A stretch of 64,000 nt of DNA from NCBI RefSeq assembly GCF_000337215.1, contig NZ_AOHZ01000014.1, positions 1 through 64,000 on the forward strand, in the 5' to 3' direction. The DNA is from Natronolimnohabitans innermongolicus JCM 12255. Lineage in GTDB: Archaea; Halobacteriota; Halobacteria; Halobacteriales; Natrialbaceae. The notes below the pieces were generated by a model. The model was not told the origin of the DNA, searched no databases, and saw nothing but the letters and a program-made list of their open reading frames with translations. The position numbers and the translations under genes were made by a program. Shown piece after piece: positions 1-64,000 of the stretch (positions are counted from its first letter, which is position 1; every line of letters starts with the position of its first letter).

Positions 1-1
1 G

Positions 2-337
2 ATGACCGACACCGAAGACGGAGCCGCAGCGGCGGCCGAGCCGGCCGAAGCCGCCGGTCCGACGACCGACGATGCGGCGCCCGAATCGGAGAAAACGCCC
101 GACATCACCGAGGGCGAGGTTCCCGACGACGAAGCCGACGCCGAGCCCGACGAGCCGGCGCCGGAACCGGTCGACTCGATCAAGGGAATCGGCCCCGCCT
201 ACGCCGACCGACTCACCGCCGCCGGCGTCGAGACCGTGGCCGACCTCGCCGCCGCCGACGCGGCCGACCTCGCCGAGCAGACCGACGTCTCCGAGAAACG
301 CATTCAGGGCTGGATCGACCGCGCCGAGGTCCGGTAA
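2..337 (+). CDS. Helix-hairpin-helix domain protein (start uncertain)
   Basis: Reads 111 residues from an ATG at the window edge. The first ~55 residues are low-complexity Ala/Glu/Asp/Pro sequence, as in a flexible acidic linker. The last ~55 form a helix-hairpin-helix unit beginning [15 protein letters not shown] and ending in ...[14 protein letters not shown]. Such domains bind DNA non-specifically or serve as protein-binding modules, and in haloarchaea they often sit at the end of larger proteins. Because the frame is open to the first base, the gene may begin upstream and this may be only its C-terminal part. No partner is visible here; the pab operon starts about 110 bp further on. Confidence 0.7.
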
Positions 338-444
338 CTCGACGCGATCCAAAACGCCGCCGTCCCCGTACGCCGACCGCTGTTTTTCGCCGCCGCTTTC
401 TCGAAATCGCAAAACGATTAGTCGCGCCGCCCGTCTCGAGCGAC

Positions 445-2115
445 ATGAACGAGCCGCGCGTCGTCACCGCTCGCGAGTCGTTTCGAACCGCCGTCCGTGA
501 TCGGTTCGACTCGCGCGGGTCGGCCGTCGCGACTCTCACCGGGACCGACGCGAAGACCGTCCGCGTTCCGGTCGAGGTTCGCGTGACGGTCGACGATCCG
601 TTTTCGGCGTACCGACGCGCACGAGAGCCCGACGCCGCGGGGAACGCCTACCTCGAGACGACCGGCGGGCAGCCCGGTTGGGGCTACTTTGGCGTCGATC
701 CGGTCGACCGGCTGACGGTCGGCGCCGACGCCGTCGTTCGGTCCGGATCGGACGCAGATGCGGACGCGGGCGCGGACAGTGACTCGCCGACGCTCGCCGC
801 ACTCGAGGGGCTGCTCCAGGGCGAGGCGCTCGCCCGCGGTGACTGCGACGTTCCCTACCCCTGCGGCGCGATCGGCTGGCTCTCCTACGATATCGCCCGC
901 GAACTCGAGACCCTCCCCGACTCGGCCGTCGACGACCGCGGACTGCCGCGACTCGAGGTGGCCGTCTACGATCGGCTCGCAGCCTGGGAGGCGCCGGCTG
1001 TCGAGGGCGGTGACGACGAGAACGAAACGAAAATTGAACGTGGAGGCGGCGACACCACACTCCGCGTGACCGCGTGCCCGACGCTGACCGTCGGCGACGA
1101 GACTGCGCCGGCCGACGAGGCGATCGACGCCGCGTACGACCGCGGTCGCGAGCGCGCCCTCGAACTCGCAGGCGCCGCGCTCGAGGGCGATGCGTCCATC
1201 GGTGAGGCGCCGGTGGCGGCCACGGAAGCCACCTTCGAGAGCGACTGCGGCCGCGAGGCGTTCGCCGAACGCGTCGCCGACGTCAAGAAGTCGATCCGCG
1301 AGGGCGACACGTTCCAGGCGAACGTCTCCCAGCGGTTGGTCGCCCCGGCGGCGGTCCATCCCGTCGCGGCCTACGACGCCCTGCGACGGGTCAATCCGGC
1401 GCCGTACTCCGGTCTGCTCGAGTTTCGCACGGCGGAGCTGGTGAGCGCGAGCCCCGAGCTGTTGCTGGAGCGAGACGGTGACTTCGTCCGAACGGAGCCC
1501 ATCGCCGGCACGCGACCGCGCGGCGAGACCCCGACCGAGGACGCCCGACTCGAGGACGACCTCCGGACCGACGAGAAGGAACGGGCCGAACACGCCATGC
1601 TGGTCGATCTGGAGCGAAACGACCTCGGGAAGGTCTGTGCGTACGGCTCCGTCGAGGTCGCGGAGTACCGTCGGATCGACCGCTACGCGGAAGTGATGCA
1701 CCTCGTTTCGGACGTGACCGGCCGATTGCGCGACGATCGGTCGCTCTCCGACGCGATCGCGGCCGTCTTCCCGGGTGGCACGATCACGGGCGCGCCGAAG
1801 CCGAAGACGATGGCGATCATCGACGACCTCGAGGCGACCCGTCGCGGACCCTACACCGGCAGCGTCGGCGTCTTCGGGTTCGACGGCCGGGCGACCCTGA
1901 ACATCGTCATCCGAACGCTCGTTCGCCACGCCGACGAGTACCACCTGCGCGTGGGGGCGGGGATCGTCCACGACTCCGAACCGCGCCGGGAGTACGACGA
2001 AACGCTGGCCAAGGCTCGCGCGCTGATCACCGCCGTCGACGACGCGCTGGGTGACCGAGCCGAGATGGCCCTCGAGTCCGGGACGGGCGGAAACGGCGGT
2101 GAGTCCGATGCGTGA
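445..2115 (+). CDS. pabB: Aminodeoxychorismate synthase component I
   Basis: Chorismate-binding enzyme that aminates chorismate to 4-amino-4-deoxychorismate, the first step to p-aminobenzoate and folate; cytosolic. At 556 residues it has the family length. Signature blocks are visible: PIAGTRPRG at about residue 352, ERNDLGKVC at about 390 and [13 protein letters not shown] at about 443-455. It belongs to the anthranilate synthase I superfamily, but the glutaminase and the lyase that follow point to PabB rather than TrpE. Its TGA overlaps the pabA start by 8 bp (ATGcgTGA), so translation is probably coupled. Confidence 0.93.
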
Positions 2116-2770
2116 GCACGCCGCGGCCGAGGGGGCGCGGATCCTCGTCGTGGACAACTACGACTCCTTCGCGTACAACCTCGTCCAGTACGTCGGCGAG
2201 GTTGCGGACGACGTGCTCGTCCGGCGCAACGACGACCTCGACCTTGACGACCTCGAGTCGATCGACCCCACGGGGATCGTCGTTTCGCCGGGCCCCGGAA
2301 CGCCCGCAGACGCGGGTATTTCGATCCCGCTGTTCGCCGAGACCGACTACCCGATTCTCGGCGTCTGTCTGGGCCACCAGGCGCTGTGTGCGGCAAACGG
2401 CGCCCCCGTCGTCCACGCCGAGTCGGTCGTCCACGGCAAGCCGTCGACGGTCGATCACGACGGGGGCGTCCTCTTCGACGGGCTGCCGGAGACCGTCCAG
2501 GTCGGACGCTACCACTCGCTGGCGGTCGACCGCGCGGACCTGCCCGACACGCTCGTCGAGACGGCCCGCACGGCGGACGAGCGCGGCGTGTTGATGGCCG
2601 TCCGTCACCGCGAGAAGCCCCAGTTCGGCGTGCAGTTTCACCCCGAGAGCATCCTGACGCGCGGGCACGACGACGCGGCCGACGTCGACGGGATCTCGTT
2701 GCGGGTGGGCAAGCGAATGATCGCGAACTTCTGTCGGTTCGCCGCGGAGACGGAGGGGCGGGATGGCTGA
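2108..2770 (+). CDS. pabA: Aminodeoxychorismate synthase, glutamine amidotransferase component
   Basis: Class I glutamine amidotransferase of 220 residues that supplies ammonia to PabB. The catalytic triad is readable: Cys87 in GVCLGHQ, and His178 and Glu180 in FHPES. The N-terminus [13 protein letters not shown] is typical of the PabA/TrpG family. I chose the ATG at 2108, which overlaps the pabB stop, over an upstream in-frame ATG at 2051 whose extension looks unlike the family. It overlaps pabC by 8 bp. Sequence alone cannot exclude shared use with anthranilate synthase, but the operon argues for a dedicated folate role. Confidence 0.93.
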
Positions 2771-3659
2771 CGACTGCGACGCCGACCGCTACTACCACGT
2801 CGACGGCGACCTTGTCCCCGCCGACGAGGCCACCGTCAGCGTCGACGACCGCGGCTTTCGCTACGGCGACGCCGCCTTCGAGACCCTTCGCGTCTACGGC
2901 GGGACGCCCCTCGCGTGGGACAGCCACCTCGAGCGACTCGAGTCGACGTGCGAGGCGCTCTCGCTCGAGCACGGGCTGTCGGCCGACGACCTTCGCGGGC
3001 GGATCGACGACGTCCTCGACGCGAACGCGCTCGCGGACGCCTACGTTCGCCTCTCGATTACCCGCGGCGTACAACCTGGCAAACTCACGCCACGGCCGGA
3101 CGTCGATCCCACGGTCGTGATCTACGCGAAGCCGCTGCCTCGAGGCGGCCTCGAGGGCGCCTCCGTCTGGGACCGTCACGCGACGGTTCGGACGGTCGAG
3201 ACCCGACGGACGCCCGACGAAGCGATTCCGGCCGCAGCGAAGACGCACAACTACCTGAACGGGATCCTGGCGCGGACGGAGCTGCGAAGCGACGACGGGA
3301 CCGTCGCAGCCGACGAAGCGCTCATGTGCGACTGCGAAGGCAACGTCGCCGAGGGCGCGACGAGCAACCTGTTTTTCGTCCGCGACGGCACACTCTACAC
3401 GCCGACGACCGACGGCCCCGTGCTCCCGGGGATCACGCGCGAACTCGTCCTCGAGTCGGCTCGAGCGGACGATATTCCGCTCGAGACGGGACGGTACGAC
3501 ATCGAAGCGGTCCGCGGCGCGGACGAGGCGTTCCTGACGAATCGGACCTGGGAGCTCCGACCGATCGCGACCCTCGACGGGGAGGCGGTCGGCGACGGGC
3601 CGATCACGAACCGGCTCTCGAGGCTGTACGACGAGCGCGTCGAGCGCGTCTGTTACTGA
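2763..3659 (+). CDS. pabC: Aminodeoxychorismate lyase (class IV PLP aminotransferase fold)
   Basis: Fold-type IV pyridoxal-phosphate enzyme of 298 residues. The predicted Schiff-base lysine is Lys160 in AAAKTHNYLNG, and the start region SVDDRGFRYGDAAFETLRVY is characteristic. Members of this fold are either branched-chain aminotransferases (IlvE) or 4-amino-4-deoxychorismate lyases (PabC). Position directly after pabB-pabA, with an 8-bp overlap (ATGgcTGA), supports PabC, which releases p-aminobenzoate and pyruvate. The three genes form one tight operon. Confidence 0.88.
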   Translation: MADDCDADRYYHVDGDLVPADEATVSVDDRGFRYGDAAFETLRVYGGTPLAWDSHLERLESTCEALSLEHGLSADDLRGRIDDVLDANALADAYVRLSITRGVQPGKLTPRPDVDPTVVIYAKPLPRGGLEGASVWDRHATVRTVETRRTPDEAIPAAAKTHNYLNGILARTELRSDDGTVAADEALMCDCEGNVAEGATSNLFFVRDGTLYTPTTDGPVLPGITRELVLESARADDIPLETGRYDIEAVRGADEAFLTNRTWELRPIATLDGEAVGDGPITNRLSRLYDERVERVCY

Positions 3660-3680
3660 TTCTGCTCGGCCGCGACCCCG

Positions 3681-3884
3681 TTACGAGCCGCGCTCGAGCG
3701 GCGAAAACGAGAGCAGTCGTTGCGCGAACGCGACTCCGATACCCGCACCGAGGACACCAGGGAAGGGCTCGAGCCAGTCGACGCGTCCGAAGGCGACGAA
3801 TTCGACGACCACGATCGTGACGTACGCGAAGGCGGTCCAGACGACGATCCAGGGCACTACGTCGCGGACGATCCATCCGACCAT
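3681..3884 (-). CDS. Small hydrophobic membrane protein
   Basis: A 67-residue protein with two hydrophobic stretches, about residues 10-30 (VPWIVVWTAFAYVTIVVVEF) and 40-58, joined by a short polar loop, as in a helical-hairpin membrane protein. It converges on the pabC end with about 20 bp between them. I do not recognise the family and infer only an integral membrane location. It might share a transcript with the reductase gene upstream on the same strand, from which it is separated by about 130 bp, although the order makes this the distal gene. Confidence 0.55.
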   Translation of the reverse strand: MVGWIVRDVVPWIVVWTAFAYVTIVVVEFVAFGRVDWLEPFPGVLGAGIGVAFAQRLLSFSPLERGS

Positions 3885-4010
3885 CTGTGCGGACCGTACA
3901 CGTCTCCGCGGATAGGGCTACCGCTCTCCAGAATTGAGACCAAAACGGAACGGACAGAACCGAGCGAACGGAACAGACGGGTCAGCCCAAGAGCGAAGTC
4001 GAAGCTCCCC

Positions 4011-5153
4011 TCAATCGTTCGCGTCCGACTCGAGTACCGGCGGCGTCGGCCCGTCGACGTCCGACGGGGACTCGAGCAGTTCGCGCTCGACGGCCGAACA
4101 CTCGAGGACGAACGCCGCGCCGAAAGCCGACGCCGGCGTCTGGAAGCCGGCGGGGATCCGATCGGCTCTGGCCCGATCGGTTCGTCCTCCGAGAACGCGC
4201 TCGGCGGCGTTCACCGCGGTTTCGACGGTCAGCGCGTAGGGGTTCGGCGTCTCGAGTCGGGCGCGAGCGCGACGGCCGTCCGAGTCGTCGACGATCTCGC
4301 CCCAGACCGTCGCGCGGTCGGTTACGAGAGCGCGCTCGTCCGGGCCGTCGACCGCGGCGTCGATCAACCGCTTCAACCCGTCCTCGACCGGCTCGCTCTC
4401 GAGCACCCACCCGATCGGGAGCGCGTCGCCGATGTGCATCGCGGTGCTCGCCCACGACGGGGCGGCCGCGTACACCTCGATCGAGTCGATACCCGTGGTG
4501 TGGGCGGCGGTGACGACGTCTCCCCAGGGGATCGTGACGGCGTGTTCGGGGCCGTCGCCGAAGTCGATCTCGCGGGTCCGAAAGCCCATGGGGACCCTGA
4601 GAAGCCGGCCGTTGCGACGGACGACGCTGTCGCCGCCGAGGTGCTCGACGGCCGTGCGAGCGGTCCCGCGAGAGAGCGGCCCGGCGCTTTTGATCCCCAG
4701 CGAAAGGGCGGTCGCCGACGGGACGAGTTCGTGGAGAAACGCCGCCAGACAGTCGGTCGGGACGACGTCGAAGCCGACGCCAGGCAGCAGCGTCACGCCG
4801 GCGCTCCGGGCCGCGTCGTCGCGCCCGCGGAGGCGCTCGAACACCGGAAACTCGCCGGTGATATCGAGGTAGTCCGTCTCGGCCTCGAGGCAGGCCTCGA
4901 CGATCGGTTCGGCCGTCTCGACGAACGGACCCGCGCAGTTCAAGACGGCGTCGAACTCGCGAAGTTCGGCGGCGACGTCGCCCCCGTCTTCGAGGTCGAA
5001 CGTCCGACCGTCGACGCCCAGTTCGGCCGCCTGTTCGGTAACGGCCGCGCCGTCGCGTCCGGCGACGGTCGTCGGGATCCCGCGAGAGACGGCCTCTCGA
5101 GCGATCAGTCGCCCGGTGTAGCCGTAGGAGCCGTAGATGAGAAAAGCGCCCAT
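4011..5153 (-). CDS. Saccharopine dehydrogenase family NAD(P)-binding protein
   Basis: A 380-residue protein opening with a Rossmann nucleotide-binding motif, IYGSYGYTGRL at residues 6-16, followed by AGRD, which is typical of the saccharopine dehydrogenase-like/trans-acting enoyl reductase group. The middle contains NCAGPFVETAEPIVEACL and YLDITGEFPVFE, both diagnostic of the group. Known members reduce lipid-linked or polyketide double bonds, but the substrate cannot be read from sequence and no lipid genes lie nearby. The opposite strand carries a long open frame across this gene, which I regard as a shadow. It is divergent from the Rieske gene, with about 90 bp between starts. Confidence 0.85.
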   Translation of the reverse strand: MGAFLIYGSYGYTGRLIAREAVSRGIPTTVAGRDGAAVTEQAAELGVDGRTFDLEDGGDVAAELREFDAVLNCAGPFVETAEPIVEACLEAETDYLDITGEFPVFERLRGRDDAARSAGVTLLPGVGFDVVPTDCLAAFLHELVPSATALSLGIKSAGPLSRGTARTAVEHLGGDSVVRRNGRLLRVPMGFRTREIDFGDGPEHAVTIPWGDVVTAAHTTGIDSIEVYAAAPSWASTAMHIGDALPIGWVLESEPVEDGLKRLIDAAVDGPDERALVTDRATVWGEIVDDSDGRRARARLETPNPYALTVETAVNAAERVLGGRTDRARADRIPAGFQTPASAFGAAFVLECSAVERELLESPSDVDGPTPPVLESDAND

Positions 5154-5243
5154 AGCCGTCGTTCGGCATTACGGATGTTAAAGCTGCGTCAGACGGGTGA
5201 GAAACCACAACGTTCAGTGTGGCCGATGGATAACCGGCGCCCG

Positions 5244-5717
5244 ATGGACGCGTCTCAACGGATTACGTCGCTCGAGTCGGTGCCGACGGAGTCGACGGTC
5301 GTCTTTCGCGTGCGAAACGGAACCGACGCCGACGACGAGCAGGAGGCGATTCTCGTCGCGACCGACGGCGTCGATGATACCGACGATGGCGGTAGCGACG
5401 ACGATGACAACGACACGCCGACCGCGGTCGCCTGCTGGCTCAACTACTGCCAGCACATGACTCACATCAAGATCGACAAGGGCTCCGGCGCGCCGATGCG
5501 CGACGGCGAACTCGTCTGTGCGAACCACGGCGCGTACTTCGCGGCCGATTCGGGCAAGTGTACGTTCGGTCCCTGCGAAGGCGCCTACCTCACGGACCTC
5601 GAGGTGACCGTCGCCGACGGCGACGTCTACCTGACCGACGACGACTACGAGTACGTCGGCGCGGGACCGATCGACGACGGCGACGATCTGACCTCGAGTT
5701 CGAACGTCAAAATCTAG
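5244..5717 (+). CDS. Rieske [2Fe-2S] protein
   Basis: A small Rieske-fold protein of 157 residues without a membrane anchor, so probably a soluble electron carrier. The cluster ligands are complete: Cys69-x-His71 (CQH) and Cys92-x2-His95 (CANH), followed by HGAYF and GPCEGAYL as in other haloarchaeal small Rieske proteins. A very acidic Asp/Gly stretch at about residues 45-60 splits the first half and probably forms a loop. An alternative in-frame ATG lies at 5226. It is transcribed divergently from the saccharopine-dehydrogenase-like gene, so an electron-transfer link between the two is possible but unproven. Confidence 0.85.
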   Translation: MDASQRITSLESVPTESTVVFRVRNGTDADDEQEAILVATDGVDDTDDGGSDDDDNDTPTAVACWLNYCQHMTHIKIDKGSGAPMRDGELVCANHGAYFAADSGKCTFGPCEGAYLTDLEVTVADGDVYLTDDDYEYVGAGPIDDGDDLTSSSNVKI

Positions 5718-5809
5718 TACCCTCCCAAGCGTCGACTGATAGGGCGAACCGCACCGCACGACCGGGTTCGCCCCACCAGTTCAGGCTTGGACCGCCACAG
5801 CGGCGACGA

Positions 5810-6172
5810 TCACTGCACTGCCACCGGAATAACGAGGTCGCCTTCCTGGTCATACTCGAGCAACCCGGCGTCGACCAGTCGCGGCAGGTGATCGTGATAC
5901 AGCGAGAGATACGTCTCGTGGACGCGTTCGGCGGAGATGTTCGGCACTTGCCGACCGGTTTCGCGAACGGCGACCTCTTCGGCCACGTCCGGGAGCGTGA
6001 GTTCCTCGCCGTAGGTGCGCATAACCTCGAGCAGCAGCCGTCGCCGCTGGTCGGCGAGCAGTCCGAACGCGTCGTCGATCGTTCGAGCTGACGCCTCGCA
6101 CGCGTCGAGTTCGTCGAGGACCGTCAACACGAAGTCGACACAGTCGGGCTCTTGATGGGGCGTAGTAGTCAT
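5810..6172 (-). CDS. DUF7344-type winged-helix protein, putative regulator
   Basis: A protein of 120 residues whose central and C-terminal parts match the haloarchaeal DUF7344 winged-helix pattern: DAFGLLADQRRRLLLEVM, then VHETYLSLYHDHLPRLVDAG and a short beta hairpin near the end (LLEYDQEGDLVIP). Proteins of this group are thought to bind DNA, and targets are unknown. I chose the ATG at 6172; a longer frame to 6301 adds an Arg/Ser-rich segment that looks non-coding. An AT-rich stretch at about 6306-6330 could hold the promoter. Confidence 0.78.
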   Translation of the reverse strand: MTTTPHQEPDCVDFVLTVLDELDACEASARTIDDAFGLLADQRRRLLLEVMRTYGEELTLPDVAEEVAVRETGRQVPNISAERVHETYLSLYHDHLPRLVDAGLLEYDQEGDLVIPVAVQ

Positions 6173-6370
6173 TCGTATCCTTCGAGACCTCTCGAAACGG
6201 ACGGGAACCTGCGTTCGAAAGACGAGAGACGGTGACAGTGATCGACGGGAACGAGGATCGACCGCCCGTTCGCTCGAGGGTTCGTACCGATTTCTCGGCA
6301 CCCCGCTAAATATTAGTATCGAATTCGTTTCAGATTCATATCAAAACTTGACCGATCAATGAGGTAACAC

Positions 6371-6667
6371 TTACTCGATCGTTAGCGTGGGTTCCGTCAC
6401 CGACTCGCTCTTGCAGTCGGGACATCGAGAGGGGAGATTCAACAGGTCGTCGAACCCGTCGAACCCGCAGTCGCGACACGTCGGTGGGGCGACGAGAAGT
6501 TGTTCGTCGGTCGTCGCCCCGTCGATCGAACGGGAGACGTGCTCCGCGTGGCGAACCACCGCGTGTGGCGTCAGATCGAGTTCGACGGCGAGTTCGCTCG
6601 GCGTTGCAGGTTCGACGCGGAGGGCGTCGGCGAGTCGTTGGCGCGTCGTTTCGTCGGCCTCGCGCAT
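6371..6667 (-). CDS. HTH protein with C-terminal zinc ribbon, transcriptional regulator
   Basis: 98 residues. The first ~55 form a helix-turn-helix (LRVEPATPSELAVELDLTPH), and the rest is a zinc ribbon with CxxC pairs (TCRDCGF and RCPDCKS). This short HTH plus ribbon architecture is widespread and conserved in haloarchaea as a predicted regulator of unknown target. It is transcribed away from the nucleotidyltransferase gene at 6792, with about 125 bp between them that must hold both promoters. Confidence 0.82.
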   Translation of the reverse strand: MREADETTRQRLADALRVEPATPSELAVELDLTPHAVVRHAEHVSRSIDGATTDEQLLVAPPTCRDCGFDGFDDLLNLPSRCPDCKSESVTEPTLTIE

Positions 6668-6791
6668 ACGGGATGAAGCGGTCGTCGGGATTTGACGGTT
6701 TCGCTGCCCGCCTCGAGTCGCCTGCGGGCGTCGGGGATGGCAACTCGTTGAAAGGGCAAACCACTTACCCGGCGCTGGTGAACGTGCGGCC

Positions 6792-7763
6792 ATGAAAGCC
6801 GTCGTGCTTGCCGGCGGGTACGCGACTCGGATGTGGCCGATCACGAAACATCGGCCCAAGATGTTCCTCCCGATCGGCGACTCGACCGTCATCGACCGGA
6901 TCTTCGCCGAACTCGAGGCCGACGACCGCATCGACGAGGTGTTCGTCAGCACGAACGAACGGTTCGCCGCCGACTTCGAGGCCCACCTCGCCGACAGCGA
7001 GTTTGCGAAGCCGACGCTGTCGGTCGAGGACACCGCAGCAGAAGACGACAAGTTCGGCGTTGTCGGCGCGCTCGCCCAGTTGATCGACCGCGAGAACGTC
7101 GACGACGACCTGCTCGTGATCGCCGGGGACAACCTGATCAGCTTCGACGTCGCGGACTTTCTCGACTACTTCGAAGCGCAGGACGCGCCGACGCTGGCCG
7201 CCTACGACGTTGGCTCCCGCGAGAAGGCCAAATCCTACGGCCTCGTCGAACTCGAGGGCGAACGCGTCGTCGACTTCCAGGAGAAGCCCGACGAACCCAA
7301 CAGTACGCTGGTTTCGATCGCCTGCTATGCGTTTCCGCGGGATTCGCTTTCCTTGCTCCCGACCTACCTCGAGGAGGGGAACAACCCGGACGAACCCGGC
7401 TGGTTCGTCCAGTGGCTGCAAAACCGGGAGTCGACGTACGCCTACACCTTCGAGGGCGCCTGGTACGACATCGGGACCCCCGAAAGCTACCTCGACGCCG
7501 TCGCCTGGCATCTGGACGGCGAGTCCATCGTCGCCGACTCCGCGACGCTCGAGGACGCCACCATCGGCGACAACGTCCACGTGATGGGCGACGTCACCCT
7601 CGAGAGCACCGCTCTCGACCACGCGGTGATCTTCCCGGACGCGACGGTGCGAAACGCCGACGTCCGCCGTTCGATCATCGACGAAGGAACCACTCTCGAG
7701 GATCTGGACCTGGCCGGTGCGCTCATCGGCGCACACACGACGATTACGAACGGGTCGCCGTAG
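6792..7763 (+). CDS. Sugar-phosphate nucleotidyltransferase (NDP-sugar pyrophosphorylase)
   Basis: 323 residues. The N-terminal nucleotidyltransferase domain has LAGGYATRMWPITKHRPK (catalytic Lys23 at its end) and the metal-binding VIAGDN near residue 110. A C-terminal left-handed beta-helix of hexapeptide-like repeats follows (VADSATLEDATIGDNVHV and onward). It would condense a sugar-1-phosphate with NTP to give NDP-sugar, probably dTDP- or UDP-glucose, for glycosylation or envelope polymers. The substrate cannot be assigned, since no other glycan gene adjoins. Phosphoglucosamine mutase lies 16 kb away. Confidence 0.88.
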   Translation: MKAVVLAGGYATRMWPITKHRPKMFLPIGDSTVIDRIFAELEADDRIDEVFVSTNERFAADFEAHLADSEFAKPTLSVEDTAAEDDKFGVVGALAQLIDRENVDDDLLVIAGDNLISFDVADFLDYFEAQDAPTLAAYDVGSREKAKSYGLVELEGERVVDFQEKPDEPNSTLVSIACYAFPRDSLSLLPTYLEEGNNPDEPGWFVQWLQNRESTYAYTFEGAWYDIGTPESYLDAVAWHLDGESIVADSATLEDATIGDNVHVMGDVTLESTALDHAVIFPDATVRNADVRRSIIDEGTTLEDLDLAGALIGAHTTITNGSP

Positions 7764-7792
7764 TCGCCTCGATTCGGTCGATCCGAGCCCTC

Positions 7793-8233
7793 TCAGGACG
7801 TCAACGCCTGCACTCGCTCGAGTCCGTCCGCCGCCTCGATTTTCGTCTGCCCGAGCGGATCGACGACTTCGGCGGGCAGGTCCATTCGATCCGCCAGCGT
7901 CAACAGCGTCTCGAGTTTCGTGATCTCGAGGCGTTCGATCGCTCGCCAGAATTCCGTCTCGACCAGGTCGCCGACGAGTTCCTGGCGGTCCTCGCACAGC
8001 CCCTCGAGCGCGGCGCTCTCGAGCGCGCCGGGCTCGGCCTCGACGGCCTCGAACAGCGTCTCGAGGCGGCCGATCTGCTCTCCCGTCGACTCGCTGTGAG
8101 CCATGTAGTACTCCACGACGTCCTCGTCGGTCGCCGACTCGGCCAACGACGACCGGAGCTCCTCGAGTTCCTGCTCGAGGTGGTAGAGTTCGCGCAGTTC
8201 CCGGACGAACAGGTCGCGCTCGGATTCGATCAT
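7793..8233 (-). CDS. DUF892 (YciE/YciF-like) ferritin-like protein
   Basis: 146 residues, all-helical, with the family opening LFVRELRELYHLEQELEELRS and a helical bundle to the end. DUF892 proteins have a ferritin-like four-helix fold and appear in stress regulons; a ferroxidase role is proposed but not established. The start at 8233 avoids a short N-terminal extension that looks unlike the family. Its end faces that of the nucleotidyltransferase, about 30 bp apart. Confidence 0.8.
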   Translation of the reverse strand: MIESERDLFVRELRELYHLEQELEELRSSLAESATDEDVVEYYMAHSESTGEQIGRLETLFEAVEAEPGALESAALEGLCEDRQELVGDLVETEFWRAIERLEITKLETLLTLADRMDLPAEVVDPLGQTKIEAADGLERVQALTS

Positions 8234-8313
8234 ACCGTCGGTGACGTCACCGGCGAGGCGCAAAGAGAGACGGCCGTCTCAAGCGAACGCGCGCGAGCGT
8301 CGGACGGACGCGG

Positions 8314-9855
8314 CTATCTCGACGCGACGTCGTCCGAATCGACCCCCTCGCGGAACGCAGCCTGCGCGTCCCAGACCGGCTCCAGGCCCTCCCGGGCCGC
8401 CGCGTACGTCTCGTACAGATCGTCGTAGGTCGCCGACGCGTCGGTCGCGGGCTGGTATCGCGTGTGAACTGCCGTCATCGCCTCGGCCGCGCGCTCGAGG
8501 TCCGAAAACTCGCCGTTCCCGACCGCAGCGAGCATCGCCGCTCCGTTCGCGCCGGGTTCGTCGTCGGCCGTCACGACGATCTCCGTTCCGACGCAGTCGG
8601 CAACGAGCTGGCGGAAAAACGTCGATCGCGCGCCGCCGCCGCCGAGCGCGAGCCGTTCGGGTTCGACGGGCAGGTGTTCGACGCAATCTCGCAGCGCGAG
8701 CGCGAGCCCCTCGTAGGTCGCTCGAACGAGGTGCGCCCGCCCGTGGGCCGGCGATAGACCGACGAATCCGGCACGCGCGTTCGGATCGGTAAACGGACCC
8801 CGCTCGCCGGTTTCGCTGAGGTAGGGGAGATACAACAGCCCCTCGCTCCCGGCGGGAACCGCCCGCGCCCGCTCCTCGAGCGCGTCGAAGGAGGCACCGT
8901 CGGCGAGTTCGGATCGCACCCACTCGAGGCTCCGGGTCCCCGCGTTCGACCCGATCGCGGTCGTCCAGCGGCCGTCGAGACCGAGCGCCATGCCGATGCT
9001 CGTCTCGCTCTCGCCGGGGCGGTCGCCGATGACCTGCGTGAAGATCGAGGTTCCGATCGAGGCGGCGCCGTCACCCGGCCGTACCGCCCCGTTTCCGATC
9101 GCCGACGCGACGACGTCGATCGCACCGGTCACGACCGGCGTTCCGACCGGAAGGCCGGTGTGCTCGGCCGCCGCAGCCGTCACGCGGCCGACGACGTCCG
9201 TCGGCTTCCGAACCGGCGGGAGAAGCGACCGGAAATCCGCAAGCCCGGCGCGCTCGAAGACGGCCGGCTCGACGGATTCCGTCTCCCGATTCAGAAACGG
9301 GACCGTCGCCTCCGTGTAGTCGGTCCCGCGGTCGCCCGTCAACCGAAACGCGAGCCAGTCCGTACACGAAAACGCCGTCGTCGCCGCCTCGAGGCTCTCC
9401 GGCTCTTCGTCGGCGAGCCACCGCAACACCGGCAGTCCCATGCCGGGATACGGGCGCGAGCCGCAGGTTTCGACGAGCGCCTCGAGCGTGCCGTCGGCCG
9501 CCCACTCCTCGAGGACGCCGGCCGCGCGGCTGTCAGACCAGAGCACGGCGTTTCGAACCGGCTCTCCGTCGACGTCGACGAGCCAGCAGCCGTCGCCCTG
9601 TCCCGTGAGGCCGACGGCCTCGATCGCCGGTGCGGATTCGCCCCCGGAGCCGCGGGCTTCGAGGTCGTCGGTCACCGAGCGAATCGCTTCCGCGACGGTC
9701 GACCAGACCGCCGCCATGTCCTGTTCGGCGCGACCCGACGCCGGATTCAGTACCGATTGTGGTTCCGATGCCATCGCCACCCGGCGACCGGCGAGATCGT
9801 ACGCGACGGCCTTCACGTTCCTCGTCCCCGCGTCGACACCCAGATAGACGCTCAT
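8314..9855 (-). CDS. FGGY-family carbohydrate kinase
   Basis: 513 residues of the FGGY kinase superfamily, which phosphorylates pentoses, gluconate or glycerol. The N-terminal phosphate-binding hairpin YLGVDAGTRNVKAVAYDL is at residues 4-21, GLTGQGDGCWLVD near residue 88 and WSDSRAAG near 109. The nucleotide-side motif ALGGGGARSTFFRQL is in the C-terminal half. Overall layout resembles L-xylulose/xylulose kinases, but the substrate is not readable and no catabolic neighbours are present. The start at 9855 is supported by an AT-rich box 28 nt upstream. Confidence 0.87.
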   Translation of the reverse strand: MSVYLGVDAGTRNVKAVAYDLAGRRVAMASEPQSVLNPASGRAEQDMAAVWSTVAEAIRSVTDDLEARGSGGESAPAIEAVGLTGQGDGCWLVDVDGEPVRNAVLWSDSRAAGVLEEWAADGTLEALVETCGSRPYPGMGLPVLRWLADEEPESLEAATTAFSCTDWLAFRLTGDRGTDYTEATVPFLNRETESVEPAVFERAGLADFRSLLPPVRKPTDVVGRVTAAAAEHTGLPVGTPVVTGAIDVVASAIGNGAVRPGDGAASIGTSIFTQVIGDRPGESETSIGMALGLDGRWTTAIGSNAGTRSLEWVRSELADGASFDALEERARAVPAGSEGLLYLPYLSETGERGPFTDPNARAGFVGLSPAHGRAHLVRATYEGLALALRDCVEHLPVEPERLALGGGGARSTFFRQLVADCVGTEIVVTADDEPGANGAAMLAAVGNGEFSDLERAAEAMTAVHTRYQPATDASATYDDLYETYAAAREGLEPVWDAQAAFREGVDSDDVASR

Positions 9856-9878
9856 CGGTCGATAAACTGAAATGCGCG

Positions 9879-9887
9879 ATAATAAAT
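9879..9887 (-). promoter_or_regulatory. TATA-like box of the FGGY kinase gene
   Basis: On the minus strand the box reads ATTTATTAT, centred about 28 nt before the ATG at 9855. In haloarchaea the TATA box lies about 26-28 nt before the transcription start, so this fits a leaderless mRNA and the chosen start. Confidence 0.55.
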
Positions 9888-10048
9888 TCCGGTTATCGAC
9901 GCTGATGCACGCTCGAGGAGCGAGCGATAGCCGTTCGTCGGCGCTCGCGCGACGAATCCGGAGGGTCGATAGGGCACAGCGGTCTCCCTCGAGGAGACGC
10001 GATCGAAACGCCGCTCGCTCGCCACACTCCCACCGACGGTGGATCACT

Positions 10049-10267
10049 TCACTGGAGTCGCGCGTCCGTTATCCGCAATCGGCCACGCGTCCCCTCCCAC
10101 TCCCGTTCGTACTCGAGGTCGATCCGCCGAGCCATGTGCGGACCGTCCACCACGAACGTCTCGGAACCACCGTTTTTCCGCTCGGGTAGCTCGCGTCGCT
10201 CGCTACCGCTCGCGCAAGAATCTGGTCCAAAAACGGCCGCTCGCGGCGCGTCGCACCGCGCTCGCAC
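10049..10267 (-). pseudogene. Duplicated 3' fragment of the diphthine-ammonia ligase gene
   Basis: The last ~37 residues of this 72-codon frame (ETFVVDGPHMARRIDLEYE and on to RLRITDARL) nearly repeat the C-terminus of the ligase directly upstream on the same strand. The remaining ~35 N-terminal codons are Arg/Ser-rich and look like non-coding DNA. The nucleotide match covers about 10060-10164 against 10294-10398, an offset of 234 bp. It lacks the ATP-binding half, so it is best read as a partial tandem duplication and non-functional, unless it is translated as read-through tail. Confidence 0.75.
10060..10164. repeat. Direct repeat, copy A (ligase 3' end)
   Basis: About 105 bp closely matching 10294-10398, including the shared core gtactcgaggtcgatccgcc and the end gaccgtccaccacgaacgtc. 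Differences are scattered single bases. The copies are 234 bp apart in the same orientation. Confidence 0.85.
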
Positions 10268-11008
10268 TCACTCGCGGTTCGACGACGCTAATCGCGCGTC
10301 AGTGATCCGCAACCGCCCGCGCGTTCCCTCCCACTCCGACTCGTACTCGAGGTCGATCCGCCGATCCATGTGCGGACCGTCCACCACGAACGTCTCGAAC
10401 TCGCCGCCCTCGCCGAGGATGTGGACGCCGTACTCCTCGTTGAGCTCCTCGAGTTCGTCGAGCGCCTGTCGATCGAGCGTCCGGCCGAGCCAGGACTCGT
10501 CGAGTCCGTGGGCGGCGACCTGAATGATCGTCGTCTCGAAGCCGGCCTCGAGCATCGCGTCGGCGAGGTCGCGGGGCTCTTTCTGCCAGAGCGGGGCGAA
10601 CAGCTCACAGCCGAGTCGGTCGCACAACCCCTGGATCCGGCTCGTCTGGTACTCGCTCTCGACGGCGCCGGCGGTGACGCCGGCGATACCGCCCTCGAGG
10701 TCGTCGTCGAGTTCGATCAGGGCCGCCTCGAGGGGTTCGAGTTCGTCGTCGCCCTGCGCGCTCGAATCGGTCGCGTCCGCGGCGCCGAAATCGTCGGGTT
10801 CGACGTCGATCAGCGGAATGTTCATGCTCTGTGCGGCCAGCGACGCGAGCTCGGTCGCGGGGACGTGATACATGTACGAGTCGCCGGTCGGATGCACCGT
10901 GACGAGGTGAGAAACGTCGAGCCCCTCTTCGAGGGCTCGGTAGACGGCCCACGAAGAGTCCTTGCCGCCCGAAAAGAGACCGACCCACGCACCCTCTGCA
11001 TCGCTCAT
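10268..11008 (-). CDS. dph6: Diphthine-ammonia ligase (adenine-nucleotide alpha-hydrolase fold)
   Basis: 246 residues. The N-terminal PP-loop ATP-binding motif LFSGGKDSS is at residues 11-19, followed by the family landmarks AGAVESEYQTSRI, LCDRLGCELFAPLW and GEGGEFETFVVDGP. The enzyme adenylates diphthine on elongation factor 2 and amidates it to diphthamide, the last step of that modification. The ATG at 11008 starts MSDAEGAWVGLFSGG; longer frames add an unlikely leader. Its 3' end has a short non-family tail (ASSNRE) next to a duplicated fragment of itself. Confidence 0.88.
   Translation of the reverse strand: MSDAEGAWVGLFSGGKDSSWAVYRALEEGLDVSHLVTVHPTGDSYMYHVPATELASLAAQSMNIPLIDVEPDDFGAADATDSSAQGDDELEPLEAALIELDDDLEGGIAGVTAGAVESEYQTSRIQGLCDRLGCELFAPLWQKEPRDLADAMLEAGFETTIIQVAAHGLDESWLGRTLDRQALDELEELNEEYGVHILGEGGEFETFVVDGPHMDRRIDLEYESEWEGTRGRLRITDARLASSNRE
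10294..10398. repeat. Direct repeat, copy B (inside the ligase gene)
   Basis: The parental copy, lying in the 3' coding end of the diphthine-ammonia ligase gene. The ligase reading frame continues about 9 codons past the conserved TDARL before its stop at 10268, so the coding tail after the repeat may derive from the duplication event. Confidence 0.85.
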
Positions 11009-11057
11009 AGAGAGCGGTCGAGATACAGCAGTAAAGACGTGACGGGTTTCGGCGCCG

Positions 11058-12377
11058 TTACTCGAGGTCTTGATCCGAGTCGGGGTCGCTTCGCGCACTC
11101 GAGTCGCGGTCGGTCGCGTCTCGAGGGGGACCGCCGTCGGTGAGTCCCGACCCCGAAGCGTCGGACGACTCCGGCGCCTCGGATGCGGTGTCGACGGTCG
11201 ACTCGAGGCCCGGCCCCGAGACGTCGTCGTCTCCGCTTCCGGCGACGGGGTCGTCGTCAGTTCCCGACGGACTGAAGTGTGAGGCGACGCGCGCGCCGAC
11301 GAGACTGACGACGATGGCGGTGACGACGAACAGCGCGAGTCGTTCGCCGGCGGTCAGCACGAAGCTCTCGTTCGAGACGACGCCGAACTCGTAGGCCGGG
11401 ACGACGAACGGATCGATCACGGCCTGAGTCTCGAGGAAGTACGCGGTGAACCCGCGGACGACCAGCCCGACGGCGACGACGATAAACGGTAGGTTCAGAT
11501 ACGAGCTACGGATCGGTTCGTCGCCGATCGCCTCGTCTAACAGTCGGCCGGCGCTCGCGGTCAGCGCGGCCATCGCGAGCCACGGAACGCTGTCGAAGGC
11601 GAACTGCACTGCCGGAATGACGACTCCCTGGGGATCGTCCAGATTCGAAACGCCGAGCGCGCCCATGAAAAGCCCAACGAACGTGAGCCCGGCGGCCACG
11701 ACGTAGGTGACGACCGACACCTGACCGGTGTACAGCGATTCCCGAAGCTGGTGGGCCGTTCTGGTCAGCAGTTCGTCGACGTTGAATCCCTTGTAGAGGA
11801 GAAACACGCCGATGACGGTGGTGATCGCTGCCGCGCCCTCCGCGGGGCCGACGAGCGTCGCGAGCATCGGGAAGACCAGCAGCGTCAGTCCGATCGGGAC
11901 GAGCACGGTCTGGCGCAGTTCCTCGTCGGCGAGAAACTGCTTCAGGAGGTAGTACGTCGACTCGATGTCCCGGGCCTGGCGAACGACGACCCGGTCGACT
12001 GAATCGACCTGCATCCGGCTCTCAACGATAGGAACCAGTCGCTCGTCCTCCGCGCTGTCGATGACGACGACCGCGGAGTCGGGGTCGTAGTCGGCGACCA
12101 GTTCATCTAACTGGGCGGCGACCGCCCGATCCGCCGAGACCATCGACTCTCGGTCCCCGGAGACGACCGCGACGACAACCTCCTCGTTTTCGTCGCGTAG
12201 GTCCTGGGCGACACGTAAGGTCTCGAGCAGGGAGTTGACCCCCGAGTCTTCCGGGTCCGCCAGCCCGACGTCGGTCACCAGCGCGCGGACGGCTTCCCAG
12301 CCGACGATGGGCGACCGAAGGCCGGTCTTGCGACCGACGTCGTCGGTCCGATCGAGACAGACGACCAGCGTTGTCAC
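11058..12377 (-). CDS. DUF373 family membrane protein
   Basis: 439 residues. The N-terminal ~140 residues begin MTTLVVCLDRTDDVGRKTGL, the recognisable start of archaeal DUF373 proteins, and look soluble and Rossmann-like. From about residue 140 to 370 there are several hydrophobic segments (for example TVLVPIGLTLLVFPMLATLV), and the last ~70 residues are a disordered Asp/Ser/Gly-rich tail. The family is conserved across archaea without an assigned function. It lies about 50 bp from the diphthine ligase gene on the same strand, so co-transcription is possible. Confidence 0.86.
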   Translation of the reverse strand: MTTLVVCLDRTDDVGRKTGLRSPIVGWEAVRALVTDVGLADPEDSGVNSLLETLRVAQDLRDENEEVVVAVVSGDRESMVSADRAVAAQLDELVADYDPDSAVVVIDSAEDERLVPIVESRMQVDSVDRVVVRQARDIESTYYLLKQFLADEELRQTVLVPIGLTLLVFPMLATLVGPAEGAAAITTVIGVFLLYKGFNVDELLTRTAHQLRESLYTGQVSVVTYVVAAGLTFVGLFMGALGVSNLDDPQGVVIPAVQFAFDSVPWLAMAALTASAGRLLDEAIGDEPIRSSYLNLPFIVVAVGLVVRGFTAYFLETQAVIDPFVVPAYEFGVVSNESFVLTAGERLALFVVTAIVVSLVGARVASHFSPSGTDDDPVAGSGDDDVSGPGLESTVDTASEAPESSDASGSGLTDGGPPRDATDRDSSARSDPDSDQDLE

Positions 12378-12400
12378 GGTTGGCGTTCCATTCCGTGTGA

Positions 12401-12408
12401 CGATAAAA
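12401..12408 (-). promoter_or_regulatory. TATA-like box of the DUF373 gene
   Basis: Minus-strand TTTTATCG centred about 28 nt before the ATG at 12377, consistent with a leaderless transcript. Confidence 0.5.
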
Positions 12409-12476
12409 CCACTTACTCGTTCGACGGATCGCGATCCGGCTCTGATTGTGCCGGTATCTCGGTACAGGAGCCCGTC

Positions 12477-13481
12477 TCAGAGCCGAAGCCGGAACTCCCG
12501 CTCCTCGGCGAGGCCGGCGATTCCGGCGCCGAACGCGTAGGCCAGCCGCTGGGCGCCCGTCCCGACGCGAGCCATCAGCGGCCGCTCGGGCTCGAACTCC
12601 TCGACGCTGACCGCCTCGCGCTCGAGTCGGTCGGCCAGTTCGTCCTCGAGGTCGCGGCGCGTCCCGAGTTCGTCGACAAGCCCTAGCTCGTGGGCCTCCT
12701 CACCGAGGTAGATCCGGGCTTCGGTGTCGCGGACGAACTCGGCGTCCAGGTCGCGGCCGTCGCTGACGCGGTCGACGAACGTCTCGTAGTAGTCGTCGAT
12801 CAGCCCCTGGAGGTACGCGCGCTCGTCGTCCTCGAGTTCCTTCAGCGGCGTCCCCGCGTCTTTGTACTCGCCGGCGGCGAATCGCTCGTAGGAGAGCCCG
12901 ACCTTCTCGGCGAAGTCGCTGGCGTTGACCCGCGAACCGATGACGCCGATCGATCCGACGATCGACCCGTCGCGAGCCCAGAGTTCGTCACAGCCGCTGG
13001 CGATCCAGTAGCCGCCGCTGGCACAAACGTCGGTCGTGTAGGCGACGGTCGGACCGTCGAACCGCTCGGCCGCGAGGCGGATGTCGTCGCTGGGAACGAC
13101 CTCGCCGCCGGGCGTGTTGAGCTTCAACAGCAACGCGTCGACGCTGTCGTCCGCGTCCGCACGGTCGATCTGCTCGACGATATCGTCGGCCGGCGTCGAC
13201 CGCGGCCCGGACGGGAGTCCCCCGCCACCGCCGTCGCGGCTGATCGGCCCCTCGACGCCGACTTCGGCAACGTCGTAGCCGGGAAACAGCGATCCCGCGA
13301 CGTTGCCGGCGATCCGAAGCCCGAGGAGGGCGACGGCGACGGCGATCAGTATGCCGAGCAAGTCGGTGGTCGTCTCCGGGACGACGACGAACAGCGTGAT
13401 GCCGATCGCGGCGAAGACGATCCCGCCGACGAGAACGATCAGGAGTCGGCCGAGTCCCGTACTACTGACCACTGCGGTCAC
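12477..13481 (-). CDS. sppA: Signal peptide peptidase SppA-like S49 protease
   Basis: 334 residues. Two hydrophobic helices within the first ~60 residues (LIVLVGGIVFAAIGITLFVV and the LLGILIAVAVALLGL region) anchor a protease domain. The S49 features are visible: DALLLKLNTPGGEV, the nucleophile region VCASGGYWIASG with the serine in ASGG, and the lysine region in AAGEYKDAGTP. Members degrade leftover signal peptides or other membrane peptides. The length matches short archaeal single-domain SppA proteins. Its stop codon is flanked by a decayed copy of the stop-associated repeat seen elsewhere in this window. Confidence 0.87.
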   Translation of the reverse strand: MTAVVSSTGLGRLLIVLVGGIVFAAIGITLFVVVPETTTDLLGILIAVAVALLGLRIAGNVAGSLFPGYDVAEVGVEGPISRDGGGGGLPSGPRSTPADDIVEQIDRADADDSVDALLLKLNTPGGEVVPSDDIRLAAERFDGPTVAYTTDVCASGGYWIASGCDELWARDGSIVGSIGVIGSRVNASDFAEKVGLSYERFAAGEYKDAGTPLKELEDDERAYLQGLIDDYYETFVDRVSDGRDLDAEFVRDTEARIYLGEEAHELGLVDELGTRRDLEDELADRLEREAVSVEEFEPERPLMARVGTGAQRLAYAFGAGIAGLAEEREFRLRL

Positions 13482-13615
13482 CTCGAGTCATACGGGTATC
13501 TGTGCGTGGCATCTGTTAATCACTGGTGGTTTCGGGCAAAACCGCCGTTTACCGATTCGCGAGCGTTTGCGGAACGAAACGCGTTCTCGCCGGACGCAAC
13601 TACCGGACGGCTACC

Positions 13616-13697
13616 ATACGGACTGCTGTCCCGATTTCTCGGCGCAACCGCCGCCCGGGTCGCGGGTGCGCCGGAACTGACGGACAGGAACCCGTAT
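13616..13697. repeat. 82-bp stop-codon-associated element, copy 1
   Basis: 82 bp with imperfect terminal inverted repeats (atacggactgctgtcc at the left; ggacaggaacccgtat at the right) and a GC-rich core containing gcccgggtcgcgggtgcg. The right end runs directly into the TGA stop of the ATP-grasp gene on the minus strand. It aligns end to end, without gaps, with copies at 36640-36721 and 54836-54917 taken in reverse complement. Confidence 0.82.
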
Positions 13698-15034
13698 CAG
13701 TCGTCGAGTTGCTGTGACGCCTGCGACGGTGACGCCCCCTGTGGCTGGGAAGCTGAAGGGTTCGACTGCTCGGCCGTCGCCTCGTCGCCTGCGGCCACAG
13801 CGCCGGCTGCGTCGTCGCCGCTCGATGATGGGTCCTGTTCGGTTCCTCGTAGCGCATGGACGAGGTTGAGTCCATCCCGGAAGAACGGCATCAGATCGTC
13901 GGATACCGCGTAATCGAACCGCGGCTGGTGGACGATCGACGAGACGACCTCGCGAGCCGCGTCGGCAAAGTTGGGTCGCTCGACCATCGGGTACTCCTCG
14001 GTCGCGACGCTGTGGAGGTAGCTCAACTCGCCGCGAAGGAGGTGGCCCCCGATGCCGACCTCGTAGCTGTCGTCGACATCGATCGGCTCGCCGCGTGCCT
14101 GCTGCCAGTAGTAGTACGGAAAGTCGGCGCCGGCCTGCACCGAGAACGGGAGCGACGACCAAAACCGCGGGTTGATCTCCATGAGCTTGTACTCCTCCGC
14201 GTCGGTGTCGCGGAGGAACTCGACCATCGCGAGACCGTGCCACTCGAGTTCGTCGAGTAGCGCCCGGCCGGCCTCCTCGAGTTCGGGGTCGTAGACCGTC
14301 TCGCGGTACGCGCTCGGGCCCCCGCAGTACTTCCAGCCCCGGCGCTGACAGTGCTGGAACGTCGCGACCGGCTCCCCGTGGTCGTACATCGCGAAGAAGC
14401 CGAACTCCCTCGAGTCGGGGATCCGTTCCTGAACGAGGGGCATGTGGCCGCGCTTCTCGCGGGCCGCCTGCGGGTCCGGGGGCGAACCCGGTCGCTGATA
14501 CTCCGTCGAGCCGATCGTCACCGCATCGGAGTCGCCGCTGAGATACGCGGGCGCGGAGACGGTGTATCGCGGTTTGACGATCGTCTCGCGGTCCCAGTCG
14601 GTCCACTGGTCGAGGAGAGCGGTCTCGGGAACCGCGACGTCGGCGGCGTCAGCCGCGGCGAACAGTTCGACTCGATCCTGGACGAGTCGAAGCGTCTCGA
14701 AGTCGGGCCAGTTCGTCCGGACGACTTCGGCGAATTCGTCCTTGCGGTCGGCGAGGATGTAGACGTCCTCCTCGCGGACCGGAATGAGCGTCTCGACGTC
14801 CGGTCGCCGCGCGAGGTCGAGCAGCGCGTCGCCGTAGGCCATCAGGTCCGCGTCCGGATCTGGGACCTCGACGAACTCGTCGCAGTAGGTTGAACACGAC
14901 GCCGGCGTCTCGGCGGATTCGGAGGCGACGATCGTTCGAACGCCGCGGGGGTGAAGCGAGCGCAGACAGGCGACGGTACTCGGTGCGTCGATGCCAGGGA
15001 CGACTACGCCCGGTTCGGTGTGTTGGTGTTGCAT
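13697..15034 (-). CDS. ATP-grasp domain protein (carboxylate-amine/thiol ligase type)
   Basis: 445 residues. It begins with a pre-ATP-grasp domain (VVVPGIDAPSTVACLRSL), and ATP-binding and metal-binding segments follow, including REDVYI-like EEDVYILADRKDEF, GLAMVEFLRDT and the metal-site KLMEINPRFWSSLP. Family members join a carboxylate to an amine through an acyl phosphate; similar haloarchaeal proteins are called carboxylate-amine ligases. The final ~50 residues are Ser/Gln/Ala-rich and probably disordered. An in-frame ATG at 15061 is an alternative start. The substrate is unknown. Confidence 0.8.
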   Translation of the reverse strand: MQHQHTEPGVVVPGIDAPSTVACLRSLHPRGVRTIVASESAETPASCSTYCDEFVEVPDPDADLMAYGDALLDLARRPDVETLIPVREEDVYILADRKDEFAEVVRTNWPDFETLRLVQDRVELFAAADAADVAVPETALLDQWTDWDRETIVKPRYTVSAPAYLSGDSDAVTIGSTEYQRPGSPPDPQAAREKRGHMPLVQERIPDSREFGFFAMYDHGEPVATFQHCQRRGWKYCGGPSAYRETVYDPELEEAGRALLDELEWHGLAMVEFLRDTDAEEYKLMEINPRFWSSLPFSVQAGADFPYYYWQQARGEPIDVDDSYEVGIGGHLLRGELSYLHSVATEEYPMVERPNFADAAREVVSSIVHQPRFDYAVSDDLMPFFRDGLNLVHALRGTEQDPSSSGDDAAGAVAAGDEATAEQSNPSASQPQGASPSQASQQLDD

Positions 15035-15128
15035 AGTCGAGGGGTGGTGTTCGGTCGTCATCGGTAGGTGGTGGATATCGCAATGTGCCGGTGGTGGGAT
15101 GCGCCGCTGGGGGAGAGACGGCTCACGC

Positions 15129-15536
15129 TCACGGCGTGATCCGCTCCCGGACTCCGTCGAGCGTAGTGTCGATGTACGCCCAGCAGTGCTGAATCGTTTC
15201 GCCTTCCAGTTCGTAGACGTGAACGAACGGGATATCGACGTGTTCGTCGCCGACCGTTCCGACGTACGCGCCCGAGACGGCAACGGTTTCATCAATCGCG
15301 GTGAACTCGTCGGGAACCGCCTGGAGGTGATCCGTCTCGTCGCGAATCGAGCCGCCGATACCGTCGAGGACGGCATCGACGCCGGTCGCGGTCCGCTCCG
15401 GCTGATCCGGATCGCTACCGGTCGCCGTCAAACCGACCTCGTCGGCCAGCAGTGATCGTACTGCGTCGGGGTCACCGCCGGTCACGTACGCGTTGAATCC
15501 GGCGTAGAACTCTACGAGGAGTTCCCGAGGCGCCAT
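15129..15536 (-). CDS. SnoaL/NTF2-like domain protein
   Basis: 135 residues with the NTF2-like cone-fold pattern: an N-terminal helix (LLVEFYAGFNAYVTGGDPDAV), an LLADEV turn, then beta strands ending in FVHVYELEGETIQHCWAYID. Members include isomerases, hydrolases and ligand-binding proteins, and function cannot be deduced. The start at 15536 gives the family-like beginning MAPRELLVEFY; an ATG at 15569 would add 11 residues. It lies about 95 bp upstream of the ATP-grasp gene on the same strand. Confidence 0.72.
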   Translation of the reverse strand: MAPRELLVEFYAGFNAYVTGGDPDAVRSLLADEVGLTATGSDPDQPERTATGVDAVLDGIGGSIRDETDHLQAVPDEFTAIDETVAVSGAYVGTVGDEHVDIPFVHVYELEGETIQHCWAYIDTTLDGVRERITP

Positions 15537-15784
15537 ACCCGCAGTCGATCGGCACGTATTTGATTTCATTCCCGTTTCTAGGTCTGTCCGATCACACAAA
15601 CGGACAAAAAGGGCTCACGTCGTTCACAGGACGTGAAAATACATACGAAAATTACATCTTCGAAGAAATCGCTAGCCGGGGAACCGACGGCCGTCACATC
15701 GCATCGGGCGCACTCCTCGAGACGGCGTCGAAACAGATCGAGAGAAAAACGAACGGCAGATCCGCGCGGGTAGACGGAACCGAT

Positions 15785-16666
15785 CTAGAGCAGTCCGGTC
15801 TTCTGGAGTTTCATCAGGTCCTCGGTGTCGAGCGTTTCGCCCTCCTTGAACTTCTGATAGATCTCCTCGGCTTCCTCTTTGGCCTCTTCTTTCTTCTTGT
15901 CGCGCTCGGACTTGCGCTCCTTTTCTTCCTTCTTGTCGAGTTCGCGCAGGCGCTTCTGGACGCGGACGAAGTCCTCGTGGTGCTGGTCGGCGGCCTCCTG
16001 GGCCTCGACGAACTTCTCGTGCATCTCGTCGGCCTCGTCGCGGATGTCGTCGGCCTCGCGGTAGGCCTCGATCATCTGGTTGTGGTGTTCCTGGGCCTTG
16101 TCCGCCAGCTCGGTGACCTTCTGGTGGTGCTGGGAGGCTTCAGAGCGAACCTCTTCAGCTTCCTCGACGAGACCCTCGAGGTCCTCGTTCTGCTCGAGTT
16201 TTCCCTTGCGCTCTTCGTACTCCTCGCGCTTGGACTCGATCTTCTCGATGAGCTCTTTTTCCTCCTCGCTCGAGAGGACCTCGGTCTGCTGTTTGAACTC
16301 GAGCTGTTCGATCTCCTCCTCGAGCTCTTCGAGGTCCTTGCCCTCGTCGAGCTCCATGTCGGACTTGAGCTTCTCGACCTTGTCGAAGAGCTCGTTGGCC
16401 TCGGCGTTGAGCTCGTTGCGGCTCTCCTTGTGCTCCTGAACCTGCTCGTTGAGCTCGTCGCGTTTCTCGCGGTGTTCCTGGGCTTCGTCGACCTTCTCGC
16501 GTGTCTTCGCGTTCAGGTCGTCGCGCTTGGATGCGCGCTCGGAGGCCATCTGGTTGAGCTCGTTTCGCCGATCTCGCAGCTGACCGGCCATCTTGATGAG
16601 CTCGCCTTTGGATTTGTTCTCGAGGTCGTCTTCCGTCAGTTCGATGTTTTTCGATTCGTCTACCAT
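15785..16666 (-). CDS. Long coiled-coil protein (COG1340-like)
   Basis: 293 residues, almost wholly charged heptad-like coiled coil rich in Glu, Lys, Arg and Gln, from about residue 15 to 270, with no membrane segment. The ending DTEDLMKLQKTGLL is the conserved C-terminus of an archaeal family often listed as coiled-coil proteins of COG1340. Function is not established; a structural or scaffold role is inferred. It lies downstream of cetZ on the same strand with about 470 bp between them, so a cytoskeletal link is a guess only. A long opposite-strand open frame is a shadow of this biased composition. Confidence 0.85.
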   Translation of the reverse strand: MVDESKNIELTEDDLENKSKGELIKMAGQLRDRRNELNQMASERASKRDDLNAKTREKVDEAQEHREKRDELNEQVQEHKESRNELNAEANELFDKVEKLKSDMELDEGKDLEELEEEIEQLEFKQQTEVLSSEEEKELIEKIESKREEYEERKGKLEQNEDLEGLVEEAEEVRSEASQHHQKVTELADKAQEHHNQMIEAYREADDIRDEADEMHEKFVEAQEAADQHHEDFVRVQKRLRELDKKEEKERKSERDKKKEEAKEEAEEIYQKFKEGETLDTEDLMKLQKTGLL

Positions 16667-17135
16667 GTGTTACTCAAACCTCTGTGCCATACCGCACCGG
16701 GCACTGCTCGCTCGTCTCGCTGGAGACACTCGTCACTCGAGTGTATTTCGGCGAGACTGGCGCGGACGCACACAGCGTCCGCTCACGATCTGCGAAACCT
16801 CGGTGAATAAGATTTCCTGTCATCGATCGTCGAGCGATACGCGCCCCGGTGGCGTTCTGGTAGCCGTACGTACTGGTGCCTCCAATTTAAATGTAACGGT
16901 CGCCAGACCCCCGGAAACCGTTAGCAGGGGACTCCTCGGACTGTGTCGCGGTATGACATGGATCTAGGTGTGGTTATAAACGAACGTGGCAGCTGTCGGC
17001 CGCAGACGCCGCATAGAGGCGCCACAACCGTCACACGAGCTGATAGTTTCACACTCGAGGTCAGCGACGACCGCCGTTCGGTCAGCAGCGGGAATCGAAA
17101 TCGGGGCGTCGCGATTCCCCGGCGAGACGAAACGA
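16667..17135. other. Intergenic region between cetZ and the coiled-coil gene
   Basis: 469 bp without a convincing gene on either strand. It should carry the promoter of the coiled-coil gene near 16680-16720 and the cetZ terminator. A short inverted repeat, TAACGGT at 16894-16900 and ACCGTTA at 16917-16923, and an AT-rich tttaaatg just before it could mark a terminator or a small RNA. A plus-strand gttataaacg at about 16972 resembles a TATA box but leads to no open frame I trust. Confidence 0.4.
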
Positions 17136-18224
17136 CTAGAACAGGTTCTCGAGGCGGTCGTCCGCGAACTGTTCGGCGGGATCGGTTTTCTCCTCCTCGC
17201 GTTCCTGTGCCCGCTTCGCCTCGCGCGCGCGTTCCATGAACTCCTGAATGCGGTCGGATCGCTCCGCGCCGCCGAGCAAGACCAGCGCGCCGAGTCGGTC
17301 GCTGTCGAGCGGGAAGTCCCCGCCGCGAACCTGCATGCTTCCGGTTTCGTCCTCGAGCCAGCGGCGGGCGCGCTCGACGCCCTTGCGGGGGATGCGGTCG
17401 GGCTGACCGGCGACGACCAGCAGCGCCGAGTCGGCCGTCGTCGCGTCGGGGAGACTGGTTCCCGTCAACAGCGCCTGTCGCGAGACGCTCATCGCGGTTC
17501 GGATGTTCTCGCCGCTGTCCTCGCTCGCGACTTCGGTCGCGTACCCCAGCGCGGCGATCCCGCCCGCGCGGAGCGTGTTGATCACTTCGCTCGAGTCGAC
17601 GACGCTCTCCCCGACGCCTTCGACGGCCTCGCCGGAGGCAAAGAGCAGGCCGACGCGCTGGGCGATGCGTTCGTTGATCGTTTCGAAGGCGCCTTCGACG
17701 CTCTCGCCCTGTTCGTGCCAGGCGTCGTTGTCGACGAGCAGCGTCGAGTCGGCCTCGCGGACGACCGTCTTCAGCGAGCGACCAGCGTTGGCCTGGTAGA
17801 GCGCGCCCTCGTTGCGTCCGGGGAGGACGCCGAGCGCGTAGACGGGCACGTCGTAGACCTGTTGGAGGTGATGGACCAGCACCGGCGCGCCGCCGCTTCC
17901 CGTCCCGCCACCGAGGCCGGCGACCACGAAGATCGCCTCGGCCTGGGAGGTGACGCGGCCGTCGAGGCCGTTCAGGACCTGCTGGATGTCCGACTGCATG
18001 ACTTCGGTGCCGAGTTCGTTGTCGCCACCGACGCCGTGGCCGTTGACGCGGTCGGCACCGATCAACTGCGTGTCGACGTACTCGAGCGAGCGGAGGTCCG
18101 GTTTCGCGGAGTTGACGGCCAGGGCGCCCTGAACGGCTCCGAAGCCCATCTCCGCGTCGAAGCGGGCGAGCCGTTCAGTGATCTTGCCTCCGGCCTGACC
18201 AACACCGATCAGGGCGACTTTCAT
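17136..18224 (-). CDS. cetZ: CetZ-type tubulin/FtsZ superfamily GTPase
   Basis: 362 residues. It starts MKVALIGVGQAGGKI and has the GTP-binding tubulin signature as GLGGGTGSG at residues 103-111, where the Ser follows the tubulin/CetZ form; FtsZ normally has GGGTGTG. The T7-region SSEVINTLRAGGIAALGYA also matches CetZ. CetZ proteins polymerise and control cell shape and motility in haloarchaea. The C-terminal ~40 residues are a charged tail (MERAREAKRAQEREEEKT) like a partner-binding tail. The start at 18224 was chosen because the upstream extension lacks the family pattern. Confidence 0.9.
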   Translation of the reverse strand: MKVALIGVGQAGGKITERLARFDAEMGFGAVQGALAVNSAKPDLRSLEYVDTQLIGADRVNGHGVGGDNELGTEVMQSDIQQVLNGLDGRVTSQAEAIFVVAGLGGGTGSGGAPVLVHHLQQVYDVPVYALGVLPGRNEGALYQANAGRSLKTVVREADSTLLVDNDAWHEQGESVEGAFETINERIAQRVGLLFASGEAVEGVGESVVDSSEVINTLRAGGIAALGYATEVASEDSGENIRTAMSVSRQALLTGTSLPDATTADSALLVVAGQPDRIPRKGVERARRWLEDETGSMQVRGGDFPLDSDRLGALVLLGGAERSDRIQEFMERAREAKRAQEREEEKTDPAEQFADDRLENLF

Positions 18225-18362
18225 GGTGCTTTCATGAGCGAGCGAGAATTTCAACGTTGCGGTGAACAAATACAGGTGCCGGCGCCCCGGCGTCCGGACC
18301 GAACGGCATCCTGCCGCGACCTAATAATAACGCCTTTCAGCGCGCTGCCCGTTCCTTCCCGC

Positions 18363-18788
18363 ATGTTCTACGAGCAACGGACGACCGTCCCCGACTCGCC
18401 CGCCGACCTCCGCGCCGAGTACGAGGACGACCTCCGGGACGTCGTCACCCAGCACGGCGTCGACGCGGTCGCCGCCGAGACCGACGTCGACCGCGAGACC
18501 GCCGAGGCGCTCCTCGGAGGGGAATCGCCCGGCCTCACGCTCCCCGAGGCCGCCCAGATCCAGTCGATCAAAGAGGGCGAACCCGAACCCGACGAGATGG
18601 TCGAAATCGCCTGTGAACACCTGCTCCTGGGGATGACGACGGCCGTCCTCGACGTCGACGCGATCGAAGGGGACCTCGCCATCGACATGGACGCCAAAGA
18701 GATCCAGCAGAAGATCGAACGGCGCGCGCCGATGAGCCTCGAGGAGTTCGTTCACGTCCAGTACGTGATCGCCGACGGCGCGCCCTGA
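18363..18788 (+). CDS. DUF5791 family protein
   Basis: 141 residues, acidic and helical. The pattern ADLRAEYEDDLRDVV..GVDAVAAETDVDRETAEAL at the start, EHLLLGMTTAVLDVD in the middle and KEIQQKIERRAPMSLEEF near the end matches haloarchaeal DUF5791. The first half looks like a degenerate helix-turn-helix. Function is unknown. It is divergent from cetZ, with 138 bp between starts; the sequence ctaataataa at 18321-18330 may be its TATA box. Confidence 0.82.
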   Translation: MFYEQRTTVPDSPADLRAEYEDDLRDVVTQHGVDAVAAETDVDRETAEALLGGESPGLTLPEAAQIQSIKEGEPEPDEMVEIACEHLLLGMTTAVLDVDAIEGDLAIDMDAKEIQQKIERRAPMSLEEFVHVQYVIADGAP

Positions 18789-18838
18789 ACTAGTACTCGC
18801 GCCAGTCGACGACGTCTACGTCGTCTATTCGATCGAAG

Positions 18839-19381
18839 TCAGCTACCCACCGCTGAGGCGGTGGGCTTGTCAGTGGACTCTCGTTCTGCCGACACGGGTG
18901 TGTCGGACGCCACGTCAGTAGCGTTCACGGTCATCACCCCCGATTTCAGGGCGGACTGACAGAACGCCCCTCCAGCAGGGGACTTCTGCCCCCGCTGGAG
19001 TTTGAGCGCGAGTTTCCGAGCACCGTTCTTTGCGGCGTTATCATCGGCGTTCACCGTGTACGAACACTCCGAGCAAGCGAACTGTTGCCCGTCGCGGTTT
19101 TCTTCAAGCGTACACCCGCATTTTGAACACTGCTGACTCGTGTACGCCGGTTCGACTTTCTCAACCGTGATGCCGGCCAGTTCCGCTTTATTCTCGGTTT
19201 GTTCTTGGAGCTCGCGGAACGCCCACTGCTGGAACTTCTTGCCATCGCTAATCCGCTCTCGAATCCGCTCCAAGTTCTCGAACGCGATATGTGTGCTATG
19301 TGTGCAATGTGGTCGTCAACGTTGCAGTCCACGCCGAGGACGTTCGAATCCTCGACTTTCTCGGGACTGTTCGCGTCGATC
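18839..19381 (-). mobile_element. tnpB: Decayed TnpB (IS200/IS605-type) remnant
   Basis: The 3' part of an RNA-guided transposon nuclease gene. From 19273 down to the TGA at 18839 the frame has RIRERISDGKKFQQWAFRE, a zinc ribbon (QCSKCGC and ACSECSY) and NADDNAAKNGA with the RuvC-III aspartate. Just upstream, in another frame, lies the RuvC-I region VLGVDCNVDDHIA, joined to HIAFENLE (RuvC-II glutamate) after loss of roughly 60-70 residues. The N-terminal half and tnpA are missing. The deletion junction is a run of cacacata-type short repeats. Inactive as a nuclease. Confidence 0.88.
18846..18865. other. IS200/IS605 right-end hairpin (omega-RNA 3' region)
   Basis: A perfect 8-bp stem, cccaccgc / gcggtggg, around the 4-nt loop tgag, inside the last codons of the tnpB remnant (coding KPTASAVG). 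In this transposon group the right-end hairpin is the TnpA recognition site and forms part of the guide RNA that TnpB processes. Its conservation next to a broken tnpB suggests it could still serve as a substrate for an active relative elsewhere in the genome. Confidence 0.72.
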
Positions 19382-19522
19382 TAGCGCTCCATTACGGCGT
19401 GCGGGCACCTAGGAGCTCTCGAGGCGCGGTTTCGTTATTCGATTGTGGTAATCTCAGTCGAAATATTCATCATACAGAAATAATTGATCGAATTATGGTT
19501 ATATTGAAATACAACTTACCCA

Positions 19523-19696
19523 TTACTGATCGGATCTACTAGAGACCAACGCGAAGATCGTCACAAGTACACCTATTCCCATGTACATAACCTCTGTCCA
19601 TATGACCGATCCTATTTGACCTATCAAAGACAAAATTCCAAACAGTACTGTTATCTGTAATCCAAGAACTGAGATTATAATCTCTCTAGTTTCCAT
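19523..19696 (-). CDS. 57-residue two-helix membrane protein
   Basis: A short open frame of 57 codons in AT-rich DNA. The protein begins METREIIISVLGLQITVLFG, has two hydrophobic helices (about residues 6-28 and 31-51) and ends VSSRSDQ before TAA at 19523. Codon use is AT-rich, unlike the genome but like its neighbour upstream on the same strand, from which it is separated by 60 bp. A tttaaact stretch about 30 nt before the ATG could be its own promoter. I recognise no family. Its place just after a secreted protein gene resembles toxin/immunity or secreted peptide/membrane partner pairs, which is inference only. Confidence 0.6.
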   Translation of the reverse strand: METREIIISVLGLQITVLFGILSLIGQIGSVIWTEVMYMGIGVLVTIFALVSSRSDQ

Positions 19697-19756
19697 ATAA
19701 AATACTATTGTTCTCTCGAGTTTAAATCTTTATGCTGTTAAGTGTTTGTTTGACAT

Positions 19757-20536
19757 TTACATATATGGGTCTGGATTATCATCATCTGCTATGTCAAAAT
19801 TCTCAGTGCTATCCCATCCGGAAAGCGCAACGTCAATTGGTCCAGCACCTCCAGAGATGCTATCGATAGACCCTGAGCCACCATTATGAACGTAGGTGGC
19901 AAATATATTACCTGCTACGCCGTCCAGATTCCTTAACTCTGTCATCAATGCCACATTCGTCGTCTCTGGTGGATAGGGGACGCCCCTAATATAGAAATCA
20001 ACCGGCAAGTCAACGTTTGCAGCCAAACCTCCATCCTCCAAACTATTAGAGTAGAACGATATTTCTCCTTCTTCTTCAACACCGTCTGGGTAATTAACTG
20101 TTTTAGATGTTGAACCAACAACTGACCAATGATCGTCGTCAAACGAAATGCCGATAGCATCATCTGTGCCATCATAATTATCAGCAAACGGGTCTACCTC
20201 CTCAAGTGCCATTGATGCTGTGGCCCAAATCCTATCCGGGTGGTTGCTATTTTCAGCCAGCATTAGTTGCACCTCAGACTCGTCCTCATCATAACCGTAT
20301 TCTGGTGTGACTTCCGACTCCTCTGACTGTTTTTCCTCTAACGTAGTCGAAGTTACAGTATAGTCTAAGTTTTGTTTTTCAAATTCGCCCTTCACACCTT
20401 CTAGTCCATCTTCATGAAAGCTTTCCACGATTTGTCTTCTGCTCCTTTCTCCGTTCCGGTTTTGAGCGGTGACAGTGCCAATCGTTCCCATTGCTGTGAG
20501 GGAGCCGACAGCCGCTATGATGCTTCTTCGGTTCAT
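19757..20536 (-). CDS. Secreted protein of unknown function with Tat-like signal
   Basis: 259 residues, AT-rich codon use. The N-terminus MNRRSIIAAVGSLTAMG has a twin-arginine pair followed by a hydrophobic stretch and a plausible AxA-like cut near GTVTA-QNRNG, so export by the Tat route is likely. The mature part has no cysteine, begins with a charged helical region (about residues 30-75), then mixed beta-like segments, and ends in a Gly/Ser-rich then acidic tail (GGSGSIDSISGGAGPIDVAL). No known domain is recognised. The gene appears horizontally acquired and lies in an AT-rich islet between a tnpB remnant and a broken gene. A halocin-like role is possible but not shown. Confidence 0.75.
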   Translation of the reverse strand: MNRRSIIAAVGSLTAMGTIGTVTAQNRNGERSRRQIVESFHEDGLEGVKGEFEKQNLDYTVTSTTLEEKQSEESEVTPEYGYDEDESEVQLMLAENSNHPDRIWATASMALEEVDPFADNYDGTDDAIGISFDDDHWSVVGSTSKTVNYPDGVEEEGEISFYSNSLEDGGLAANVDLPVDFYIRGVPYPPETTNVALMTELRNLDGVAGNIFATYVHNGGSGSIDSISGGAGPIDVALSGWDSTENFDIADDDNPDPYM

Positions 20537-20565
20537 GTTGAACCAGCTGGATTTTATCCCGACTG

Positions 20566-20575
20566 TTTATTAAAG
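20566..20575 (-). promoter_or_regulatory. TATA-like box of the secreted-protein gene
   Basis: Minus-strand CTTTAATAAA centred about 35 nt before the ATG at 20536, leaving a very short leader. AT content is high throughout this islet, so chance occurrence is a real possibility. Confidence 0.4.
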
Positions 20576-20694
20576 TTATGTATCTGAAACACATTTTCCG
20601 ATTGAGAACTATTAATAATATTTTGTGCGTCTACAGTACTTACCGTTATTTTCACAATCTGCTCTGAATAGAGGAACTGTCCTACCAACTTCTG

Positions 20695-21158
20695 TTGCGT
20701 CCCGAGTGTATCGATTTCGTCGCCGTCGAACGGCACCCGGACGGTATCCTCGTCGACATCGATCAGGACCGTTTCGCCTGCGCTGAACTCGTCGTCGGGC
20801 CACGTCACCGACACGCCCTCGAGTGCCAGCCGGTCGCTCGCGAGTGCGTCGCCGGCCCGACGCTGAAGCCGTGCAACTCAATCTCGCCGTTCACGTGGGT
20901 CGTGTCCCGGTTGATCGCCTCCCGTACCGTCGTGATAATGTCGACAGTCTCCGTGGTCGTGTGCCCTTTCAGCGATCCGATTGCGAGCCGACCGGTCACG
21001 GCGTCGGCAGCGACGAGTTCGTGATAGCAGCGAACGTACTCCCGCGGCGTCGTCCCTGGGAGGGCAGCCATCGGTTCGGCGTCGATCCCGCGATCGCGAC
21101 CAATACTGGGCCGGTCTGTAGTTCTCTTCCTCGTGAGTTGCGGGGAGAGAAGCTCCAG
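20695..21158 (-). pseudogene. Frameshifted and truncated gene of unknown function
   Basis: Two overlapping frames look like one broken gene. From about 21158 the frame runs through LPGTTPREYVRCYHELVAAD, RLAIGSLKGHTTTETVDI and VNGEIELHGFSVG. A shift of one frame at about 20870 then continues as GDALASDRLALEGVSVTWPD and FSAGETVLIDVDEDTVRVPF, before the GC-rich coding pattern stops at about 20695 where the AT-rich islet begins. The IGSLKG...ELHGFSVG spacing is faintly like the last barrel strands of tRNA-guanine transglycosylase relatives, but I would not assign it. No intact start is obvious; an ATG lies at 21071. Confidence 0.5.
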
Positions 21159-21365
21159 TCTTAGCGATTATATCGCAACTGCCCATCTTCTACAGTCGCA
21201 GGGTTCGTATAGCTGGTACCGGTGTATGTCGGATCAGTCGGCGATTCGACCGCGGGCGGCCGATGGTTCCGGTCGGAGACGACGAAGCGGCGTCGGTTCG
21301 GACGAGACGCGAACGATTTTCGCTCCGAACGCCGAAATTATGTCCGTGCGTCCACGAGGTCGCGT

Positions 21366-22256
21366 ATGAACGTCGCAATTCTGGGCTGTGGCTACGTCGG
21401 CCTCGAGTTCGGTCGCCAACTCACCGACCGCGGCCACGACGCGATCGGGGTTCGCCGGTCCGACGCAGGTATCGAACGGATCGAGGACGCCGGCTTCGAG
21501 GCCGTACAGGCCGACATCACCGACGCCGACTCGCTCGAGGCAGTCCCCGACGTCGACGCGATCGTCTTCGCGGCCAGCAGCGGCGGTCGCGGCGCCGAGG
21601 CGGCCCGCGAGGTCTACGTCGAGGGCCTGGAGACGGCGATCGAGCACTTCGGCGAGCGCGAGACCCCACCGGAGCGGCTGGTCTACACCTCCTCGACGGG
21701 CGTCCACGGCGACCACGACGGCGACTGGGTCGACGAGGAGACGCCCATCGAGCCCACGACCGAGAAGACCGAGGTGCTCGCGGCGGCCGAGCGAATCGCC
21801 CTCGAGCGCCCTCCAGAGTACGGTTTCGAAGGCACCGTGGCGCGCTACGCTGGCCTTTATGGGCCCGGCCGCTACCGCCTCGAGCGCTACCTCGAGGGGC
21901 CGGTTACGGAAGGCTACCTGAACATGGTCCACCGCGACGACGCGGCCGGCGCGGTCCGGTTCCTCCTCGAAGAGGGGCTCGCCCGCGGCGAGGTCGTCCA
22001 GATCGTCGACGACGAACCGGCCCACAAGTGGGAGTTCGCCGACTGGCTCGCCGACCGCTGCGGCGTCGACGAACCACCGAAGCAGACGAAAGCCGAGCGA
22101 CTCGAGGACGGTGACGTCTCCGAAGCCGGGCGACGGCGCATCCTGACGAGCAAGCGCTGTTCGAACGAGAAACTGCGGGACCTGGGCTACGAGTTCGCGT
22201 ATCCGACCTACCGGGAGGGGTATCGGGACGCGATCGAGGCGTATCTCGCGGCGTAA
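21366..22256 (+). CDS. NAD-dependent epimerase/dehydratase (extended SDR)
   Basis: 296 residues. The start MNVAILGCGYVGLEFGRQL contains the GxGxxG NAD-binding motif at residues 7-12. Further SDR landmarks are FAASSGG, YTSSTGVHGDHDG, ARYAGLYGPGRY and LNMVHRDDAAGA. The usual YxxxK catalytic pair is not obvious (the region reads EKTEVLAAAE), as in atypical SDRs related to YeeZ/SDR a5-type proteins. The likely role is a sugar-nucleotide or other NAD(P)-dependent conversion of unknown substrate. A weak AT-rich box 28 nt upstream of the ATG supports the start. Confidence 0.85.
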   Translation: MNVAILGCGYVGLEFGRQLTDRGHDAIGVRRSDAGIERIEDAGFEAVQADITDADSLEAVPDVDAIVFAASSGGRGAEAAREVYVEGLETAIEHFGERETPPERLVYTSSTGVHGDHDGDWVDEETPIEPTTEKTEVLAAAERIALERPPEYGFEGTVARYAGLYGPGRYRLERYLEGPVTEGYLNMVHRDDAAGAVRFLLEEGLARGEVVQIVDDEPAHKWEFADWLADRCGVDEPPKQTKAERLEDGDVSEAGRRRILTSKRCSNEKLRDLGYEFAYPTYREGYRDAIEAYLAA

Positions 22257-22366
22257 ATGGTGGCGGCGTCGGCGCTCGAACCGAACAACTGAATCACCGT
22301 AACTGAGTTACCCGTCTCGAGCACGAGAGGGACAAATTTCTTGACCGTTCGATCTGATACAGTGGT

Positions 22367-23554
22367 ATGTGCGTCCGGAGCGACTCGATCAGCAGTGCGT
22401 TCGTCGGGCCGGACGCGCTCGTCATCGGGTCCGCCGTCGACGGGTTTCGCTCGCTCGAGCCGCTGGTGCTTTCCTTGCTCGTCGTCGCGGCCGTCGCGGT
22501 CGCGGTCGCCGGCTGGTGGGTCGTCCGCTGGTTTCGGCGACCGCCCGGCGTCCGGCTCAAACGACTGCTTGGCGAGCACGACGAGGTCGCCGTGTTGATG
22601 CACCCGAATCCGGACCCGGACGCGATGTCCTGTGCCATGGGTATCGCACGGATCGCCGAGTCGGTCGAAACCGACGCGACGCTGCAGTACGCCGGCGAGA
22701 TCCGCCACCAGGAGAATCGCGCGTTCCGGACCGTCCTCGACCTCGATCTCGAGTCGGTCGAGTCGAGCACGCAACTGGCGGCCGACGCCGTCGTCCTCGT
22801 CGATCACAACACGCCGCGGGGCTTTGCCGGCTCGCAGTCGGTCGAGCCGATCGCGGTCGTCGATCACCACCCCGGCAACGGCGCGGGGACGGAGTTTACG
22901 GACGTCCGGACCGACTACGGCGCGGCGTCGACCATCGTCGTCGAGTACCTCGACGACCTCGGCGCGACGATGGGCGCCGAGAACGGGAACGGACTGACAG
23001 TCTCGCCGGAGCTCGCGACCGGACTTCTCTACGGTATCCAGTCCGATACGAACCACCTGACGAACGGCTGCTCGCGCGCGGAGTTCGACGCCTGCGCGAC
23101 GCTGTTTTCCGGGATCGACGAGGACCTGCTCGAGCGAATTGCCAACCCGCAGGTCAGCGACGACGTGTTGCAGGTCAAAGCGACCGCGATCACTGAGAAG
23201 CGAGTCGAGGGCCCGTTCGCGATCTGCGACGTCGGCGAGATTCCAAACGCCGACGCGATTCCACAGGCCGCAGACGAGTTGATGCACCTGGAGGGCGTCA
23301 CGGCGGTCGTCGTCTACGGCGAATACGACGGCACGATCCACCTCTCAGGACGCTCGCGAGACGACCGCGTCCACATGGGCGAGGCGCTGCGTCGCGCCAC
23401 GAGCGACGTTCCGATGGCCAACGCCGGCGGTCACGCCCGGATGGGGGGCGGGCAGGTCTCGGTCGACCACATGAGCGGCATCGGTCCCTCCGAGGGGATC
23501 AGTCGTGACGAACTCGAGGAGCGGCTCTTTTCGGCGCTCGCGGGCGAACGATAG
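22367..23554 (+). CDS. Membrane-anchored DHH-family phosphoesterase
   Basis: 395 residues. One transmembrane helix at about residues 33-57 (LVLSLLVVAAVAVAVAGWWV) precedes a DHH domain with HPNPDPDAMSCAMG, VLVDHNTP and the signature VDHHPG. The DHHA1 domain at the end has NAGGHARMGGGQVS. Family members are oligoribonucleases/phosphatases (NrnA-like) or cyclic-dinucleotide phosphodiesterases that need Mn2+. The anchor places catalysis at the membrane. The last residues GER lie about 50 bp from the convergent phosphoglucosamine mutase gene. Confidence 0.88.
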   Translation: MCVRSDSISSAFVGPDALVIGSAVDGFRSLEPLVLSLLVVAAVAVAVAGWWVVRWFRRPPGVRLKRLLGEHDEVAVLMHPNPDPDAMSCAMGIARIAESVETDATLQYAGEIRHQENRAFRTVLDLDLESVESSTQLAADAVVLVDHNTPRGFAGSQSVEPIAVVDHHPGNGAGTEFTDVRTDYGAASTIVVEYLDDLGATMGAENGNGLTVSPELATGLLYGIQSDTNHLTNGCSRAEFDACATLFSGIDEDLLERIANPQVSDDVLQVKATAITEKRVEGPFAICDVGEIPNADAIPQAADELMHLEGVTAVVVYGEYDGTIHLSGRSRDDRVHMGEALRRATSDVPMANAGGHARMGGGQVSVDHMSGIGPSEGISRDELEERLFSALAGER

Positions 23555-23606
23555 TCAGGATTGGGGTTGGATCTGATTCGAGCCCGGGAGCACCCGCCAT
23601 CGCTGA

Positions 23607-24965
23607 TTACTCGGCGGATGGGACGCCGGTTTCTTCCGCCGCTTCGAGGACGATCTCGCGGGCGGTTTCGAACAGCGCATCGGCGCGCTCGTCGTCGCGG
23701 GCCTCGGCGGTGATCCGGACGACGGGTTCGGTACCGCTCGGGCGGACGAGCGTCCAGCCGTCGTCGTCTTCGACGCGGACGCCGTCCAGGGCGTCGACCT
23801 CGTCGTAGCGCTCGCGGACCGTCGCCTCGACGCGGTCCATGACGGCGGCCTTGTCTTCGACCTCGATCGAGGTCCGACGGATGGGGTAGGTCTCGAGGTC
23901 GTCGACGAGCGCGGCGAGCGAGCCCTCGCGGGCGGCCATCGCCGCGAGTTTGCAGGCCGCGAGCGGACCGTCGGGGCAGAGCGTCTCGGCGGGCCAGATC
24001 CACGCGCCGCTGGGTTCGCCGCCGAAAGTGACGTCGTCCTCGGTCGCTCGCTCGGCGATGTAGACGTCGCCGACCGCGGTGCGGGTGACCGAGGCACCGA
24101 CGGTCGCGACGGCGTCGTCGACCGCGAGGCTGGTGTCGACGGGCGCCGCGACTCGCTCGCCGTCGCCGGCCGCTTCGCGGGCGAACAGCGCCAACAGGAG
24201 GTCCTTCGGGACGAACTCGCCGCGCTCGTCGACGGCCACCATCCGATCGCCGTCGCCGTCGTGGGCGACGCCCAGGTCCGCGTCGGTCGCGCCGACGAGT
24301 CGCTGCAGATCCTCGAGCGTCTCGGCGTTCGGCTCGCTTGGCCGACCGGGGAACCGGCCGTCCTGCTGGGCGTTCAGCGTACGGACGGAACAGCCCAGTT
24401 CGACGAACGCGTCGGCCGTCACGCTGCCCGCGCCGTTGCCGACGTCGACGACGACGTTGAGGTCCTCGAGGGCGTCGTCCGCCTCGTCGTCTCCGACGGT
24501 CTCCGCGATCGTCTCGACGTGGCGCTCGAGCAGTCCCACGTGGTCTCTGCGGGTCCCGAGGCCGTCCCAGGGCTCGAGGTCGTAGCGCTCTTCGCGGACG
24601 CGGTCGGCGATGGCCTCGCGGCGCTCGCCGTCGAATGCCTGGCCCGAGGGCGACCAGAGCTTGATCCCGTTGTCCCTGGCCGGGTTGTGCGAGGCCGTGA
24701 CGACGACGCCCGCGTCGGCCTCGAGCCAGTCGACGCCGCGGGCGACGGTCGGCGTGGGGGCGACGCCGACGTCGACGACGTCGCCGCCGCACTCGCGAAC
24801 CCCCGCGGTCAGCGCGTCGACGAGCATCGCGCCGCTCTCGCGGACGTCACGACCGACGACGACGCGTTCGTAGCCCTCGGTCGCCAGCGCGCGGCCGACG
24901 GAGAGGGCCAGTTCCGCCGTCACTTCGTCACCGACTTCCCCGCGGATACCGCTCGTTCCGAACAT
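23607..24965 (-). CDS. glmM: Phosphoglucosamine mutase (phosphohexomutase family)
   Basis: 452 residues with all four alpha-D-phosphohexomutase blocks: the phosphoserine loop VVVTASHNPARDNGIKL near residue 92, the metal loop HDGDGDRM near 240, the sugar-binding GGEPSGAW near 317, and the phosphate-binding VRPSGTEPVVRI near 420. It opens MFGTSGIRGEVGDEV, which is usual for archaeal GlmM. It would convert glucosamine-6-P to glucosamine-1-P for UDP-GlcNAc, but archaeal members can also act on glucose or mannose phosphates. The start is supported by a TATA box 28 nt upstream. Confidence 0.88.
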   Translation of the reverse strand: MFGTSGIRGEVGDEVTAELALSVGRALATEGYERVVVGRDVRESGAMLVDALTAGVRECGGDVVDVGVAPTPTVARGVDWLEADAGVVVTASHNPARDNGIKLWSPSGQAFDGERREAIADRVREERYDLEPWDGLGTRRDHVGLLERHVETIAETVGDDEADDALEDLNVVVDVGNGAGSVTADAFVELGCSVRTLNAQQDGRFPGRPSEPNAETLEDLQRLVGATDADLGVAHDGDGDRMVAVDERGEFVPKDLLLALFAREAAGDGERVAAPVDTSLAVDDAVATVGASVTRTAVGDVYIAERATEDDVTFGGEPSGAWIWPAETLCPDGPLAACKLAAMAAREGSLAALVDDLETYPIRRTSIEVEDKAAVMDRVEATVRERYDEVDALDGVRVEDDDGWTLVRPSGTEPVVRITAEARDDERADALFETAREIVLEAAEETGVPSAE

Positions 24966-24988
24966 ACGCGAGTCGTATCACGAACGGG

Positions 24989-24997
24989 TATATAAAA
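24989..24997 (-). promoter_or_regulatory. TATA box of glmM
   Basis: Minus-strand TTTTATATA centred 28 nt before the ATG at 24965, among the strongest TATA matches in this window; a leaderless mRNA is expected. Confidence 0.65.
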
Positions 24998-25158
24998 ATC
25001 GGACTTCCTCCGGCGATTTGAGACGTGACGAACGGTCGACGTGAATCGCCGAAACGGCGGTAGACGGCGGCGCGGGACGACCGCGCCAGGAGCACCACCG
25101 GTCGCTGCCTCGACAAACGGGCCGCTTAAGTCACTCGGCCGTCGTAGCCCGGACAACG

Positions 25159-25467
25159 ATGGAATTCTGCGACGAATGCGGTTCGATGATGAAAGCCGAC
25201 GACGGGCGCTGGGAGTGCGGAAGCTGTGGCTTTACGAAGCCGAAAGGCGACGCCGACGAGTACATCGTCACCGACAGCCAGGAGGCCAGCGAGATTATCG
25301 AGTCCTCCGGAGAGACCTCCCTACCCGAAACCGACGCACACTGTCCGGAGTGTGGCAACGACCGCGCACACTGGTACATGCAACAGATCCGGGCGGCCGA
25401 CGAATCCGAGACGCGGTTTTTCATCTGTACCGAGTGCGAACACAAGTGGCGCGAAGACGATAACTGA
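25159..25467 (+). CDS. tfs: Transcription factor S (RNA polymerase cleavage factor)
   Basis: 102 residues. The N-terminal zinc ribbon is FCDECGS...WECGSCGF, and the C-terminal TFIIS-like ribbon is HCPECGND...FICTECEHKW. The catalytic acidic pair lies in RAADESETRFF, the loop that enters the polymerase secondary channel to stimulate RNA cleavage by backtracked RNA polymerase. Length and layout match archaeal TFS. It precedes the coiled-coil/smc/scpA block and is divergent from glmM with about 190 bp between. Confidence 0.95.
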   Translation: MEFCDECGSMMKADDGRWECGSCGFTKPKGDADEYIVTDSQEASEIIESSGETSLPETDAHCPECGNDRAHWYMQQIRAADESETRFFICTECEHKWREDDN

Positions 25468-25600
25468 CGGTCGCGTCGACCGCGGCGTCGCCGTTGAACG
25501 ACCCCGCTTCGTAACGGTCCGAATCGCCGCTGGGTCCCCCCTCTGGGGGACCACACGTTACCGCGATAGTTACCAGACTTATGAGTAATGTCTGACGTAC

Positions 25601-25608
25601 GTTTATGT
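25601..25608 (+). promoter_or_regulatory. TATA-like box before the DUF7518-like gene
   Basis: gtttatgt, centred about 28 nt before the ATG at 25632. It favours that start over the in-frame ATG at 25605, which lies inside the box, and suggests the chromosome-segregation block has its own promoter after tfs. Confidence 0.5.
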
Positions 25609-25631
25609 ATCCGGACGGGCCGCTAGTGGAT

Positions 25632-25943
25632 ATGTCGAACAACCGCGTCGAGAAACTCGAGTCGACGGTCGCAGAGCTCGAGTCGACGGTCGAAGGACTC
25701 ACCGACGAACTGATCGAAGCCAAGGAGCGAATTCGCGTTCTCGAGGCCGAACTGGACGCCGAGACGCCGACGCGCGTTCCGGAGCGTCGCGTTACCGCAG
25801 AACAGGAACAGGGCGAGGCCCTCGAGGAGGAAACCCCCGAAGCCGAGCCGGACGAGGTCGCGGAAGCCGCAGCCGACGCGGACGATGACGACGCCGCCGA
25901 CGAAGCGGAAGACTCAGGTAGCGACGACATTATTGTCGCATAA
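25632..25943 (+). CDS. Small coiled-coil acidic protein preceding smc (DUF7518-like)
   Basis: 103 residues. The first ~45 are a heptad coiled coil (NRVEKLESTVAELESTVEGL), and the rest is a disordered Glu/Ala/Asp tail ending DSGSDDIIVA. Haloarchaea commonly have such a protein directly upstream of smc; I link it to DUF7518 from the coiled-coil start and the IIVA end. It is probably co-transcribed with smc, 86 bp downstream, and may assist condensin, though no function is known. Confidence 0.7.
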   Translation: MSNNRVEKLESTVAELESTVEGLTDELIEAKERIRVLEAELDAETPTRVPERRVTAEQEQGEALEEETPEAEPDEVAEAAADADDDDAADEAEDSGSDDIIVA

Positions 25944-26029
25944 CCGCGTGGCGTCGTCGGGGCCGCCCGCTCGGTTCCGGCCGCGGCGATACCCACGAGT
26001 TCCGCAGCGACGGAGGGCGCGCTCACAGT

Positions 26030-29000
26030 ATGTATATCAAAGCACTCGTTCTGGACAATTTCAAGAGCTTCGGTCGCAAGACGAAGATCCCGTTTTACGA
26101 GGATTTTACCGTTATCACGGGCCCGAACGGCTCGGGCAAATCGAACATCATCGACGCCGTGCTCTTCGCGCTCGGACTGGCCCGCACCCGCGGGATCCGC
26201 GCCGAGAAACTCACCGACCTCATCTACAACCCCGGTCACGAAGGCGGCGACGACTCGAGTGGCCCCCGCGAGGCGACCGTCGAGGTTATTCTCGATAACA
26301 CCGACGAGACGCTGACGCGCTCGCAGGTCGTCAACGCGGCGGGCAGCGAGGACGTCGGCGACGTCGACGAGATTCGCATCCGCCGCCGAGTCAAGGAAAC
26401 CGAGGACAACTACTACTCCTACTACTACCTGAACGACCGGGCGGTCAACCTCTCGGACATTCAGGATCTCCTCGCTCAGGCCGGCGTCACCCCGGAGGGG
26501 TACAACGTCGTTATGCAGGGCGACGTGACCGAGATTATCAACATGACGCCCCACGCGCGCCGGGAGATTATCGACGAGATCGCCGGCGTCGCCGAGTTCG
26601 ACGCCAAGAAAGAAGACGCGTTCGAGGAACTCGAGGTCGTCGAGGAGCGAATCGACGAGGCCGAACTCCGCATCGAGGAGAAACGCGACCGGCTCACACA
26701 GTTAGCGGACGAACGCCGGGAAGCGATGCGCTACCGCCGCCTGCGACGCGAAAAAGAGGAGTACGAGGGCTACAAGAAAGCAAGCGAGCTCGAGGAGAAA
26801 CGCGACGCGCTCGAGAGCGCCGAATCGAGAGCCGAGGAGCTCGCCGACGAACTCGCGGACCTTCAGCGCGAACTCGACGAACGCGAGGGCAAAGTCGTCC
26901 GCCTCGAGGAGGACCTCGAGGATCTGAACGCCGAAATCGAGCGCAAGGGCGAGGACGAACAGCTGAAGATCAAAAGCGAGATCGAGGAGATCAAAGGCGA
27001 GATCTCCCGGCTCGAGGACAAGATCGAATCCAGCGAGGAGGCGATCGAAGAGGCCGAGTCGAACCGTCGAGAGGCGTTCGTCCAGATCGATCGCAAGCAA
27101 GAGCAGATCGACGACCTCGAGAGCGAGATGCGCGAGCACAAACTCGAGAAGGCCTCGATCAAGAGCGAGATTCAAGAGCGCGAGGCCGAACGCGACGAAC
27201 TCGAGGCCGAGATCGAGGCCGTCGACACCGAGTTCGACGAACTGAAGGCCGACCTCGCCGAGCGCAAATCGGATCTCGAGGAGGCCAAGACCGAGCGAAA
27301 CGACCTCCAGCGCGAGCAGGACCGCCTGCTCGACGAGGCGCGGCGCCGCTCGAACGAGAGCGCCGAGAAAGAGGAGACGATCGAACAGCGACGCGCCGAA
27401 CTGCCGGAACTCGAGAACAAGCGTTCGGAGCTCGAGCGCGAACTCGAGAAGGCGAGGACGAACCGCGAGAACATCGCGGGGGTCGTCGACGACCTCAAGG
27501 CCGAAAAGCGCCGCATCCAATCCGAGGTCGACGAACTGGACGACGAGATCCAGGCGAAACAACAGGAGTACGCCGAACTCGAGGCCAACGCGGGCGAGAG
27601 CGGCGACTCCTCGTTCGGCCGCGCGGTGACGACGATCCTCAACGCCGGCATCGACGGCGTCCACGGCGCCGTCGCCCAGCTCGGGACCGTCCCCGGCGAG
27701 TACGCCGTCGCCTGCGAGACCGCGGCCGGCGGTCGACTCGCGAACGTGGTCGTCTCCGACGACGTGATCGGCCAGCAGTGTATCGACCACCTCAAGTCGC
27801 GCAACGCGGGACGAGCGACGTTCCTCCCGATGACGGACATGCACAAGCGACGGCTGCCGTCGGCGCCGAGCGACCCGGGCGTCGTCGACTTCGCGTACAA
27901 TCTGGTCGACTTCGACGAGCAGTACGCGGACGTCTTCTCGTACGTCCTCGGGGACACCCTCGTCGTCGAGGATCTGGAGACGGCTCGCTCCTACATGGGC
28001 GACTACCGCATGGTCACCCTCGACGGCGACCTGGTCGAGAAAAGCGGCGCGATGACCGGCGGTTCAGGCGGCGGCTCCCGCTATTCGTTCACTGGCGGCG
28101 GCGAGGGCCAACTCGAGCGCGTCGCAAAACAGATCACGGCGCTGCAGGACGACCGCGAGTCCCTTCGCGAGGAGCTTCGGGACGTCGAGGGTCGCCTCGA
28201 CGACGCTCGCGACCGAAAGTCCGACGCGGCCGACGAGGTTCGCTCGATCGAGTCCGAACTCGAGGGCATCGACGAGAAACGCGCGGAGATCGAAGACGAG
28301 ATCGATTCGCTCGAAGCAGACCTCGAGGAACTCGAAGACGAACGCGAGGAGGTCGACGAGCGGATGACCGAAATCTCCAGCGAGATCGAAGCGCAGACGG
28401 CCGACATCGAGGAGATCGAGGCCGACATCGACGAGCTCGAGACCGAACTCGCCGACTCGAAGATCCCCGAACTGACCGCCCAGATCGAGGAGCTCGAGGC
28501 CGAAATCGGCGAACGGGAGGACCGGATCGACGAGATCGACAGCACGCTCAACGAACTCGGCCTCGAGAAGGAGTACGCCGAGGACGCGATCGACGACCTC
28601 CACGACGACGTCGAAACGGCCCAGAACCGGACGGCCGAACACGAAGACCGGATCGAGGAGTACGAGGCGACGATCGCGGAAAAGGAGACGGAACTCGAGG
28701 CGAAACGCGAAGCGGTCGAAGACCTCGAAGAGGAACTGGCGGAGCTCAAAGCGGATCGCAGCGACCTCAAGGAGGAACTCTCCGACGCGCGGGCGAAACG
28801 CGACCAGCAACAGGACCGCGTCAACGCCGTCGAGAGCAAACTCGAGGACACCCGGAGTCGGGTCGGCGACCTCGAGTGGGAGATCGAGAGCCTCGAGGCC
28901 GAGGTCGGTGACTACGACCCCGAGGACGTTCCAGACCACGACACCGTCCTCGAGATGATCGAGTTGCTGCAGGCCGACATGGACGCGATGGAGCCGGTCA

Positions 29001-29620
29001 ACATGCTCGCGATCGACGAGTACGACGACGTCCGGACCGACCTCGAGGAACTCGAGGATGCGCGGGCGACGCTGGTCGAGGAAGCGGAGGGGATCCGCGA
29101 CCGGATCGAGCAGTACGAAACCCAGAAGAAACAGACGTTCATGGACTCCTACGACGAGATCGCCGCGCAGTTTACGGAAATCTTCGAGAAGCTTTCGGAG
29201 GGGACCGGGACGCTCCACCTGGAAGACGAGGCGGATCCGTTCGAGGGCGGGCTGACGATGAAGGCCCAACCGGGCGACAAGCCGATCCAGCGCCTCGATG
29301 CGATGTCCGGCGGCGAGAAGTCCCTGACCGCGCTGGCGTTTATTTTCGCGATCCAGCGACACAACCCGGCGCCGTTCTACGCGTTAGACGAGGTCGACGC
29401 CTTCCTCGACGCGGTCAACGCCGAGCGCATCGGCGAGATGGTCGACGAACTCGCCGACCAGGCCCAGTTCGTCGTCGTCTCCCACCGCACGGCGATGCTC
29501 GACCGCTCCGAGCGCGCGATCGGGGTGACGATGCAACAGAACAACGTCAGCGCCGTCACCGGAATCGACCTGAGCGACGGCGCCGGGCCGGAGGGTGAGG
29601 AGGTGCCGGTGAGTGACTAG
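26030..29620 (+). CDS. smc: Chromosome segregation ATPase SMC
   Basis: 1196 residues, the full SMC layout. The N-terminal Walker A GPNGSGKSN is at residues 31-39, a coiled coil spans about 165-520, and a hinge lies at about 525-680 with glycine-rich GAMTGGSGGGSRYSFTGGG near its end. A second coiled coil follows, then a C-terminal head with the signature MSGGEKSLTALAF near residue 1093 and Walker B/D-loop YALDEVDAFLDAVN near 1116. It forms the condensin core with ScpA, whose gene overlaps its 3' end. It folds and segregates the chromosome. Confidence 0.97.
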   Translation: MYIKALVLDNFKSFGRKTKIPFYEDFTVITGPNGSGKSNIIDAVLFALGLARTRGIRAEKLTDLIYNPGHEGGDDSSGPREATVEVILDNTDETLTRSQVVNAAGSEDVGDVDEIRIRRRVKETEDNYYSYYYLNDRAVNLSDIQDLLAQAGVTPEGYNVVMQGDVTEIINMTPHARREIIDEIAGVAEFDAKKEDAFEELEVVEERIDEAELRIEEKRDRLTQLADERREAMRYRRLRREKEEYEGYKKASELEEKRDALESAESRAEELADELADLQRELDEREGKVVRLEEDLEDLNAEIERKGEDEQLKIKSEIEEIKGEISRLEDKIESSEEAIEEAESNRREAFVQIDRKQEQIDDLESEMREHKLEKASIKSEIQEREAERDELEAEIEAVDTEFDELKADLAERKSDLEEAKTERNDLQREQDRLLDEARRRSNESAEKEETIEQRRAELPELENKRSELERELEKARTNRENIAGVVDDLKAEKRRIQSEVDELDDEIQAKQQEYAELEANAGESGDSSFGRAVTTILNAGIDGVHGAVAQLGTVPGEYAVACETAAGGRLANVVVSDDVIGQQCIDHLKSRNAGRATFLPMTDMHKRRLPSAPSDPGVVDFAYNLVDFDEQYADVFSYVLGDTLVVEDLETARSYMGDYRMVTLDGDLVEKSGAMTGGSGGGSRYSFTGGGEGQLERVAKQITALQDDRESLREELRDVEGRLDDARDRKSDAADEVRSIESELEGIDEKRAEIEDEIDSLEADLEELEDEREEVDERMTEISSEIEAQTADIEEIEADIDELETELADSKIPELTAQIEELEAEIGEREDRIDEIDSTLNELGLEKEYAEDAIDDLHDDVETAQNRTAEHEDRIEEYEATIAEKETELEAKREAVEDLEEELAELKADRSDLKEELSDARAKRDQQQDRVNAVESKLEDTRSRVGDLEWEIESLEAEVGDYDPEDVPDHDTVLEMIELLQADMDAMEPVNMLAIDEYDDVRTDLEELEDARATLVEEAEGIRDRIEQYETQKKQTFMDSYDEIAAQFTEIFEKLSEGTGTLHLEDEADPFEGGLTMKAQPGDKPIQRLDAMSGGEKSLTALAFIFAIQRHNPAPFYALDEVDAFLDAVNAERIGEMVDELADQAQFVVVSHRTAMLDRSERAIGVTMQQNNVSAVTGIDLSDGAGPEGEEVPVSD

Positions 29621-30815
29621 CGAGTCGCCACGCGACTCGGAACAATCGAGCGGGGAGCGAAGCGACCCGCGAGAGAGCGAGTCGCCACGCGACTCGGAGA
29701 ATGCGAACGGTGAAACTGTGAGCAGTGAGTCGCCACGCGACTCGAAAACGGTGAGCGAGGAGCAAAGCGATCAGCGAGTCGATCGAGACGGGTTCTATAC
29801 GGACGGCGGGAGAGACGACATCCCCCTGAACATCGCGGGCCACGAGGACCGCGAGCGGCCGGGTGCGTCCGATTCCGATTCTGACCCCGACTCCGACTCC
29901 GACTCCGACAACTCGATCCTCGAGTTTTCCGAAGACGAGGTCGACGGGAGCAACGGTTCGGCAACGCCGGACGGCCAGGAGCGAGCCGGCGACGACGAAG
30001 ACGACGAAGACGAAGTCGAACCCGTCGAACTCCTCGTGCAACTCGCCAAAGACGGCGAGATCGATCCCTGGGATATCGACGTCGTCCGGGTGACCGACAA
30101 GTTCCTCGAGGCCCTGGACGACGCCGACCTGCGGACCTCGGGCCGGGCGCTGTTCTACGCGAGCGTCCTGTTGCGGATGAAAAGCGACGAACTGTTCGCC
30201 CCCGACGAGCCCGACGAGGAGGAGCTACCGCCGTGGGAAGCCCCCTTCGCCGACGAGGGGCCGACGGACGGCGGCGACGCCGACGAGCCGGCGCCGGGAT
30301 TCGACCCCGTCGAAAGCCTCGAGGCGGAGATGGAGCGGCGCCTCGAGCGCAAGCAGGTCCGCGGAAAGCCGGAGACGCTCGACGAACTGGTTCGAGAGCT
30401 CCGGTCGGCCGAGCGCGGCTCGTGGTGGAAGGAATCGCGCAGTTACGACACCAGCGACTCGCCCCAGGGGTACGACCGCGGCGTCCAGGAGCTGAACTAC
30501 CACGCCGGCGACGACTTCCGTGTCGACGACGAGCCAACCAGCGACGACGTCACTCACACGACCCACGAAGAGGACATCGAGGCCGTCATCGACGACGTCG
30601 AGGCCGAACTCGAGGAGCAGTACGAGAGCGGCCGCGAGGAGGTGCTGTACGCCGAGATCGACGAACTCGGCGGGACGCGCGTGATGACCTATCTCGCCTT
30701 GCTCTTTCTCGCCCACCGCGGGAAGGTCCGCCTCGAGCAGGACGAACTGTTCGGCGACCTCTGGATCCAGCGGGTGACGGCGGACGCGAAGGCGGACGAA
30801 GCGATCGCCGACTGA
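29613..30815 (+). CDS. scpA: Segregation and condensation protein A (kleisin)
   Basis: 400 residues from a GTG that overlaps the smc stop by 8 bp. The conserved kleisin core starts at about residue 136 (VEPVELLVQLAKDGEIDPWD) with DVVRVTDKFLEALDDADLRT and ALFYASVLLRMKSDELF. The C-terminal winged helix (MTYLALLFLAHRGKVRLEQ) binds the SMC head. The first ~57 residues contain three ESPRDS units encoded by palindromic repeats and do not look like family sequence, so the native start may be internal, near the in-frame GTG before SEEQSDQR or close to DDIPLNIAGHEDRE. An Asp/Ser run follows at about residues 87-99. Confidence 0.9.
   Translation: MTSESPRDSEQSSGERSDPRESESPRDSENANGETVSSESPRDSKTVSEEQSDQRVDRDGFYTDGGRDDIPLNIAGHEDRERPGASDSDSDPDSDSDSDNSILEFSEDEVDGSNGSATPDGQERAGDDEDDEDEVEPVELLVQLAKDGEIDPWDIDVVRVTDKFLEALDDADLRTSGRALFYASVLLRMKSDELFAPDEPDEEELPPWEAPFADEGPTDGGDADEPAPGFDPVESLEAEMERRLERKQVRGKPETLDELVRELRSAERGSWWKESRSYDTSDSPQGYDRGVQELNYHAGDDFRVDDEPTSDDVTHTTHEEDIEAVIDDVEAELEEQYESGREEVLYAEIDELGGTRVMTYLALLFLAHRGKVRLEQDELFGDLWIQRVTADAKADEAIAD
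29622..29743. repeat. Three in-frame palindromic repeats in the scpA 5' end
   Basis: gagtcgccacgcgactc occurs at 29622-29638, 29679-29695 and 29727-29743. Each is a perfect 7-bp inverted repeat with a 3-nt loop. Spacings of 57 and 48 bp are multiples of three, so each is read identically as ESPRDS. The repeats sit directly after the smc stop codon. Confidence 0.9.
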
Positions 30816-30927
30816 GTGGCGGTCGTCCGAGTTTCGATGCCTCGACGTCCGCGACCACCTTTCGAGTGCGACTCGAGCGCTGAGTCCGCCACAAACGTTT
30901 ACCCGGCCCCCTGCCAACCTCGAGCCG

Positions 30928-31587
30928 ATGGAACGGCCCGACGACGTCGTCTTTCGCCTCCACGTCGAACTCTTCGCGCTCCTGCGTCGAGTGTTGCCGA
31001 TCGCGATTCTCGCGGGTGCGCTCGTCGGGCCGCTCGGTACCGTCGGCGACCCGAGCATCGCTATGTGGTACTCGGCGGCGCTGTTCGCGGCGTGTCTGTT
31101 CGTTCTCTGGGCGCTCAACGGCTTGCCGTTGTATCCGGCCCACACGTTCGGCATCGAGTACCGGTTCGAAGACGAGCCTCTCGAGTCGGAGCGACGACCC
31201 TGTATTCGCTGTGACACCGTTACGAGCGACGGCGTCCACCGACGCTACGCGCGTCAGGTCGTCGCTCTGGGCGTGCCGGTGTACACGCTCGCCTGGGGGA
31301 GCAACGACTTCTGTCGGGACTGTCTGGGAACGCCGCACGCGTCGCGCGACGAGCGGGCGGCCGCTCGCACACGGGAAACGTCGACAACGGAGCGGCCGAC
31401 CGACACGTCGGGTGGCGGTGGCGGAAACGGTGGATCGGCGACGGCTGACGGGCCGGGACGCGACGGCGGGTCGCCGTCGCCTCCCGTCGACGAGGATCCC
31501 GGTACGACGATCGCTCGCCGCGTCACGCTCGAGGACGAGACGACGGCCCTCGAGGTCAGGCGCGCGTTCGCGGACGACGATCGGTGA
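30928..31587 (+). CDS. Membrane protein with a zinc-binding CxxC pair, unknown function
   Basis: 219 residues. Two hydrophobic helices at about residues 22-38 and 48-66, then a cytosolic or extracellular segment with CIRCDTV and FCRDCLG, four cysteines that could bind one zinc. The last ~80 residues are a disordered Gly/Pro/Ser/Thr-rich linker followed by a short conserved-looking end (IARRVTLEDETTALEVRRAF). I do not recognise a family. It follows scpA by 112 bp on the same strand. Confidence 0.75.
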   Translation: MERPDDVVFRLHVELFALLRRVLPIAILAGALVGPLGTVGDPSIAMWYSAALFAACLFVLWALNGLPLYPAHTFGIEYRFEDEPLESERRPCIRCDTVTSDGVHRRYARQVVALGVPVYTLAWGSNDFCRDCLGTPHASRDERAAARTRETSTTERPTDTSGGGGGNGGSATADGPGRDGGSPSPPVDEDPGTTIARRVTLEDETTALEVRRAFADDDR

Positions 31588-31675
31588 CCGCGGCGTCTCG
31601 AACCCCGATCCGTAGACTGCACAGCGCTACCACGAGTCAAGAGCGACCAAGTGACTCGAGCGTGAGGATAGGGAT

Positions 31676-33175
31676 ATGGCAGCCAGCGACGGCCCGGACG
31701 AGAGCGAACTGACCGAGGGGTCGCTCCTCCGGCCGATGTTCAAGCTGGCGTGGCCGCTCGTGGTCATCCAGCTGTTGCAGGTCACCTACAACGTCGGCGA
31801 CACGTTCTGGCTCGGCGCGCTCTCGCCCGACGCCGTCGGCGCGGTGAGTCTCGCCTTTCCGCTGTTGTTTCTGGTGATCGCGGTCGGCGCCGGCTTCACG
31901 ACGGCGGGGGCGATCCTGCTGGCCCAGCACACGGGCGCCGAGAGCGGCGAGGGCGGCCTGATCGCCGGCCAGACGATCACGTTCATCTCGCTGATCGCGA
32001 TTTTCCTCGGCCTCGTCGGCTTTTTCATCACGGAGCCGATGCTCGAGGTGCTTCCCGCAGACAGCGCCACGGAGGAGGCGATTCTCCCGTTGGCCGCCGA
32101 GTACCTGCAGATCTTCTTCCTCGGCGTCCCCTTCGTCTTCGGCTTCTTCGTCTTCGCCGCGTTGATGCGCGGCTACGGCAACACCCGCGCGCCGATGCGT
32201 GTGATGGTCGTCAGCGTCGTTCTCAACCTCGCGATCGACCCGCTGCTCATCTTCGGCGTCGGGCCGCTGCCCCGCCTCGAGGTCGCCGGCGCCGCCGTCG
32301 CGACCGTCGTCTCGAGAGGGCTGGCGACGGCGATCGGCTTCTACCTGCTCTACTACACCGACGTCGGCCCCGAGATCGAGTTCGACCACCTCCGCCCGCG
32401 ACTCGAGTACGTCACCGACATCGTCAGACTCGGCGTGCCGACGGCGATCGAGCAGTCGATGACGGCGATGGCGCTGGTCGCGATGACGGCGATCGTCGTC
32501 ACCTTTCCGCCGGCGGTCGTCGCGGCCTACGGGCTGGGGAACCGCCTGATCTCGCTCGCGTTCCTGCCGGCGCTGGGGATGGGACAGGCGATGGACTCGA
32601 TCGTCGGCCAAAATCTCGGTGCGGACAGGCCAGACCGGGCCAAGACGGCGACCTGGGTCGGTGCTGGTGTCGTCGGCGCGATTATGGCCGTCGCGGGGGC
32701 GCTCGCCTTTCTCTTCCCGGAGCCGTTCGTGGCGGTGTTTCTGACGGCCGAGGAGGCGGGCCGCGCCGAGACCCTCGACTACGGCGTCACCTACCTCCAG
32801 TTCGCCGCGTTCGCGTTCGTCTTCATGGGTGTGATGCAGGTCGTCCTGGGTGCGTTCCGCGGCGCGGGGAACACGAAGACGGCGCTCGCGTTCTCCGTGC
32901 TGGGACTGTGGCTCGTCCGCGTCCCCGTAACGCTTTACCTGATCTTCGTCGCCGAGTGGGGGCCGACGGGGATCTGGACCGGCGTCGTGATCGGCGATAT
33001 CGTCGGCGCGCTCGCGGCCGTCGCGTGGTTCACGCGCGGGACGTGGACGGAATCGATCGTCGATGACGACGCCGAAAAGAAGCAGGACGACGCGGGCGGC
33101 GAAACGGCGGCCGACGAGGGCGAGTCGGGAGCGGACGGAACGGCGACGGAGGAGACCGATTCCGTCGCGGAGTAA
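31676..33175 (+). CDS. MATE family efflux transporter
   Basis: 499 residues with about 12 transmembrane helices in two halves. The first half has the typical MFKLAWPLVVIQLLQVTYNVGDTFWLG, and the second starts near IVRLGVPTAIEQSMTAMALV with GMGQAMDSIVGQNLGA. MATE proteins export drugs or metabolites by Na+ or H+ antiport; a Na+ coupling would be natural in a halophile but cannot be read here. The last ~45 residues form an acidic hydrophilic tail. The substrate is unknown. Confidence 0.92.
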   Translation: MAASDGPDESELTEGSLLRPMFKLAWPLVVIQLLQVTYNVGDTFWLGALSPDAVGAVSLAFPLLFLVIAVGAGFTTAGAILLAQHTGAESGEGGLIAGQTITFISLIAIFLGLVGFFITEPMLEVLPADSATEEAILPLAAEYLQIFFLGVPFVFGFFVFAALMRGYGNTRAPMRVMVVSVVLNLAIDPLLIFGVGPLPRLEVAGAAVATVVSRGLATAIGFYLLYYTDVGPEIEFDHLRPRLEYVTDIVRLGVPTAIEQSMTAMALVAMTAIVVTFPPAVVAAYGLGNRLISLAFLPALGMGQAMDSIVGQNLGADRPDRAKTATWVGAGVVGAIMAVAGALAFLFPEPFVAVFLTAEEAGRAETLDYGVTYLQFAAFAFVFMGVMQVVLGAFRGAGNTKTALAFSVLGLWLVRVPVTLYLIFVAEWGPTGIWTGVVIGDIVGALAAVAWFTRGTWTESIVDDDAEKKQDDAGGETAADEGESGADGTATEETDSVAE

Positions 33176-33284
33176 CGAGAGTCGCCGCCGACAACCTATC
33201 ACCGTGCGGGTAGCTCCCAATCCGGAGACGGCACCGTATCTAACCCGAGACGTTCCACGAGCCGTGACTCACAGCCTGTGAAAC

Positions 33285-33302
33285 TTCCAAACCCTTTTGG
33301 AA
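33285..33302. promoter_or_regulatory. Inverted repeat, possible operator
   Basis: ttccaaa at 33285-33291 and tttggaa at 33296-33302 form a perfect 7-bp dyad with a 4-nt spacer, 36 bp before the ATG of the 63-residue gene. The distance fits a regulator site at the promoter; it is too far from the MATE stop to be its terminator. Confidence 0.4.
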
Positions 33303-33337
33303 CATCCCTCAAGCAAACGGCCGGTGAACGACGTGAT

Positions 33338-33529
33338 ATGCTCACGAACAGGGAGTCGGCCGAGACCACGACCGAATCGAAGCGGTTCCTCGTCAAGTGC
33401 GAGAGCTGTGCGTTCGAACACACCGTCGCGGACCGCGACGAAGCGGCGGTGATCGGCTCCGATCATCAACGGGAAACCCGCCACGAGGTCGTCGCCCTCG
33501 AGGTGCCGCCGGCGTTCGATCGATCCTGA
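33338..33529 (+). CDS. Small protein with one CxxC motif
   Basis: 63 residues: a polar start, then RFLVKCESCAFEHTVADRDEA, an alpha-helical segment, and a hydrophobic strand-like end HEVVALEVPPAF. A single CxxC could bind metal as a dimer. Small proteins of this pattern are frequent in haloarchaea and unassigned. I took the ATG at 33338, just after a dyad repeat; a longer frame from 33278 would place the repeat inside the gene. Confidence 0.6.
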   Translation: MLTNRESAETTTESKRFLVKCESCAFEHTVADRDEAAVIGSDHQRETRHEVVALEVPPAFDRS

Positions 33530-33739
33530 TCGGCGGATCGCCCCGACCGTTCGGCTTCGCGCTCGCAGCGGGCGTCGGGTGATCGCTCGAGCCGGCGGCT
33601 CGGACTCGAGCGGCGGCAGCTTCGAACGCACCACGGGACGGGGTCGTCGAACGGTCGAACCGTCTACCGCGGATCAGCGCCGCCACAACTGCGACCCGTC
33701 CGGACGGGAGGCAGCGCGAACTCGATACAGTGGTCCGTC

Positions 33740-34441
33740 TCAGTCGTCGTCTGCCAGCGCCCACTCACCGGGACCGGCCGACTCGAGGACGTCGCGTCGT
33801 TCCATCTCGGTCAGCACTTCGGGGACGCGACCGGGCTGGGCGATCTCCATCTCGATGCGATCGACGCCGTGGAATTCGGCGAGGTAGTGACGGATCTCCG
33901 CTTGCGTAAACGTCCGCTGGTCGGCTCGATCCATCACGGTCGAGACCAGATCGATCATGTCCTCGATGAAGTTCCACGGGTAGACGATCCAGGTCCACTC
34001 CGCCAGGTGTTCGCCGACGTAATCGGGCTCGTACTCGCTGGTACCGAGCAACTGCAGCGTCGCCGTGCGGACCTCGCCGGCGTTTCGATCGGTGACGTAC
34101 TCGTAGGCGCGTTCGATCGAGCCGCCGGTGTCGGCGATGTCGTCGATGATGAGGACGTCTTTCCCCTCGACGCTCCCCTCCGGCATCGGGTAGCGAACGG
34201 TCGGTTCGCTGCTTTTCTCGGCGGTGCCGACGTAGTGTTCCATCTTCAGACTCGTCAGGTCGTCCAGTCCGAGGAAGTCACAGAGACAGCGCCCCGCGAA
34301 CCAGCCACCGCGAGCGAGGGCGACGATGACGTCCGGTTCGAACGCGTCGTCGCGGACGTCGTCGCTCACGTCGCGACAGAGGCCGTAGATGTACTCCCAG
34401 GTGGTGATCGTACAGTCGAAATCGTCCGGTAGGTCGGACAT
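33740..34441 (-). CDS. Phosphoribosyltransferase (purine salvage type) with C-terminal extension
   Basis: 233 residues. The type I PRTase core has the PRPP-binding loop DVLIIDDIADTGGS at residues 95-108 and the flexible region GWFAGRCLCDFLGLDDL before it. The WTWIVYPWNFIEDM segment resembles archaeal hypoxanthine/xanthine phosphoribosyltransferases. Residues about 175-230 form an added helical domain (TFTQAEIRHYLAEFHGVDR and PEVLTEMERRDVLESAG) that looks like a winged helix, so the enzyme may also bind nucleic acid. Its 3' end is flanked by a degenerate copy of the stop-associated repeat. Confidence 0.86.
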   Translation of the reverse strand: MSDLPDDFDCTITTWEYIYGLCRDVSDDVRDDAFEPDVIVALARGGWFAGRCLCDFLGLDDLTSLKMEHYVGTAEKSSEPTVRYPMPEGSVEGKDVLIIDDIADTGGSIERAYEYVTDRNAGEVRTATLQLLGTSEYEPDYVGEHLAEWTWIVYPWNFIEDMIDLVSTVMDRADQRTFTQAEIRHYLAEFHGVDRIEMEIAQPGRVPEVLTEMERRDVLESAGPGEWALADDD

Positions 34442-34590
34442 CGTGCTCAGAACGTATTCACGGAACTGCGGCGCTTAAACGATGCGTCTTCGGCCGCTCG
34501 AGTCCGCGCCCGTCGGTCCCACCCGCCGACGGACCCGACCCCCGTTCGAGCGACCGCACCCCCGCCAGTTTCGGGCGTTGAGTCGCCGAA

Positions 34591-34908
34591 CTATTCTGTT
34601 TGGGCCTCGAGTTCGACGGTTAGATTCGAACCGCCCTGAATAGCGATATCGTACCCGTTGTACGGAAACGAGACGCGAACGGTCGATAGATCTCGCGTTT
34701 CGGACGACTCGAACAGCGAGTCGAGCGCGTCCGGATTGATCGCGTCGTACAGCGGCGGCAGTTCGGTCGGTTCGGTGTTGGAAACGGCTGCAACGGACTC
34801 GACGACAGCCATCGTCGGGCTCTTCTCCGCCGAGAACGTGTAACGCTGATCGTCCATAGAACTGGTCCCCATCGAACTAGTTGAAAGGTGGTTCTGATTC
34901 ATCGCCAT
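34591..34908 (-). CDS. HalOD1 output-domain protein
   Basis: 105 residues. The domain core is VVESVAAVSNTEPTELPPLYDAI, then DALDSLFES, VRVSFPYNGYDIAIQG and a final beta strand, matching the haloarchaeal output domain 1 found alone or at the ends of sensors. Its function is not established; it is thought to act in signalling. Four in-frame ATG codons occur in the first 18 codons; I chose the first because a clear TATA box lies about 35 nt before it. It is divergent from thiC. Confidence 0.82.
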   Translation of the reverse strand: MAMNQNHLSTSSMGTSSMDDQRYTFSAEKSPTMAVVESVAAVSNTEPTELPPLYDAINPDALDSLFESSETRDLSTVRVSFPYNGYDIAIQGGSNLTVELEAQTE

Positions 34909-34938
34909 GACGTGCCTTGCGAGGTAGGCAACAGTCTA

Positions 34939-34947
34939 GTATAAAAA
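34939..34947 (-). promoter_or_regulatory. TATA box of the HalOD1 gene
   Basis: Minus-strand TTTTTTATA ending about 31 nt before the ATG at 34908; transcription would start a few bases upstream of the start codon. Confidence 0.55.
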
Positions 34948-35160
34948 ACCACCTAAACTCGATCCAACTATCACGATCGTTTATTCCCTTCCCAACCGGA
35001 ATCTGACAGTCACTCTCGAATATTTGATAGCGATTTCTTGCCGGCAGAGGCCGGAGAAAAGCGACAATAGGCGACTTCACAGGTAGCCGTGTTCTTTCTT
35101 CCCTTCGACAGGTAGCATCGTTTGCAGCCCACTCAATAGGCACGATTGCAGCGCAACTGA

Positions 35161-35168
35161 TATATTAC
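35161..35168 (+). promoter_or_regulatory. TATA box of thiC
   Basis: tatattac centred 28 nt before the thiC ATG, in an AT-rich run that also contains tataatataa. This implies leaderless transcription. No TPP-riboswitch core is visible in the 280 bp upstream, so control is more likely by a protein repressor. Confidence 0.55.
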
Positions 35169-35191
35169 TCTATAATATAACCTAGTTATCG

Positions 35192-36640
35192 ATGGCGCAC
35201 ACACAGATCGAAGCCGCCCGCGAGGGAACGATCACCGACGCGATGTACCGAGTCGCCGAACGCGAGAACCGCGACCCCGAGTTCGTCCGCGACCAGGTCG
35301 CCGAGGGACAGGCCGTAATTCCGGCCAACACCAATCACGACGCGCTCGACCCGATGATCATCGGGCGCGAGTTCGCGACCAAGGTCAACGCCAACATCGG
35401 GAACAGCGAGACGACGAGCGATCTCGAGGCGGAACTCGAAAAGCTCCACACGGCGGTCCACTACGGCGCGGATACCGTGATGGATCTCGGCACTGGGAGC
35501 GATCTGGACGCGATCCGCGAGACGCACGTCGACCACTCGCCGGTGCCGATCGGAACGGTGCCGCTGTACGAGGCGGTCAAACGGGCCGGCAGCCCGGCGG
35601 AGATCACGACGGAACTGCTGCTCGAGATCGTCGAGAAACAGGCGAGACAGGGGGTCGACTACATGACGATCCACGCCGGCATCCTCGCCGAGCACCTGCC
35701 GCTGACCGACGGCCGGAAGACGGGGATCGTCTCCCGCGGCGGGTCGATCGTGGCCTCGTGGATGGAAGCAAACGGCGAGCAGAACCCGTTCTTCCAGGTT
35801 TACGACGAAATTTGCGAGATCTTCGCCGAACACGACGTCACGTTCAGTCTCGGGGATAGCCTCCGACCTGGTTGTCTGGCCGACGCCTGCGACGACGCAC
35901 AGTACGCCGAGCTGGATACGCTGGGGGAACTCACGCGTCGCGCGTGGGACCACGACGTGCAGGTGATGGTCGAGGGGCCGGGCCACGTCCCGATGCACAG
36001 GGTCGCCGAGAACGTCGAGCGCCAGCAGGAGGTCTGCGACGGCGCGCCGTTTTACGTCCTCGGTCCGCTCGTGACCGACGTCGCGCCCGGCTACGACCAC
36101 ATCACGAGCGCCATCGGCGCCGCGATGGCCGCCCAGGCCGGCGCGGCGATGCTCTGTTACGTGACCCCGAAAGAACACCTCGGCCTCCCCGACGAGGAAG
36201 ACGTCCGCGACGGCCTGGCCGCCTACCGGATCGCCGCCCACGCCGGCGACGTGGCGAACGAACGGCCGGGCGCGCGCGACTGGGACGACGCTCTCTCGGA
36301 GGCCAGGTACGCGTTCGACTGGCGCGAGCAGTTCCGCCTCGCACTCGATCCGGACCGCGCGCGCGAGTACCACGACCAGACATTGCCCGAGGACAACTAC
36401 AAGGAGGCCCGCTTTTGCTCGATGTGCGGCGCCGAGTTCTGCTCGATGCGGATCGATCAGGACGCTCGAGACGAAGGCGAGATGGAGTCGCTGACGAACG
36501 AGGAAGAGGCCACCGACCTCGAGTCCTCGCCGGCCGCGGAGGTAAACCGGCCGCCCGTGGGGACCCACGAGTCGGGCGACCTGCCGTCCGCCATCGACGA
36601 TAGCGACGAGCGGTCGGTCGAACAGTTCGGTGACGATTGA
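35192..36640 (+). CDS. thiC: Phosphomethylpyrimidine synthase
   Basis: 482 residues. This radical-SAM enzyme rearranges 5-aminoimidazole ribotide into the hydroxymethylpyrimidine phosphate of thiamine. The C-terminal cluster motif C-x2-C-x4-C is Cys409-Cys412-Cys417 (CSMCGAEFC). Core motifs include [41 protein letters not shown] and [10 protein letters not shown]. About 60 acidic residues follow the cluster. The stop overlaps an 82-bp repeat. It is monocistronic here: no other thi gene is adjacent. Confidence 0.96.
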
Positions 36641-36721
36641 TACGGTTCCCCGTCCGTCAGCTCCAGCGCAATCGCGACCCGGGCGGCGGGTGCGTCGGGA
36701 CATCGGGGCCGCAATCCGTAT
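36640..36721. repeat. 82-bp stop-codon-associated element, copy 2
   Basis: 82 bp, beginning on the last base of the thiC TGA stop (tgAtacgg) and ending ccgtat. The reverse complement aligns without gaps to 13616-13697, sharing atacgg at the end, a core cgcccgggtcgcg and ctgacggac near the other end. Imperfect terminal inverted repeats are present. Confidence 0.78.
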
Positions 36722-36853
36722 GAGACGATTCGCCGGGACGAGTACCGGAGTGACTGCAATCGGTCGCGGCTGCCCAAAAATGACGCGCGGTGGATCGTTC
36801 GTTTCGGTGCGATACCACCGTCGAACTGCCGCCCCGGGCGGCGAGCGGGTGGG

Positions 36854-36860
36854 TTTATAG
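36854..36860 (+). promoter_or_regulatory. TATA-like box before the lipoprotein hydrolase gene
   Basis: tttatag centred about 30 nt before the GTG at 36887, which supports the GTG start and a leaderless mRNA. Confidence 0.5.
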
Positions 36861-36886
36861 TGGTTTACTCGTGACAGTTCGTTATT

Positions 36887-38389
36887 GTGGACTCTCCGAG
36901 ACGCCGACGGCTACTGGCGGCAGTCTCTGCGGCGGCAGCCGCTTCCGTGGCTGGCTGCACCGAATTGGCGGGCGACGACTCGGCGGACGCGGGCGACGAG
37001 TCCGCCGACGGAAACGGAACCGGCGAAAACGGTGGGAACGGCGAGAACGGAACCGACGAAAACGCCGGGGACGGAGAAGACGAAAGCGAACCGGAGCCGG
37101 AACCGGAAACGGCGACGGAACTCACGGTTGCCTTCGTCGACGAACTCGGCGAGCGTCGGTTCGCCCGGGCGAGCGAGTTGAGTGACGGGATCGCCGCGGG
37201 GAACCTCGAGCAGTTCTGGATGGGGTATACGGCCGTCCACGGCGAGTTCGAAGAACTCCTCGGGACGGCCGAGCCCGACGAGCTTACTCCCCAACAGGAA
37301 CGACAGATCGGTCAGCTGGACGTCGTCGACGCTACGATATCGTTCGCCGATCGAACGGACGAACTCCGCGTCGCCGTCGACGGTGGCGCCGTCGTCTTCG
37401 CCGACTACAACAGCGAGTACGAACGCCCCGACTACGTCGATCGCGGTTCGTTCACCGAATCGTCGGTAACCGTTTCGACTGGCGACTGTCCACTCGATGG
37501 GATCGCTACCATACCAACGCCGACGGCACGCGACGCCGACGAGGTACCGGGCGTCGTTCTCGTCCACGGGTCCGGCCCGGCGGACATGGACTACGCGAGC
37601 TACGGCACGCGAATGTTCGCCGATCTGGCAACCGGCCTTGCGAGTCGGGGCATCGCGACGCTCCGGTACGACAAACGAACCGCCGTCTGTGCGGTCGACC
37701 CCGAAGACCACACGCTGGATCACGTTACCGTCGACGACGCGCTGGCCGCGATCGACGAACTCCGCGCTCTCGACGGCGTCGACCCTGACCGGATCGTCGT
37801 CGCCGGCCACAGCATGGGCGGGAAAGCGGCGCCGCGGATCCTCGACCGGGACGGCGAACTCGCCGGCGCCGCCGTGCTCGCCGCACCGGCGCGGCCGATG
37901 TTTACGCTCTTCGAGGAACAGTACGAACACTTCGCCACCGTCGGCGACTACGAGTGGCCGGAGATGGAAACCGCGTACGAGCAGACGCAGGCGGCGATCG
38001 AACGCGTCCAAACTGGCGCGTACGACCGCGACGAAATCCTCCTCGAGTACCCCGGCGCACTCTGGGCGAGTCTCGAAGGGTACGACCCGGTCGAGACTGC
38101 ACGCGCCGTCGACGAGCCGCTGTTTTTCTTGCAGGGCAGTCGGGATTACCAGGTCACCCTCGAGGACGACTTCGAACTGTGGGAACGCGAACTCGCGGAG
38201 CGGCCGGACACGACGTTCGAAACCTACGACGGGCTCGATCATCGGTTCATGTCGGGCGATGGACCGTCGGTGAGCGGCGAGTACATGGTTCGAAACAACG
38301 TCGAGCGGGCGGTCGTCGACGACCTCGCCGACTGGGTCGCCGAGCGGTACCCTCACTCGAGAGAGACCGCGTCGAGGACCGAGGATTGA
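36887..38389 (+). CDS. Alpha/beta-hydrolase lipoprotein with N-terminal DUF3887-like domain
   Basis: 500 residues from GTG. The signal has four arginines (SPRRRRLLAAVSAAAAASVA) and a lipobox VAGC, so a Tat-exported, lipid-anchored outer-face protein is likely. An acidic Gly/Asn/Glu linker to about residue 75 is followed by a DUF3887-like domain (about 80-190) and an alpha/beta hydrolase domain with VVLVHGSGPADMD for the oxyanion region, the nucleophile in GHSMG (Ser309) and a late DGLDHRF histidine. This pairing is known in extracellular esterases/dienelactone-type hydrolases. The substrate is unknown. Confidence 0.88.
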   Translation: MDSPRRRRLLAAVSAAAAASVAGCTELAGDDSADAGDESADGNGTGENGGNGENGTDENAGDGEDESEPEPEPETATELTVAFVDELGERRFARASELSDGIAAGNLEQFWMGYTAVHGEFEELLGTAEPDELTPQQERQIGQLDVVDATISFADRTDELRVAVDGGAVVFADYNSEYERPDYVDRGSFTESSVTVSTGDCPLDGIATIPTPTARDADEVPGVVLVHGSGPADMDYASYGTRMFADLATGLASRGIATLRYDKRTAVCAVDPEDHTLDHVTVDDALAAIDELRALDGVDPDRIVVAGHSMGGKAAPRILDRDGELAGAAVLAAPARPMFTLFEEQYEHFATVGDYEWPEMETAYEQTQAAIERVQTGAYDRDEILLEYPGALWASLEGYDPVETARAVDEPLFFLQGSRDYQVTLEDDFELWERELAERPDTTFETYDGLDHRFMSGDGPSVSGEYMVRNNVERAVVDDLADWVAERYPHSRETASRTED

Positions 38390-38415
38390 TGCCCCTCTCG
38401 ACCCACCACCGTCGT

Positions 38416-39315
38416 ATGGACACGACTCGTATCTTACAGGTCGACGCGTTCACGGACGAGCCGCTGGCCGGCAATCCTGCCGGCGTCGTTCCCGAGGCCG
38501 ACGGCCTCGCCGACGACCAGCTGCAACGCATCGCCGCCGAGATGGCCGTCAGCGAGACGGCCTTCCTCCGCTCGAGCGACGACGCGGACTACGAGGTCCG
38601 ATACTTTACGCCGACCCAGGAGGTCGACCTCTGCGGGCACGCGACCATCGGCTCCTTCGCCCACCTCCACGACGAGGGCCTCGAGGCCGGAACGTACACG
38701 CTCGAGACGAACGTTGGGGTCCTCGAGATCGACGTCGAATCGGACGGCTCGGTCTGGATGTCCCAAGACGAGCCGCGGATTCGCGAGGTTGACGTCGGCT
38801 ACGACCGCGTCGCCGACGCCCTGGGCGTCGATCAGGCTGCCCTCGAGGGGGCGAGCGACGACATTCCTCTCGCCGTCTCCTCGACAGGTCTGCCGTTTCT
38901 GATCGCCCCGATCACGTACCTCTCGGATCTCGGCAGCGCCGAGCCTGATATGAACGCGGTCGAGGAGCTAACCGACGCCGTCGACGCGACGGGGGTCTAC
39001 CTCTTTACGTTCGACGCGCTCGACCGGGAATCGACGCTTCACGGGCGGATGTTCGCGCCCGGCGCCGGCGTCCCCGAAGATCCCGTGACGGGAACCGCAA
39101 GCGGCGCCGTCGGCGCCTACCTCGATCGCTTCGGCGCGTTCGACGACGACTTTCCCGACGAGCTTCGCCTCGAGCAGGGCCACTACGTCGACCGCCCTGG
39201 CACCGTCCGCGTTCGCGTCGACGACGGGGTTCGGGTCGGCGGCCGCGGCGTGACCGTCCTCGACGGCTCGCTGGTCGTCCCCGAGTCGACGGACGACGAG
39301 ATCCTCGAGGCCTGA
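38416..39315 (+). CDS. PhzF-family isomerase-like protein
   Basis: 299 residues with the PhzF/diaminopimelate-epimerase fold. It opens ILQVDAFTDEPLAGNPAGVV, has the conserved acidic residue Glu47 in VSETAF, RYFTPTQEVDLCGHATIGS, then MFAPGAGVPEDPVTGTASGA in the second half. PhzF isomerises a phenazine precursor; most members, including probably this one, have unknown substrates since no phenazine genes are present. It follows the lipoprotein hydrolase by 26 bp, so the two may be co-transcribed. Confidence 0.88.
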   Translation: MDTTRILQVDAFTDEPLAGNPAGVVPEADGLADDQLQRIAAEMAVSETAFLRSSDDADYEVRYFTPTQEVDLCGHATIGSFAHLHDEGLEAGTYTLETNVGVLEIDVESDGSVWMSQDEPRIREVDVGYDRVADALGVDQAALEGASDDIPLAVSSTGLPFLIAPITYLSDLGSAEPDMNAVEELTDAVDATGVYLFTFDALDRESTLHGRMFAPGAGVPEDPVTGTASGAVGAYLDRFGAFDDDFPDELRLEQGHYVDRPGTVRVRVDDGVRVGGRGVTVLDGSLVVPESTDDEILEA

Positions 39316-39481
39316 GACGGTTTGCTGTACCTCTGTATCACCGATCGCCAGAACGGGTCGCCGATCGGCGGTAAGTGACTACAGTACCCGGTCTGAGGGT
39401 CCACGAATCCGTCGCGGACCGACAGTCAACGACGGCGACCTGTTGTTTCATGGTGGTATGTGTCGTACCAGCAACCCGAAG

Positions 39482-41509
39482 ATGTCCGAGAACACTACGG
39501 ATCCGGCCCTCGAGGACGTCGACGAGGTGGTCCACGACCCCAGTCGGTCGTTCGTCGAGTCGACCAACGTCTACGACTTCATGGAAACGTACGGGATCGA
39601 CGACTACGACGAACTCATCGCGCGAACGACCGGCGAGGTCGAGGGCGAGCCCGAAAGCGGGGTCGACTGGTTCTGGGACGAACTCGTCGACTACCTCGAC
39701 ATCGAGTTCTACGAGCCCTACGACGAGGTGCGCGACGACAGCGAGGGGCCGCAGTTTTCCGAGTGGTATCCCGGCGGCGAACTCAACGTCGCCCACAACG
39801 TCGTCGACCGCCACGCCGCCCGCGACGAGGAGCGGCGCAACAAAGTAGCGACGATCTGGGAGGGCGAAGACGGCCAGGTCCGGGAAGTCACCTACCACGA
39901 ACTCCGTCGGCAGTCGAATCAGGTCGCCAACGCGCTCGAGGAACGGGGGATCGAGACGGGTGACACGGTGGGGCTCTACATGCCGATGGTGCCCGAAGTC
40001 GTCTCGATCCTCTACGGTTGTTTCAAGGCTGGAGCGATCGCGGTTCCGATCTTCTCGGGGTTCGGCGTCGACGCCGCCGCGACCCGGATCGCGGATTCGG
40101 AATGTTCGGTCCTCTTTACCGGCGACGGCTTCTCGCGTCGCGGCGATCCGGTCTTCCTCAAGTCCGCGGCCGACGAGGCGGTCGAGGAGGCGGGCTACGT
40201 CGAGGAGACGATCGTGTTCGACCGGCTGGGATCGAGTGATCCCTCGAGCGAGCACGAAATCCCGTGGAACGACGAACGCGACGAGTGGTGGGACGACGCC
40301 GTCGAAACGCAAGACGACGACTATGACTCGAAGTCCCTCGACTCGAGTCAGGAGTCGATGCTGCTCTACTCCTCCGGCACCACGGGCGAGCCAAAGGGGA
40401 TCGTTCACACCCACGCGGGCGTGCAGGTCCAGTGTGCCAAGGAGGTCTACTTCGGGATGGATCTCAAGCCGGCCGACCGCTTTTTCTGGGTCTCCGACAT
40501 CGGCTGGATGATGGGGCCGTGGACCCTGATCGGCACCCACACCTTTGGCGGGACGGTCTTCATGTACGAGGGTGCACCCGACCATCCCGAGCCGGATCGC
40601 TTCTGGGAGATGATCGACCGACACGAGCTCACCCAGTTCGGCATCTCGCCGACCGCGATTCGGGCGCTGCGAAAACACGGGGACGAGTGGCTCGAGGGTC
40701 ACGACCTCTCCTCGCTTCGGCTGCTGGGCTCGACGGGCGAGCCGTGGGATCCCGAATCGTGGCAGTGGTTCTACGAAAACGTCGGCAACGGCGACGCACC
40801 GATCATCAACTTCTCCGGCGGCACCGAGATCTGTGGCTGCTTCCTGATGCCGATGCCGAACCAGCCGCTGAAGCCGTGTACGCTGGGCGGACCGGGGCTC
40901 GGCATGGATATCGATATCGTGGATCGTGGTGGAAATTCGGTCCGGGAGGACAACCAGCGAGGCTTCCTCGTGGCTCGAGATTCCTGTCCCTCGATGACGA
41001 AATCGCTCTGGTCCGGCGACGAACGCTACCTGAACGAGTACTGGTCGACGTTCGAAGACATGTGGAACCACGGCGACTGGGCCCAGAAAGACGCGGACGG
41101 CTTCTGGTTCCTCCACGGCCGGGCCGACGACGCACTCAACGTGGCCGGCCGGAAAGTCGGCCCCGCGGAGGTCGAAGGGGCACTCATCGACCACGAATCC
41201 GTCAATCAAGCTGCAGCTATCGGGGCTCCCGACGAGACGACGGGAACCGCCGTCGTCACGTACGTCATTCTCGAGAGCGGCTTCGAGGAATCCGACGACC
41301 TCAAGGCGAAACTCCGTACGCAGGTCGGTGACGAACTGGGCAAGCCGTTCCGGCCGCGAGAGATCCTGTTCGTCGACGACCTGCCGAAAACGCAGTCGGG
41401 CAAGATCATCCGACGGGCCATCGAGGCGACGTATACGGGCGAGGAGCTCGGCGACATGAGCAGCATCGAGAACCCCGAGGCGCTCGAGGAACTCGAGGAC
41501 GCGCGGTAG
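39482..41509 (+). CDS. Acetyl-CoA synthetase-like AMP-forming acyl-CoA ligase
   Basis: 675 residues of the ANL adenylating family. The phosphate-binding loop YSSGTTGEPKG is at residues 296-306, with GTEICGCFL, WNHGDWAQKDADGFWFLHGR and the catalytic Lys641 in KTQSGKIIRR. The N-terminal ACAS domain (FMETYGIDDYDELIARTTGE and WFWDELVDYLDI) fits acetate or propionate activation. Replacement of the usual HTTGG by HTHAG shows divergence from typical Acs, so another short acid is possible. In-frame ATGs at 39443 and 39458 are alternatives; the chosen one starts MSENTTDPAL. Confidence 0.88.
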   Translation: MSENTTDPALEDVDEVVHDPSRSFVESTNVYDFMETYGIDDYDELIARTTGEVEGEPESGVDWFWDELVDYLDIEFYEPYDEVRDDSEGPQFSEWYPGGELNVAHNVVDRHAARDEERRNKVATIWEGEDGQVREVTYHELRRQSNQVANALEERGIETGDTVGLYMPMVPEVVSILYGCFKAGAIAVPIFSGFGVDAAATRIADSECSVLFTGDGFSRRGDPVFLKSAADEAVEEAGYVEETIVFDRLGSSDPSSEHEIPWNDERDEWWDDAVETQDDDYDSKSLDSSQESMLLYSSGTTGEPKGIVHTHAGVQVQCAKEVYFGMDLKPADRFFWVSDIGWMMGPWTLIGTHTFGGTVFMYEGAPDHPEPDRFWEMIDRHELTQFGISPTAIRALRKHGDEWLEGHDLSSLRLLGSTGEPWDPESWQWFYENVGNGDAPIINFSGGTEICGCFLMPMPNQPLKPCTLGGPGLGMDIDIVDRGGNSVREDNQRGFLVARDSCPSMTKSLWSGDERYLNEYWSTFEDMWNHGDWAQKDADGFWFLHGRADDALNVAGRKVGPAEVEGALIDHESVNQAAAIGAPDETTGTAVVTYVILESGFEESDDLKAKLRTQVGDELGKPFRPREILFVDDLPKTQSGKIIRRAIEATYTGEELGDMSSIENPEALEELEDAR

Positions 41510-41616
41510 CGACGCGATCAAACCGGCCAGCGACGTCGTACCGGGTCGTTCGGTACCGCCTCACAGACCGAGACCCGTCGCGAGCCATTCAAAACGCTCC
41601 CCGCGTACCTAGGCAT

Positions 41617-42588
41617 ATGACCGACGACGAGTCCCACGATGAGGTCGTGCCGGGTACCGATGAGGAGCTGTCAACGGCCGACGTTCGCGGCTACGACTTC
41701 CGCGGCGAGTTCGACTTTCAGCAACTGCTCGAGTCCTACGAGACGACCGGCTTTCAGGCGACCCAGCTCGCGGAGGCGATCGACATCGCCGAGCGAATGC
41801 AAGATGAGGACGCGACGATCTACCTGACCTGCACCTCGAACATCGTTTCGTCGGGGCTGCGCGAGGTCGTCGCCGCGCTCGTCCGCGAAGGGTACGTCGA
41901 CGTGTTGATCACGACGTCCGGCTCGCTTACGGAGGACGTCATCAAGACCGCGAAGCCGTTCAAGATGGGTGAATGGGACGCCGACGAGGCCGAACTCCGC
42001 GAGCGCGGGATCAACCGACTGGGTAACATCTTCGTCCCCTCCGATCGGTACGTCTGGCTCGAGGAGTACCTCTACGACTTCTTCGACGACTTCTTCGCGG
42101 AGAAGAAGGTTCGGACGCCGACGGCCTTCGCCCGCGAACTCGGCGAGACGCTCGAGGACGAGGACTCGATCCTGAAACAGGCCGCCGACAACGACGTAAC
42201 GGTGTACTGTCCGGCGCTGACCGACGCCGAGGTCGGGAACTTCCTCTACTACTACCGGCAGGGGTACGACTCGGACGTGGGAATCGAGATTCTGGACGAC
42301 TACGACTCGCTGATCGAGGAGGGAATGCTCGCCGATACGACCGGCCTCATCGCGGTCGGCGGCGGCGTTCCGAAACACCACGCGATCATGACGAACCTCT
42401 TCCGGGGCGGTGCCGACTACGTCGTCTACATCTCGACGGGGATGGAAGGCGACGGCTCGCTGTCCGGTGCGCCGCCGAACGAGGCCGTCTCGTGGGGGAA
42501 GATCAAGGAGGCCGAGAAGAACTACACCCAGGTCGAAGCGGAAGCAACGCTCGTGTTCCCGCTGCTCGTGGCGGCTGCATTTAACTGA
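41617..42588 (+). CDS. dys: Deoxyhypusine synthase
   Basis: 323 residues. Landmarks are FQLLESYETTGFQATQLAEAID as the family opening, LTCTSNIVSSGLREVVAALV, VLITTSGSLTEDVIKTAKPF, YCPALTDAEVG and IAVGGGVPKHHAIMTN. The enzyme uses NAD and spermidine (agmatine in archaea) to modify a lysine of initiation factor 5A. Complete length and typical motifs. A decayed coding fragment follows directly. I split the first motif around its non-matching residues, so the spacing is approximate. Confidence 0.94.
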   Translation: MTDDESHDEVVPGTDEELSTADVRGYDFRGEFDFQQLLESYETTGFQATQLAEAIDIAERMQDEDATIYLTCTSNIVSSGLREVVAALVREGYVDVLITTSGSLTEDVIKTAKPFKMGEWDADEAELRERGINRLGNIFVPSDRYVWLEEYLYDFFDDFFAEKKVRTPTAFARELGETLEDEDSILKQAADNDVTVYCPALTDAEVGNFLYYYRQGYDSDVGIEILDDYDSLIEEGMLADTTGLIAVGGGVPKHHAIMTNLFRGGADYVVYISTGMEGDGSLSGAPPNEAVSWGKIKEAEKNYTQVEAEATLVFPLLVAAAFN

Positions 42589-42590
42589 CG

Positions 42591-42754
42591 CTGCGTGAGC
42601 CACTCGAAGACGCGATAGTCGGCGAGGAAACGGCCCACGTCATCGGGTTCTTCCCGAACACAGCACTGAATGCAACGAGGAGCCACTCGAGCCGTTCGGG
42701 ACGGCAGAGATCACGGTCGAACCTGCCCCGTCCGAGGAGCCCCGGGACGAGTAG
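42591..42754 (+). pseudogene. Possible decayed coding fragment after dys
   Basis: Right after the dys stop the sequence reads as acidic, codon-biased protein: REPLEDAIVGEETAHVIGFF in one frame to about 42656, then EHSTECNEEPLEPFGTAEI and VEPAPSEEPRDE in another to a TAG at 42754. The change of frame looks like a small indel. There is no start codon. It could be the tail of a former gene. The rest of this 224-bp gap shows nothing else. Confidence 0.35.
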
Positions 42755-42812
42755 CGAGTCGATCCACTCGTCCGCCGATCAGCCCCGTTTTTATCGTTGC
42801 TATCGACGGCTA

Positions 42813-45047
42813 TCAGTGAAGCCGCGAGCGGGGATCGAGTACCTCGACCGGATGGGCCGCGTCACGGTCGAGTACGTCCTCGAGTTGGTCCTCACACGAG
42901 GTGCCGCTGGCGACGACCAGGCGGTTCTGTGCTTCGGGGGCGGTGAACTGCTCGGCGAGTCGGTCGCCGACGTCCATGCTCAACTCGTAGTACTCCTGTT
43001 TGTAGCCAAAGGAGCCGGCCATTCCACAGCACTCGACGTCGCTCTCGACGACGTCGTAGTCGAGGGTCTCGAAGACGGCTCGAGTGTAGCGGTCGACGCC
43101 GAGCGTGCGCTGTTGACAGTGGGAGTGGTAGGCAACGTCCGGCCCGCCGTCGCCGGTTCGCAGTCGTGCCCCGTTGGCCCCGTTCTCGAGACAACCGTAG
43201 ACGTACTCGAGGATCTCGTAGCTGCCATCCCGGAGTCGCTCGAACGAGGTCTCGGGAAGGAACTTCTCGTACTCGCTGTGGAACATCGCCAGATCGCTCG
43301 GTTCGATGACGACGACGTCGCGGCCGGCATCGAGGTGTTCAGCGAGCCCGGCGTAGACGCGACTCGCCTTCGTGTCGGCGGTCGCGATCATCCCCTGTGA
43401 GAGCGGCGCCCGGCCGCTTTCCCCGACCGCCGGAACCCGAACGTGGACGTCCATGGCCTCGAGGACGCGGACGGCCGCTTTTCCGCGGTCGACGTCGATG
43501 TAGTTCGTGTAGGTGTCGGGGTAGAGGACGGCCTCGCGCTCGGCGTCGGCGGCGGAGACGCGGGGGCCACGCGACTCGAACCAGTCGACGAGCGTCTCGC
43601 GTTCGAACGCGGGCAGCGAGCGGCGGCGATCGATCCCGACGGTCCGTTCCAGAACCGACCTGACGGGCCCGAGATCGGCCAGCCAGTTCGAGACGGGTGC
43701 TGTCGCACTCCCAAGTTTCGCCAGCGTCTCGTAGTTGCCAAACAGTCGCTTCTGGGGGTCGATGCTCCCGGTATCTTCCTCGTCGGGGACCAGTTCGTCG
43801 TAGACGAACTCGAAGCGGCCGTCGTCGCCCTCACGGTTGATCCGATCCCTGACGACGGTATTGATCCACGGGATGTCGATCTCGACCGGACAGGCCTCGA
43901 CACAGCGCGAGCAGCCAGTACAGAGGTCGTTGAACGCGGCGGCACTCTCCTGGCCGTGGACGCCGGCTTCCCAGCCGGTCGCGATCCCGCCGGTGTAGGT
44001 CTCACCACCGAAGGCGTGGCCGCCGACGGACTGGAAGTTTCCACAGGTGTTTGCACACGCCGAACACCGGATACAGTACAGCGTCTCCCGAAGGTGGTCG
44101 TCCTCGCGCATCGCCATGCGGCCGTTGTCGATCAACACGAGGTGGAACTCGCGGTCGTCGTCACGGTCGGCGAGCGCCACGTCGGATTCGTCGAAATCCA
44201 CGACGGGGGAGTCGACCGGCGGCGTCAACAGGGAGACGTACGAGGTGATGTCCTGACCCGTCCCCGAGCGACCGATCAGCTCGATAAAGGGCGCGAGGTC
44301 CTCGACGGATGGAACGATCTTCTCGACGCCCGCAACCGCGACGTGGGTGTCGGGAACGACGGCCGTCTTCCGGGCGTTGCCCTCGCTCGTTACGAGCATG
44401 AGCGACCCCGAGTCGGCCGTGATGACGTTTGCACCGGTCATCCCGATATCGGCGTCGACGATCAGCTCTCCCAGCCGGTCCCGGGCGAACGTCGTCAACT
44501 CCTCGGCGGTCTCGAGCGGTTCGTCGGGCTCGAACTGCTCGTTGAACAGCCGGGCGATCTCGTCTTCGGACTTGTGAATCGCCGGGGCGACGAGGTGTGA
44601 CGGCGCTTCGTCGGCGACCTGCAGGACCCACTCACCGAGGTCGGTTTCGACGACGTCGACGCCGTCGGCCTCGAGGGCCTCGTTGACCTCGAGTTCCTCG
44701 CTGGTCATCGACTTCGATTTGACGAGTCGCTCGGCATCGTTCTCGTCTGCGATCTCGCGGATGTACCGGTTGGCGTCGGCCGCGTCGTCGGCGAGATACA
44801 CCGTCCCGCCGTTGGCCTCGACGGTCTCGGTGAGTTCGTCGATCAGCTCCGGTAGTCGCTCGATGGCGTCTTCTTTGATCGCGCGGGCCTCGCTTTTCAA
44901 CGCCTCGTAGTCCTCGAGGTCGGCGACCGACTCGTAGCGGCCCTCGTTGAACCCGAGCGTGTTCGCCTCGATGGCGTCACCTTCCGTCTCGAGGAGATAC
45001 CGGATGTGGTCGGACTTTCGCTCGCGTGTGCCACCGCTCGTATTCAT
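42813..45047 (-). CDS. LutB-LutA fusion: LUD domain, two [4Fe-4S] sites and CCG domain
   Basis: 744 residues. An N-terminal LUD domain (about 60-300; GMTGANVITADSGSLMLVTS) is followed by ferredoxin motifs C325-x2-C328-x2-C331-x3-C335 and C376-x2-C379-x2-C382-x3-C386. The C-terminal part has a CCG-type cysteine domain (HSHCQQR and VECCGMAGSFGYKQEYY). This joins what are separate LutB and LutA subunits in bacteria, which with LutC oxidise L-lactate to pyruvate. The C-terminal half is clearly paralogous to that of the dehydrogenase at 51434. It overlaps the LutC gene by 4 bp. Confidence 0.9.
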   Translation of the reverse strand: MNTSGGTRERKSDHIRYLLETEGDAIEANTLGFNEGRYESVADLEDYEALKSEARAIKEDAIERLPELIDELTETVEANGGTVYLADDAADANRYIREIADENDAERLVKSKSMTSEELEVNEALEADGVDVVETDLGEWVLQVADEAPSHLVAPAIHKSEDEIARLFNEQFEPDEPLETAEELTTFARDRLGELIVDADIGMTGANVITADSGSLMLVTSEGNARKTAVVPDTHVAVAGVEKIVPSVEDLAPFIELIGRSGTGQDITSYVSLLTPPVDSPVVDFDESDVALADRDDDREFHLVLIDNGRMAMREDDHLRETLYCIRCSACANTCGNFQSVGGHAFGGETYTGGIATGWEAGVHGQESAAAFNDLCTGCSRCVEACPVEIDIPWINTVVRDRINREGDDGRFEFVYDELVPDEEDTGSIDPQKRLFGNYETLAKLGSATAPVSNWLADLGPVRSVLERTVGIDRRRSLPAFERETLVDWFESRGPRVSAADAEREAVLYPDTYTNYIDVDRGKAAVRVLEAMDVHVRVPAVGESGRAPLSQGMIATADTKASRVYAGLAEHLDAGRDVVVIEPSDLAMFHSEYEKFLPETSFERLRDGSYEILEYVYGCLENGANGARLRTGDGGPDVAYHSHCQQRTLGVDRYTRAVFETLDYDVVESDVECCGMAGSFGYKQEYYELSMDVGDRLAEQFTAPEAQNRLVVASGTSCEDQLEDVLDRDAAHPVEVLDPRSRLH

Positions 45048-45568
45048 TCGTCATCACCGCCGGTCTCGAGGAGGACGACGTGAACGGCGTTCGGGCCGTG
45101 GGCTCCCTCGACCAGCGCGCCCATGTCTGCGGTTGCACTGGGGCCGGTCGCGACGATGGCGCTGCCACCGTCTCGCAGTTCCGGACCGAGCCGCTCGATG
45201 GCCGTCGGCATGTCGGCCACGAGGTCGCGCTCGTGGAGCACCGGGACGTGCAGTTCCGGAAAGAGACTGACCGGTTCGCTTCCCTCGGACGTCGAGGGCA
45301 AGACGACGCTCCCGTAGTCGGCGATCCCAAACGAGGCAGCCGTAACGCTCGTCATCGCCGCCTCGAGTGTCGCCGGCGTCGGTTCGTCGTCGACCCACTC
45401 GGGGAGCGAGACGTCCTCGAACGGAAGAGGTGTTCCGACGACTGGTTCGGTTACGACTTCCTGTAGCGTCGACTCGAACGCGGCCGGGGTGGTTCGGGTC
45501 AGTGCAACGTCGAGGTCGGCCAGTGCCTCCTCGAATCGGTTGCGGATCGACCCTGACTCGGCGCTCAT
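45044..45568 (-). CDS. lutC: LutC-like LUD domain protein
   Basis: 174 residues of the LUD fold: TAASFGIADYGSVVLPST, then LHVPVLHERDLVADMPTAI and SAIVATGPSATADMGALVEG with AHGPNAVHVVLLE at the end. It is the third Lut subunit and overlaps the LutBA fusion gene (ATGA). An ATG at 45598 would add ten residues; I chose the one that begins MSAESGSIRNRF. With the permease and the FAD/Fe-S dehydrogenase nearby it supports lactate oxidation as the purpose of the block. Confidence 0.88.
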   Translation of the reverse strand: MSAESGSIRNRFEEALADLDVALTRTTPAAFESTLQEVVTEPVVGTPLPFEDVSLPEWVDDEPTPATLEAAMTSVTAASFGIADYGSVVLPSTSEGSEPVSLFPELHVPVLHERDLVADMPTAIERLGPELRDGGSAIVATGPSATADMGALVEGAHGPNAVHVVLLETGGDDE

Positions 45569-45649
45569 ATCTCGTGCGTTCGGTCCCACCATCATCACTG
45601 TTCTGCTCCACGGGGCCGTCCTCTCCGGTATTTTCGATGGTAAATCATG

Positions 45650-46150
45650 TTATCGACCGCGACGAAACCGACGGATGCTCTCGACTGGATCGAACCCGAT
45701 CCCCGACCGAATTTCGGCCGGAAGCGTTGACGTCGCTGGAAACGACGCGAGCCCGTCGGCAAACGCCTCTAGATCGATCGGTACGTGGATCCGATAGCCG
45801 TAGGGCGGTCCGTCCGTAACGTGGACGGCGATCTTCTCGCGGGCGACTGACCGGCCGTCGTAACAGACGATCCGGTCGATCTCGTCGTAGGGGACGACGA
45901 TCGTCCGGTCGGCCGACTCACGAACGCCCCCGAGTCCCTGCTCGCGGTACGTCCGGGCCAGCCTGGTGGCTTCTCTCCTTGGCGTACCGGTCAACAGGCC
46001 GACGACCGGCGTGATCGTTCCGTACTCGGCGACGAGCAGGTAATCCGTGGTGAAATACAGGTCTGCAAGTCGGAGCGGGACCGTTCCGGTCATCCCGAAG
46101 TGGACGTGGACGCCGACGCTCGGCTCGGCCCCGGGACGGTCGTCGCTCAC
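45650..46150 (-). CDS. Unknown protein in the lactate locus (small PH-like fold possible)
   Basis: 166 residues, no membrane segment. It has a run of beta-strand-like stretches (LADLYFTTDYLLVAEYG, RTIVVPYDEIDRIVCYDG, KIAVHVTDGPPYGYRIHVP) that resembles a PH-like domain, with a basic helix-like middle (RREATRLARTYREQG). I do not recognise a family. It is preceded by a 4-bp overlap with the 159-residue membrane protein gene and followed by lutC, so it is probably part of the operon. Confidence 0.72.
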   Translation of the reverse strand: MSDDRPGAEPSVGVHVHFGMTGTVPLRLADLYFTTDYLLVAEYGTITPVVGLLTGTPRREATRLARTYREQGLGGVRESADRTIVVPYDEIDRIVCYDGRSVAREKIAVHVTDGPPYGYRIHVPIDLEAFADGLASFPATSTLPAEIRSGIGFDPVESIRRFRRGR

Positions 46151-46626
46151 CGACGGCCTCCGTCATCACGGCCGTCCGACGCTCGATCCTCGAGTGGGGT
46201 GGCCGAACGTGGCTCGAGGTCGTCCGCCGGTCTATTTTCGAACGCCCAGTTCAGGAGCAACACCGCACCGACAACGAACGGAACGCCGACGACGAGACGG
46301 CCGGTAAACGCGAAGAAGCCACCGACGGCGATCCCACCGAGTCCGAGCGCGATCGCGCCCCGTTGTCCGGTCGTGTACTCGCGGGCCACGCGTCCGGCAG
46401 CATCGTCGTCCGCGCCACGGTCGTCTCGGACCGCGCGCTCGGCAACGTACGTACACGCCATCACCGTGAGAACGAGGACGACGACCACCGTTTCGACCGG
46501 CTCGGAGACGGGTACACCCACCGCGTCGGGTCCAGTTCGAGTCGCGACGATGACAGCCAGTCCGCCGAGGTAGATCGCCATACGCCGTGTAGCGAGCCAC
46601 TGTAGTCTCTCGAGTACGGACGCCAT
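46147..46626 (-). CDS. Four-helix membrane protein of unknown function
   Basis: 159 residues with hydrophobic segments at about 16-30, 40-59, 95-113 and 113-130 (for example PVETVVVVLVLTVMACTYVA), and polar ends. A GTG one codon upstream (46629) is an alternative start. It overlaps the PH-like gene by 4 bp and lies 40 bp after the Nramp-like gene. No family recognised. The three-gene cluster Nramp-like, membrane protein and PH-like protein may be a transport unit. Confidence 0.72.
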   Translation of the reverse strand: MASVLERLQWLATRRMAIYLGGLAVIVATRTGPDAVGVPVSEPVETVVVVLVLTVMACTYVAERAVRDDRGADDDAAGRVAREYTTGQRGAIALGLGGIAVGGFFAFTGRLVVGVPFVVGAVLLLNWAFENRPADDLEPRSATPLEDRASDGRDDGGRR

Positions 46627-46665
46627 CACTGACCACTCGCCACCGGGGGCGGATAACTCCCGCGA

Positions 46666-48402
46666 TCAGTCCGGTCGCTCCCCGTCGTCGACGACCGCCG
46701 AGGGATCGCGTCGGTAGGTCGCGACCGCGCTCTTCCAGATCACGTACGCCTGGACCCCGAGAAAGACCAGCCAGAGGAGATAACCGCCGGGCGCACTGCC
46801 GACCACGCCGATCTCCGTTCGGAACGCCGTGAGGCCGAAATCGTGCTCGAGGGTCAGTCCCAGCAGGAGGACGCTGAGATAGCCAAAGAAGCTAGATGCC
46901 CACCACATGGCGACGACCCGTATCCAGCCCGGCGAGACGTGATCGGGGAGCCGCAGGCTGTTGATCAGCAAGATCAGGGCCGTGTACGGCCACATCATCA
47001 GCCCGGACATCGCAGCGCCAACGACGAGCAGTCCGAACGGGTTCTCGACCGGAATCGGCAACGCGAGGATCGCGATCCCCCACAGCACGAAAACAGTGAG
47101 CAGCCCCCAGAAGATTCGCGAGAGGTTCCAGCCGGCCTCCCGGCCGTAGGCCTCGTAGATGACGTCGGCGCTGTTACGGACGAACGATTCGATGATCGCA
47201 TACTGTGTCGTAAAGAGGGCGACGAAGAGGACGAGATAGACGAGCACGCCGCCGAGCACGCTCAACTGGGGGACAATCTCGTAGAGCCACATGCTCACCG
47301 CGTCGCGGTCGGTGCCCGCAGCGTACTGTGCTGCGATCGCCATCATCGCGGTCGAGACCGCAAGGAGCCCGACGACGAACGTCAGGAAATGCTCGAGTCG
47401 TGCGACCCGCCACCAGGCCGTCCACCGCTTTCGGTTCCGCTCCGTCGGTCGTGGGAAAAAGCCGTCACGCTGGACCGGTTCTGGCTCGTCGCCGATGAGA
47501 GGGTTTTTGACCCGCCCCTGGTATTTCCCCATTCCGTATCCCTTCTCGCGCACCCAGAGACTCTGTGAGAGGTTGAGATAGCCCCCAGCCCCGGCGAACG
47601 CGACCCCGCCGAGGAACGCGGCGATCTCGGTTTCGGGTGGAAGGCTTCCGAAGCTCACTGCACCGCCGGGAACCGACCCGAGTTCGGGGAATGCGCCGGC
47701 TACGAGAAAGAGGACGAGCGCGAGGACGGACGTCAACGCGACGAGAGCGAGCTGTATCCGTTCGACGATGTTGTACATGAGCGGCGTCAGCTGGTAGGTG
47801 AGCCAGACGACGATCATCAGGACGATCCCGAACGCCCGCCAGCCGGGGAGTTCGTATCTGCCGACGGTGAGGTCGTATCCGCCGATCCCGATACCGCTTG
47901 CGCCGACCTCGGCAGCACTCGCCGCCCACCCCGGCCAGCCGAGGCTGACGAGACCAAGCCCCAGGAACACGAGCGGCCAGACGGGGTGGACGCGATCGAA
48001 TGCGCGAAAGACGCTCTCGCCGGTGAGCAACGTCCAGCGCTGAATCTCCGTGTTGATCACGAACTGCGTGAGGACGCCGATCCAGAACGCCCAGTACAGC
48101 GCCCAGCCGTACTGAGCGATCAGACCGGGCCAGAACAGCGTCTCCCCGCTCCCGAGCGAGGCACCGAGCATGATCGCACTCGGCCCGACGAGGTGTCCGA
48201 CTCTCGGCACCTTCGGGAGATCGAGCAGGCGAAAGCGTCCGCCGGTCCCTCGCTCCGGCGCGGTCTCGTCTTCGGGCGCGACCTCGAGGTTGTCGTAGGC
48301 GACGGGGACGTACGTCGAGGCGCGGTACCCCGTGGCGTCCTCGTCGTCGACGTAGACGTCGTCGTCATCGGCGTCGGCGGTCCGGGCCGATCGGTCAGTC
48401 AC
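46666..48402 (-). CDS. Divergent Nramp-like transporter
   Basis: 578 residues with about 11 transmembrane helices. The start of the membrane part, VGHLVGPSAIMLGASLGSGE, fits the first Nramp helix, but the metal-binding DPGN motif of that helix is replaced by LGSGE, and I see no MPH motif in the sixth helix. Flanking text such as FVINTEIQRWTLLTGES and LSQSLWVREKGYGMG is typical of a haloarchaeal subgroup annotated as Nramp. It may not move divalent metals; neighbours suggest a role linked to lactate or another carboxylate. The N-terminal ~55 residues are acidic and cytosolic. Confidence 0.83.
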   Translation of the reverse strand: MTDRSARTADADDDDVYVDDEDATGYRASTYVPVAYDNLEVAPEDETAPERGTGGRFRLLDLPKVPRVGHLVGPSAIMLGASLGSGETLFWPGLIAQYGWALYWAFWIGVLTQFVINTEIQRWTLLTGESVFRAFDRVHPVWPLVFLGLGLVSLGWPGWAASAAEVGASGIGIGGYDLTVGRYELPGWRAFGIVLMIVVWLTYQLTPLMYNIVERIQLALVALTSVLALVLFLVAGAFPELGSVPGGAVSFGSLPPETEIAAFLGGVAFAGAGGYLNLSQSLWVREKGYGMGKYQGRVKNPLIGDEPEPVQRDGFFPRPTERNRKRWTAWWRVARLEHFLTFVVGLLAVSTAMMAIAAQYAAGTDRDAVSMWLYEIVPQLSVLGGVLVYLVLFVALFTTQYAIIESFVRNSADVIYEAYGREAGWNLSRIFWGLLTVFVLWGIAILALPIPVENPFGLLVVGAAMSGLMMWPYTALILLINSLRLPDHVSPGWIRVVAMWWASSFFGYLSVLLLGLTLEHDFGLTAFRTEIGVVGSAPGGYLLWLVFLGVQAYVIWKSAVATYRRDPSAVVDDGERPD

Positions 48403-48600
48403 GGGTGGACACCTCCGTCGATAGCCCGTCAGCGGCCGGACATCCCGAACCGATCCCGGCCCGTCGACGACGTCGGTTCACGCCACGAACCTGGCGTACC
48501 ATCGTAGTAAACGTATTGTTCGCGAGCGGTCGTCCATCGACAGCCGCCAGACGATCGAACCCTCGAGGATTCGGTCCGATATATCGGGCACGGAACGCCA

Positions 48601-49164
48601 TTAGCCGCCGAGGTAGTGCCAGATGTGGCCCCGTTCCTGGGGTGGATCGACGCCGGGAAGTTCTCGCAGCGCGGGCTGGATCGCGTTCCACCATCCTTCT
48701 GCCGTCTCGAACCCGGCCGGGTATTGGGGAAACACGTCCTGCAGGAAGTCCGACTTCTTCGCACTGGGATTCTCCGTGAGATATTCGTAGGAGGCATGCA
48801 GTGCCTCTCGGCGGTCCTCGAGAGTCTCACCGGTACCCGGTAACTCCACCTCGTTCATCGCAGACCGTACGGCCGTCGGAACGGAGTCGTCCCGACCGGA
48901 TGGTTCGTGAGTGGGCGTCTCGAGTGGTTTCCACCAGACACGTCCTCGAGCGCCGACTTTGCGCGTCTCGAGAACCCCGTCTTCGACGAGTTCGTTCAGT
49001 TTGTTGTGGGCCGTCCGACGCGAGCAGTCGAGCGCCTCCATCACGTCACCGGCGGTCAGCGGTCGTGCACGGTCCGTCCGCGATTCGAACACTTCGAGGG
49101 CGTCGCTCGCGGGAATCCGGTCGACGTACTGGCCGTTCTCGTTTCGTTCCCGATCGCGCGCCAT
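48601..49164 (-). CDS. Helix-turn-helix transcriptional regulator of the lactate locus
   Basis: 187 residues. The winged-helix part is TAGDVMEALDCSRRTAHNKL with NELVEDGVLETRKVGARGRVWW. The C-terminal half is a helical region with ASYEYLTENPSAKKSDFLQD and GWWNAIQPALRELPGVDPP, ending in IWHYLGG. Position between the divergent lactate operons and next to a 20-bp palindrome suggests local control. I used the ATG at 49164. A 200-bp gap to the Nramp-like gene holds nothing else I can see. Confidence 0.8.
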   Translation of the reverse strand: MARDRERNENGQYVDRIPASDALEVFESRTDRARPLTAGDVMEALDCSRRTAHNKLNELVEDGVLETRKVGARGRVWWKPLETPTHEPSGRDDSVPTAVRSAMNEVELPGTGETLEDRREALHASYEYLTENPSAKKSDFLQDVFPQYPAGFETAEGWWNAIQPALRELPGVDPPQERGHIWHYLGG

Positions 49165-49240
49165 ACTCGAGACACCTCGTCGGGGACCGCATAAACCTTT
49201 ACACACAACTGTGGCGACTGATTCAGACAACTGAATTGGC

Positions 49241-49260
49241 CGATACACACGTATGTATCG
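49241..49260. promoter_or_regulatory. 20-bp near-perfect palindrome, candidate operator
   Basis: cgatacacacgtatgtatcg matches its own reverse complement at 18 of 20 positions. It lies 77 bp upstream of the regulator gene start and about 300 bp before the permease start, in the divergent control region. A typical dimeric HTH operator. Confidence 0.55.
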
Positions 49261-49507
49261 TCGCTGTGACCGTCACGGCGTCGGACGGTAATACCGTGTA
49301 GAGCGTCTCAAACAGAATATTTGCCGTTACATACAACTACACTGGACTCTCGTTTCGATCGGTACCGATCGGCAAAACCGTCGTGACAGCCGCGGACACC
49401 GCCGCTACCGGTCTACAGCCGTTTTATACAGTCCTTTCGACGTGAAAAGTGAGAATAACGCGTCAACGACCGTTACAGACGCCGTTCCGAACTCGCCTGT
49501 TCGATAG

Positions 49508-49515
49508 TTATATAT
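49508..49515 (+). promoter_or_regulatory. TATA box for the permease operon
   Basis: ttatatat, which predicts transcription from about 49537. An ATG at 49540 there opens only a 25-codon frame ([12 protein letters not shown]...) that ends inside the permease start at 49617; the permease ATG at 49559 is about 20 nt into the mRNA. The rest of 49165-49558 shows only the palindrome. Confidence 0.55.
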
Positions 49516-49558
49516 GATGGATATCCTCATCCTCTGACGATGCCAGACCGAATTCACG

Positions 49559-51373
49559 ATGAAACGAAGCGTGGTATCGCAACACTCTGGACGAATGCCG
49601 GTGATGGCGGTGCTTAGCAGTGCAGTGCTGGCGCTTTTACCGCTCGTCGTCGTCGCCGTTCTGTTGGTCGGATTTCTGTGGCCGGCCGAGCGAGCGATGC
49701 CGGTCGCGTGGCTCGTCGCGGCGGTCGTCGGCTTTGCGATCTGGGACATGCCAGTCGAGTGGATCGCCGCCGCGAGTATCCGTGGCGGACTGGCCGCACT
49801 CGAGATCCTCTGGATCGTCTTCGGTGCGCTCGTGTTGTTGTACACGCTGATGCGCTCCGGAGCGGTCGATACGATCAACGATGCGTTTGCCTCGATCAGT
49901 GAGGATCGACGCGTCCAGGTCGTGTTGCTCGGGTTCTTTCTCGCGACCTTCATCGAGGGCGTCGCCGGCTTCGGGACGCCCGCAGCCGTCGTCGCACCGC
50001 TGTTGCTCGCACTCGGCTTCCCGGCGCTTGCCGCAGTCGTCGCGGCACTCGTCGGTCACGCCGTCGCGACGGTGTTCGGAGCGGTCGGAACGCCGATCAT
50101 CGTCGGCTACGAGCAACCGCTCGGGAGCGTCGAGCCGACGATAGCCACCGAAGGGATGTCGGTCGCGAGCTATTCGGCCTCGGCGGCCGGCTGGGCTGCC
50201 GTGTTCAACGGTATCCTCGGCGTGTTGATGCCGCTTTTCGCCGTCGGAATGGTCGTCTACTTCTTCGGCGACCCAGACGAGCGGTCGCTGGCCCCGCTTC
50301 GAGGTGTGGTTCCGCTCTGTCTGGTCTCCGGCGTCTCGTTTGCCGTCCCGTACGCACTGACGGCGTGGTTCATCGGTCCCGAGCTTCCGTCGCTGCTCGC
50401 CGCGATGGTCGGTGGCGCCGTCGTCGTCGGCCTGCTCAGGGCCGGCTACCTCGAGCCCGACGACACCTGGGAGTTCCCACCCCGCGACGAGTGGCCCGAC
50501 CACTGGGTCGGGACCATCGAACCGGGCGGTGATGGGACGGGCGCTGCGACCGGTAGCGAGCACTCGATGTCGTTGCTGCGTGCGTGGTCGCCGTACCTGA
50601 TCCTCGTCGTGTTGCTGATCGGTACCCGGGTTATCGAAGCGGTCGCCGAGCGACTAGAGGGAGATCCCGTCGTGTCGATCGAAACCGGCCTCGGTACCTT
50701 CTCGATCGGTCCGGTCCTCGAGTGGTCAGCGATTCTCGGGACCGAACTGGGCGGCGCGATCAGCTGGGCGTACGTCCCCGGCACCTGGCTCGTGGTCAGC
50801 GCGCTGATCGCCGTTCCGCTGTTTCGGATGGACGCCGACGAGGTCGTCGGCGCATGGCGTGACGCCGGCAGCAAAATCGTCTCGCCGCTGATCGCGCTCG
50901 TGTTCGTCATCGCGATGGTCGAGATCATGCTCGAGACCGACGCCCACGTCGAAGCTGACGTCGTGGCGGCCGCCTCGGTCCCTGACGGGAGCATGATCGT
51001 CGTGCTCGCGGAAGCGACCGCGACGGTGATCGGGCCCGCATACCCGATGATCGCCCCGGCTGTCGGCGCGCTCGGTGCCTTCATCGCCGGTTCGATTACG
51101 GTCAGTAACATTACCTTCAGCGCGTTCCAGTTCGAAGTCGCCCAGACACTCGACATGCCGACGCAGATCCTGGTCGGTGCCCAGTCTATCGGTGGCGCGA
51201 TCGGGAACGTCATCGCGATCCACAACGTGATCGCCGCACTCGCGACGGTCGGCCTCGTTGGGAAGACCGGACGCGTCGTCCGGCTCAATCTTATCCCTGT
51301 CGCGTACTATCTGCTCGTGGGCGGTATTCTAACGACAATCGCCGTCTACGTGCTGTTTCCGACGATCTTCTAA
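49559..51373 (+). CDS. lctP: L-lactate permease family protein
   Basis: 604 residues with about 13 transmembrane helices. The LctP core begins [20 protein letters not shown] (EGxxGFGTP is characteristic) and continues through [15 protein letters not shown] and [20 protein letters not shown], with the ending AIHNVIAA...[11 protein letters not shown]. The family takes up lactate or glycolate with protons or sodium. ATGs at 49595 and 49604 give a shorter N-terminus more like the family. It leads directly into the FAD/Fe-S dehydrogenase gene 60 bp downstream. Confidence 0.92.
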
Positions 51374-51433
51374 GCATCGACCACTGACCGTCTATCAGTT
51401 AGCCACCCAAACGTTCCCCCCTCATCGAATCCA

Positions 51434-54400
51434 ATGACGATCACACCACCCACCGAACGTGACCCAGCCAACGATCCGAACGCCAACTACGATTACCGAA
51501 GCGACGACGTCGAACGACCCGACCTCGTCGCCGACCTCGAGCGGCGAGTCGAAGGTGACGTTCGCTTCGACTCCTACTCCCGACAGCTGTACGCGACCGA
51601 CGCGAGTATCTACGAGGTGACGCCGATCGGCGTCGTCTTCCCGCGATCGACCGCCGACGTCGCTCGCGTCGTCTCCTACTGTGCTGACAACGAGATTCCC
51701 GTCCTCCCGCGGGGCGGCGGCACCAGCCTCGCCGGCCAGACGGTCAACGAGGCCGTCGTTCTCGATTTCACGACGTACATGGACGACGTCGTAGAGATCG
51801 ACCCCGACGAGCGACTGGCGACCACCCAGCCGGGGATCTACCTCGAGTCGCTCAACGAGGAACTCGAGCCCCACGACCTGAAGTTCGCACCTGACCCGGC
51901 GTGGGGCGACAAGAGCGCGCTCGGCGGCGCGATCGGGAACAACTCGACGGGCGCACACTCCCTGCAGTACGGCAAGACCGACGCCTACGTCGAGGAGGTC
52001 GAGGTCGTCCTCGCGGACGGCACTGTCACGACCTTCGGCGAGGTCACCATCGAAGAGGTTCCGGAACTCGCCGACGGTGACGACCTCGAGTCGGCGATCT
52101 ACGCGGCAGTCGCCCGAATTCTCGAGGAGGAGGGCGAACTCATCGATGACGCCTATCCCGACCTGAAGCGAAACGTCTCCGGATACAATCTCGACTGGCT
52201 CGTCGAGGACGCCTATGGCGGCGAACGCGGTGTCGGCGAACCCGACGCCGAGGGTGGGACGATCAACCTCGCGAAACTCCTCTGTGGCAGCGAGGGAACC
52301 CTCGCGGTCGTCACCGAGGCGACCGTCTCGCTCGAGCCGATTCCCGAGGAAAAGAGCATGGCGTTGCTCGCCTACGACACGGTACTCGAGGCGATGGACG
52401 ACGTCGAGCCGATCGTCGAACACGACCCGGCCGCAGTCGAAGTGCTCGACGACGTAATGATCGACCTCGCGCGGAACACACCCGAGTTCGCACCCGTGAC
52501 AGAGATCCTTCCCGACGGAACGGCCGCGGTCTTGATCGTCGAGTTCTACGCCGACGACGTCGCCGACGGCAAACGGAAGGTCGCAAATCTGCTCGCGGAT
52601 CGCTGTCCGAGCGTCGATCCGGACGGCGAAGCCGACGACGAAGACGAGCGGACGATCACGGAGACGGAGACGCTGGCGTTCGACGCCGTCGAGGCCTACG
52701 ACGCCGACAGTCGCACGAAGATCTGGAAACTGCGTAAATCCGGCCTCCCGATCCTGCTCTCGCGGACGACCGACGAGAAACACGTCGCCTTCATCGAGGA
52801 CACCGGTATCCCGCCGGAGAACCTCCGAGCGTTCGTCGCCGACTTCCAGGAGGTCCTCGAGGACCACGACACCTACGCCAGCTTCTACGCCCACGCCGGG
52901 CCGGGCGTCTTACACATCCGGCCGCTGGTGAACACGAAGACCGACACGGGACTCGAGGAGATGGAATCGATCACCGACGCCGTCACCGACCTCGTCGTCG
53001 AATACGACGGCTCCGTCTCGGGCGAACACGGCGACGGACGGGCCCGCACCCAGTGGAACCGGAAACTGTACGGCGAGGAGGTCTGGGAGATCTTCCAGGA
53101 GCTGAAGACGGCGTTCGACCCCGACTGGCTGCTCAACCCTGGCCAGGTCGTCTTCCGCGACGACGACCCGACCGACATGACCGAAAACCACCGCTTCGGC
53201 CCCGACTACGAGTTCGACGCCGGCTTCGAACCGGTCCTGGAGTGGGACAACGACCAGGGCTTTCAGGGAATGACCGAACTCTGTCACGGCTGTGGCGGCT
53301 GTCGTGGCGAACAGTCCACGACCGGCGGCGTGATGTGTCCGACCTTCCGGGCCGAAGACGAGGAGATCCTCTCGACACGTGGTCGGGCGAACATGCTCCG
53401 GCAGGCGATGAGCGGCGACCTCGATCCCGACGAACAGTTCGACGACGAGTTCGTCGAAGAGGTACTCGACCTCTGTATCGGCTGTAAGGGCTGTAAACAC
53501 GACTGTCCGAGCGGGGTCGACATGGCCAAGCTCAAAGCCGAACTTACCTACGAACACCACAAGCGAAACGGCGTCTCGCTTCGCGATCGGTTCTTTACGA
53601 ACTTCGAGACGATCGCGAAGGTCGGTTCCGCGACTGCCCCAGTCTCGAACTGGGTGGCGAAGCTGCCCGGCAGCGGCGTCCTCACCGAGAAAGTACTCGG
53701 CATCTCCCGGGAGCGGGACCTCCCGACGTTCGAGCGCAACACGTTCGCGAAACGCGTCGCGGACCGTCGACCCGCGGTGGCGGCCCACGAGGCCGATCAC
53801 AAGGTCGTCCTCGTGCCCGACATCTATACCAACCACGAGTATCCCGAGGCCGGCGACGCAGCCCTCGAGGTGCTCGAGGCCGCCGGTGTCCACGTCGAGG
53901 TCGCCGACCCGCGAGACGTGGGCCGCCCGGCCTACTCGAAAGGGCTGCTCGATCAGGCCGCCGAGGACGCGACGGAAACCGTCCACGAACTCCTGCCGTA
54001 CGTCGAGGAGGGCTACGACGTGGTGTTGATCGAGCCCTCCGACGCCGTCATGGTGCAGTCGGACTACCTCGATCTGTTCGATCACCCGGAGGTCGAGGCA
54101 GTTGCCTCGAGCACCTACGGTGTCTGTGAGTATCTCGATCAGTTCGATCTCGACGCCGAGATCGCCTTCGATGCCCCCGACGAGCACCTCGCCTACCACG
54201 GCCACTGCCACCAGAAGGCCCACGCGAAAGACCACCACGCCGTCGGCGTGCTCCGGCGTGCGGGCTATGCGGTCGATCCCCTCGACTCGACGTGCTGTGG
54301 GATGGCCGGCTCCTTCGGCTACGAGGTCGAACACTACTCGATGAGCAAGGCGATCGGCGAGGTCCTCTACGAACAGGTCGACGACAGCGCGGCCGAGCGC

Positions 54401-54514
54401 GTCGTCGCCCCCGGCGCATCCTGTCGCACTCAACTCGAGGACCGTCCCGGCGCGACCGAGGAACCCCCGACACCGATCGAGGTCGTCGCCGAGGCACTCG
54501 CCGAGCGACGATAG
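51434..54514 (+). CDS. D-lactate dehydrogenase-like FAD-binding and Fe-S oxidase
   Basis: 1026 residues. The FAD-binding PP-loop domain (VLPRGGGTSLAGQTVNE near residue 95) and FAD-oxidase C domain lead to a GlcF-like part with ferredoxin cysteines C617-x2-C620-x2-C623 and C681-x2-C684-x2-C687-x3-C691, then CCG motifs (HCHQKA and TCCGMAGSFGY). Such fusions of GlcD and GlcF oxidise D-lactate or 2-hydroxyglutarate, passing electrons to quinone or cytochrome. Placement after LctP supports lactate. Its last ~430 residues are similar to those of the LutBA fusion, including SATAPVSNW. Confidence 0.92.
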   Translation: MTITPPTERDPANDPNANYDYRSDDVERPDLVADLERRVEGDVRFDSYSRQLYATDASIYEVTPIGVVFPRSTADVARVVSYCADNEIPVLPRGGGTSLAGQTVNEAVVLDFTTYMDDVVEIDPDERLATTQPGIYLESLNEELEPHDLKFAPDPAWGDKSALGGAIGNNSTGAHSLQYGKTDAYVEEVEVVLADGTVTTFGEVTIEEVPELADGDDLESAIYAAVARILEEEGELIDDAYPDLKRNVSGYNLDWLVEDAYGGERGVGEPDAEGGTINLAKLLCGSEGTLAVVTEATVSLEPIPEEKSMALLAYDTVLEAMDDVEPIVEHDPAAVEVLDDVMIDLARNTPEFAPVTEILPDGTAAVLIVEFYADDVADGKRKVANLLADRCPSVDPDGEADDEDERTITETETLAFDAVEAYDADSRTKIWKLRKSGLPILLSRTTDEKHVAFIEDTGIPPENLRAFVADFQEVLEDHDTYASFYAHAGPGVLHIRPLVNTKTDTGLEEMESITDAVTDLVVEYDGSVSGEHGDGRARTQWNRKLYGEEVWEIFQELKTAFDPDWLLNPGQVVFRDDDPTDMTENHRFGPDYEFDAGFEPVLEWDNDQGFQGMTELCHGCGGCRGEQSTTGGVMCPTFRAEDEEILSTRGRANMLRQAMSGDLDPDEQFDDEFVEEVLDLCIGCKGCKHDCPSGVDMAKLKAELTYEHHKRNGVSLRDRFFTNFETIAKVGSATAPVSNWVAKLPGSGVLTEKVLGISRERDLPTFERNTFAKRVADRRPAVAAHEADHKVVLVPDIYTNHEYPEAGDAALEVLEAAGVHVEVADPRDVGRPAYSKGLLDQAAEDATETVHELLPYVEEGYDVVLIEPSDAVMVQSDYLDLFDHPEVEAVASSTYGVCEYLDQFDLDAEIAFDAPDEHLAYHGHCHQKAHAKDHHAVGVLRRAGYAVDPLDSTCCGMAGSFGYEVEHYSMSKAIGEVLYEQVDDSAAERVVAPGASCRTQLEDRPGATEEPPTPIEVVAEALAERR

Positions 54515-54835
54515 ACACGGTCGATGCGGACTGCTGTACCGAGTTCCCGCCGATCGTCGCCCCCGTCCTGGCGATCGACGGGCAGTGACGACAGGAGACC
54601 GTAGAAACGAGGTCCCGGGTTCGGCGACGACGGCCGACAACGGCCGACGTGCGATCTCATCGACAGCTCGAGCGCTCGAGCGCCCTACTCGAGGTCCATC
54701 GACTCCTGGCGATCGGTCGTTCACTTCGCGATGTCTTTGATCGCGGGCTCCGCGAGCGTGATCTCGATGACCCGTGTCTCACTCGAGAGCGACACGCGAC
54801 CGGTCGGAACGGGGCCGAGTGTTGCCCGCTGCGTC
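54515..54835. other. Intergenic region after the dehydrogenase
   Basis: 321 bp without a convincing gene. Just after the stop there is a half-copy of the stop-associated element (gcggactgctgtaccgagtt at 54537-54556). A minus-strand frame of 38 codons (54721-54837, MTQRATLGPVPTGR...) begins inside the 82-bp element and is too short and isolated to call. Confidence 0.4.
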
Positions 54836-54917
54836 ATACGGGTTACTGTCCGGCAGGTCCGGCGCACCCGCGACCCGGGCGACGGTTGCGCCGGAACATT
54901 GGTACAGCAATCCGTCT
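54836..54917. repeat. 82-bp stop-codon-associated element, copy 3
   Basis: 82 bp abutting the halorhodopsin TGA at 54917-54919. Its reverse complement aligns without gaps to 13616-13697, with an identical gcccgggtcgcgggtgcgcc core and imperfect terminal inverted repeats atacgggttactgtcc and ggtacagcaatccgtct. Confidence 0.82.
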
Positions 54918-55771
54918 CAGTCGTCGCTCGGCGCCACGACGGCTTTCCGGGTCGAACCGTAGTTGGTACCAGCGGTGATCGACTCGGGTTCTTTGACGAC
55001 GTAGAGGACGACCAGCCCAGTGACGATGTACTTCGTGACGATGTCGAGGACGCTGTAGCCCCACGAGGTGATCGCGACATCGAGCACGGCGATTCCTTCG
55101 ACGCCGAGTCCCCACAGGATCGGATAGCCGAACCAGCCGATGACGGTGAGGAGTTTCAGCGTGTTGAACAGGTCGGCGGTCCCCGTCGTCTCGGCTTCGG
55201 CCGTCCAGTCGACCATGATGATGTAGACGATCACGAGGAAGAACGTCGAACTGATGACGAACCACCACCAGCGCATGAAGACCGAGGAGGTGGTCAGCGC
55301 GGCGGCAAGGCCGGTCACGCACATCGCGATCGTGAACGCGCAGGTCGTCATGATTTTCGTCAGGTTCGACCCCGCGATCAACCCGAGCACGATGAGGATA
55401 AACGGCGTCGAGAACGTCCAGGTAAGGTACCGCCCCCACATGGTCAGGACCGCTTCGCCGGCTCGCGGGTGGCCCGCAGGCATCTCGATGAAACTTATCG
55501 TAAGCCCGGATGTGAGGGCCGTGTAGCTCGAAATCGAGACGATCGAGATCAACATCGTCGCGACGAGGATGAGGTTGGCTCGTGGATCCGTTACGCCCCG
55601 CCCCATCGCGACGATAAACAGGATCGTCAACCCTGCGAGCGCGATGTTGGTCACGAACGACAGCGCGAGCAGCGTGTCGTCGAAGACGTACTCGAAGATC
55701 TCCGACTGCGTTTCTGGCGTCTGGAGGACGACCTGCCGGGAGGTCGCCGCCAGTATGTCAACGGAATGCAT
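54917..55771 (-). CDS. hop: Halorhodopsin, light-driven chloride pump
   Basis: 284 residues, seven helices. The helix C motif is WGRYLTWTFSTPFILIVLG: Thr117 and Ser121 take the places of the bacteriorhodopsin Asp85 and Thr89, and Val128 that of Asp96, where known halorhodopsins have Ala. This is the chloride-pump signature, not a proton pump. The retinal Schiff-base lysine is Lys247 in SVLDIVTKYIV. The GTADLFNTLKLLTV and VEGIAVL segments match Natronomonas halorhodopsin closely. A chloride pump helps maintain osmotic balance and membrane potential in light. Confidence 0.95.
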   Translation of the reverse strand: MHSVDILAATSRQVVLQTPETQSEIFEYVFDDTLLALSFVTNIALAGLTILFIVAMGRGVTDPRANLILVATMLISIVSISSYTALTSGLTISFIEMPAGHPRAGEAVLTMWGRYLTWTFSTPFILIVLGLIAGSNLTKIMTTCAFTIAMCVTGLAAALTTSSVFMRWWWFVISSTFFLVIVYIIMVDWTAEAETTGTADLFNTLKLLTVIGWFGYPILWGLGVEGIAVLDVAITSWGYSVLDIVTKYIVTGLVVLYVVKEPESITAGTNYGSTRKAVVAPSDD

Positions 55772-56079
55772 GTCTACAGTATGACGTTCGGTGGTAACCC
55801 GAAAGAGAACGGAGCCATACCAGTAAGGGGAAATCGATGCTGGTCCCGGTAGTCGGTGTATTCGGCCGATAAAAAGAGTCTACAGCCCCTATGACGCCGA
55901 TCGTTGCACGTTTTTTGCGGTTTCTCGCCGGTGATGGGGAGGGCTCGAGCCGGAGCGTAGCGAGTGGGCGATCAGGTCCCGTCGGGTGGCCCGCATCAGC
56001 GACGCGACCGCTCGCCGGTCGCCGGTCGCTTCGGGTCCGTCCCGTTACGTTTTACCCCCACGGGCTCGAATCGCCTCCA
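55772..56079. other. Intergenic region between hop and gatB
   Basis: 308 bp holding both divergent promoters. A minus-strand tttttatcgg lies about 100 nt before the hop start; on the plus side gttttacccc lies just before gatB. Between them is GC-rich low-complexity sequence (cggagcgtagcgagtggg) typical of haloarchaeal spacers. No gene seen. Confidence 0.4.
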
Positions 56080-57576
56080 ATGACTGCCCAGACCGTCCAG
56101 CAGGGCGACCTCGTGACCGTCATCGGCCTCGAGGTCCACGTCCAGCTGGAGACCGACACGAAGATCTTCTGTGGCTGTTCGACCGAACAGACCGACGAAC
56201 CCAACGAGAACGTCTGCCCGGTCTGTCTCGGCCTCCCCGGTGCCCTGCCCGTGTTGAACGAGGCCGCCGTCGAGGCCGCCGTCAAGATCGGGAAGGCGAT
56301 CGACGCCGACATCCCCGAGGAGACGCGGTTCCACCGGAAGAACTACTACTACCCCGACCTGCCCAAAAACTTCCAGATCACCCAGTACGACGAACCGATC
56401 TGTGCCGACGGTGACCTCGAGGTCGCCGTCGAGGGCGACCGCCGAACGGTGACGATCGAGCGGGCCCACTTAGAGGAGGACCCGGGGAGCCTCCAGCACG
56501 TCGGCGGCGGTGGCGGCATCGATTCGGCCGACTACACCCGCGTCGACTACAACCGCGCCGGCACGCCGCTGATGGAGATCGTGACGGCGCCGGACTTTCG
56601 CAGCCCGAGCGAGGTGCGGGCCTTCCTCGCCGAACTCGAGGAAGTCCTCGAGTATCTGGGCGTCTTCGACGCCGAGCGCGACGGCAGCCTGCGCATCGAC
56701 GCCAACCTCTCGATCATCCCCGAGGCGGAGATCGAGAGCGGCGACGTGACCGACATCGGCGCGGACGCGCTGGCGGCGGCAAACCGCACCGAAGTGAAGA
56801 ACATCTCGAGTCACAAGGGCGCCGAAAAGGCCCTGGCCTACGAGGAGACCCGCCAGAAGAACGCGATCCAGCGCGGCCGCGCGGTCGAACAGGAGACCCG
56901 CCACTGGGACGAGTCGCGCGGAATCACGGTCTCGATGCGCTCAAAAGAAGAGGAGAAAGACTACCGCTACTTCGAGGAGGCCGATCTCCCGCCGCTTCGC
57001 GTCTCGGGCTGGAAAGAGGAGATTGCGATTCCGGAACTCCCCTCCGCGCGACGCGAGCGCTTCCAGGCGGAGTACGGGTTAAACGAAGAGGCCGCCTCGA
57101 AGCTCACCTCGACGAAGCAGGTCGCGGACTTCTACGAGGACGTCGCCGGCGAGTTCGATCCCGATCTGGCCGCGACCTGGGTCGCGGACAACCTGCTCGG
57201 CGAACTCAACTACCGCGACATGGACATCGTGGAACTCGAGGGGCGTCTCGAGGAGGTCACACGACTCGTCGAACTCGTCGCCGAGGACGAGATCACGGCG
57301 AAAAACGCCCACGAGACCGTGCTCCGCGGAATGCTCGACGACGGCGAGGCGCCAGACGAGATCGTCGAGGAAGAGGGGCTTGGCAAGACCGACGAGGACG
57401 AGGTCCAGCAGGCCGTCGTCGAGGCGATCGACGAGAACCCCGACGCCGTCGACGACTACGAGTCGGGCGATGACGGCGCGATCAACTTCCTCGTGGGACA
57501 GGTCATGCAAAAGACGGGCGGCAGCGCGGATCCCGGTGACGTCAACCAGTTGTTGCGGGCCGAACTCGAGCAGTAA
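56080..57576 (+). CDS. gatB: Aspartyl/glutamyl-tRNA amidotransferase subunit B
   Basis: 498 residues. It opens VTVIGLEVHVQLETDTKIFC with zinc-type cysteines (FCGCSTE and CPVCLGLPGALP), has FHRKNYYYPDLPKNFQITQY and VDYNRAGTPLMEIVT, and a C-terminal GatB/YqeY helical domain ending LLRAELEQ. As part of the GatCAB complex it amidates Asp-tRNA(Asn) or Glu-tRNA(Gln). GatA and GatC are not in view. The start at 56080 fits the family; the longer frame to 55891 adds spacer sequence. Confidence 0.95.
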   Translation: MTAQTVQQGDLVTVIGLEVHVQLETDTKIFCGCSTEQTDEPNENVCPVCLGLPGALPVLNEAAVEAAVKIGKAIDADIPEETRFHRKNYYYPDLPKNFQITQYDEPICADGDLEVAVEGDRRTVTIERAHLEEDPGSLQHVGGGGGIDSADYTRVDYNRAGTPLMEIVTAPDFRSPSEVRAFLAELEEVLEYLGVFDAERDGSLRIDANLSIIPEAEIESGDVTDIGADALAAANRTEVKNISSHKGAEKALAYEETRQKNAIQRGRAVEQETRHWDESRGITVSMRSKEEEKDYRYFEEADLPPLRVSGWKEEIAIPELPSARRERFQAEYGLNEEAASKLTSTKQVADFYEDVAGEFDPDLAATWVADNLLGELNYRDMDIVELEGRLEEVTRLVELVAEDEITAKNAHETVLRGMLDDGEAPDEIVEEEGLGKTDEDEVQQAVVEAIDENPDAVDDYESGDDGAINFLVGQVMQKTGGSADPGDVNQLLRAELEQ

Positions 57577-57591
57577 TCCGACCGCAGCCGC

Positions 57592-58227
57592 TCACAGGCC
57601 GTTTTTCAGCACGCGGTCGACGCCGCGTCGCAGTCGCTCGGACGCCGACTGGCCCGAAATCCCTAACGCCGACCCGATCTCGTCCGTCGAGGCTTCTCGT
57701 GGAACCTCGAAGTAGCCCATATCGCGGGCCGTGACCAGCGCCTCGTGTTGTTCGCGCGTGAGGCCGAACGGCGGTTCGTCGGCCGCAGACTCCCGAGTCA
57801 GTTTCTCGAGGTGAAACGTCGCTCCCCGGTCCAGACAGAACGTCCGAAACTCCGCGAGCGTTTCGCGGTCGGGAAACCGAGATCGGAGCCACCAGCCCTC
57901 GTCGGTCACGATCCCGTTGAGCGGCGTTCCGCCCAGATCCATGTACTTCTGATAGATCGGGAGCGGCGGGTCGCGGATCGTCGTTCGGTAGAGGGCGCTT
58001 TCCCCGTACTCGTCGAGGACCATAACATCCGAGACCGTCGGATCGTCCGCCAGCGCGTCTCGAAACTCGTAGTCGACGTCGTCGACGGTCCGACAGATCG
58101 TCACCGGTCGATCGCGGTCGACGGGGAGGACCCGTTCGATGTACACCGTCGGCTCCGTGACCGCTGCAACTGCGTCCGTCAGGGGAAGATCGAGCGACGC
58201 CACCCGAAATTCCGTGATGATTCCCAT
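57592..58227 (-). CDS. Bat-like HTH_10 transcriptional regulator
   Basis: 211 residues. The N-terminal ~150 residues look like the sensor-like half of bacterio-opsin-activator proteins (FRVASLDLPLTDAVAAV and GWWLRSRFPDRETLAEF). The C-terminal HTH_10 is FGLTREQHEALVTARDMGYF with EVPREASTDEIGSALGISGQ. The family regulates opsin, DMSO reductase and other genes in haloarchaea. Its nearness to halorhodopsin (2.2 kb) makes it a candidate regulator of it, unproven. It converges on gatB 15 bp away. Confidence 0.9.
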   Translation of the reverse strand: MGIITEFRVASLDLPLTDAVAAVTEPTVYIERVLPVDRDRPVTICRTVDDVDYEFRDALADDPTVSDVMVLDEYGESALYRTTIRDPPLPIYQKYMDLGGTPLNGIVTDEGWWLRSRFPDRETLAEFRTFCLDRGATFHLEKLTRESAADEPPFGLTREQHEALVTARDMGYFEVPREASTDEIGSALGISGQSASERLRRGVDRVLKNGL

Positions 58228-58508
58228 CGGTCGAATTTGCCTCCGTACTTAAACTGCCTGCTGTGCGAGATATAATCTCATCGGAATTCCGTCAGTATTC
58301 CACTGTAGTAATGCTGATGGAACTGCAGCCGCGACCTGACATCTCCGCTCTCCACTCCCGGGTCGACACTCGCCGGGAAGACCCGTTCGATACTTGCCGT
58401 TGCCCGCATCCCTCCGAATCGACGGTCGACGATGGCGTCCCAAAACGGCCGGGAGACGCCTTCGCCGCGAGAGGCGACCCGAATCCGGCCGTCTCGGAGG
58501 TGTAACCG

Positions 58509-61500
58509 ATGGCACTCCCGGATCGGATCGCGAACGCGCTAACCAGTCGCTCTCGAGCCGTTATTCTCGTCTTGCTGATGTTGACCGCGCTCGTCGGCGC
58601 CGGCATGCCGATGCTCGAGGAAGACACCTCGCTCGAGCAGTTCGAGAGCGATTCGACGGAGCGGGAGGCGCTCGACGATATCAACGACCGGTTCGTCGCC
58701 GAGGGCGACGAGAACACGACGTCGGTACAGGTGATCGCGAGGGACGACGACGTCCTGACGCGAGAATCGTTACTCGACTCCCTCGAGCTCCAACAGGAGA
58801 TACATGCGACTGAGTCGATCGGAGGAACGCTCGTCGAAGACGACCCGATCACCGGCGTCGAGAACGTCGTTGCGATCACTGCGATCACCGAAGAACAGGT
58901 GTCGCAACTGGAAGCACGCGGCGCCGAACTCGAGCAGCGCGAGGCGCAACTCGAGAACAGAACGGCGACGCTCGATGCGGGCCTCGAGGACGCGCTCGCG
59001 TTGCAGCGAGAGCAGGCGCAACTGCGCGCGGCCGGCGACGAAGCGGGAGCGGCCGAGATCGAATCCGAGATCGACGCCGCGATCGCGGAAACGGTCGCCG
59101 CCGCCGACCTCGACGACGAACAGGCCAACGAGTACGAGGAACGCGTCGGGCAGGCTCGAGCGATCGAATCCGACCGCTGGGCGATCGAACAGCAAACCGA
59201 CGCTCCCGGTGACGATCCCGCGTACCAGGAGCTGACAGAGTCCCTCGAATCGGTCTCGACCGGCGCGACGCTCGGCGTCCTCGAGTCGGAGTACGAGCGA
59301 CTCGAAGCCGACTTCGAGGCGTTCGAGGAGGACCAACGGCAACTCGAAGCAGACGACGAGCGGCCGTCGCTCGACGAACAGATCGACGCCCTCGAGGACC
59401 TCTCCGACGAGGAGTTCGAGGCGGTGCTCCGCGAGACGCTATCGGCCGACGCGGACGGCGACGGCGGGACCGCCCTCGCGTTCATGCCGACCGACTACGA
59501 ACCGGGATCGACCGAGGCGGACGCCCGCGTGACCCTCGTTACGCAGCAGACGGACGGCGGGACGTTGTCCGCCGCCGACGAGGACGCACGGATCGACGAG
59601 GCGCAACTCGAACTCCGCGAACTCGCGACCGGCGCCGATCAGGAGTACGTGGTTTTCGGCGCCGGAATTATCACCGACGAGATCGATCGGTCGATGGACG
59701 ACAGTCTCGCGATCGTCGGACCGTTCGCACTCCTGTTCGTCATCGTCGCGCTGACGATCGCTTACCGGGATCCCCTCGACGTCGCGCTCGGCGTCGTCGG
59801 GATCATCGGCGTGTTGATCTGGACGTTCGGCTTCATGGGCTGGGCCGGGATCGCGTTCAACCAGATGATGATCGCGGTGCCCGTCCTGTTGATCGGGCTC
59901 TCGATCGACTACGCGATCCACGTCTTCATGCGCCATCGCGAGCAACGCGAGACCGAAGGCGTCACCAGCACGGTTCGCGGTTCGATGTCGATCGCGCTGG
60001 CCGGCGTCGGCGTCGCCCTCGTCTGGGTGACGGCGACGACCGCAATCGGCTTTCTCGCCAACCTCGTCAGCCCCATCCGCCCGATTCAGGAGTTCGGCGT
60101 CGTCAGCGCCGTCGGGATCCTCTCGGCGCTGATCGTCTTCGGCGGTCTTATCCCCGCGCTCAAGGTCGAAATCGACTCCGTTCTCGAGTCCCGCGGCTGG
60201 AGCCGCCGCAAACGAGCGGTCGGGACCGGCGACGGCGGGTTTGCCACCGTTCTCTCGGGCGGCGCGACCGCGGCGCGAACGGCGCCGGCCGTCGTGTTGA
60301 TCGTCGCGTTGCTGCTCACCGCGGGCGGCGTCTACGGGGCGACGCAGGTCGATACGAGCTTCGACGAGGAGGATTTCCTCGCCGAGAGTCCGCCGTCCTG
60401 GACGGAGCACCTCCCGGGAGTGATGACCCCGGGCGAGTATCAGGCCGCAGATGACCTCGAGTACGTCAACGAGAACTTCCACCGGCCGGACTCGCAGGCA
60501 CAGCTCTTCGTCGAGGGCAATATCACGGATCCGGACGCGGTACAGCGACTCTCGGACGCGGAACGCGAGGCCGGCGAAAGTGACGTCGTCTACCTAGATC
60601 CGACGGGAGAGCCCGACGTACAGGGGCCGCTTTCGGTGATGGAATCGGTGGCCGCCCAGAACGAGTCGTTCAACGAGACCTACCAGGCGTCGCTGAACGA
60701 CGACGGCGTTCCGGCTCAGAATATAGCGCAGTTGTACGACGAACTGTTCGAGGCCGACGAATCGGCGGCGAGTTCTGTCATCTACCGCACCGACGACGGG
60801 GAGTACGAGTCGGCCCGCCTGGTTGTCGCGATTCACGGCACCGCCGGGTTCGACGACGCCGCCGACGAGATGCAAACGATCGCGGGATCGATCGACGTCG
60901 ACGGGGCCGGCGATCAGCGCACCGTCGACGTCGACGACGGGGAGGTCCACGCGATCGCGACGGGGAACCCGATCATCAACCACACCGTCGAACAGGACCT
61001 GCTCGATACGGTCCTCGAGAGTCTGTTGATCACCCTCGTTACCGTCTTCGCCTTCCTGACGGTGGCTTACTGGCTGACCGGAACCAGCGCGACGCTCGGG
61101 GCCGTAACCCTGCTGCCGGTCGCGTTTACGGTGAGCTGGATCCTGGGGACGATGTCGCTCCTCGGAATGCCGTTCAACGTGTTGACGGGGATGATCACCA
61201 GCCTGACGATCGGGCTCGGCGTCGCCTACAGCATTCACATCAGCTCCCGGTACATGCTCGAACTCGAGCGGCAGGGAACCGTCGCGGATGCGATGCGGAC
61301 GACCGTCACCGGGACCGGCGGCGCGCTGCTCGGAAGCGCCGTGACGACGGTCGGCGGGTTCGGGACGCTCGCGCTCGCGTTCATGCCCGTCCTCCGACAG
61401 TTCGGAATCATTACCGGATTGACGATCGCGTACGCGTTCCTCGCGAGCGTCGTCGTCCTCCCGTCGCTACTGGTGTTGTGGACGCGGTACGTCGGTCCCG

Positions 61501-61700
61501 ACGTGCCCCTGGACGCAACGGACGCCGCCGACGAACCGGAGGCGCGGAGCGAAACCGACGACGAACCGGAGGCGCGGAGCGAAACCGACGACGAACCGGA
61601 GGCACGGGAGAAAGTCACCGACGACGAACCGACCGAACGAAGCGAGGCCACCGAAGTCGAAGTCCCGGCGGGTTCGGAGGGCGATTCGAGGGACCGATAG
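58509..61700 (+). CDS. MMPL/RND-family transporter
   Basis: 1063 residues. A first transmembrane helix at about residue 18-35 precedes a large external region with a coiled-coil segment (about 130-310), and the membrane block has six helices (about 395-550; IGLSIDYAIHVFMRHRE with the proton-relay Asp). A second external loop lies at about 610-820 and a second six-helix block at about 835-1000. MMPL proteins export lipids or hydrophobic compounds using the proton or sodium gradient. The acidic end contains two exact copies of PEARSETDDE. Expected promoter in the 281 bp upstream, where I see no credible gene. Confidence 0.92.
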   Translation: MALPDRIANALTSRSRAVILVLLMLTALVGAGMPMLEEDTSLEQFESDSTEREALDDINDRFVAEGDENTTSVQVIARDDDVLTRESLLDSLELQQEIHATESIGGTLVEDDPITGVENVVAITAITEEQVSQLEARGAELEQREAQLENRTATLDAGLEDALALQREQAQLRAAGDEAGAAEIESEIDAAIAETVAAADLDDEQANEYEERVGQARAIESDRWAIEQQTDAPGDDPAYQELTESLESVSTGATLGVLESEYERLEADFEAFEEDQRQLEADDERPSLDEQIDALEDLSDEEFEAVLRETLSADADGDGGTALAFMPTDYEPGSTEADARVTLVTQQTDGGTLSAADEDARIDEAQLELRELATGADQEYVVFGAGIITDEIDRSMDDSLAIVGPFALLFVIVALTIAYRDPLDVALGVVGIIGVLIWTFGFMGWAGIAFNQMMIAVPVLLIGLSIDYAIHVFMRHREQRETEGVTSTVRGSMSIALAGVGVALVWVTATTAIGFLANLVSPIRPIQEFGVVSAVGILSALIVFGGLIPALKVEIDSVLESRGWSRRKRAVGTGDGGFATVLSGGATAARTAPAVVLIVALLLTAGGVYGATQVDTSFDEEDFLAESPPSWTEHLPGVMTPGEYQAADDLEYVNENFHRPDSQAQLFVEGNITDPDAVQRLSDAEREAGESDVVYLDPTGEPDVQGPLSVMESVAAQNESFNETYQASLNDDGVPAQNIAQLYDELFEADESAASSVIYRTDDGEYESARLVVAIHGTAGFDDAADEMQTIAGSIDVDGAGDQRTVDVDDGEVHAIATGNPIINHTVEQDLLDTVLESLLITLVTVFAFLTVAYWLTGTSATLGAVTLLPVAFTVSWILGTMSLLGMPFNVLTGMITSLTIGLGVAYSIHISSRYMLELERQGTVADAMRTTVTGTGGALLGSAVTTVGGFGTLALAFMPVLRQFGIITGLTIAYAFLASVVVLPSLLVLWTRYVGPDVPLDATDAADEPEARSETDDEPEARSETDDEPEAREKVTDDEPTERSEATEVEVPAGSEGDSRDR
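61536..61595 (+). repeat. Tandem 30-bp repeat in the MMPL gene tail
   Basis: Two exact 30-bp units (61536-61565 and 61566-61595), each coding PEARSETDDE, with a diverged third unit (PEAREKVTDDE) following. In frame, in the disordered acidic tail. Confidence 0.9.
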
Positions 61701-61915
61701 CCGTCTCGAGCCCATCGCTGCGAATTTCGTTTCCAGGGGCTGCGACCGACTCGAGGCGAGCCGTTCTTCCGGTCCCGGTCGCGACGGTCACGGGTCGATC
61801 GACTGACGACCGACGAACGGCGAACCGTCGGTCGCCGCATCGGCTCCGATCGGTTTCAGGAACCGGTGTTCCGCTACCGATATAATTACCATCGGACGGC
61901 GTGTGCAGTGTCGAC

Positions 61916-62944
61916 ATGGATCGAATACGACTCGGGAACGACGAGTTCGAGGGCCGAAACAACGCCTACGTCCTCGCCGAGGACGGCGGCGACGGCCTCG
62001 CGCTCGTCGACACCGGTCTCGCGACGCCCGACGTACGCGAGGATCTGCGAGACGGACTGGCCGAACGCGGCTACGACTTTGCCGACGTCGACGATATCGT
62101 CCTGACGCACTTCCACGTCGACCACGCGGGACTGGCCGGCGAGATTCAGGCGGCAAGCGACGCGACGGTCTACGTCCACGAAGCCGACGCCCCGCTCGTC
62201 GAGGGCGACGCCGACGCCTACGACGCCATCGAACGGCGGCGTCGCGACCTCCTCGAGCGGTGGGGTGTTCCCGAGGAGTCGCGGGCCGAACTCGCCGAGT
62301 TCATGGAACTGGCCGAACATCTCGAGGGCGAGCCGGCCGACGCCACGCCGATCGAGGGCGGAACGGTTCTCGAGGTCGGCGGTCGAACCCTCGAGACGAT
62401 TCACGCGCCCGGCCACGCCGCGGGACACTGTTGTTTCGAAATCTGCGATGCGTCGGGAACACACCGGGAGGGGGGTGCTGTCGCCGGGAGCGGCGGCGAG
62501 GCGTTCGTCGGCGACGCCCTGCTACCGGTGTATACGCCGAACGTGGGCGGTGCAGACGTCCGCATCGACCGGCCGCTCGAGCGTTACTACGAGACTCTCG
62601 AGCGACTGGCCGAGCGCGAGTACGATCGGGTCTGGCCGGGGCACCGCGAGCCGATCGCGGAGCCGACCGCGCGAGCGCGCGAGATCATCGCCCACCACCG
62701 CGAGCGCAGCGAGAAGATCCTCGAGATTCTCCGCGAGCACGGCCCGGCCGACGCCTGGACGGTCAGCGACCACCTCTTCGGCGACCTCGAGGGGATCCAC
62801 ATCGTCCACGGGCCGGGCGAGGCCTACGCGCATCTCGACCACCTCGAGCACGAGGGCGTCCTCGACGTCGACGATGGGATCTATCGGCTGGTCGACGCGG
62901 GCGCCGAAGCCGACGCGATCGGTGTCAGCGAAAACCGACGCTGA
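61916..62944 (+). CDS. Metallo-beta-lactamase fold hydrolase with C-terminal helical domain
   Basis: 342 residues. The metal-binding motif THFHVDH gives His65, His67, Asp69 and His70; a further histidine is in APGHAAGHC, and FVGDAL and WPGHREP supply the later ligands. The last ~90 residues resemble the winged-helix end of LACTB2-type MBL proteins (SEKILEILREHGPADAWTVS). Substrate unknown; a thioester or nucleotide ester is usual. The 215 bp before it, after the MMPL stop, look featureless. Confidence 0.88.
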   Translation: MDRIRLGNDEFEGRNNAYVLAEDGGDGLALVDTGLATPDVREDLRDGLAERGYDFADVDDIVLTHFHVDHAGLAGEIQAASDATVYVHEADAPLVEGDADAYDAIERRRRDLLERWGVPEESRAELAEFMELAEHLEGEPADATPIEGGTVLEVGGRTLETIHAPGHAAGHCCFEICDASGTHREGGAVAGSGGEAFVGDALLPVYTPNVGGADVRIDRPLERYYETLERLAEREYDRVWPGHREPIAEPTARAREIIAHHRERSEKILEILREHGPADAWTVSDHLFGDLEGIHIVHGPGEAYAHLDHLEHEGVLDVDDGIYRLVDAGAEADAIGVSENRR

Positions 62945-62961
62945 GACGTCGACTACCGTTC

Positions 62962-63071
62962 ATACTGTCGGACAGCAGTCAGTGCACCGTCGGTCGCGAA
63001 TTCGCGGTCGGCTCCGACGGCGACGACCGCAGTCGCGCGACCGATCGGCAACGCGTGCTGTCCGGCAGTAT
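62962..63071. repeat. 110-bp element with terminal inverted repeats between two convergent genes
   Basis: atactgtcggacagca at 62962-62977 and tgctgtccggcagtat at 63056-63071 are inverted repeats (15 of 16 match). The interior is GC-rich and does not align to the 82-bp element, but as with it, the right end runs directly into a TGA stop (thioesterase gene). It may act as a bidirectional terminator for the two convergent genes. Confidence 0.7.
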
Positions 63072-63529
63072 CAGTCGCTCGCCTCGAGGCCGCCCTGAAA
63101 CGCCGCGACGGCCTCCCGGAACGCGTCGGGGATAGGGCGGGTCTCTCCGGTCTCGAGGTCGACGGCGACGTGGGTGACGGTGCCGTCGGCGAGCACCTGC
63201 TCGTCGGCGCTGCGTGTGATGCGGTACTCGAACGTGATACTCGCCGTGCCGATTTCGGCGACGCGGATCTCGTTGACGAGTTCGTCGCCGAACTCGGCCG
63301 CGTCGCGGTAGTTCAGTTCCGTATTGGCGACGTGGACCTGCCAGCCGTCGCGCTCCATCTGTTCGTAGCCGTAATCGATCTGCCGGAAGAACTCCGAGAC
63401 GGCCTCGTCCTGAAACGTGAAGTACTCGCCGTAGAAGACGACGCCCTGCAGGTCCGTTTCGGCGAAGCGAACGCGATTTTCGAAGATCGGTCGAAACTCG
63501 GGGTCGATATCTGTGTCAGATGTGGACAT
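63071..63529 (-). CDS. Acyl-CoA thioesterase (hotdog fold, 4HBT family)
   Basis: 152 residues with the 4-hydroxybenzoyl-CoA thioesterase pattern: VRFAETDLQGVVFYGEYFTF, the catalytic acid in the AETD/GVVFYG segment, then ELNYRDAAEFGDELVNEIRV and DGTVTHVAVDLETGETRPIP. It would hydrolyse short- or medium-chain acyl-CoA, acyl group unknown. The ATG at 63529 gives MSTSDTDIDPEF; the longer frame is unlikely. Confidence 0.9.
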   Translation of the reverse strand: MSTSDTDIDPEFRPIFENRVRFAETDLQGVVFYGEYFTFQDEAVSEFFRQIDYGYEQMERDGWQVHVANTELNYRDAAEFGDELVNEIRVAEIGTASITFEYRITRSADEQVLADGTVTHVAVDLETGETRPIPDAFREAVAAFQGGLEASD

Positions 63530-63613
63530 ACCGTGTACCGCCGTTGCGAGGGGTAAAACCGTACCGGCCACGGCAATCTATCGCTCGACCGTCTCCCGGA
63601 GAAGCAAACGCGG

Positions 63614-64000
63614 TCAGAGCGACTCGAGCGCCTCCAGATCGGCCGCGTCGTGCCCGCAGATCACGGTCGCGTCGTGGCGTCGCTCGAGATCTTTCACCGT
63701 CCGCAGGCTCTCGAACCAGTGGCGCTTGCTCCAGAGCAGTCCGCCGCCCATCGGCTGCTCGTCGCGGTAGTTGGTCCGGGAGTAGGCCAGGTCGCCGGCG
63801 AAAATCACGGTGCCGGTGCCCTCGAGTTCGAGGCGGACGCCGAGCAGGCCGGGCGTGTGGCCGGGGAGACGGACGAACTCGAGGTCGTCGAAGTGTTGTT
63901 CGCGGTCGTCGTGGACGACCCGCCAGTTCAGGTCGCGGTCGAAGTCGCCCGCGACGTAGGCCTCGTCGCCCTCGCTCGTCTTGGCGCTGTAGTAGGCGTA
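63614..64000 (-). CDS. Metallo-beta-lactamase fold hydrolase, C-terminal part (cut by window end)
   Basis: 128 residues of the C-terminal end of an MBL-fold enzyme, start beyond the window. Visible motifs: VRLPGHTPGLLGVRLEL with a metal-binding His, TVIFAGDLAYSRTNY with a metal-bridging Asp, and CGHDAADLEAL with the last His ligand. The layout resembles N-acyl-homoserine-lactonase-type proteins, which also act on other lactones or esters. It lies 84 bp downstream-to-upstream of the thioesterase on the same strand. Confidence 0.85.
   Translation of the reverse strand, partial: YAYYSAKTSEGDEAYVAGDFDRDLNWRVVHDDREQHFDDLEFVRLPGHTPGLLGVRLELEGTGTVIFAGDLAYSRTNYRDEQPMGGGLLWSKRHWFESLRTVKDLERRHDATVICGHDAADLEALESL

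Follow-up and report, generated by a model that had tools for sequence, protein, structure and literature searches.

The gene at 46666-48402 of the stretch of Natronolimnohabitans innermongolicus JCM 12255 DNA analysed here (64,000 nucleotides, hereafter the window) probably encodes an Nramp-fold secondary carrier that supplies the adjacent dehydrogenases by taking up a 2-hydroxy-carboxylate, either lactate itself or a closely related compound (e.g., glycolate or a short sugar acid), a reading to which we give a probability of roughly 0.58. An organic acid seems a more likely substrate than a metal because the metal-binding residues are gone and the company of lactate-type genes is near-constant, and we infer a carboxylate as the best supported reading. 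The locus is made up of the following features:

42813-45047, minus strand: lutB-like fused LUD/Fer4/CCG protein (744 aa), whose closest NCBIfam model is LdhH, matched below the LdhH cut-off
45044-45598, minus strand: lutC-like LUD protein, from an open frame and a domain match
45650-46150, minus strand: PHL, a small soluble protein (166 aa), tentatively PH-like
46147-46629, minus strand: MEM, a small membrane protein (160 aa) with at most four hydrophobic segments and no Pfam family
46666-48402, minus strand: the transporter (578 aa), predicted Nramp/SLC11 fold, GSGE in TM1
47581-47598, minus strand: glycine-rich TM6 segment of the transporter (F269-AGAGG-274), near the place of MPH in Nramps
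48142-48153, minus strand: TM1 motif of the transporter (G84-S85-G86-E87), replacing DPGN
48601-49248, minus strand: HTHreg, a winged-helix regulator upstream of the transporter
49559-51373, plus strand: lctP-like lactate permease (PF02652, 324.7 bits)
51434-54514, plus strand: glcD-like FAD oxidase fused to Fe-S domains, of the D-2-hydroxyacid dehydrogenase type

The minus strand thus carries, in this order, the winged-helix gene, the transporter, MEM, PHL, lutC and the fused lutB-like gene, and the lctP-like permease and glcD-like dehydrogenase genes are divergent from the minus-strand transporter and lut genes. Gaps are short (36 nt between the transporter and MEM, 51 nt between PHL and lutC), and both MEM/PHL and lutC/lutB overlap by 4 nt; the open frames agree here with an earlier note on this DNA, which had described three genes at 45650-48402, the last two overlapping and lutC coming next. 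HTHreg, whose C-terminal part has no clear family, is likely a local regulator, and no convincing repeat that might serve as a regulator site was found between HTHreg and lctP.

The transporter matches the NCBIfam model NF037982 (Nramp_1), named "Nramp family divalent metal transporter", with 246.6 bits (cut-off 50). It has no match to PF01566 in Pfam (E up to 1), being absent among the four matches to that family genome-wide, and homology to LctP was ruled out, as there is no match to PF02652. A structural model built from a 39-sequence alignment (pLDDT 77.5) finds its best match in human NRAMP1 (9f6q, Z 33.4, 430 residues, rmsd 3.9), the other Z scores being 30.8 for DraNramp (8e60), 30.1 for a model of YcsG (9a52) and 28.9 for EleNRMT, with Asc1 (26.5) and AdiC (26.1) below the latter. 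Judging from this model, the transporter has the Nramp/SLC11 (LeuT-type) fold. No direct sequence relatives are found in the PDB; the only PDB matches of the family profile, seven entries of the MthK potassium channel (E 0.14-0.24), were treated as chance.

The strings DPGN and MPH occur nowhere in the transporter sequence, as the earlier note had remarked in doubting the metal-transport annotation, a doubt that our results support. In alignments, GSGE (residues 84-87) takes the place of DPGN in TM1 and glycines replace the Met and His of metal Nramps in TM6, which reads FAGAGG (269-274) and was aligned at residue level by sequence only. The GSGE of a Rubrobacter relative aligns position by position with the DPGN of human NRAMP2, and the window transporter aligns with that relative; a comparison of the transporter family with Escherichia coli MntH alone (hhalign) was not significant (probability 0.2%), so that the DPGN/GSGE correspondence rests on this two-step alignment together with the shared fold. 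Ten residues (S85, G86, E87, A270, G271, G273, N277, Q280, R285, and K287) are identical in all 39 aligned members, and residue 84 varies between G, A, and S. Three further proteins of the same genome clearly match the Nramp family (L001, L002, and L003); where DPGN would stand they read VGPGT, AGPAT, and FGAGS, and since these too are devoid of DPGN, a canonical metal Nramp was not found in this genome.

We detected the transporter in 40 of the 242 genomes searched, at 45 places; the 44 that lie outside the window were all retrieved. At least one of lctP, glcD, lutB, and lutC lies within about 9 kb at 42 of these 44 loci, versus 0 of 20 control regions taken at arbitrary positions in genomes of the same set, although the genomes are related and the haloarchaeal counts are therefore not independent tests, and the glcD and lutB counts overlap because the domains are shared. 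Two loci (L036 and L038) have none of the four genes. Over the 45 loci including that of the window, the neighbours comprise an HTH gene at 36, lctP at 31, PHL at 29, and MEM at 13, in varying arrangements: lutC-lutB immediately after the transporter (at 13 loci), a facing glcD-lctP pair, or glcD upstream on the same strand. A larA probe had no match in the 44 loci. LctP occurs in 34 of the 40 transporter genomes versus 94 of the 202 others. Among those with the transporter and no LctP, five (G063, G157, G184, G223, and G233) have a transporter-MEM-PHL locus along with a glcD-type gene, located directly upstream of the transporter in the four LctP-free loci with parsed gene order. The sixth, G139, carries a fragment: at L078 (G139:C1:452100-472000), a transporter fragment with a stop codon lies beside an HTH gene and lutBC, and is apparently a decaying copy. 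Relatives of the transporter are also found on archaeal plasmids (Haloarcula, Halobellus, and Halomicrococcus); the laboratory strain Haloarcula hispanica carries both a transporter and a PHL gene on its plasmid pHH400 (HAH_RS18625 and HAH_RS18630). Gene transfer in haloarchaea is suggested in published work by the tree of the L-lactate permease (PMC3102087).

The lactate-gene company that the earlier note attributed to all three genes therefore holds for the transporter, but not for a constant transporter-MEM-PHL unit, which is ruled out by the presence of PHL in only 30 and of MEM in only 14 of the 40 transporter genomes and by the 13 loci in which lutC follows the transporter directly. PHL is found in 30 of the 242 genomes, all of them with the transporter (0/202 without), and adjoins it in 29; in the exception (G238), a MEM-PHL pair (L172, about 9585-10480) lies ~395 kb from the transporter and ~4 kb from a glcD paralogue. 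MEM is found in 16 genomes of which 14 have the transporter, and is always accompanied by PHL where it occurs in transporter loci (13/45). The regular separation of trio members, which the earlier note had named as refuting its reading, is thus seen for MEM and in part for PHL. In G236 (L174, 9302-9862), MEM lies directly behind glcD with lutBC divergent upstream, and the transporter and PHL are missing, although both stand at that place in G157, a member of the same genus group; in G222 the match to MEM is marginal. This distribution makes PHL look like a partner that is dedicated to the transporter yet dispensable, and MEM like a second, rarer one. Hydrophobic segments above threshold number two to four in 11 of 12 MEM members and one in the twelfth, and there are none in any of 14 PHL members. 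Pfam searches gave nothing beyond chance level for the MEM members, no match for the PHL of the window, and none above chance in the 14 PHL members, and a single-sequence model of PHL was unusable (pLDDT 34). Yet the PHL profile scored 21.4 against six bPH_2 domains from the same genome, whereas none of 100 column shuffles exceeded 16.6 (hhalign probability 6%). This likeness, which concerns the C-terminal half of a protein that also has a conserved HxH, weakly suggests that PHL is PH-like, as had been proposed.

Bacterial relatives were found as well, including some in plasmid records (32-34% identity). One relative in Rubrobacter indicoceani lies beside lutABC, a DUF1537-type kinase gene, pdxA, and a lactate-racemase-domain gene, and a second one beside a uxaA-family gene; in Aureimonas, isocitrate lyase is encoded one gene before the relative, and in Streptomyces jeddahensis the relative is followed by genes for a sugar-acid-type dehydratase, an FAA hydrolase, and an FAD oxidase. 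A scan of genome contigs yielded at least 534 relatives, and in a wider set made up of the 80 of these loci that are closest to the Rubrobacter query, core acid genes are present at only 4 loci (7 when sugar-acid dehydratases are counted), and the link to acid genes is thus not general in bacteria; the operon neighbours of these 80 loci are mixed, with no dominant family when pooled.

Actinomycetota formed a separate sample of 198 genomes with 46 listed places, 42 of which were examined and divided by TM1 motif into 19 GE-type and 23 DPGN-type loci. Genes of the lut, larA, pdxA, DUF1537, or uxaA kind accompany 10 of the 19 GSGE-type versus 0 of the 23 DPGN-type loci (P = 6e-5); two of the ten positives (L084 and L097) were picked beforehand and the gene list was derived from L084, and without both the link stands at 8 of 17 GE-type loci (P = 3e-4). 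Of the nine GE-type negatives, five belong to a GLGE group that is divergent, and contig ends truncate some loci. In that group (L187, L188, L189, L191, and L192), the Nramp_1 proteins are preceded by genes coding for about 400 residues. Large hydroxyacid and sugar-acid clusters with larA, pdxA, the DUF1537 kinase gene, and lutABC surround the Nramp_1 gene in Rubrobacter-like genomes (L178, L179, L182, L097, and L084). The acid-gene positives cluster in such genomes, yet the tree requires six label changes to account for them. Among the fetched Actinomycetota places, Nramp_1 scores above 390 bits belong to GSGE- or GLGE-type proteins and scores of 200-320 bits to DPGN-type ones, except for L213; the name of NF037982 is thus wider than the metal motif. 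In a tree of 95 proteins, made by a quick method with NRMT proteins left out and showing some long branches of unsure placement, the DPGN Nramps form one clade (support 100), the haloarchaeal members another (support 100), and all GSGE proteins lie across the root from DPGN.

Uptake of a lactate-type acid would serve the adjoining flavin and iron-sulphur dehydrogenases of the glcD and LutB/LutC types. Amino-acid carriers from the APC superfamily use a GSG motif in TM1 to hold the carboxyl group of the substrate. The GSG string is present in the transporter, with S85-G86 identical in 39/39 members, and by analogy drawn from sequence its small turn in TM1 would clamp the carboxyl group of the acid, the glycine-rich TM6 would make room for it, and the invariant E87 would act in coupling or binding. 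PHL would act in the cytosol as an optional subunit with a regulatory or stabilising role, MEM would be its likewise optional counterpart in the membrane, and the neighbouring HTH protein would regulate the unit. The carboxylate reading is favoured by the linkage in haloarchaea, in several arrangements, and in Actinomycetota, by the glcD-type gene at the locus in the five LctP-free genomes, by the gene company in Streptomyces jeddahensis, by the loss of the metal residues, by the split in the tree, by the invariance of SGE, and by the precedent of PxpT discussed below. It is disfavoured by the scarcity of acid genes in the wider bacterial set, by L036 and L038, by the metal transport reported for YcsG and EleNRMT, and by the fact that many partner enzymes are metalloenzymes; moreover, as most transporter genomes possess LctP, there is no evident need for another carrier of lactate.

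The partner enzymes could also point to a divalent-metal importer with a non-canonical site, supplying iron, nickel, or magnesium to the adjacent hydroxyacid enzymes (Fe-S LutB, nickel-dependent LarA, dehydratases), which we consider unlikely. The predicted Nramp fold and the NCBIfam name agree with it, LarA is described as requiring a nickel cofactor, and because EleNRMT is reported to transport Mg without the canonical motif (PMC12873925) and YcsG to be a manganese importer whose overproduction raised cellular Mn (PMC10448178), a metal substrate is conceivable even without DPGN. However, only the acidic E87 is left at the DPGN place, TM6 has neither Met nor His, and none of the DPGN Nramps from the same sample of genomes lies by acid genes (0/23). 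Nickel for LarA cannot explain the haloarchaeal loci, given the null result of the larA probe, and the identified recurrent haloarchaeal neighbours included none that we recognised as serving metal homeostasis.

The transporter might instead carry another organic solute (an amino acid, a 5-oxoproline-like acid, or a sugar acid), the lactate link then reflecting one multi-acid catabolic island. The bacterial relatives, which stand by sugar-acid genes (pdxA, DUF1537, uxaA, and dehydratases) at least as often as by lut, the frequent coexistence with LctP, and the reported requirement of PxpT for 5-oxoproline use (PMC13274462) would fit such a carrier, but in haloarchaea the catabolic partners that recur widely belong to lactate and glycolate use, and we regard it as rather improbable. 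That the protein is a transport-dead Nramp fold which reports lactate jointly with PHL, MEM, and the HTH protein next to it is very improbable: the regulator gene adjoining most loci, the confinement of PHL to transporter genomes, and the frequent presence of LctP would suit a sensor, but the conservation in TM1 and TM6 is what one would expect of an active site, and the loci of the glcD-transporter operon (L068-L070 and L072-L077) have no HTH match.

Extending the carboxylate reading, we tentatively propose, with less assurance than for the window transporter itself, that the GSGE branch of the Nramp superfamily, whose members are named divalent-metal transporters, carries 2-hydroxy and sugar acids by means of a TM1 with an amino-acid-carrier-like GSG turn for the carboxylate, and that haloarchaea gained the dedicated partners PHL and MEM, forming a carrier complex for which we found no description. 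If true, the automatic name "divalent metal transporter" would be wrong for many genes, and this would be a second Nramp branch linked to an acid pathway, a different one, in two domains of life. With the DPGN relatives as an internal control, the question of metal or organic acid is directly testable.

The earlier note had suggested a carboxylate transporter or accessory complex not yet described. As to the haloarchaeal unit, our literature search, which did not extend to most subscription journals, listed no description of it and no paper that connects Nramp relatives with lactate or with operons of this kind in haloarchaea. Compared to the canonical Nramp/SLC11 proteins (MntH and DMT1, Mn/Fe proton symporters), the transporter shares the predicted fold and the NF037982 match, but differs in GSGE instead of DPGN, a TM6 without the Met/His motif, the lack of PF01566, its gene company, and its separate clade. 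It resembles the Nramp-related groups without DPGN and MPH (NRMT and the "G-motif" groups), described as diverse and, apart from the NRMT-like and MntG-bearing ones, entirely uncharacterized (PMC12873925); we found no mention there of acid-gene linkage as seen here. The Mg transporter NRMT is placed among Slc11 outgroups (PMC9606685, PMC4072509, PMC10606218). With LctP (PF02652), itself a frequent neighbour, the transporter would share the proposed substrate, and it differs in having no PF02652 match. A published precedent for an NRAMP-family protein encoded with organic-acid catabolic genes is PxpT/YcsG, and to this extent such a carrier has been described: PxpT of Corynebacterium glutamicum has its best TCDB matches in the NRAMP family, and its deletion is reported to abolish growth on 5-oxoproline (PMC13274462). 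YcsG of Bacillus subtilis was renamed MntG as a manganese importer (PMC10448178), and the two reports disagree on whether YcsG serves manganese or 5-oxoproline. The transporter of the window differs from both in its adjacent enzymes and its proposed acid, and shares 11% identity with YcsG over the aligned part.
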